A stretch of 10,131 nt of DNA from Ignavibacteriales bacterium. GTDB taxonomy: Bacteria > Bacteroidota > Ignavibacteria > Ignavibacteriales > Ignavibacteriaceae. Below are positions 1-10,131 of this stretch, piece after piece. The notes beneath the pieces were generated by a model that saw nothing but the letters and a program-made list of their open reading frames with translations, did not search any database and had not been told where the DNA came from. The stretch is taken from assembly GCA_020061995.1 (NCBI GenBank), contig JAGUXE010000262.1:1-10131 (forward strand). Reading direction: 5' to 3'. Every line of letters begins with the position of its first letter. The stretch's first letter is position 1. A program made the position numbers and the translations under genes.

Positions 1-2
1 AA

Positions 3-68
3 TGGTGTCTTGAGCATAAACACTGGCTTTTAAGTAAATGGGAAAGTACCCGGTTATTATATCAATAA
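3..68 (+). CDS. Possible C-terminal tail of an upstream gene (partial)
   Basis: The frame starting at base 3 is open from the window edge to a TAA at 66-68 and would encode 21 residues containing three tryptophans. It is the longest edge-open + strand frame here; the other two stop by base 33. It lies on the same strand as the downstream genes, so it may be the end of the preceding gene of the locus. It is too short to match to any family, and a chance open frame is quite possible. Confidence 0.25.
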   Translation, partial: WCLEHKHWLLSKWESTRLLYQ

Positions 69-144
69 GGATAAAAATATTTTGAGACTTCCTAATAATT
101 AGCAAGAAAATAAGTTGAAAATAACATGAAGATAAATAATTTTT

Positions 145-150
145 AAGGAG
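145..150 (+). promoter_or_regulatory. Shine-Dalgarno site for the wlbA-like gene
   Basis: AAGGAG lies six bases before the ATG at 157 and fixes that start. The AT-rich leader at 69-144 has several TTGA-like and TAATAA-like words. None has convincing -35/-10 spacing, so no promoter is called. Confidence 0.75.
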
Positions 151-156
151 AAATAG

Positions 157-1164
157 ATGATTAATCTTGGTCAAATTGGTATAGGTGAATGGGGAAAGAA
201 TCTTTTGAGAAATTTTGTAAATCTAAAAGATTGTTCAGTTAAAATTTGCTGCGATAAGAATAAGTCGGTATTAGAAAAGATTAAATTAAATTACAACGAT
301 AAAATAAAAGTAACCGATAATTTTGATGATTTATTAAAAGATCTTAAATTGGATGCGGTAGTCATTGCTACCCTTCCAGCAACCCATGCCTATTTTGCGA
401 TTAAAGCGCTTTCTAAAGGAAAACACGTCTTTGTGGAAAAACCTCTGGCTTTAAAATTAGAGGATGCAGAAGAGATGATTAGACAAGCTAAGAAAAACAA
501 AAGGATATTAATGGTAGGTCACCTCCTACTTTATCATCCCGCGGTAAAGAAACTTAAGAATTATATCAAGAGTGGGATTTTGGGAGATATACATTATATA
601 TATTCTACCAGGGTAAACTTAGGTCAGGTTCGGCAAGAAGAGAATGCTCTCTGGAGTCTAACTTCTCATGATATCTCTGTGGCTATACATTTATTAGAGA
701 AAATACCGCATCAGGTACTGGCAACAGGTAGACCCTATATCCGTAAACATATTCATGATGTGGTTTTTGTAACCCTTGATTTTAAAGATAACATTATTGT
801 TCATATCCATGCTAGTTGGCTTGATCCCCATAAGATTAGAAAGTTTACTATCGTGGGTTCTAAAAAAATGGCGGTATTTGATGATATGGAGAGTACAGAA
901 AAGATACGTATCTATGATAAGGGTTTCAACTGGCAGAAGAACTACGGAAACTACGAAACCTTTCTTACCTTGCGCGAAGGAGATATACATATACCTAAAA
1001 TAAATATGGTAGAACCTCTGAAATTAGAATGCCAGCATTTTATTGACTGTATACACAGAAACCAAGACCCTCTCACCGATGGCAATAATGGGCTGGAAGT
1101 TTTGAGGGTCTTGGATGTAGCACAAAAATCTTTAGAAGCAAATGGTAAGACAATCAAAATCTAA
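157..1164 (+). CDS. wlbA: Gfo/Idh/MocA sugar-nucleotide dehydrogenase, WlbA/WbpB type
   Basis: This is a probable NAD-dependent 3-dehydrogenase acting on UDP-GlcNAcA (UDP-N-acetylglucosaminuronic acid), which makes the 3-keto sugar that is then aminated. The 335-residue protein has the usual full length. An N-terminal Rossmann fold carries GIGEWG (8-13). The family EKP motif is at 94-96, with Lys95 the expected catalytic lysine. The GHLLLYHPA segment (121-129) and the N-L-G-x-x-R-x-E-E-N-A-L-W stretch (154-166) are typical of the WlbA subgroup. His171 in the following SHDIS is the second expected catalytic residue. The start is supported by a strong Shine-Dalgarno site. The 3' end overlaps the next gene, an N-acetyltransferase of the same pathway, by 23 bases, which supports the assignment. 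A related inositol-type or other sugar dehydrogenase is the alternative, but the neighbours make that less likely. Confidence 0.88.
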
Positions 1165-1738
1165 AAAATTAGATTATTTTGTTCACGAATCATCCTATAT
1201 AGATGAAGGAGTAGATATCGGTAAGGGCACTCAAATCTGGCACTTCTGCCATATTCTAAAAGGCTCTAAGATCGGTCAGAATTGCAAGATCGGTCAGAAC
1301 GTGGTTATCGGTTCCGATGTAAAAATAGGTAATAATGTCAAGATTCAAAATAACGTTTCAGTATATAAAGGAGTCACTTTAGAAGACGATGTCTTCTGCG
1401 GACCTTCCTGTGTCTTTACTAATGTATTTAATCCCAGGAGCACTATACCGAGGATGGATGAAATTCGTCCTACATTGGTCAAAAGGGGCGCAACTTTAGG
1501 GGCTAATGCTACCATTGTCTGTGGTCATACTATTGGAAAATTTGCCTTCATCGGAGCGGGATCAGTAGTTACCAAAGATGTTCCTGATTATGCCTTGGTT
1601 TATGGCAATCCTGCCTGCATAAAAGGATGGATCTGCGAATGTGGGGAGAAGTTAAAATTTAATCGATTAAAAGCAAACTGTATAGGATGTTCAAAGAGCT
1701 ATATGAAAAGCAGGGAGGGTATAAAAAGAATTCAATAA
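1142..1738 (+). CDS. wlbB: Left-handed beta-helix N-acetyltransferase, WlbB/WbpD type
   Basis: This is a probable acetyl-CoA-dependent transferase that acetylates the 3-amino group of UDP-GlcNAc3NA, giving UDP-GlcNAc3NAcA. The 198-residue protein is built from hexapeptide repeats of the (I/V)-G-x-x-x-x kind from about residue 20 to 155, including [20 protein letters not shown]. It continues with the FTNVFNPR and GNPA motifs usual in WbpD/WlbB enzymes. After the helix come C-x-C and C-x2-C pairs (roughly 166-182), a small zinc-ribbon-like tail seen in many homologues outside the Pseudomonas type. The ATG at 1142 is the first possible start after an in-frame TAG at 1133-1135. It lies inside the end of the dehydrogenase gene and has no clear Shine-Dalgarno site, so translational coupling is likely. 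Confidence 0.88.
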
Positions 1739-1741
1739 ATT

Positions 1742-1784
1742 ATTCGTGAGAATTAGTTACAAATTAGTGAAAATTAGCGATTAG
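1742..1784 (+). repeat. Short tandem array of degenerate 10-11-bp ATTAGTGAAA-like units
   Basis: Most of the gap between the acetyltransferase and the epimerase consists of four successive units: ATTCGTGAGA (1742), ATTAGTTACAA (1752), ATTAGTGAAA (1763) and ATTAGCGATTAG (1773). The last unit ends directly at the ATG at 1785. No Shine-Dalgarno site is seen here. It may be a minisatellite-like intergenic element; no function can be read from it. Confidence 0.6.
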
Positions 1785-2894
1785 ATGATAATATTAATTA
1801 ATATAGTCGGCGCACGACCACAGTTTATAAAACTAACTGCTATATGTAGAGCCATAGATAAGTTCAATAAGAACTGTGGCAAGAAATCTCGAATTCGTAA
1901 TATCATCCTGCACACCGGACAACACTACGATTATACAATGAGCGATATATTCTTTAATGAATTGAGTATTCCTAAAGTCCATTATAATCTCGCAGTTGGC
2001 TCAGCCAGCCACGCTAGGCAAACTGGTCTGATGCTGGAAAGAATCGAGAGGGTCTTGAAGAAAGAAAATCCCGATATAGCGCTTGTTTATGGCGATACCA
2101 ATTCTACCCTTGCTGGTGCCTTGGCAGCAGCCAAGTTAAATATTCCAGTAGCCCATATTGAGGCAGGCCTACGTAGCTATAACAAAAATATGCCTGAGGA
2201 GATAAACCGAATTCTGACCGACCACATCTCAACGTTCCTCTTCTGTCCCACACAGACAGCAGCAAATAACTTAGCCAATGAAGGCATAACAAAAGGGGTA
2301 TTCAAAGTTGGTGATGTGATGTTCGATGCCCTTTTATATTACTTACAGAGAGCTAAAAAAAGGTCGAATATTTTAAAAGCATTCCAACTTAAGCCCAAAC
2401 ATTTTTATCTTTCCACCATCCATAGACAAGAGAATACTGATAATCTAAAGCAACTTGAGTCTATACTGAGGATTTTAAATGAAGTGGCTAATCAAGGAAA
2501 TATTGTAGTTTTTCCTCTCCACCCCCGCACTAAAAAGGCAATAAACTTATTGAAGTTCAAATACAACCCTTTATACCTTAAGATGATAGGACCAGTTTCT
2601 TATCTGGATATGCTCCTCTTGGAGAAGAACGCCAGGGCGGTCCTGACTGACTCCGGAGGAGTTCAGAAAGAGGCATTCTTTCTTAAAGTTCCCTGTATAA
2701 CCTTGAGGAATGAGACTGAGTGGGTGGAGACCCTACAGGTCGGTGGAAATACCCTCACCGGGGTGGATAGTAAGAGTATAAACAGAGTACTCAAGGACCT
2801 GTCAACCAAGAAGGTTGGTTTCTGTAAGGTATTTGGAGATGGAAAGGCAGCGGAGAGAACAATCGACATACTTGCTTCGTTATTGGAAGGTTAG
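1785..2894 (+). CDS. wecB: Non-hydrolysing UDP-N-acetylglucosamine 2-epimerase (WecB/WbpI family)
   Basis: This enzyme inverts C2 of a UDP-HexNAc. In this context it most likely converts UDP-GlcNAc3NAcA to UDP-ManNAc3NAcA (the WbpI/WlbD step); UDP-GlcNAc to UDP-ManNAc is the alternative. The 369-residue length is standard, with two Rossmann-like (GT-B type) domains. Visible motifs are GARPQF (9-14), HTGQHYD (43-49), GDTNST (103-108), HIEAGLRS (124-131), PEEINR (137-142), HRQEN (213-217) and, near the C terminus, TDSGGVQKEA and RNETEW. The residues matching E. coli WecB Asp95, Glu117, Glu131 and His213 are all kept: Asp104, Glu126, Glu138 and His213. The gene is intact and follows the acetyltransferase by 46 bases. 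It has no obvious Shine-Dalgarno site, but the ATG at 1785 gives the expected N terminus. Confidence 0.93.
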   Translation: MIILINIVGARPQFIKLTAICRAIDKFNKNCGKKSRIRNIILHTGQHYDYTMSDIFFNELSIPKVHYNLAVGSASHARQTGLMLERIERVLKKENPDIALVYGDTNSTLAGALAAAKLNIPVAHIEAGLRSYNKNMPEEINRILTDHISTFLFCPTQTAANNLANEGITKGVFKVGDVMFDALLYYLQRAKKRSNILKAFQLKPKHFYLSTIHRQENTDNLKQLESILRILNEVANQGNIVVFPLHPRTKKAINLLKFKYNPLYLKMIGPVSYLDMLLLEKNARAVLTDSGGVQKEAFFLKVPCITLRNETEWVETLQVGGNTLTGVDSKSINRVLKDLSTKKVGFCKVFGDGKAAERTIDILASLLEG

Positions 2895-3012
2895 CGATCA
2901 CACTCGCTACCGCTATACACAAGAGGCATCCTCCAGTGCTGGAGTAATACCGCAGCCGGACCTCGGTAATTATACCACCCTAAAAATAATTTATATCTTG
3001 TGAAAGATTGCG
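2895..3012 (+). other. Intergenic gap with small hairpins separating two gene modules
   Basis: This is the widest gap between intact genes in the window. TAGCGA (2892-2897) and TCGCTA (2904-2909) form a 6-bp stem around a 6-base loop, and the arm overlaps the epimerase stop codon. CTCCAGTGCTGGAG (2931-2944) is a perfect 14-base palindrome. The 2895-2980 part looks richer in G and C than its surroundings, then the sequence turns AT-rich up to the next start. No T-run follows either hairpin, so an intrinsic terminator is not supported. A promoter for the second module could lie at 2978-3000, but no convincing -35/-10 pair is visible. Confidence 0.4.
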
Positions 3013-3915
3013 GTGAAAAGTTATAAGTATTTCTGGTACAGATTGTTATGGAATTATGCCGGCGTTCTTCCAAGAAGGTTTATGCCTGTTCATCTCGACC
3101 TTGAGTTAACCAGTCGCTGTAATCTTGCTTGTGTAATGTGCCCTCATTCAGAGAGCAAAAAGCCTTTTAATATCGGTGACATGTCTTTAGATTTGGCAAA
3201 AACCCTGATAAAAGAGGGCCCTAATAAAATCAAGTCCGTTAAATTTAATTGGCGAGGGGAGCCAACATTATATAGGTATCTGCCCGAAGTAATAGCTTAT
3301 GCAAAGAAAAATGGATACATTGAAACAATGATTAATACTAATCTTAACTGTTCTAAAAAAATTTTGGAGGAGACTGTTCAAGCAGGAATAGATAAAATCA
3401 TTATATCGATTGACAGTTTCAATAAGAAAATTTATTCCCAGACAAGAGTGGGAGGGAATCTTGAGTTAGTTTTAGAAAATTTAGAGTATTTAAGGAACCG
3501 GCGTAGATTTAAAAACTTTAAATTTGAGATAGTTGTTCAGGCCAGAAGACAAAAATTAAATGAAGCTGAGATTTTTCCAAAGTGGGTTTTAATAAGACCT
3601 GCGACAAAAAGAACTGAAGGTAGCGATTATCTTCTTGATAATCAAAAGTCTATTGGCAGAAAGAATTGCTTAATGCCGTTCAGGCGATTATTGATAAGCT
3701 GGGAAGGCAGAGCTTTTGGTTGCTGCGCAGATTGGTATGAGCTTAATAGTGTTGGGCAAGTTGGATATTCGAATGGCCAAACATTATCTGAAATCTGGAA
3801 TGGTAAACTCATTGATAAACTTCGCAAGGACTTAACGAATGGCAAGGCTTTTGAATATGAGCCATGTAAATCATGCTTTAGTAAGGAGGCTTATATATGG
3901 AAAAAGTCGGAATAA
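3013..3915 (+). CDS. Radical SAM protein with SPASM-like C-terminal cluster domain
   Basis: The 300-residue protein has the radical SAM 4Fe-4S signature C-x3-C-x2-C at Cys36, Cys40 and Cys43, preceded by LDLELTSR. The C-terminal part carries more cysteines (Cys219, Cys237, Cys238, Cys285, Cys288), in the pattern of a SPASM/twitch domain binding auxiliary iron-sulfur clusters. Such proteins occur in many surface-glycan and peptide-modification loci. The substrate here cannot be read from sequence; a tailoring step on a sugar, such as epimerisation, dehydration or oxidation, is plausible from context only. A TGA at 3001-3003 limits extension upstream, so the GTG at 3013 is the best start, with a weak GAAAG before it. 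An internal ATG (Met24) would still keep the cluster motif. The 3' end overlaps the next gene by 19 bases. No precursor peptide is seen next to it. Confidence 0.85.
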   Translation: MKSYKYFWYRLLWNYAGVLPRRFMPVHLDLELTSRCNLACVMCPHSESKKPFNIGDMSLDLAKTLIKEGPNKIKSVKFNWRGEPTLYRYLPEVIAYAKKNGYIETMINTNLNCSKKILEETVQAGIDKIIISIDSFNKKIYSQTRVGGNLELVLENLEYLRNRRRFKNFKFEIVVQARRQKLNEAEIFPKWVLIRPATKRTEGSDYLLDNQKSIGRKNCLMPFRRLLISWEGRAFGCCADWYELNSVGQVGYSNGQTLSEIWNGKLIDKLRKDLTNGKAFEYEPCKSCFSKEAYIWKKSE

Positions 3916-5285
3916 TCCTTAGCGCAAGAACCGATTCGGAACGATTACCAAATAAAATTTTACTTCCCTTAAAGGGGGAATTAACCTGTTTTGAATTTCA
4001 ACTGCTTAATTTAAAAAAATCACGCTATCCGGTTGTAGTCGCAGTGCCTTATAAAGATTCTAAAAAGAATATTCTTGAACAAATCTGCAAAAAACATAAT
4101 ATCCCATTTTACTCCAATCCCGATATAGACGAAGAAGACGTGTTGGGCAGATTTGTGGCTTGCGCCAAACATTTTGGATTTGACCACGTAGGAAGAATAA
4201 CCCATGATGATATATTTTTTGATCATGAATTATTTGAAGCGATGGTAGAATGGCATCTTAAAAATAATGCCGACCATACCAATTGCCCTCAAGCTCCTCG
4301 CGGAATCGATAGCGAAGTGATTAGAGTAAACGCTTTAGAGATAGCCGAGAGCCACACTCGTCATCTGAAACACAGAGAGCACATTACTTATTATGTAAAA
4401 AGACCGCCTTTTAAATTTATTGAGATGCCCCTCGATTTTAGAGTGGCTTTGGATTATATGGAAGATTATGAAGTCATAAAGAAAGTAGCAGAATCGCTTG
4501 GCGATGAATGCTTGGCTGATGAATTAAGAAAGATTTTCTTAAAAAATCCCCAATTAATCCATGCTAATCGTTTACCCAGGGTATCAGTTTCTATCTGCTG
4601 TAAGGACTACGGTAGGTTTCTGGAGAAAGCCATAGGAAGTGCTTTAAATCAAAGCTTGCAGGATATAGAACTTGTTTTATTGGATGATGGCTCGAAGGAT
4701 AATACCTGGGAGATTATGTGTAAATATGATAAAGTAAAAAAATTCAGAAATGAGCAATCTGTTGGTTTGATAAAAGCTTCCCAATACATTTCCAGTTTTT
4801 GCAGAGGAGAATATATTATGCGCTTAGATGCCGATGATTGGCTGGAACCAAATGCGCTGGAAATCATGGCAAATTGGCTGGATAGGAATAGAGCTTACAA
4901 TGCTGTTTTTTCAGATTTTAAAATCTTTTGGGAGAACTCTAATACATATCAATTAGTAAAAGCAGACAGCCTTAAGATGCCTCACCCTGCTTGTGCGCTT
5001 ATTAGACGCCATGCTTGGAATGATATTAAAGTCAACGAAGGTCTTACCTGTAGAGACGGCTGGGATTTTTGGATAAAATTCAGACAAAGATTTTTAGTTG
5101 GTTATATACCCGAGCCATTATGGAACTATCGTAAGCATGGCGATAGCTTATCACAGAAGAAAGAGAGTTTAGATATCGAAGCCGATATTTGTATTAATAG
5201 CTTAAAGGACATCCTTGAAAAAAGAGAAAAAGAGTTTAATTCTAACGATGATAAAAGAGAGGGTTTAACAAATGAAGAAAATTAA
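3897..5285 (+). CDS. Fusion of SpsF-type cytidylyltransferase and family 2 glycosyltransferase
   Basis: This 462-residue protein has two domains. Residues 1 to about 225 resemble the SpsF/NeuA/KdsB-like nucleotidyltransferases: SARTDSERLPNK (9-20) is the nucleotide-binding loop, EEDVLGRF lies at 79-86, and RITHDD (100-105) stands where SpsF proteins have R-I-T-G-D-C. Residues 229 to about 420 are a GT-A family 2 glycosyltransferase with VSVSICCKDYG, DDGS (263-266) and the metal/nucleotide-binding DADD (311-314). The tail after about 440 is charged and probably disordered. The first domain may activate an acidic sugar as a CMP ester, and the second transfers some activated sugar. Whether both use the same sugar is unknown. 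The gene starts inside the radical SAM gene, with AAGGAGG about 8 bases before its ATG. It overlaps the synthase gene by 14 bases. Confidence 0.87.
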   Translation: MEKVGIILSARTDSERLPNKILLPLKGELTCFEFQLLNLKKSRYPVVVAVPYKDSKKNILEQICKKHNIPFYSNPDIDEEDVLGRFVACAKHFGFDHVGRITHDDIFFDHELFEAMVEWHLKNNADHTNCPQAPRGIDSEVIRVNALEIAESHTRHLKHREHITYYVKRPPFKFIEMPLDFRVALDYMEDYEVIKKVAESLGDECLADELRKIFLKNPQLIHANRLPRVSVSICCKDYGRFLEKAIGSALNQSLQDIELVLLDDGSKDNTWEIMCKYDKVKKFRNEQSVGLIKASQYISSFCRGEYIMRLDADDWLEPNALEIMANWLDRNRAYNAVFSDFKIFWENSNTYQLVKADSLKMPHPACALIRRHAWNDIKVNEGLTCRDGWDFWIKFRQRFLVGYIPEPLWNYRKHGDSLSQKKESLDIEADICINSLKDILEKREKEFNSNDDKREGLTNEEN

Positions 5286-6000
5286 GATCTGGGCTGGCAG
5301 TTGTATGATAGAAAATAAAAAACAGGCATTGGAGACAGCAAACTTTGTGAAAGATATGGGTTGCCAAGTTTATCGTTCTAAGGTTTGGGGTGGTGGTACT
5401 AAGCCACCCCGTTTCTGGGGTTTAGGAGTAGAGGGCTTGGAGATTATGCAGGAAATTTCTCAAAAGATCATGCCCGTAGCCATTGAAGTACAAAGTAAAG
5501 AGCATTTAATTCAAGCCAAAGACTATAAAATAGACTACATCTGGATTGCAGCGCGTGCCATGCAAAATTATAACTTATTAAGTTCTGAAGAATTATCCAA
5601 ATTTAATACCATAGTGTTAAAAAGAGGATTAGGCAGTACTTTAGATGAATGGGAAGGGGCGGCCTTGTATTTAAGAGATAAGGGAGTAAAGAACATAATT
5701 TTTTGCGAACGTGGAACCGTCCATTTTGACCGTCATCCGGAAATACGCTGGCGTCCCGACATTTTATCCTTAGTTCAAGCAAAAGAAAGAGGCTATGAAG
5801 TAATGTTTGATTGCTCGCATTCAGTGGGGAAAAGTGAATATGTAATTCCCATGGCTTTGTCTGCTGTTGCCGCTGGGGCTGATTATTTGATGGTTGAGGT
5901 CCATGAAGGAGAAAGTTTAAGTGATAAGAGGCAAACTTTGAACTTTTTACAATTTGAAGAACTTGTAAAAAAAGTAAGAAATTTGGAAAAAGTTTTATAA
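5272..6000 (+). CDS. DAHP/Kdo-8-phosphate synthase family protein, divergent short form
   Basis: This is a probable PEP-dependent aldolase making a 3-deoxy-ulosonic acid (or its phosphate) from PEP and an aldose. The 242-residue TIM-barrel protein has the metal-ligand set of the class: Cys11 in AGSC, His183 in CSH, Glu209 in EVH and Asp218 in SDKRQTL. PEP-site motifs are also kept: AARAMQN (93-99), LKRG (116-119) and CERG (145-148). The segment that binds the phosphorylated acceptor in DAHP synthases (K-P-R-T-S-P) or Kdo8P synthases (K-A-N-R-S-S) instead reads KPPRFWGLG (44-52). The loop between Glu209 and Asp218 is two residues shorter than in Thermotoga DAHP synthase. I infer a non-standard aldose acceptor. 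It is too short for, and lacks, an ACT or chorismate-mutase regulatory domain. It lies between a cytidylyltransferase fusion and a GT30 relative, so aromatic biosynthesis is unlikely to be its role. Confidence 0.85.
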   Translation: MKKIKIWAGSCMIENKKQALETANFVKDMGCQVYRSKVWGGGTKPPRFWGLGVEGLEIMQEISQKIMPVAIEVQSKEHLIQAKDYKIDYIWIAARAMQNYNLLSSEELSKFNTIVLKRGLGSTLDEWEGAALYLRDKGVKNIIFCERGTVHFDRHPEIRWRPDILSLVQAKERGYEVMFDCSHSVGKSEYVIPMALSAVAAGADYLMVEVHEGESLSDKRQTLNFLQFEELVKKVRNLEKVL

Positions 6001-6019
6001 TTTTGAGTATGTATGCTTT

Positions 6020-7399
6020 ATGAAATTCAATAATTTTTACATAAGAGCTGCTTATGTCTTAAAAGCCTATTTTTATTTACCTATAACTTTTACTAAAAGA
6101 GTGGTTTTTGGTCGTGATTCCTATTGGAAACAGTTCTTTTGGTCGCGTTGGGGATTTCCGCCTAAGGAATTACTTAAGAAGTCTAAAGAAAAAAAGACAA
6201 TCTGGATAAATGCCCAGGCAGGAGGAGAGGTAACTCAGATTTTTACCTTCTGTAAATTATTACGGCAGCAATTTGTCGATTATTGTCTAATTGCTTCTGT
6301 AAATGAATATCGTCCTCTATTAGCAGCACGCCGAATTAAGGAATTGGATTTTGTATTTGATCAACCCTGGGATTTAGATTCGGTAACAAGGAGGACCTTA
6401 AAGAAAATAAAGCCAATAGCTTTAATTTTTGTAGAACATGCACCTTATCCTAAGCTTCTTAAAAATGCAACTAGGTTAGGGATTCCTACTATACTGGTAA
6501 GTGGTTTTATGAGCAAAAATTGGCCTAAGCATCAATCTCAGATAAGGCCAATTGCTTTAAAATTTTATCGTTATTTACAATACATAGGGGTAAAAGAAGA
6601 AATAGATGCCCAGGGATACCTTAATCTTGGTGCACCGCCTGAGCGTATAAAAGTTACAGGCAATATGAAATTTGATTTGGATTACTTAACTCTTTCTGAA
6701 GAAGAGAAGGATAACTTATATCAACAATTAAGGTTAAAAAAAGAAGATTTGATTTTTTTGGCTGCAAGTTTATTAGGAGACGAAGGAAGAATAGTCATTG
6801 AGGCCTACAATGAGCTCAAAAAATACTATCCACACTTAAAACTGATATTTGTTCCGCGTTACAACAATATAATTCCTGAGGCAGAAGAATTTTTAACCAG
6901 ATTAAATTTTAAATGGGTCAGAAGAACACAGATCAATAAAATCAAAGAAGATAATTTTGATGTAATAATTGTGGATACATTTGGAGAGCTAAATCGACTC
7001 TATGCCTTGGCTTCAGTCATTTTTTTAGGTGGTAGCATCGTAAAAAGTAGCAATCTGGCTTATGGAAAGAATATAATCGAGCCATTAATTCAAAAAAAAC
7101 CCATATTTTTTGGCCCGCATATGAGACACTGGGTAGAAATAATTTGGCAATTAAAAAATATTTACCCTTACTTAGAAGTACATGATTCTAAAGAATTGAC
7201 CCAGGCAGTTATAAATCTTTTAAAAAATCCTCTTATTATTGATAGATTAAAGACAAAAGCCCAGGAAATTATCGACCTTAATCAAGATGCAGTTAGAAAT
7301 AATGTAGAATTTGTAACTGAAGTTATTAGAAGGGTAAATAAAACAATAAAGGAAGGAGTGGAGAATGAAAAAAGACAATATCTTTGCCGAGCCAGTTAA
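6020..7399 (+). CDS. GT30 family (WaaA/KdtA-like) 3-deoxy-ulosonic acid transferase, divergent
   Basis: This is a probable GT-B glycosyltransferase that transfers a CMP-activated 3-deoxy-ulosonic acid. The 459-residue protein aligns in outline with Kdo transferase. WINAQAGGEV (62-71) sits where WaaA has W-I-H-x-x-S-x-G-E, and Glu70 matches the catalytic glutamate. VEHAPYP (139-144) sits at the V-E-x-E-L-W-P motif. VTGNMKFD (212-219) and VDTFGEL are nearly identical to the family, as are GGS (337-339), IIEP (352-355) and FFGPH. Departures are His to Asn in the first motif and YGKN where WaaA usually has G-G-H-N. The N terminus (about 5-30) is moderately hydrophobic and basic, consistent with membrane association. 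The gene is about 30-40 residues longer than the E. coli enzyme. The start has only a weak ribosome site, and the end overlaps cmoA by 35 bases. Confidence 0.85.
   Translation: MKFNNFYIRAAYVLKAYFYLPITFTKRVVFGRDSYWKQFFWSRWGFPPKELLKKSKEKKTIWINAQAGGEVTQIFTFCKLLRQQFVDYCLIASVNEYRPLLAARRIKELDFVFDQPWDLDSVTRRTLKKIKPIALIFVEHAPYPKLLKNATRLGIPTILVSGFMSKNWPKHQSQIRPIALKFYRYLQYIGVKEEIDAQGYLNLGAPPERIKVTGNMKFDLDYLTLSEEEKDNLYQQLRLKKEDLIFLAASLLGDEGRIVIEAYNELKKYYPHLKLIFVPRYNNIIPEAEEFLTRLNFKWVRRTQINKIKEDNFDVIIVDTFGELNRLYALASVIFLGGSIVKSSNLAYGKNIIEPLIQKKPIFFGPHMRHWVEIIWQLKNIYPYLEVHDSKELTQAVINLLKNPLIIDRLKTKAQEIIDLNQDAVRNNVEFVTEVIRRVNKTIKEGVENEKRQYLCRAS
7351..7358 (+). promoter_or_regulatory. Shine-Dalgarno site for the cmoA homologue
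   Basis: GGAAGGAG lies six bases before the ATG at 7365, inside the end of the GT30-like gene. It is one of the strongest ribosome sites in the window. It supports both the start and the view that this gene was recently functional despite its frameshift. Confidence 0.8.
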
Positions 7400-8110
7400 A
7401 AAAACCAAGGATTTTTCTTTTGACGAAATTACTGCCGTTGTTTTTGATGATATGTTAGAAAGAAGCGTACCCTTCTACAATGAGATCCAAAGGATGATTG
7501 TAGAAATAACAAGAAAGTTTGCGCAAGATGGTAAGGTAGTTTATGATTTAGGTTGCTCCACTGGCACAACCTTAATCAATCTGATGAAAAATTTAGATAA
7601 CTTTAAGGTATCTTACATGGGTATAGATTCATGGGTATAGATTACTCAGAGGCAATGCTTAAAAGAGCAAAGCTTAAGATTAAAAGCGAAGTTAAAGGTA
7701 GAAAAAGATATCGCTTAATTCAAGCTGATTTAAATGAAGATGTAGATTTGAATAATGCCTGTGTAATAATTATGAATCTTATTTTGCAGTTTATCCGTCC
7801 TTTAAATAGAGATAGATTCATTAAAAATATATATAGCGGCTTAGTTAAAAATGGATGCCTAATCCTTATCGAAAAAATAATAGGCAACAATTCCCTATTC
7901 AACAGGACTTTTATCGAATTCTATTACGATTTTAAAAGAAGGAATGGTTATTCTGAGTTGGAGATAGCCAAAAAAAGGGAGGCCCTAGAAAATGTCCTTA
8001 TACCTTATCGGCTTGACGAAAATTTAACACTTTTACAGAAAAGCGGTTTTAGGCACACTGATATATTTTTTAAATGGTATAATTTTTGTGGATTGTTAGC
8101 TATAAAGTAA
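7365..8110 (+). pseudogene. cmoA: cmoA homologue (carboxy-SAM synthase family) split by a frameshift
   Basis: Read across the break, the two frames give about 244 residues that match E. coli CmoA over its length. CmoA makes carboxy-S-adenosylmethionine from SAM and prephenate, used by CmoB to modify wobble uridine in tRNA. Frame 1 (7365-7640) holds the N terminus with FDDMLERSVPFY and the SAM-binding VYDLGCSTGT. Frame 2 (7631-8110) resumes at GIDYSEAM and holds ILQFI, DFKRRNGYSELEI and AKKREALENV. The arginine of that last segment corresponds to E. coli Arg199, which binds the carboxylate of carboxy-SAM. Removing one copy of an exact 14-bp tandem duplication at 7616-7643 restores one continuous frame. 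Frame 2 has its own ATG (7631) overlapping the first stop by 10 bases but no ribosome site, so a split two-chain product by coupling is possible but unproven. No cmoB is in the window. Confidence 0.88.
7616..7643 (+). repeat. Exact 14-bp tandem duplication inside cmoA
   Basis: CATGGGTATAGATT occurs twice head to tail at 7616-7629 and 7630-7643, without mismatch. The flanking bases do not extend the match. Fourteen is not a multiple of three, so the duplication shifts the frame and creates TAG at 7638-7640. With one copy deleted the reading runs Ser-Tyr-Met-Gly-Ile-Asp-Tyr-Ser-Glu-Ala-Met, matching the CmoA family at this site. Confidence 0.95.
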
Positions 8111-8129
8111 TTTTTAAAAAGGATAACCT

Positions 8130-9038
8130 ATGGAATTTAATTTGCGTCAGCAGTGTCCTCTCTGTAAAGTACCCATATCTCAATCCAAAGAGATTATCTA
8201 TATAAAGAGTGAATGGGTAAAACCAGAAGAAAAACTTATTTATGTTTTTTGTCTAAATTGTGGTTTAGTTTACGATAAATATGAACCAAGAAACTTTTTG
8301 CATATAATAGATGAAAGCTACACCTATGAAGATTTTCTTAAAAGAGTAAATAAAAAAAGGAAATTTCATAATTTTAGAAAGAGACAACTCCTTAAATACT
8401 TGAGAGATAATTTTAAGCCAGGTTTAAGATTGTTAGATGTAGGCACAAGCGATGGTTCTTTTTTGAAAGCTATGAAAGACGAAGGATTTGAAGTTTTGGG
8501 CGTTGATCCCGAGAGTAAATTTTCAGAGTTTTGTGAAGGGTACTTTCAAATAAAAATAATACCTAAATTCCTTGAGGAAGCAAATTTCACTAATAAATCT
8601 TTCGATGTAGTTACAGTTTTTGATGTACTCGAGCATATTTATGATCCACATAAATTCATTCAGAGTGTATTCGATTTACTAAAAGAAAGTGGATTTCTTT
8701 ATATGGCCATTCCTGGCGTTTTTAGTGTTCATTCCTATTCCATTGCCAAAGGCCACACCTGTTTATATAGCAAACACACGCTTACTCAGGCTTTGGAATC
8801 CAATGGTTTTAGGGTATTAAATATTGATGAGCCAGGCTTAGGGAATGTTTATTATGACCACATCGAGGTATTCGCTACTAAAAATGAAAAGCCATTAAAT
8901 TATAAGTTTTATGCCAAAGACAAGTTTTCTAGTCTAAAAAGATATTTAAATTGGTCTATCTTTCGGGGACACTTTGAATGGCATTACTTTAATATATATT
9001 ATTTTATAAAAAATAGAATTCTCAAGATCGTAAGGTAG
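8130..9038 (+). CDS. Class I SAM-dependent methyltransferase with N-terminal zinc ribbon
   Basis: The 302-residue protein starts with a probable zinc ribbon of two C-x2-C pairs (Cys9/Cys12 and Cys41/Cys44). A linker with basic and aromatic residues follows, then a Rossmann-fold methyltransferase of the Methyltransf_23/UbiE-like group. SAM motif I is LLDVGTSDG (101-109), an acidic residue ends the next strand in VLGVDPE, and FDVVTVFDVLEH (158-169) is the motif IV region. The architecture resembles methyltransferases of glycan and deoxysugar clusters that act on nucleotide sugars or lipid-linked glycans. The target here is unknown: O-, N- or C-methylation of a sugar are all possible. The start has AAAAGGA six bases upstream. 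It lies 19 bases after the cmoA homologue and 6 bases before the amidotransferase gene, so all three are probably co-transcribed. Confidence 0.85.
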   Translation: MEFNLRQQCPLCKVPISQSKEIIYIKSEWVKPEEKLIYVFCLNCGLVYDKYEPRNFLHIIDESYTYEDFLKRVNKKRKFHNFRKRQLLKYLRDNFKPGLRLLDVGTSDGSFLKAMKDEGFEVLGVDPESKFSEFCEGYFQIKIIPKFLEEANFTNKSFDVVTVFDVLEHIYDPHKFIQSVFDLLKESGFLYMAIPGVFSVHSYSIAKGHTCLYSKHTLTQALESNGFRVLNIDEPGLGNVYYDHIEVFATKNEKPLNYKFYAKDKFSSLKRYLNWSIFRGHFEWHYFNIYYFIKNRILKIVR

Positions 9039-9044
9039 AGTTAA

Positions 9045-10131
9045 ATGTGTGGAATTGCCGGAATATTTAACTTTGATCAAGAAGGAATAAAACCATTGCT
9101 TCTATCTAATATGACTGAGACATTAAAACATCGCGGTCCAGATGGCAAGGGATACCTTCTTTATAATACTTTTAATGAGACCTTTCTTCGGAAAGATAAC
9201 ATCGATGAAATCAAAAATGCTAAAGATTATAATCTAGGTTTTGGCCATAGACGATTAAAGATAATAGATTTATTAGATATAGCCAATCAACCTATATGTA
9301 ATGAAAATGTGACGGTATGGCTGGTGTATAATGGGATGATTTTTAATTATATGGAACTACGCCAAGAGTTGATTCTGAAAGGACATATTTTTAAAAGTGA
9401 CACTGGCACAGAGGTGCTTATTCATTTATATGAAGAAGATGATTTTGATTGTCTTTCTAAAATTAATGGAATGTTTGCATTCACTTTGTGGGATTCTAAG
9501 AAAAAAATCTTATTCTGTGCTAGAGATCGTTTTGGAGAAATGCCTTTCTACTATTATTATGATAGAGATAAGTTTATTTTTGCCTCGGAGATAAAATCAA
9601 TTTTACAAAATTACCAAGTTTCTTTGGCTCCCAATAATTATTCCATTTATACCTATCTGGCTCACGGCGGAGCCTATGCAGATGTCTCGGAAGAGACCTT
9701 TTTTTCTGGTATCCTTGCTCTTAAGCCTGCGCATTATCTATTAATAAAAGACGGACAACTAATAATCAAGAATTACTGGAAATTACCTATTTGTGTTAAG
9801 AAAAAACAAAGGGATGAAAAGGGACTTATTGCTCAATTCTGTAGTCTTTTTGAGGATGCAGTAAGAACAAGACTCATTTCAGATGTGCCAGTAGGCTCTT
9901 ATTTAAGTGGAGGAATTGATACCTCCTCCATAATCTCTATAGCCAAAAAAATCAATAACATAGACTTAAAGACATTTACTATAACTTTTTTAGAAAAAGG
10001 ATATGGGGAAGAACCATTTGCCCAAGAAGTAGCAAAATTTTATAAGCTACCCCTCTTTTTTACTTTGGTAAGTGCGGATAAATTATTTGATGAACTTCCC
10101 CAAATAATCTGGTATTTAGAACAACCTTTTA
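9045..10131 (+). CDS. asnB: Asparagine synthase (glutamine-hydrolysing) type amidotransferase, 5' part
   Basis: The ATG at 9045 opens a frame with no stop up to the window edge, giving 362 codons of a protein normally of about 600 or more. MCGIAG supplies the N-terminal nucleophile Cys2 of a class II glutamine amidotransferase. HRGPDG (29-34), GHRRLKIID (67-75, Arg70 being the expected glutamine-binding arginine) and YNG (95-97) follow. The synthetase domain begins with the ATP-pyrophosphatase loop YLSGGIDTSS (286-295). Two glutamine-pocket positions look altered: Met98 where the family has the Glu of N-G-E, and Gly121 where the family has the Asp of D-x-E-V. An insertion of about 20 residues lies at 40-63. 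In glycan loci such proteins often amidate a uronic acid rather than aspartate, and that is a plausible role here. The start is six bases after the methyltransferase stop, with AAGGTAG upstream. Confidence 0.92.
   Translation, partial: MCGIAGIFNFDQEGIKPLLLSNMTETLKHRGPDGKGYLLYNTFNETFLRKDNIDEIKNAKDYNLGFGHRRLKIIDLLDIANQPICNENVTVWLVYNGMIFNYMELRQELILKGHIFKSDTGTEVLIHLYEEDDFDCLSKINGMFAFTLWDSKKKILFCARDRFGEMPFYYYYDRDKFIFASEIKSILQNYQVSLAPNNYSIYTYLAHGGAYADVSEETFFSGILALKPAHYLLIKDGQLIIKNYWKLPICVKKKQRDEKGLIAQFCSLFEDAVRTRLISDVPVGSYLSGGIDTSSIISIAKKINNIDLKTFTITFLEKGYGEEPFAQEVAKFYKLPLFFTLVSADKLFDELPQIIWYLEQPF

What the first reader, a model, noticed from the sequence alone, without database searches (positions are those of the whole stretch)
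3897..7399. Adjacent synthase, cytidylyltransferase and GT30 genes: a possible pathway for a non-Kdo 3-deoxy-ulosonic acid
Seen: three consecutive, overlapping or nearly abutting genes are relatives of KdsA (aldolase), KdsB/NeuA (CMP activation) and WaaA (transfer). Known: the Kdo pathway uses these three activities plus a phosphatase (KdsC). Inferred: each protein departs from its canonical family (acceptor loop of the synthase, SpsF-type rather than KdsB-type activation, H-to-N change in the transferase), so the module probably handles a distinct ulosonic acid that decorates the surface glycan. No phosphatase is in the window; the acceptor may be unphosphorylated or a phosphatase may lie elsewhere.
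Basis: partly seen in the sequence, partly recalled or inferred. Interest (0 to 1): 0.8.

Follow-up and report, generated by a model that had tools for sequence, protein, structure and literature searches.

The report
Pathway for an unusual acidic sugar
Three neighbouring genes in an uncultured bacterium look like an assembly line that makes, activates and attaches an acidic surface sugar related to, but probably not the same as, the common sugar Kdo, using a synthase with a rebuilt sugar-binding site.

The parts
3897..5285 (+). fusion: SpsF-type cytidylyltransferase (aa 1-220) and GT2 glycosyltransferase (aa about 223-430)
   Evidence: Pfam CTP_transf_3 and Glycos_transf_2; nearest solved cytidylyltransferase 6oew, 1.6e-23; five relatives at 70-76% identity with the same domain order
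3897..4556 (+). cytidylyltransferase domain; RLPNK, THDD and DYMEDYE motifs
   Evidence: K20, D105, D109, D186, E189 and D190 invariant in the 10-row alignment
4563..5186 (+). GT2 domain with DDGS and DADD motifs
5272..6000 (+). DAHP/Kdo8P-synthase-superfamily synthase, barrel only, 242 aa
5374..5421 (+). rebuilt acceptor loop of the synthase (residues 35-50, RSKVWGGGTKPPRFWG)
   Evidence: K131, R133 and S135 of T. maritima DAHPS replaced by G, G and K/R in 8 of 8 clade members; K37 gained
5716..5760 (+). second changed loop (residues 149-163, TVHFDRHPEIRWRPD)
   Evidence: R240 of DAHPS replaced by V/A; R154, W160 and R161 present in 8 of 8 clade members
6020..7399 (+). GT30 (WaaA-like) transferase, donor-site residues kept, some lipid-side residues changed
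3013..3915 (+). radical SAM/SPASM protein overlapping the fusion gene by 19 bp; relation to the module unknown

Best explanation
A surface-glycan operon carries a small module for a 3-deoxy-2-ulosonic acid other than Kdo. Step 1 (inferred from kept metal and PEP residues): the synthase condenses phosphoenolpyruvate with an aldose. Its acceptor site is rebuilt, so the aldose is neither erythrose 4-phosphate nor arabinose 5-phosphate in the usual binding mode; it may be unphosphorylated, which would fit the lack of a phosphatase in the window. Step 2 (inferred): the SpsF-type domain turns the free acid into its CMP form. Step 3 (inferred): the GT30 transfers it from CMP to a glycan or glycolipid that need not be lipid IVA, and the fused GT2 domain adds a neighbouring sugar or transfers the same residue. 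The core is the synthase plus the fusion gene; the GT30 is a partner in this cluster but not a fixed one. Shown here: the domains, the synthase clade, which residues are kept or lost, and an indirect sign of linkage. Not shown: any activity, or the sugar.
For: Synthase: metal ligands C11, H183, E209, D218 and PEP residues R35, R95, K117, R147 (T. maritima C102, H272, E298, D309; R126, R186, K207, R237; roles recalled) kept in 8 of 8 clade rows. K131, R133 and R240, present in 30, 29 and 30 of 30 DAHPS-type rows, are absent in 8 of 8. The clade is well supported (100/99) and, with 8 further rows, lies apart from the DAHPS rows of the tree (100/100, branch 1.41). AF2 pLDDT 93.2. Activation: SpsF-like domain; K20 and D105 line up with the Lys and first Asp of E. 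coli KdsB (roles from passages of PMC3149649). B. subtilis spsF is assigned to CMP activation and its mutant lacks legionaminic acid on the spore surface (PMC7439481, passages). GT2/CTP_transf_3 fusions exist in both domain orders. Transfer: 11 of 11 WaaA residues named in PMC6286764 section 14 for CMP binding or activity (G30, E31, E98, K162, P211, R212, F247, G248, L250, N273, E276) are kept in the window protein, while S28 is Ala and W102 is Tyr; W102 is Trp in 0 of 53 subfamily rows and 67 of 67 other listed GT30s. Linkage: equal longest-contig lengths, 16347 bp for all three genes, 16073 and 15849 bp for synthase plus fusion.
Against: Linkage rests on equal contig lengths, not on contigs read. 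Of 7 non-window synthase clusters 3 share a length with a fusion cluster and 4 do not: P0002 (1691 bp, too short for both genes), P0006 (2356), P0004 (3979) and P0007 (34579). Of 5 close fusion clusters, P0242 (1614, too short) and P0246 (14776) have no listed synthase. The GT30 is listed for 1 of the 3 linked contigs. K131, recalled to touch PEP as well as the acceptor, is lost, so the chemistry could differ. The changed loop is the least certain part of the model (block mean 68 for residues 41-50; 82 for 151-160). Conserved basic residues (K37, K/R44, R154, R161) could bind a phosphate in a new way. On the GT30 lipid side, S28 is still Ser in 33 of 53 subfamily rows and the window's W102 is an aromatic Tyr, so a lipid acceptor is not excluded. 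The second metal Asp of KdsB was not placed in the window domain. In PMC7439481 the spsF mutant was not restored by complementation.
Confidence: 0.58

Rival explanations
1. Two-gene module only: synthase and SpsF-GT2 fusion make, activate and (through the GT2 domain) transfer the acid, and the GT30 next door is an independent Kdo-type transferase of the same glycan cluster.
For: GT2/cytidylyltransferase fusions exist in both domain orders. The GT30 subfamily (53 listed) is commoner than the synthase clade (8 listed).
Against: No GT2 enzyme using a CMP-ulosonic donor is known to me (recalled). The GT30 gene starts 19 bp after the synthase gene and its product keeps the CMP-site residues.
Confidence: 0.25
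2. Divergent housekeeping Kdo pathway of an odd lineage: the synthase is this lineage's KdsA replacement and the product is ordinary Kdo.
For: Synthase, cytidylyltransferase and GT30 of the Kdo route are all represented, and the GT30 CMP-site residues are kept. The host genome could not be searched for other copies.
Against: Kdo8PS models score 52 and 55 bits against cut-offs of 314 and 242. KANRSS is not kept. The clade is rare: 8 clusters listed, and a scan of the genome collection found no member, though it needed an exact short motif. The window shows glycan genes, no lpx or other kds genes.
Confidence: 0.1
3. A specialised DAHP or amino-DAHP synthase feeding aromatic or secondary metabolism, placed by chance next to glycan genes.
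For: The nearest curated models are DAHP synthases, and so are the nearest solved structures.
Against: Each position of KPRTS is kept in 29 or 30 of 30 DAHPS-type rows; in the clade only the T is kept. No other shikimate gene is in the window. The gene overlaps the cytidylyltransferase gene and seems linked to it elsewhere.
Confidence: 0.07

Closest known systems
Kdo pathway KdsA-KdsC-KdsB-WaaA
   Same: PEP-condensing synthase, cytidylyltransferase and GT30 are all represented; the GT30 keeps the 11 checked residues
   Different: Synthase under the KdsA cut-offs (52-55 bits against 314/242), activation domain SpsF-like and fused to GT2, no phosphatase in the window, WaaA's W102 is Tyr
Type I-beta DAHP synthase (PRK08673 / TIGR01361; T. 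maritima 1rzm)
   Different: KPRTS replaced, R240 lost, a two-residue longer loop with RWR; scores below cut-off
B. subtilis Sps legionaminic acid pathway
   Same: An SpsF-type cytidylyltransferase serving a surface ulosonic acid (PMC7439481 passages)
   Different: Its synthase SpsE is of the NeuB family (recalled), not the DAHPS family; no dehydratase or aminotransferase was hit among the window's ORFs
KGQNRP synthases (P0009, P0010, P0012, P0014, P0015, with P0059 and P0077)
   Same: Share the RWR-type loop and group with the window's clade apart from DAHPS rows
   Different: Keep K131 (7 of 7) and carry Asn at 134 (7 of 7), closer to the KdsA motif; their own grouping is weak (87/55); context unknown

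Membership tests
Kdo8P synthase (KdsA) | Score over NCBIfam cut-off (TIGR01362 314 bits, PRK05198 242 bits) | tested here: not met
   52.1 and 55.2 bits
Kdo8P synthase (KdsA) | KANRSS acceptor motif | tested here: not met
   GGGTKPP at that place in the alignment with E. coli KdsA
DAHP synthase type I-beta | Score over NCBIfam cut-off (PRK08673 335, TIGR01361 267.75) | tested here: not met
   192.5 and 170.8 bits; a DAHPS-type row, P0028, scores 532.5 and 423.4
DAHP synthase type I-beta | Metal ligands Cys, His, Glu, Asp and PEP-binding Arg/Lys | tested here: met
   8 of 8 clade rows for the eight residues listed, except the motif Lys131 (0 of 8), scored in the next row; roles recalled
DAHP synthase type I-beta | KPRTS acceptor motif | tested here: not met
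   0 of 8 clade rows; each position kept in 29 or 30 of 30 DAHPS-type rows
GT30 fold and donor site | GT-B fold like WaaA and CMP-binding/activity residues | tested here: met
WaaA, lipid IVA Kdo transferase | Score over an NCBIfam equivalog cut-off (363-617 bits) | tested here: not met
   Best 198.4 bits
WaaA, lipid IVA Kdo transferase | Lipid-side residues S28 and W102 | tested here: not met
   Ala and Tyr; R56 aligns with Glu in a poorly aligned stretch
PF02348 cytidylyltransferase | Pfam cut-off | tested here: met
   48.4 bits vs 22.6
PF02348 cytidylyltransferase | Catalytic Lys and two metal Asp of KdsB | tested here: inconclusive
   Lys (K20) and first Asp (D105) line up with E. coli KdsB; the second Asp was not placed
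Dedicated Kdo-like trio | Three genes conserved together in other genomes | tested here: inconclusive
   Equal contig lengths: all three in 1 further contig, synthase plus fusion in 2 more; 4 of 7 synthase clusters without a listed partner
Dedicated Kdo-like trio | Separate housekeeping kdsA/kdsB/kdsC/waaA in the genome | not testable with these tools
   No genome held for the window

The most novel reading that the evidence does not exclude
A third functional branch of the DAHP/Kdo8P synthase superfamily that condenses PEP with an unphosphorylated or otherwise new aldose, giving a free 3-deoxy-2-ulosonic acid that a cytidylyltransferase-GT2 fusion activates directly without a phosphatase: a ulosonic acid pathway of a new design and probably a sugar not yet described in bacterial glycans.
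Probability: 0.33. Interest if true: 0.72.

Novelty: new variant of a known kind. Interest (0 to 1): 0.5.

Why it matters
The DAHP/Kdo8P synthase superfamily is known (recalled) chiefly for two acceptors, both sugar phosphates. A clade that keeps the PEP and metal site but rebuilds the acceptor site, next to a CMP-activating enzyme, would be a further outlet and could name a new acidic surface sugar from genes. It gives a short test: three proteins, PEP, CTP and a panel of aldoses. Separately, a GT30 subfamily with a mostly kept CMP site (R212 in 45, N273 in 52, E276 in 53 of 53 rows) but without WaaA's W102 (0 of 53) suggests that GT30 enzymes serve acceptors other than lipid A in uncultured bacteria.

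Tried and rejected
Own-genome search for other Kdo genes: no genome held. Genome-contig scan with the clade alignment: 87 stretches matched a pattern, one encoded a relative, a canonical Tumebacillus DAHP synthase at 35% identity. Viral-contig scans with the synthase, KGQNRP, GT30 and fusion alignments: nothing confirmed. tblastn of the window synthase against phages (12 records) and of P0009 against phages (15) and plasmids (110, of which 20 listed): every best match under 60% identity; the annotated listed ones are called DAHP synthases, two of them with the gene name kdsA. The window synthase was not run against plasmids. Ten paper searches, judged by their listings, showed nothing on a DAHPS-like synthase with a cytidylyltransferase in a glycan cluster; of the papers I opened, passages only were seen (PMC12856342, PMC3149649, PMC7439481), and for PMC6286764 passages plus section 14. 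'Not in print' is only as wide as this. The idea that the GT30 carries a telling His change was rejected.

Rows dropped before counts: the synthase alignment used 46 of the 120 listed hits and the tree 47 of 120 plus two references; 120 of 1032 hits were listed. The GT30 residue count used all 120 listed of 627 plus E. coli WaaA, many of the 67 'other' rows being close to each other; the GT30 tree used 82 of 120 plus E. coli WaaA, the GT30 model 43. P0011 is shown apart from both groups. The E. coli KdsA row has a very long branch, so its place was not used. The eleven proteins scanned for reversed domain order were P0255 and ten picked because the table lists PF02348 for them; their CTP_transf_3 matches are partial and weak (24-39 bits, cut-off 22.6), and my own profile found the N-terminal domain in only 1 of 33 such proteins (32 no hit, 1 reversed, 20 in the window's order, of 53).
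Full report
What is there. The window holds eleven + strand reading frames of 80 aa or more, most of them glycan-type genes. The finding's three genes are at 3897-5285, 5272-6000 and 6020-7399, as stated. The first overlaps the radical SAM/SPASM gene before it by 19 bp and the synthase gene after it by 14 bp; 19 bp separate the synthase and GT30 genes, and the GT30 gene overlaps the next frame by 35 bp. Pfam identifies CTP_transf_3 plus Glycos_transf_2, DAHP_synth_1, and the Kdo transferase N-terminal domain.

Residues. Numbered by T. maritima DAHP synthase, the metal ligands C102, H272, E298, D309 and the PEP residues R126, R186, K207, R237 are kept in 8 of 8 clade rows. K131 and R133 become Gly, S135 becomes Lys or Arg, T134 stays; R240 becomes Val or Ala; K37, R154, W160 and R161 of the window protein are conserved in 8 of 8 and, apart from none of these, are not found in the 30 DAHPS-type rows. 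Residue roles are recalled, not from a call. KdsA's KANRSS is not present either. The KGQNRP rows keep K131. The plainest reading is a PEP-condensing enzyme with a different acceptor. Whether that acceptor lacks a phosphate is open, since new basic residues are conserved too.

The fusion. The N-terminal domain's nearest solved relative is the cytidylyltransferase 6oew (1.6e-23). JGI names the identical protein SpsF, and no KdsB or NeuA model is among its 11 NCBIfam hits. K20, D105, D186 and D190 are invariant in ten rows. K20 and D105 line up with the KdsB Lys and first Asp; the second metal Asp was not placed (KdsB roles from passages of PMC3149649). In B. subtilis, spsF is assigned to CMP activation and its mutant lacks legionaminic acid on the spore surface, though complementation failed (PMC7439481, passages). 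GT2/cytidylyltransferase fusions occur in both orders: of 53 proteins checked with my own profiles 20 have the window's order, 1 the reverse and 32 no match to the cytidylyltransferase profile. Eleven proteins of the latter kind scanned with Pfam have the GT2 first and a weak, partial CTP_transf_3 match behind it (picked as told under Tried and rejected).

Linkage. I could not read other contigs. The protein tables give the longest contig per cluster: 16347 bp for one synthase, one fusion and one GT30; 16073 and 15849 bp for a synthase and a fusion each. Equal lengths by chance seem unlikely to me, but no probability was computed and this is indirect. Of 7 non-window synthase clusters 3 have such a partner and 4 do not (1691, 2356, 3979 and 34579 bp; the first is too short for both genes). 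Of 5 close fusion clusters, two have none (1614, too short, and 14776 bp). An unfused cytidylyltransferase of about 220 aa would have been outside the search's length window.

Function. The most likely function is a 3-deoxy-2-ulosonic acid module, with synthase and fusion as its core and a GT30 as the transferase in this cluster. The absence of a phosphatase in the window fits an unphosphorylated acceptor but is weak evidence, since one may lie elsewhere. The identity of the sugar, the use of the GT2 domain and the existence of separate Kdo genes in the host are unknown. The finding is a new variant of a known kind with a well-defined enzyme clade at its heart, worth a bench test.

Noticed in passing
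window 7365-8110: A CmoA-like (carboxy-SAM synthase family) methyltransferase is split into two frames at a 14-bp perfect tandem duplication (7616-7629 and 7630-7643); the 3' part scores 156.5 bits with the CmoA model TIGR00740 (cut-off 193.3). Assembly error or real mutation; odd gene for a glycan operon.
   Followed up: partly
GT30 rows P0121-P0173 (53 listed): A GT30 subfamily, two members named Omnitrophica, mostly keeps the CMP site but has no Trp at WaaA's W102 (0 of 53).
   Followed up: yes
proteins P0255 and ten others: GT2/cytidylyltransferase fusions in the opposite domain order (11 of 11 scanned, picked for a listed PF02348 except P0255), suggesting repeated coupling of the two activities.
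   Followed up: partly
proteins P0009, P0010, P0012, P0014, P0015: Uncharacterised synthases with KGQNRP in place of KPRTS or KANRSS and the same RWR loop; context unknown.
   Followed up: partly
window 157-2894: Gfo/Idh/MocA dehydrogenase, hexapeptide acetyltransferase and WecB-type epimerase in a row, resembling genes for a diacetamido-mannuronic acid (recalled).
   Followed up: no
window 3013-3915: Radical SAM/SPASM protein whose gene overlaps the fusion gene by 19 bp; possible sugar or peptide modifying enzyme.
   Followed up: no
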